Shown: piece after piece, positions 1 to 10,506 of the stretch
Layout: each line of letters opens with the position of its first letter
Position numbering within the stretch: the stretch's first letter is position 1
DNA from: Lachnospiraceae bacterium UBA6452
Lineage (GTDB): Bacteria; Bacillota; Clostridia; Lachnospirales; Lachnospiraceae
Direction: 5' to 3'
NCBI GenBank assembly: GCA_002441865.1
Contig: DJNY01000202.1
Coordinates: forward strand, 1 to 10,506
DNA length: 10,506 nt
Program-made: the position numbers and the translations under genes
The notes under the pieces: model-generated
Databases searched by the model: none
What the model saw: only the letters and a program-made list of their open reading frames with translations
What the model was told of the DNA's origin: nothing

Positions 1-710
1 TTTGCCAGAAGTGCTGCAAGTACGGAAGAATCCACACCACCGGAAAGTGCTAAAAGCACCTTGCCGTCTCCGACCTTTTCACGCACATCTTTGATCGTAT
101 GCTCTACGAAAGTATCCATCTTCCAGTCGCCGACGCAGCCACAGACACCACGTACAAAGTTTTTGATCATCTCTGTACCGTTTACCGTATGCAGAACTTC
201 CGGATGGAACTGGATCGCATACAGATTTTTTTCTACATTCTGCGCTGCAGCGATCGGACAGTCTGCTGTATAAGCAGTGATCTCAAATCCCGGAGCCAGC
301 TCGGAAATACGGTCAAAATGGCTCATCCAGCAAATGGATTTGGAAGGAAGTCCTTTGAACAGGACTGCATTTTCCATGTAGTTGATCTCAGTCTTGCCAT
401 ACTCACCGACTTCCGGTGTAATGACCTTTCCGCCCAGCACATGCATCATAAGCTGTGCGCCGTAGCAAAGTCCGAGTACCGGAATGCCCAGCTCGAAAAG
501 TTCTTTGGAATACGTAGGAGAATCCGGCTCGTAACAACTGTTTGGCCCTCCTGTTAAGATAATACCCTTCGGGTTCATTTCCTTAATCTTTGCAATGTCT
601 GTTCGATAAGAATAAATCTCACAGTACACATTACACTCACGGACACGTCTTGCCACAAGCTGATTATACTGTCCACCAAAATCTAACACGATCACGGTTT
701 CTTTTTTCAT
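1..710 (-). CDS. guaA: GMP synthase (glutamine-hydrolysing), N-terminal part, cut by window edge
   Basis: Cytosolic enzyme that converts XMP to GMP using ATP and ammonia from glutamine, the last step of guanine nucleotide synthesis. I translated 236 complete codons from the ATG at 708-710 to the left edge; the full protein is usually a little over 500 residues, so the rest of the synthetase and the dimerisation domain lie outside. Seen: a class I glutamine amidotransferase domain (about residues 5-190) with nucleophile Cys82 in GLCYGAQ, and His169 and Glu171 in QFHPEV completing the triad. The ATP-pyrophosphatase domain then begins with the P-loop SGGVDSS (223-229). The start is supported by an AAGGAG Shine-Dalgarno about 8-10 nt upstream. 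A promoter inside the 3' end of the upstream glycosylase gene probably drives it. No frameshift is seen. Confidence 0.97.
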   Translation of the reverse strand, partial: MKKETVIVLDFGGQYNQLVARRVRECNVYCEIYSYRTDIAKIKEMNPKGIILTGGPNSCYEPDSPTYSKELFELGIPVLGLCYGAQLMMHVLGGKVITPEVGEYGKTEINYMENAVLFKGLPSKSICWMSHFDRISELAPGFEITAYTADCPIAAAQNVEKNLYAIQFHPEVLHTVNGTEMIKNFVRGVCGCVGDWKMDTFVEHTIKDVREKVGDGKVLLALSGGVDSSVLAALLA

Positions 711-716
711 GTGAGC

Positions 717-727
717 CTTTTCTCCTT
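717..727 (-). promoter_or_regulatory. Ribosome binding site of guaA
   Basis: Read on the minus strand, an AAAAAAGGAG tract ends about 8 nt before the guaA ATG. It fixes the start, because no other in-frame ATG lies upstream with such a site. Confidence 0.75.
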
Positions 728-759
728 TTTTCTTAGTTAATGTCTACCATATAAAATGT

Positions 760-788
760 ATTATACGTATCCTCACAATTCTTGTAAA
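760..788 (-). promoter_or_regulatory. Candidate sigma-A promoter of guaA
   Basis: On the minus strand, TTTACA (783-788) is followed after exactly 17 nt by a perfect TATAAT (760-765). This predicts a start near 753 and a leader of about 43 nt, too short for a purine riboswitch. The -35 box lies inside the last codons of the upstream DNA glycosylase gene. guaA may therefore be transcribed alone as well as with its neighbour. Confidence 0.65.
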
Positions 789-1300
789 GCAATATTTTGC
801 ACAAATAGCTGCCTGTAACTGGCACATAACCTGTCAAAATTCCATGCCGCATTGGCAGGACTCGTCGATGGCAGACATCTGATCTCAACCTTTGTCTGCT
901 CCAGACAATACTTCTGATACAGCTCACACGCTTTATTTCCGTTCCCGGCTATGATACGGATCTTCGTTTTTTCCAGCAGCCCCGCAATGTCATTTGGTAC
1001 AACATCTTTGATACTGCTGTCACTCGAACCGATAATGCTGCAGCTTTTGATCACGTCCCAGACCGCAATGTGGTTCCGGAGCAGGAATTCTTTCTTTTCT
1101 TCGATCGTAACAGGGAGCTGCTCTCCTGTAACTGCCGCAAGCACTTTCCAGAAACGGTTTTGTGGATGCCCGTAGTAAAAATGCTGCTGCCTTGATTTTA
1201 CAGATGGGAAAGTACCAAGGATCAGAATTTCTGAATCCGCGTTATAAACCGGCTCAAATGTATGTGTAAGCGTTTCGTACTCTCCCATGATCCACCCCAT
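773..1300 (-). CDS. DNA-deoxyinosine (hypoxanthine) glycosylase, uracil-DNA glycosylase superfamily
   Basis: Probable base-excision repair enzyme that removes hypoxanthine, the deamination product of adenine, from DNA. The 175-residue protein shows the compact UDG-superfamily layout: ILILGTFPS (residues 26-34, the motif-1 position), YYGHPQNRFW (42-51, a typical signature of the group) and LPSTSPANA near residues 143-151 (the DNA-intercalating motif-2 position). Its length and this SPAN-type motif match the family known as DNA-deoxyinosine glycosylase (family 6, HDG); the assignment rests on recognising motifs. Two in-frame ATGs compete. The first (1298-1300) has AAGGA about 4 nt upstream; the second (1286-1288, giving 171 residues) has a G-rich tract before it and starts closer to the conserved core. 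It lies 58 nt downstream of the mgtE stop, in the same orientation. It could instead act on uracil or other lesions. Confidence 0.82.
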   Translation of the reverse strand: MGWIMGEYETLTHTFEPVYNADSEILILGTFPSVKSRQQHFYYGHPQNRFWKVLAAVTGEQLPVTIEEKKEFLLRNHIAVWDVIKSCSIIGSSDSSIKDVVPNDIAGLLEKTKIRIIAGNGNKACELYQKYCLEQTKVEIRCLPSTSPANAAWNFDRLCASYRQLFVQNIALQEL

Positions 1301-1326
1301 CCTTTCCTTCTATATTTATAGATTTA

Positions 1327-1342
1327 TAGCAATATGTTGCTA
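1327..1342 (-). other. Small hairpin between mgtE and the glycosylase gene
   Basis: A perfect 6-bp stem (TAGCAA/TTGCTA) with a 4-nt loop lies in the 58-nt gap after mgtE. On the minus strand it is followed by TAAATC rather than a run of U. It is therefore a poor intrinsic terminator, and read-through from mgtE into the glycosylase gene is possible. Confidence 0.3.
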
Positions 1343-1358
1343 GATTTTCACATTCTTC

Positions 1359-2735
1359 TCATCCTGCCAGATGCAGCATATCAATGAGTATGAGCATCAC
1401 CAGACCGTAATATACGACGATCGCAACCAGATCGTTGATCGTTGTGATCAACGGACCGGAAGCGACTGCCGGATCGACTCCTATCTTTTTAAACAGCATC
1501 GGAACGATCGTACCGACAAGGCTGGATACGACCATTGCACCGATCAGGGATACCCCGACACAACCGGAGATCAGGAAAGAAAAGGCAATGCTGTAGTGTT
1601 TAAATAGGAAGATATACAATCCTAAAAAGACCAGTGCCAGAATACCGAGGAATGCTCCGTTGAAAAATCCGATCTTGCATTCCTTTCCTATTAAAAGGAA
1701 CTTCTGTTTTGTTGTCAGATTTTCGTCCATGAGCACACGGATCGTTACGGCAAGTGACTGTGTTCCGACATTTCCCGCCATATCCAGGATCAGGGACTGG
1801 AAACACATGGCGATCGGTAAGACCGCAACAACCGTTTCAAACGCACCAACCACAGTTGATACCGCCATTCCGAGAAACAGCAGGATGATCAGCCAGGGCA
1901 GTCTTTTTTTCATGCTCTCCTTTGTCGTCTCATGCAGATCCTCTTCTGCCGTCAAACCGGCGAGCTTTGCGTAATCATCACCCATTTCATCATCAACCAC
2001 TTCAATGACGTCCTGCGCCGTGATAATACCTGCAATACTATGATCCTCCAAAAGAACAGGAATGGAATCCTCCGCATAATCCTTGATCTTTTCAATACAG
2101 TCACTGATCTTTTCATGATCCATGACATACGGATAAGATTTACTGATCAGATCGTCTAGCTCCGTATATTCTCTGGCGATGATCAGATCCTGCAGTTCAA
2201 TGGCTCCGTAAAATCTGCCGTCTCTGTCTGTTACATAAATCGTGGAAATATTATCGTTTTCTCCCGCCTGCTTGACAAGCTCGCGCATCGCCTGTCTGAC
2301 CGTCAGATCCTTATGGATCACGATGAAATTTGTCGTCATCAGACTACCGATTTCATCGTCCTCATAAGACAAAAGCAGCTTGACATCCTCTCCCGCTTCT
2401 TCATCCAGCATGGCGAGGATCTTGCTCTTTTCTTCTTCGTCCAGCTCCTCGAGCATATCAACCGCATCGTCGGAATCCATTTCTGAAACAAGTCTTGCCA
2501 CGCTTTCCAGTGACAATTCCTTTAAATACGGCTCTGCATCGTCCACATAGGCAAATATCTCCGCCATGCGTTCCATGCCCAGTGCCGCATACAGTTTTTT
2601 GCGTTCCTGCTCGGTCAGAGACTCCAGACTTTCTGCAATATCGTTATCATGATAATCGGATAACCGGTCAGCCAGTTCTTCCCTGGAAAGGTTGCTGCGT
2701 ATGATCCGGATCAGTTCTTCTACATACTTCGTCAT
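1359..2735 (-). CDS. mgtE: Magnesium transporter MgtE
   Basis: Inner-membrane Mg2+-gated Mg2+ channel/transporter, which acts as a homodimer. The 458-residue protein has the complete MgtE order: an acidic, helical N domain (about 10-125), a CBS pair (about 130-250, with GSLMTTNFIVI opening the first and IPVLLEDHSIAGIITAQDVI in the second), a connecting helix (about 255-280), and five membrane helices from about 281 to 455. Signature segments are DMAGNVGTQS (318-327) and GVDPAVASGPLITTINDL (419-436). Asp435 matches the conserved pore aspartate of the family. The many acidic residues at the N/CBS interface fit the known Mg2+-sensing role. I chose the ATG at 2733-2735 because AAGGAGG lies 8-9 nt upstream. 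An in-frame extension to 2804 would run through a terminator hairpin and is rejected. The upstream leader suggests regulation by attenuation. Confidence 0.96.
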   Translation of the reverse strand: MTKYVEELIRIIRSNLSREELADRLSDYHDNDIAESLESLTEQERKKLYAALGMERMAEIFAYVDDAEPYLKELSLESVARLVSEMDSDDAVDMLEELDEEEKSKILAMLDEEAGEDVKLLLSYEDDEIGSLMTTNFIVIHKDLTVRQAMRELVKQAGENDNISTIYVTDRDGRFYGAIELQDLIIAREYTELDDLISKSYPYVMDHEKISDCIEKIKDYAEDSIPVLLEDHSIAGIITAQDVIEVVDDEMGDDYAKLAGLTAEEDLHETTKESMKKRLPWLIILLFLGMAVSTVVGAFETVVAVLPIAMCFQSLILDMAGNVGTQSLAVTIRVLMDENLTTKQKFLLIGKECKIGFFNGAFLGILALVFLGLYIFLFKHYSIAFSFLISGCVGVSLIGAMVVSSLVGTIVPMLFKKIGVDPAVASGPLITTINDLVAIVVYYGLVMLILIDMLHLAG

Positions 2736-2740
2736 CGTAT

Positions 2741-2750
2741 CTTCCTCCTT
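2741..2750 (-). promoter_or_regulatory. Ribosome binding site that fixes the mgtE start
   Basis: Minus-strand AAGGAGGAAG lies directly 5' of the ATG at 2735, with optimal spacing. It begins right after the U-tract of the upstream terminator, so it would only be transcribed when RNA polymerase reads through. Confidence 0.85.
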
Positions 2751-2790
2751 ATAAAAAAATAATGCACCATAGAACAATTCATACGGTGCA
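2751..2790 (-). terminator. Intrinsic terminator in the mgtE leader (attenuator)
   Basis: Reading the minus strand, arm TGCACCGTA (2782-2790), a 10-nt loop (2772-2781) and arm TATGGTGCA (2763-2771) form a 9-bp stem with one G-U pair. It is followed by UUAUUUUUUAU (2751-2762). This is a textbook Rho-independent terminator, but it sits upstream of mgtE and only about 15 nt from its start, in the same orientation. Termination here would prevent mgtE expression. The first arm can also pair with 2924-2933 inside the small ORF, giving an alternative antiterminator. Confidence 0.75.
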
Positions 2791-2824
2791 GGGAAAAGAT
2801 ACAATAGTATGCCCTATTTCAATT

Positions 2825-2968
2825 TCAGCATAACAAATAACAGGAAATTTCTCCGAATTTCCCATCATTCAAAAACAGCCGCAGATCAGACATATGCAGC
2901 CATCTGTATTTCTTTTCAGAACTTACACCGTATTTCGTACTTCGACTATTACCGTCAGGGCTGTCCAT
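2825..2968 (-). CDS. Putative 47-residue leader peptide / small protein upstream of mgtE
   Basis: I do not recognise this product. The reading frame begins MDSPDGNSRSTKYGV and ends EISCYLLC, with a TGA at 2825-2827. The case for translation is its start: a near-perfect AGGAGGTGA Shine-Dalgarno 5 nt before the ATG (2966-2968), and a well-spaced promoter ending about 25 nt further upstream. The peptide is basic and polar in its first half, with no signal peptide or membrane helix. It is separated from mgtE by 89 nt that hold an intrinsic terminator, so it lies where leader peptides of attenuators lie. Codons 12-15 contain the sequence complementary to the terminator arm, so a ribosome there would affect folding. 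It may be a leader peptide, a small functional protein, or a chance frame. An in-frame upstream ATG (3014-3016) lies at or before the predicted transcription start and is less likely. Confidence 0.5.
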   Translation of the reverse strand: MDSPDGNSRSTKYGVSSEKKYRWLHMSDLRLFLNDGKFGEISCYLLC

Positions 2969-3001
2969 GCCTGTCACCTCCTGTTTTTTAAATACGCAAG
3001 C

Positions 3002-3030
3002 AGTATAACACTGCATTTTTTCATTTGCAA
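3002..3030 (-). promoter_or_regulatory. Promoter of the mgtE leader
   Basis: On the minus strand, TTGCAA (3025-3030) is followed after exactly 17 nt by TATACT (3002-3007), which is preceded by TGT to give an extended -10. Predicted transcription start is near 2995, about 25 nt before the small-ORF ATG. Confidence 0.7.
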
Positions 3031-3087
3031 CCTGCTTTACAGAATATTTACAATCCGTTTGCAGGTTTTCTCAGGCTTCCATTCGTA

Positions 3088-3116
3088 TTGTTAGTTATGT
3101 CAAATTCTCCTATAAT
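3088..3116 (+). promoter_or_regulatory. Upstream candidate promoter of pckA (P1)
   Basis: TTGTTA (3088-3093), 17 nt, then a perfect TATAAT (3111-3116). It would give a leader of about 130 nt. It is divergent from the mgtE leader promoter, with roughly 60 bp between their -35 boxes. Confidence 0.6.
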
Positions 3117-3130
3117 TTCAAATATTTTTA

Positions 3131-3158
3131 TTGATTTTACGCGTTTATAATGTATAAT
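3131..3158 (+). promoter_or_regulatory. Downstream candidate promoter of pckA (P2)
   Basis: TTGATT (3131-3136), 16 nt, then TATAAT (3153-3158). A second TATAAT overlaps at 3146-3151. The predicted start is near 3165, giving a leader of about 90 nt. No clear CcpA cre palindrome was seen around either promoter. Confidence 0.6.
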
Positions 3159-3181
3159 AATAAGCGGAGAGCGCGTGACTG

Positions 3182-3224
3182 CGGGCTTCTCTTAAAAAAG
3201 CCGATTACCTGCTCTGCAGGTGAT
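3182..3224 (+). other. Stem-loops in the pckA 5' UTR
   Basis: Two hairpins lie between the promoters and the pckA ribosome binding site. A modest one pairs GGCTT (3184-3188) with AAGCC (3198-3202). A strong one pairs ATTACCTGC (3204-3212) with GCAGGTGAT (3216-3224) around a 3-nt loop: 9 bp with one G-T pair. Neither is followed by a T-run, so they are not terminators. They may stabilise the message or take part in post-transcriptional control; no known riboswitch is recognised. Confidence 0.5.
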
Positions 3225-3256
3225 GCAATAATACTATAAAGAAAGAGGTAAAAAAA

Positions 3257-4870
3257 ATGGCAAACATTGATTTAACCAAGTACGGTATTACCGGAACAAC
3301 TGAAGTTGTCTACAACCCTTCTTACGAAGTGCTTTTCGAAGAAGAGACAAAAGCTGGTCTCGAGGGTTATGAAGTAGGAAAGAACACAGAGCTTGATACT
3401 GTTAATGTTATGACAGGTATCTACACAGGCCGTTCTCCTAAAGACAAATACATCGTTATGGATGAGAACTCTAAAGACACAGTATGGTGGACATCTGATG
3501 CTTACAAGAACGATAACCATCCAATGCCAGAAAACGTATGGGCAACAGTAAAAGACATCGCTAAGAAAGAGCTCTGCAATAAGAGATTATTCGTAGTTGA
3601 TGCATTCTGCGGCGCTAACGCTGATACAAGAATGGCAGTTCGTTTCATCGTTGAGGTTGCTTGGCAGGCTCACTTTGTTACAAACATGTTCATCAAACCT
3701 ACAGAAGAAGAATTAAAGAACTTCGAGCCTGATTTCGTTGTATACAACGCTTCTAAGGCTAAAGTTGAAAACTACAAAGAGCTCGGTCTTAACTCTGAAA
3801 CATGTGTAGCATTCAACATCACAAGCAGAGAACAGGTTATCATCAATACATGGTACGGCGGAGAAATGAAGAAAGGTATGTTCTCTATGATGAACTACTA
3901 CTTACCGCTTAAGGGTATCGCTTCTATGCACTGCTCTGCAAACTGCGATATGGAAGGAAAGCATACAGCTATCTTCTTCGGTCTTTCAGGAACAGGTAAG
4001 ACAACACTTTCCACAGATCCTAAGAGACGTCTGATCGGTGATGATGAGCACGGCTGGGATGACAACGGCGTATTCAACTTCGAAGGTGGATGCTACGCTA
4101 AGGTTATCGGTCTTGACAAAGAGTCTGAGCCGGATATCTACAATGCAATCAAGAGAAATGCACTTCTTGAGAACGTTACTGTTTCAGCAGACGGAAAGAT
4201 CGATTTCAACGATAAGAGCGTAACAGAGAATACTCGTGTTTCTTATCCGATCTCTCACATCAAGAACATTGCAGCTGAAGTAAATGGTGTATCTGCAGGT
4301 CCTGCAGCTGACAACGTAATCTTCTTATCAGCAGATGCGTTCGGTGTACTTCCTCCAGTATCTATCCTGACACCAGAACAGACACAGTACTACTTCTTAT
4401 CAGGATTTACAGCAAAACTTGCTGGTACAGAGCGTGGAATCACAGAGCCAACACCTACATTCTCAGCTTGCTTCGGACAGGCATTCTTAGAGCTGCATCC
4501 TACAAAATACGGCGAAGAGCTTGTTAAGAAGATGAACGCTAACGGCGCTAAAGCTTATCTTGTAAATACAGGATGGAACGGAACAGGAAAACGTATCACA
4601 ATCAAAGATACACGTGGAATTATCGATGCTATCTTAAATGGCGACATCAAGACAGCTCCTACAAAGACAATTCCTATGTTCAACTTCGAAGTTCCTACAG
4701 AACTTCCTGGAGTAGATTCCGGAATTCTTGATCCTCGTGACACATATGCAGATGCTTCTGAATGGGAAGCAAAAGCAAAAGACCTTGCTGAAAGATTCCA
4801 GAAGAACTTCGTTAAGTATACAACAAACGAAGCTGGCAAAGCTCTTGTAGCAGCTGGTCCTCAGTTATAA
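3257..4870 (+). CDS. pckA: Phosphoenolpyruvate carboxykinase (ATP)
   Basis: Cytosolic enzyme interconverting oxaloacetate + ATP with PEP + CO2 + ADP. In fermenting anaerobes it often runs in the carboxylating direction, saving ATP on the way to succinate. The 537-residue length is normal for the ATP-dependent class. Seen: the substrate-binding segment TGRSPKDK (57-64, Arg59), [12 protein letters not shown] (206-217), the kinase P-loop [11 protein letters not shown] (242-252, Lys248), the metal-binding GDDEHGW motif (261-267), NTRVSYP (325-331) and [10 protein letters not shown] (437-446). The start follows an AGAGGT site 7-9 nt upstream. Codon use is strongly biased and GC is about even, in keeping with high expression. 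Two promoters and a structured leader precede it, and pfp follows in the same direction after 72 nt. Confidence 0.98.
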
Positions 4871-4889
4871 GATCTGAACTGATTTTTTG

Positions 4890-4915
4890 GGGCTGCCTTA
4901 TGGCAGCCCTATATT
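4890..4915 (+). terminator. Hairpin between pckA and pfp, weak terminator or mRNA stabiliser
   Basis: GGGCTGCC (4890-4897), loop TTAT, GGCAGCCC (4902-4909) form a perfect, GC-rich 8-bp stem. It is followed by TATATTTAAAAT rather than a clean T-run. The stem is strong but the U-tract is poor, so it probably terminates only partly or protects the 3' end of the pckA message. I see no convincing separate promoter in the remaining gap, so pfp is likely expressed by read-through. Confidence 0.6.
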
Positions 4916-4942
4916 TAAAATAAAGGAAAAAGGAGAACAATC

Positions 4943-6601
4943 ATGAATCTTTCACCACTTCAGAAAGCAAGATATGAGTACAGCCCAAAGCTTCCGGGCA
5001 TGCTCAGAAATGGTATCGCAGAAATCTGCGTTAAGGAAGGCGCTGATACACAGAGCGTAGCTGATCAGGATAAGATCAAAGCTCTCTTCCCTAACACATA
5101 TGGTAAAAAGGAAATCACATTTGAAAAAGGGCAGAATACATCCGTTGCTAAAAAGCAGGTTGTAGGTGTTATTCTTTCCGGCGGACAGGCTCCTGGCGGG
5201 CACAACGTTATCACAGGTCTTTATGATGCTTTAAAGGCTACAAATCCTGACAACGTACTGTACGGCTTCAAGGGTGGTCCGGATGGTCTTTTAAAGAATG
5301 ACTATGTTGTATTTGATGATGCTTTCATCGATGCATACAGAAATACCGGTGGTTTTGATATCATTGGTTCCGGCAGAACAAAGCTTGAAACAAAAGAACA
5401 GTTTGCTATTGTTGCTGAAAATGCAAAGCAGAACGGTCTGACAGCTATCGTTATCATCGGTGGTGATGACTCCAACACAAACGCTGCTACACTGGCTGAG
5501 TACATGGCAGCAAACAATACAGGTATTCAGGTGATCGGATGTCCTAAGACAATCGACGGTGACCTGAAGAACGAAGATATTGAAGCTTCTTTCGGTTTCG
5601 ATACAGCTACAAAGACATATTCAGAGCTGATCGGTAACATTGAAAGAGATGCCAACTCTGCTAAGAAGTACTGGCATTTCATCAAAGTTATGGGACGTTC
5701 CGCTTCTCACGTTGCTCTGGAATGTGCACTTGAGACACAGCCAAACATCTGCTTAATCGGTGAAGAAGTAAAGGAAAAGAAAATGTCTCTTTCTTCTATC
5801 GCAAACTACATCGCTGATTCTGTAGAAAAGAGAGCAGCTAACGGAGATAACTTCGGTGTTGCAATCATTCCGGAAGGTATCGTAGAATTCGTTCCTGAAT
5901 TCTCCGTACTGATTGCTGAGATCAACGAGCTTCTTGCAGGCAGCAAGACAGATGCTTTCAACGCACTTCCAAGCTGGAATGATAAATATGAGTTCATCAA
6001 AAACGGTCTGACACCTGCTTCCTTTGCAGTATTTGATCTGCTTCCTGTTGGTATCCAGCAGCAGTTATTCTTAGAGAGAGATCCTCATGGAAACGTACAG
6101 GTTTCCCTGATCGAATCTGAAAAACTCTTCTCTGCACTTGTAAAAGACGAGCTGGCAAAGAGAAAAGCAGCAGGCACATACAACGGCAAGTTCAGCCCAC
6201 TGCATCACTTCTTCGGATATGAAGGAAGATGTGCATTCCCATCTAACTTCGATGCAGACTACTGCTACTCACTTGGTTACAACGCATTCATGCTGATCCA
6301 GTATGGTTACACAGGATACCTTTCAAAGGTTTCTAACCTGTCTAAACCGGCTGAAGAATGGGTTGCAGGTGGTATGCCTATCACAAAGATGATGAACATG
6401 GAAAGAAGAAATGGTGAAGATAAGCCGGTTATCAGAAAAGCACTTGTTGAGCTTGATGGCAAGCCATTCAAATACTTCGAAGCACACAGAGATGCTTGGG
6501 CTGTTGAAACAGCATTCACATATCCAGGTGCTATCCAGTATTACGGGCCTTCAGAAGTTTGTGATCTGACAACAAGAACACTTGCTCTTGAGCAGAACTA
6601 A
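4943..6601 (+). CDS. pfp: Pyrophosphate-fructose 6-phosphate 1-phosphotransferase (PPi-PFK)
   Basis: Cytosolic glycolytic enzyme that phosphorylates fructose 6-phosphate with PPi instead of ATP; the reaction is reversible and serves glycolysis and gluconeogenesis. The 552-residue length fits the long PPi-PFK clade. Seen: [21 protein letters not shown] from Leu78, [10 protein letters not shown] (108-117), GGDDSN (173-178), [10 protein letters not shown] (201-210) and [11 protein letters not shown] (250-260). Asp176, in place of the glycine of ATP-PFKs, and Lys202 before TIDGD are the known marks of PPi rather than ATP use. Asp205 matches the catalytic base. The start is preceded by AAAAAGGAG. 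It follows pckA and ends at the palindromic terminator. A gene using PPi beside an ATP-saving carboxykinase suggests an energy-conserving metabolism. Confidence 0.96.
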
Positions 6602-6625
6602 TTACTTTATCCCTATTACAGATCA

Positions 6626-6657
6626 TTTTAATTCCCCCGAATTCGGGGGAATTAAAA
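6626..6657. terminator. Bidirectional intrinsic terminator, perfect 32-nt palindrome
   Basis: The 32 nt are a perfect inverted repeat centred on GAATTC: an outer TTTTAATT/AATTAAAA and an inner CCCCCG/CGGGGG stem, with only a few central bases free to form the loop. On each strand the GC-rich stem is followed by AAUUAAAA and an outer A/T arm. It serves both pfp (plus) and the convergent KilA-N gene (minus), whose stop codon starts 2 nt after it. It marks the boundary between the housekeeping block and the AT-rich block. Confidence 0.8.
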
Positions 6658-6658
6658 C

Positions 6659-7462
6659 TTATTTCAAATATAGATGATTTTCTTGCTCTTCTAATATACC
6701 CATTTGGTGTATTGCAATTTCATTTAATTTTATCAATCTTTCCTTTTGTGGTAATCCATCTTCAATTAAAATAGCATTCAAACTTTCTAAATTTGAAAGA
6801 CATATCAGTTCATTCACAGTTGCATAATCTCTAATGTTTCCCTTTTTGTCCATATTCTGTACTCTCCACTCTTTCGCCGTCATACCAAATAACGCCACGT
6901 TTAAGACATCAGCTTCCGATGCATATACGATAGCAGTTTGTTGTTTGGTAACCTGTTTGGGAACCAGATTATCCTTTATTGCATCAGTATGTATCCTATA
7001 ATTGATTTTTGCCAGCTCTCTCTTTGCATTCCATCCGATTTTACTCTGCTCTTCCTTCTTTAACCGTTCAAATTCCTTAATCAAGTATAGTTTAAATTTA
7101 GGTGAAACCCAGCTTGCAAACTCAAAAGCGATATCTTTGTATGCGTATGTACCACCATATCTTCCCGCTTTTGCAATAATACCTTTTGCATTTGTCCGCT
7201 CTACCCACTGTCTGACTGACATAGCAAAACGGTTTAATCCAGCTTCCTGCATAATATTGCAGTATTCATCAAAATCAAATTCTTCATTATATAACTCTTC
7301 CCATATTCCCAAAAATTCAATTGTATTTTTATTTCTTAACCATTTTTCTATTAACACGATTCCATTATCGATATTTCTTACCATGTCTGTAAGCGATATA
7401 TAATCCTCCTCTTCAATCCTAATAATCTGTATTTCAACATCATTTACTTTTACTTTGCTCAT
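6659..7462 (-). CDS. KilA-N domain-containing protein, SOS-box controlled
   Basis: Putative DNA-binding protein of the KilA-N family, common in large DNA viruses, phages and scattered bacterial loci; its exact role is unknown. The KilA-N domain covers about residues 18-138. It shows YISLTDMVRN (21-30), EKWLRNKNTIEFLGIWE (39-55), EAGLNRFAMSVRQWVERTNAKG (73-94), the hallmark GRYGGTYAYKDIAFEFASWVSP (100-121) and KLYLIKEFERLKKEE (124-138). Residues 140-267 form a charged helical C-terminal region I do not recognise, with MTAKEWR (194-200) the clearest block. The start follows AAAGGAG 7 nt upstream. The gene is AT-rich, unlike pckA/pfp. It faces pfp convergently and is divergent from the metallophosphoesterase gene. 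A perfect LexA box over its transcription start predicts DNA-damage induction. No integrase or phage structural gene is nearby, so it may be a phage remnant or part of a standalone module. Confidence 0.92.
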   Translation of the reverse strand: MSKVKVNDVEIQIIRIEEEDYISLTDMVRNIDNGIVLIEKWLRNKNTIEFLGIWEELYNEEFDFDEYCNIMQEAGLNRFAMSVRQWVERTNAKGIIAKAGRYGGTYAYKDIAFEFASWVSPKFKLYLIKEFERLKKEEQSKIGWNAKRELAKINYRIHTDAIKDNLVPKQVTKQQTAIVYASEADVLNVALFGMTAKEWRVQNMDKKGNIRDYATVNELICLSNLESLNAILIEDGLPQKERLIKLNEIAIHQMGILEEQENHLYLK

Positions 7463-7477
7463 ACTTCTCTCCTTTAT

Positions 7478-7491
7478 AGAACATATGTTCT
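7478..7491 (-). promoter_or_regulatory. LexA (SOS) operator of the KilA-N gene
   Basis: AGAACATATGTTCT is a perfect 14-bp palindrome. Its core GAAC-ATAT-GTTC fits the Gram-positive LexA/DinR consensus GAAC-RNRY-GTTY exactly. It lies 4 nt downstream of the -10 box, over the predicted transcription start and just before the ribosome binding site, the usual place for a repressor operator. Confidence 0.75.
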
Positions 7492-7495
7492 GTTT

Positions 7496-7524
7496 ATAAT
7501 AACAGATTCAGATTACTTGGTCAA
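7496..7524 (-). promoter_or_regulatory. Promoter of the KilA-N gene
   Basis: On the minus strand, TTGACC (7519-7524) is followed by 17 nt and TATTAT (7496-7501). Predicted start is near 7489, inside the LexA box. Confidence 0.7.
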
Positions 7525-7540
7525 GAACATTTTCAGATTA
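7508..7540. repeat. Direct repeat TCAGATTA in the divergent intergenic region
   Basis: TCAGATTA occurs at 7508-7515 and 7533-7540, 25 bp apart; an extra CAGATT abuts the first copy at 7503-7508. The repeats flank the -35 box of the KilA-N promoter and lie just upstream of the divergent promoter. They could be regulator binding sites, but in such AT-rich DNA chance is possible. Confidence 0.35.
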
Positions 7541-7545
7541 TACTC

Positions 7546-7574
7546 TTGCATATTATATGTATTCCATATACTAT
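7546..7574 (+). promoter_or_regulatory. Candidate promoter of the metallophosphoesterase gene
   Basis: TTGCAT (7546-7551), 17 nt, then TACTAT (7569-7574); a better-looking TATACT overlaps at 7567-7572 with 15-nt spacing. Three CATAT/ATATG half-sites (7549-7553, 7555-7559, 7565-7569) form overlapping inverted repeats across it and could be an operator. The leader would be about 55 nt. Confidence 0.45.
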
Positions 7575-7633
7575 AAACTTAATAAAGTATTTGTGCTGTT
7601 TTAACATTCTTATAATTTAAGGGGGATTATGTT

Positions 7634-10471
7634 ATGATTGGTGATACATCTGGATGTTTAGAAGTAATAGCTGAATGTGATGACATTCAAAATGATATAG
7701 AAGAGATTCTTAGAAATTATGCTCAAACCGAATGGAATACATATTTAAATAATTTTGGATCCTGTGGGAGTAGTATAATTAAACATTATTATGATTTATC
7801 CCAACAGGAATCTGACATTTTTGAGCAAGGAGGAACTATGCCAGACTCCTTTGTTGCAAAGTTTGCAAATAATCGCAGAGCCCTTTATAAATATATCCGT
7901 CAAAGTAACACACTTCTTTGGCACAAGAAAAATCCAGATACATTTTATTCTTTAATGTATGCTTTCATGGATAGAAATCTTTTAAAAATCAAATGTAATA
8001 TATGTGGCAGAGAATTTTTTATTGATCCTGATAGTTTCCACCGCGTCAAATGGAAATCTTGTATACGTTCGGAATGTTTAAAATTTTCCGTTAATTCTGA
8101 TTCCATTAATTATTCCAACAACTTATATAAATGGAATACAAATGAAAATGCTTTACAAGAAATTAATCCACAATTAAGCAAGGCAAGCGAATTATCTACT
8201 CCCTTTGCTTATTATAGTGAATCCCGAAATACTGCACCCTCTTTAAACTTTGCATATATTTCGGACATTCATTTAGATCATCATTTAGAATATTATAACA
8301 ATAATGAAGACATTATGATCAGGAACATTGCATACAAATTATTTAGTGGCATCCAAAAGCGAAATATAAACTTTGTTATTTTTGTCGGCGACACCGCTTC
8401 TTCTGCAAGATTAACTACAAAGTTTTACAGGTATTTTATGCATTTGCAAGATATAATATATTTTAAAGAATTTCGATCAGATTTAATTTGCATGCGATCC
8501 AAAAAAATTTATTTGAATTCTTATTACCAAAATCGTAATTCAGATACTAAAGATGAACACAAAATATATTTTCAAAAAAAATTAGACAATTTAACTAACT
8601 ACATAAATAAACTGATTAAAAGATTTGCAAAAGATTTTGATTATATAAATTTTAAAAATTATAGATTACAATATTATCCTAATGATACTCTAAAAAATGC
8701 TTTTGAGCATTATACGCTTACCCCTACTTATAAAGAACTTAAACTCTCATCAGAAAAAGAAGCTGTTTTCTCGGAAATCATACATTTGGAAAATATTGTT
8801 ACCCGGTATAAAAACAAGCTACTTAATCTTGATAATGACTCTTACATTGCAGATCTTGAAAAAGAGATAAGTAGATTTGAGAATAAGTATTCCAAACCTT
8901 TAGAAGAGATATCAATAAATGATTATAAGCATCACTACTTAGACAATATTTATGTCGTCTTAGGCAATCATGAATTTATTGATTTTCCAGATATAAAATC
9001 CGGTGTCTCATATTATGAAAATGCGCTTTCTTCAATAGGCATACATCTTTTACACAATAATTATATTCTTGGTGAAAATTATGTCATATACGGAGGTACA
9101 GGTTTTGCAAAATATGATTCAAAGTGGAATGCTACCTCATTAATTTGCTGTCCCAATTTTACGCGGGATGATGAAAATAAGGAAACTACTCTATTTGAAG
9201 AAAACTACTATCAAGCATTAGAACTTGCAAAGACCAATGGTCTTTGTTTTATTTGTGTGTCTCACTACCCTACACATTCTTGTCTTAATAAAAACGATAA
9301 AGAGACTATTTATTTTACAGGACATACTCACCACAATATATTATCGAAAAATTCCAATCAAATTTTATATGCAGATAATCAAATTGGATACAAAAGCAAT
9401 AATATAACATTCAAGTTTGCAACTACAGGATTAGAAACAAACCCTTATGCAGATTTAGAGGATGGTTTGTTTCTAACATCTATTGATGATTATCTCCATT
9501 TTTATAGATATATCGGTGAAAACATAGGAGATGGCAATCTATTATATCAGCGTTATTTAAATGGCAAAACCAATCTATATGTTGTTAAACGATTTAATTA
9601 TTATGGCTTTTTTATGGTACGCTACAATGGATCCAGCAAAGGTGTATCTATTTTAAATGGAGGTAAAACAAAAAAAATTTCTGAATCTACAGATATAAAT
9701 TGGATTTGCGAGAATTTTGAGATTGTTCTGTTAAAATATTTACGTCTATTATTACCCCTACGCAACAGACAAGAACTCTTATCCCAAGAGTTAAAAGAAC
9801 TTGGGTTAAGTGGTAATATCCATGGTTGTATTGTAGATATAGACTATTATCATCATATAATGGTAGATCCTTTGAATGGATCAATAGCATTCTATTATTC
9901 ATCTTGCTTTGGATATGTGCGTGACCTGAAATCCTTTGACGAAGTAATAGAGTCATTAGAAGATAATCAGAATGACTTTTATCAATACAATATTTCTCAA
10001 CTTCGGGAAAATTATAAAAAGAAATCACAACAAACAGAATATTTATTATCACTGCATTCTAACCAAAAGTTAATCGGTACGGGTAAGCCGACTTTTCTTT
10101 CAAAAGATCAGCAGGAATATCTTGTCAGTAGATCTGATGGTGCTTATGGAGTTTCCGCCAAAATTAATCCCCTTCAAAGATTATTTAGCGGACATGTATT
10201 GCGCGCTTTCGATATACGATTAACAGAAACAAAAGGAACACCCTATCGTACATATTTATATACTAATCAATGTTTTCTCTATAACGGTGTAGCATATAAA
10301 ATTACAGATGACGATGGAACAGATATTATAAAAGCTAAGGAGATCAAAAATTGGAATCTGTCCCGCAGAAAAAATTTTAAACCTTCTCTCACTCGTAAAG
10401 TCAAAAGTTTTTCATTATTAGAATTGAAAAAAGCATTTAGTGCTGATTCTAATTCACATTGGATAAAATAA
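7634..10471 (+). CDS. Large metallophosphoesterase with Cys4 zinc site and long C-terminal extension
   Basis: Putative metal-dependent phosphoesterase of unknown substrate, 945 residues, no signal peptide or membrane segment. All calcineurin-like motifs are visible: DIH (Asp211, His213), VGD (Asp253), GNHE (444-447), SH (His544) and GHTH (563-566). Motif II reads GDTAS, lacking the Asp/Asn often found three residues after GD. The 190 residues between motifs II and III, normally a few dozen, hold a charged helical insert (about 260-435, probably coiled coil near 375-420). The N-terminal 200 residues carry CNIC (121-124) and Cys143/Cys148, a likely zinc ribbon. Residues 645-945 form an unrecognised region containing GNIHGCIVDIDYYHHIMVDP (727-746). 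The start follows GGGGG 8 nt upstream. AT content is extreme. It is divergent from the SOS-controlled KilA-N gene. Nuclease, nucleotide phosphodiesterase or protein phosphatase activity all remain possible. Confidence 0.88.
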   Translation: MIGDTSGCLEVIAECDDIQNDIEEILRNYAQTEWNTYLNNFGSCGSSIIKHYYDLSQQESDIFEQGGTMPDSFVAKFANNRRALYKYIRQSNTLLWHKKNPDTFYSLMYAFMDRNLLKIKCNICGREFFIDPDSFHRVKWKSCIRSECLKFSVNSDSINYSNNLYKWNTNENALQEINPQLSKASELSTPFAYYSESRNTAPSLNFAYISDIHLDHHLEYYNNNEDIMIRNIAYKLFSGIQKRNINFVIFVGDTASSARLTTKFYRYFMHLQDIIYFKEFRSDLICMRSKKIYLNSYYQNRNSDTKDEHKIYFQKKLDNLTNYINKLIKRFAKDFDYINFKNYRLQYYPNDTLKNAFEHYTLTPTYKELKLSSEKEAVFSEIIHLENIVTRYKNKLLNLDNDSYIADLEKEISRFENKYSKPLEEISINDYKHHYLDNIYVVLGNHEFIDFPDIKSGVSYYENALSSIGIHLLHNNYILGENYVIYGGTGFAKYDSKWNATSLICCPNFTRDDENKETTLFEENYYQALELAKTNGLCFICVSHYPTHSCLNKNDKETIYFTGHTHHNILSKNSNQILYADNQIGYKSNNITFKFATTGLETNPYADLEDGLFLTSIDDYLHFYRYIGENIGDGNLLYQRYLNGKTNLYVVKRFNYYGFFMVRYNGSSKGVSILNGGKTKKISESTDINWICENFEIVLLKYLRLLLPLRNRQELLSQELKELGLSGNIHGCIVDIDYYHHIMVDPLNGSIAFYYSSCFGYVRDLKSFDEVIESLEDNQNDFYQYNISQLRENYKKKSQQTEYLLSLHSNQKLIGTGKPTFLSKDQQEYLVSRSDGAYGVSAKINPLQRLFSGHVLRAFDIRLTETKGTPYRTYLYTNQCFLYNGVAYKITDDDGTDIIKAKEIKNWNLSRRKNFKPSLTRKVKSFSLLELKKAFSADSNSHWIK

Positions 10472-10479
10472 AGAAGAGA

Positions 10480-10506
10480 CAGCATTCTGCATAAATGAGA
10501 ATGCTG
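10480..10506 (+). terminator. Probable terminator after the metallophosphoesterase gene, cut by window edge
   Basis: CAGCATTCT (10480-10488) and AGAATGCTG (10498-10506) form a perfect 9-bp stem with a 9-nt loop, starting 8 nt after the stop codon. Any following T-run lies outside the window. The position suggests the metallophosphoesterase gene is the last gene of its transcript. Confidence 0.6.

Follow-up and report, generated by a model that had tools for sequence, protein, structure and literature searches.

The mgtE leader of the window

The window, meaning the whole 10,506-nt stretch of DNA analysed here, comes from Lachnospiraceae bacterium UBA6452 (contig DJNY01000202.1) and carries an mgtE gene whose leader occupies the minus strand from 2995 to 2735. 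The MgtE product was recognized by TIGR00400 mgtE with 279 bits, compared to a cut-off of 232.75, and by the Pfam families MgtE, MgtE_N and CBS. An initial annotation of the sequence had proposed that a promoter, a small ORF, a terminator and the mgtE ribosome binding site (RBS) follow one another in this leader. All four elements were located in this order on the minus strand, and are listed here together with other features of the window.

3030-3002, minus strand: promoter-like site TTGCAA-17-TATACT, 9/12 consensus match with TG before the -10, directly preceding the leader Shine-Dalgarno (SD) sequence
near 2995, minus strand: expected transcription start, predicted from the position of the promoter-like site
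2982-2974, minus strand: SD sequence of the leader ORF, AGGAGGTGA, read from the sequence
2968-2825, minus strand: leader ORF of 47 codons behind this SD, beginning MDSPDGNSRSTKYGVSSEK, with conservation limited to the first ~10 codons
2965-2954, minus strand: codons 2-5, Asp-Ser-Pro-Asp, acidic at 2 and 5 (codon table of leaders)
2944-2942, minus strand: codon 9, CGA (Arg) (codon table of leaders)
2933-2924, minus strand: segment A, the antiterminator strand in codons 12-15, which pairs with B and lies at the class-wide complementarity peak
2870-2835, minus strand: hairpin inside the ORF, between A and B, with 15 pairs (-13.3 kcal/mol, z -4.2)
2804-2794 with 2745-2735, minus strand: possible helix over the mgtE RBS and start codon, enclosing the terminator hairpin (fold of 2812-2735, z -5.0)
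2790-2781, minus strand: segment B, the terminator 5' arm, partner of both A and C (pairing and folding)
2771-2763, minus strand: segment C, the terminator 3' arm (folding of 2790-2763)
2759-2753, minus strand: T run of the intrinsic terminator, read from the sequence
2750-2744, minus strand: SD sequence of mgtE, AAGGAGG, read from the sequence
1359-2735, minus strand: mgtE, Mg2+ transporter of 458 aa, ATG at 2735 (TIGR00400, Pfam)
6659-7462, minus strand: KilA-N domain protein (domain match)
7634-10471, plus strand: 945-aa protein with a calcineurin-like phosphoesterase domain (domain match)

The terminator hairpin (2790-2763) has a folding energy of -13.2 kcal/mol (z -4.9), equalled by none of 200 shuffles. 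Both marks of an intrinsic terminator, a stable hairpin and a T run directly after it, were found at 2790-2753; the output of a simple terminator scan did not contain it. Promoter matches of 9/12 are frequent by chance, with 5 in the scanned region on both strands compared to 2.3 in shuffles, and in a scan before 40 leaders 25 reached at least 9/12, but 25% of shuffles on average did so too.

The annotation had further claimed that RNA segment 2933-2924 can pair over 10 positions with the 5' arm of the terminator at 2790-2781, and that this antiterminator segment lies in codons 12-15 of the small ORF. We found exactly 10 stacked pairs, of which nine are Watson-Crick pairs and one is G.U, and confirmed the location of the segment within these codons. 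The complementarity of A to B had a z of -5.0 relative to shuffled downstream sequence (probe from nt 35 of the ORF), and probes starting at nt 11-26 gave z of -0.9 to 1.7. By its fold, the hairpin at 2870-2835 would draw segments A and B together. Complementarity for the RBS-covering helix can also be read in the relative L003, which at 94% identity is too close for a test of conservation.

No Rfam family reached its gathering score in the window, in agreement with the claim that the leader is not an M-box. Seven Rfam matches up to E 10 fell within 2650-3100, the M-box not among them, and the best had an E-value of 0.86; the M-box covariance model RF00380 likewise found no sequence in the window at its threshold of 44 bits. 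The related claim that the leader belongs to no known class stood as far as Rfam is concerned, where it has no match, but not for its logic, which resembles the enterobacterial mgtL/mgtQ leader ORFs.

Two side observations concern other parts of the window. The first concerns the window and L002: leader codons 21-29 (2908-2882) encode YRWLHMSDL, which we take to resemble the start of calcineurin-like phosphoesterases, and a 432-aa frame of one family genome contains a match to leader codons 11-44 (E 0.0095); this resemblance is probably due to chance. The KilA-N and 945-aa genes adjoin genes for PEP carboxykinase and phosphofructokinase, and their stretch is perhaps a mobile insertion.

Distribution and conserved N-terminus of the leader ORF

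We gathered 80 mgtE loci by MgtE protein similarity alone. Of the 80, 58 have a leader that begins alike, with an SD sequence and then ATGGACAGTTGTGACAGTnnnGGGCGAAGT or variants, accepted by reading; L047, L059 and L080 score low against the motif, and L008 and L033 have little upstream sequence. In total 100 leaders were gathered, of which 81 were nonredundant, with five repeats (L085, L088, L128, L131 and L137) dropped and 19 leaders removed by shared 8-mers. The search for leaders used resemblance to the motif together with a required SD-like match, which means that the frequencies of motif and SD are in part a product of the search, and the presence of an SD sequence is not evidence because the locating scripts demanded it. 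Titles of the leader-bearing records name Lachnospiraceae, Ruminococcus, other Clostridia and an Erysipelotrichia bacterium (L080). In two Faecalibacterium loci (L025, L026) divergent short ORFs, MSGDH and MSSDH, were observed upstream of mgtE before a terminator-like CGCGGTGTATTTTT; judging from their sequences these are perhaps a variant of the same leader.

Among 299 family genomes the sequence-only model R1 matched at least 46 (E<=0.01), and at E<=0.001 at least 10 of 391 class genomes and at least 1 of 398 phylum genomes; these numbers are lower bounds, as no more than 12 to 17 candidates were scored per genome. At E<=1e-4 there were 30 family matches, of which 29 lie ahead of a co-directional mgtE and the remaining one ahead of mgtA, and the genes behind them are Mg2+ transporter genes only. 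Of 17 weaker family matches (E 1e-4 to 1e-2), 9 precede mgtE and 8 lie elsewhere and appear chance-like. All eight class-genome matches that were new relative to the family precede mgtE. The open-access literature searched yielded no published description of an mgtE leader ORF in Clostridia.

The leader ORF typically starts M-D-S-C/P-D-S/G-x-x-R. Among the 81 leaders the start codon is ATG in 72, GTG in 8 and TTG in 1, ORF length ranges from 15 to 54 codons, and mean pairwise identity is 0.50 over codons 2-10 and 0.06 over codons 16-25. We called 69 of the 81 standard, defined by CGN, CAA or CAG at codon 9, a definition that excludes AGA and AGG; among the other 12, Arg occurs at codon 9 only in the shortened L059 (AGG, with its own CGA at codon 6). 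In the standard leaders, codon 2 is Asp in 61 and Glu in 5, codon 4 is Cys in 51 (TGT 37, TGC 14) and otherwise Ser, Gly, Pro or Thr, codon 5 is Asp in 68 (GAT 35, GAC 33), and codon 7 is free. Across all 81 leaders, which were found by likeness to the motif, codon 2 is acidic in 77 and codon 2 together with 4 or 5 in 74, and no more than 5 have a Pro within codons 2-8. GAT and GAC are used evenly at codon 5, and this is not a built-in result of the motif-based collection. The codon pattern indicates that the leader ORF is translated, and codon usage and conservation argue that its N-terminus is selected as a peptide, at least at codons 2, 4 and 5.

The remainder of the ORF is not a conserved protein, given the low identity over codons 16-25 and the variable length. 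A rival explanation is that the ORF product is a small protein acting on MgtE, like MgtR or MgtS, with an ordinary terminator behind it. The 47 codons of the window's ORF, its good SD sequence and its relatives in protein databases agree with such a product, but only codons 2-10 are kept and identity drops to 0.06 beyond them in ORFs of 15 to 54 codons, and we regard this explanation as very improbable.

Synonymous codon choice is restricted at several conserved positions. Codon 9 of the 69 standard leaders is CGA in 60, CAG in 5 and CAA in 4, with no other CGN; in the mgtE genes of leader-bearing loci, CGA makes up 6% of the 731 Arg codons and is the rarest Arg codon. Compared to mgtE of the same loci, Gly at codon 8 is GGG in 27/47 vs 8%, and Ser3 is AGY in 46/46 vs 31%, though the leaders are related, so naive probabilities overstate these biases. 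The restricted choice at Ser3, GGG and CGA, and the retention of the string GGCGAAGT in L019 even out of frame, would suit an RNA aptamer for Mg2+ or another ligand, that is, a riboswitch overlapping an ORF. Other features count against it: GAT equals GAC at codon 5, the start codon varies as start codons do, and codon 7 is free. There is no Rfam match, and conserved secondary structure was not found in 45 aligned leaders. An aptamer confined to the conserved first part of the leader was considered and rejected, the alignment showing no conserved fold. We judge an aptamer to be improbable.

Alternative pairings and ribosome position

To the reading of the leader as a translated ORF, the pairing of segments A, B and C adds a second conserved property. 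Leader probes of 14 nt were scanned against the downstream leader with 60 dinucleotide shuffles in the 81 nonredundant leaders. Complementarity was near background over the N-terminal motif (mean z -0.32 to 0.00 for probes starting at nt 8 to 26) and highest at codons 12-17, with peak mean z of -1.96 at nt 35-48 (t -8.8) and -1.80 at nt 38-51 (t -10.2); probes past nt 44 stayed slightly negative (mean z -0.46 to -0.64). Each half of the set shows the main peak by itself, both the window with the 39 leaders selected by MgtE protein and the 41 leaders found by R1; the latter half could lean towards the core CGRTGG since R1 spans codons 12-16 too. In a swap test, a leader's own downstream region fell within the best 5% in 30/81, and control segments did so in 10, 3, 6 and 13 of 81. 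At ORF nt 37 all four Watson-Crick pair types occur (T-A 9, A-T 10, G-C 10, C-G 4).

Conservation and covariation in relatives had been put forward as the check on the annotation, and here the pairings are kept as a class with base-pair changes among the 81 leaders. A:B lies below z -2 in 51 of them, and 30 are without such strong pairing, including the related Clostridiales/Ruminococcaceae MAG leaders L031, L036, L045, L056 and L060. From a single genome alone the pairing could have been a chance resemblance around an ordinary terminator; a position-specific signal in 81 leaders and in two separately gathered halves leaves that explanation scarcely credible.

Other pairings were also scored. 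A comparison of A with terminator 3' arms by longest common substring was discarded, with at least 6 shared letters in 46% of own and 32% of swapped pairs, a test too blunt because the core CGRTGG recurs. A conserved "1:2" stem between A and the 5' leader, as in trpL or mgtQ, gave no signal (z 0.12). A smaller complementarity peak was observed in the 81 leaders between the leader SD/start region (nt -13 to +6; ~2981-2963 in the window) and the downstream leader, with a mean z of about -1.0 and 20% below -2, and is perhaps feedback on leader-ORF initiation.

Among the 51 loci below z -2, the further partner of B is a terminator 3' arm in 26 and the RBS region in 11, and 14 were left unassigned. 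For all 81 leaders these numbers are 30 and 24, compared to 15 and 17 for a control segment (nt 7-30). Taken together, B pairs with terminator or RBS in 54/81 vs 32/81 for the control (p 0.0009), or in 37/51 vs 32/81 (p 0.0003). This sorting is based on folding and is rough, as in L066, which was called terminator though its C is the RBS; it replaced a first automatic sorting that performed poorly. That control segments also give terminator- or RBS-type calls in 32/81 counts against our main reading. On these assignments, the switch seems to act on transcription in some leaders and on translation in others.

Computation shows directly the leader ORF, the conservation of its N-terminus, and the alternative pairings A:B and B:C, which change together. 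These results support the central claim of the annotation, an attenuator built around a small ORF: the leader class is real and widespread, and its alternative pairings are kept. That it constitutes an RNA switch with a translated leader is, in our judgement, very likely.

We next considered where on the leader a ribosome would have to stand. Equilibrium folding of the window's leader gave a probability of the terminator, P(terminator), of 0.94 for free RNA and 0.97 with A covered. With nt 8-35 covered it was 0.77, and with everything up to nt 35 covered it was 0.46, with A:B at 0.52; covering either of two control stretches gave 0.95-0.96. The free RNA of the window is thus predicted to keep A away from B. 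Across loci, covering the 5' part rather than A lowered the OFF structure in 22/26 terminator-type and 9/11 RBS-type leaders, and mean P(B:C) in the 26 terminator-type loci was 0.59 free, 0.29 paused, 0.75 with A covered and 0.35 with the control covered. The cross-locus test is weak because covering A abolishes A:B by construction and a downstream control block also lowers OFF. In these models, holding a ribosome in the first ~9 codons would allow the ON state, and its onward movement would favour OFF.

We infer that ribosome position is the switch, and likewise its polarity and its Mg2+ signal. Ribosomes would initiate on the leader ORF, and reading past codon 9 would cover A (codons 12-15), leaving B to pair with C so that the terminator forms and the transporter is OFF; in other species the OFF state would hide the RBS instead of forming a terminator. 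A stall or drop-off within the first ~9 codons would leave A free to form A:B, turning the gene ON. The likely trigger would be low Mg2+ acting on ribosomes whose nascent chain is acidic at positions 2 and 5. We consider it reasonably likely that a leader-ORF attenuator of this design, with ribosome position as the switch and low Mg2+ as the trigger, is common to Mg2+ transporter genes of many Clostridia. Ribosome destabilization by the acidic N-terminus is on balance a plausible sensor. A single Asp-x-x-Asp is weaker than the known destabilizing motifs; with an E. coli YFP reporter, DPEE was the minimum motif for a clear effect in the available text of PMC11282234.

A ribosome might also be held before A by something other than Mg2+, as in a general translation-rate or amino-acid attenuator responding to rare codons (CGA Arg, GGG Gly, Cys) or to an inhibited ribosome. 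Such an attenuator would draw on the excess of CGA at codon 9 (60/69) and GGG at codon 8 (27/47) over their 6% and 8% in mgtE, and on Cys4 in 51/69, and an uncharged tRNA or a drug would likewise hold ribosomes before A. However, the 69 leaders contain no run of codons for one amino acid, as trpL/ilvB-type leaders do, Cys4 and Arg9 (to Gln) are replaceable while the acidic residues 2 and 5 hardly vary, and the 30 matches at E<=1e-4 precede Mg2+ transporter genes only. We consider this alternative unlikely.

Returning to the Mg2+-responsive attenuator, ribosome destabilization alone does not account for the conserved CGA. Among 43 loci with z below -2.5 the best probe starts at a median of nt 37, which lies 12 nt past the first base of CGA. 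In the shortened leaders L099, L126 and L059, where CGA is at codon 7, 7 and 6, the pairing segment tracks CGA and not the start codon; L122, L136 and L047 fit this uncleanly, and L080 is ambiguous. With CGA in the A site, the footprint of a ribosome would end roughly 12 nt past the CGA start. Since A begins at about this point, the switch would lie in how CGA is decoded at low Mg2+. Such a reading, a new ribosome-based Mg2+ sensor of Clostridia in which an acidic N-terminus is followed by CGA read through inosine wobble as the measuring point, is tentative and rather unlikely: the unclean fits of L122, L136 and L047 and the ambiguous L080 count against it, as do the out-of-frame string in L019 and the Gln codon in 9/69. 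As stated in the available part of PMC3711424, tRNA-Arg(ICG) decodes CGU, CGC and CGA.

The magnesium link and known leader systems

The single match before a gene other than mgtE (L110, within L147) precedes a gene recognized by TIGR01524, magnesium-translocating P-type ATPase, with 1147 bits. On the minus strand of L147, an M-box (4823-4661) and the leader (4577-4515) stand in tandem before this mgtA. A homologous leader before mgtA behind an M-box points to Mg2+, and we consider Mg2+ to be probably the signal of the switch.

An M-box stands before mgtA in 10 of 28 mgtA loci scanned. It is carried by 13 of 120 family genomes, and a distant MgtE (28-30% identity) follows in 2 of 5 M-box loci fetched. 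All 32 leader-bearing genomes tested lacked an M-box, with Bacillus subtilis and Lactococcus lactis positive as controls; these 32 are drawn from 39 leader-bearing family genomes, with G027, G223, G235, G255, G265, G336 and G338 outside the test. G235, outside the 32, has M-box and leader in tandem before mgtA.

Several observations concern short ORFs before mgtA. In 30 loci there were 13 ORFs of 15-60 codons with an SD match of at least six, 10 of them with Asp/Glu at codon 2, the SD and length threshold having been chosen after seeing the list; R1 backs only L147 strongly. A pairing scan of 14 mgtA leader ORFs, picked by hand and not an independent test, gave no clean peak. Weaker short ORFs with a similar start follow the M-box in L143, L144, L145, L152, L154 and L165. 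Weak R1 matches near mgtA were seen in L161 (4582-4534, minus strand, E 4e-4) and L169 (4025-3979, minus strand, E 9e-3), the latter flanked on both sides by an mgtA-like gene, a placement like that of mgtQ between mgtC and mgtB.

To our knowledge, most documented cases in which translation of a leader ORF controls a Mg2+ transporter come from Enterobacteriaceae. If our reading is true, a leader ORF that has these acidic positions in unrelated surroundings, and is distributed across gut Clostridia, would mean that measurement of Mg2+ via ribosome stability arose more than once or is far older than thought. The leader could explain control of Mg2+ uptake in bacteria without an M-box before mgtE, and the 81 natural leader variants are a ready comparison set.

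Other leader elements share part of this arrangement. Like the present leader, the M-box (RF00380) controls Mg2+ transporter genes and in the family precedes mgtA and distant mgtE, but it is an aptamer where the present leader is an ORF, and it is missing from the window. The mgtE motif SRC-65-1 is also a leader element before mgtE; it is a riboswitch candidate of Thioalkalivibrio only, a large imperfect stem holding SD and start codon, and the available text of PMC11109978 describes no ORF in it. M-box and short ORF follow one another in one leader in M. tuberculosis (uORF2), as in L147; in M. tuberculosis, according to the accessible part of PMC12810186, the M-box governs uORF translation together with Rho, at the genes pe20 and rv1535.

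The nearest likeness is to the enterobacterial leader ORFs, as far as the parts of the two sources used here describe them. In the mgtQ leader of Salmonella, the residues Asp2 and Glu5 reduce ORF translation and, through alternative stems, increase MgtB; destabilization of the ribosome is proposed by the authors and stated as not demonstrated there (PMC8092293). The present leaders share with mgtQ the placement of a short ORF ahead of a Mg2+ transporter gene, acidic residues at precisely codons 2 and 5, and alternative stems that free or hide the downstream RBS, and impaired translation of the ORF raises the transporter in mgtQ, which is here the expected polarity. Unlike them, mgtQ is 8 codons long, sits between two genes and works at the level of translation only, and its ORF overlaps stem region 1 (PMC8092293), whereas the present ORFs have 15-54 codons, often an intrinsic terminator and a conserved CGA, and themselves hold the antiterminator strand. 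In mgtL, low Mg2+ leads to ribosome drop-off at EPDP, upon which mgtA is transcribed, and Glu2 and Asp4 are required (PMC11282234). The acidic residues of the leader ORF are shared with mgtL, Glu2 and Asp4 of EPDP being the counterparts there, but mgtL employs a Rho-dependent terminator and prolines in the motif (PMC11282234), in contrast to the intrinsic terminator or hidden RBS and the rare Pro of the present leaders. By computation, three marks of an mgtL/mgtQ-type leader were found in the present class: an ORF directly before a Mg2+ transporter gene, early acidic residues and alternative folds.
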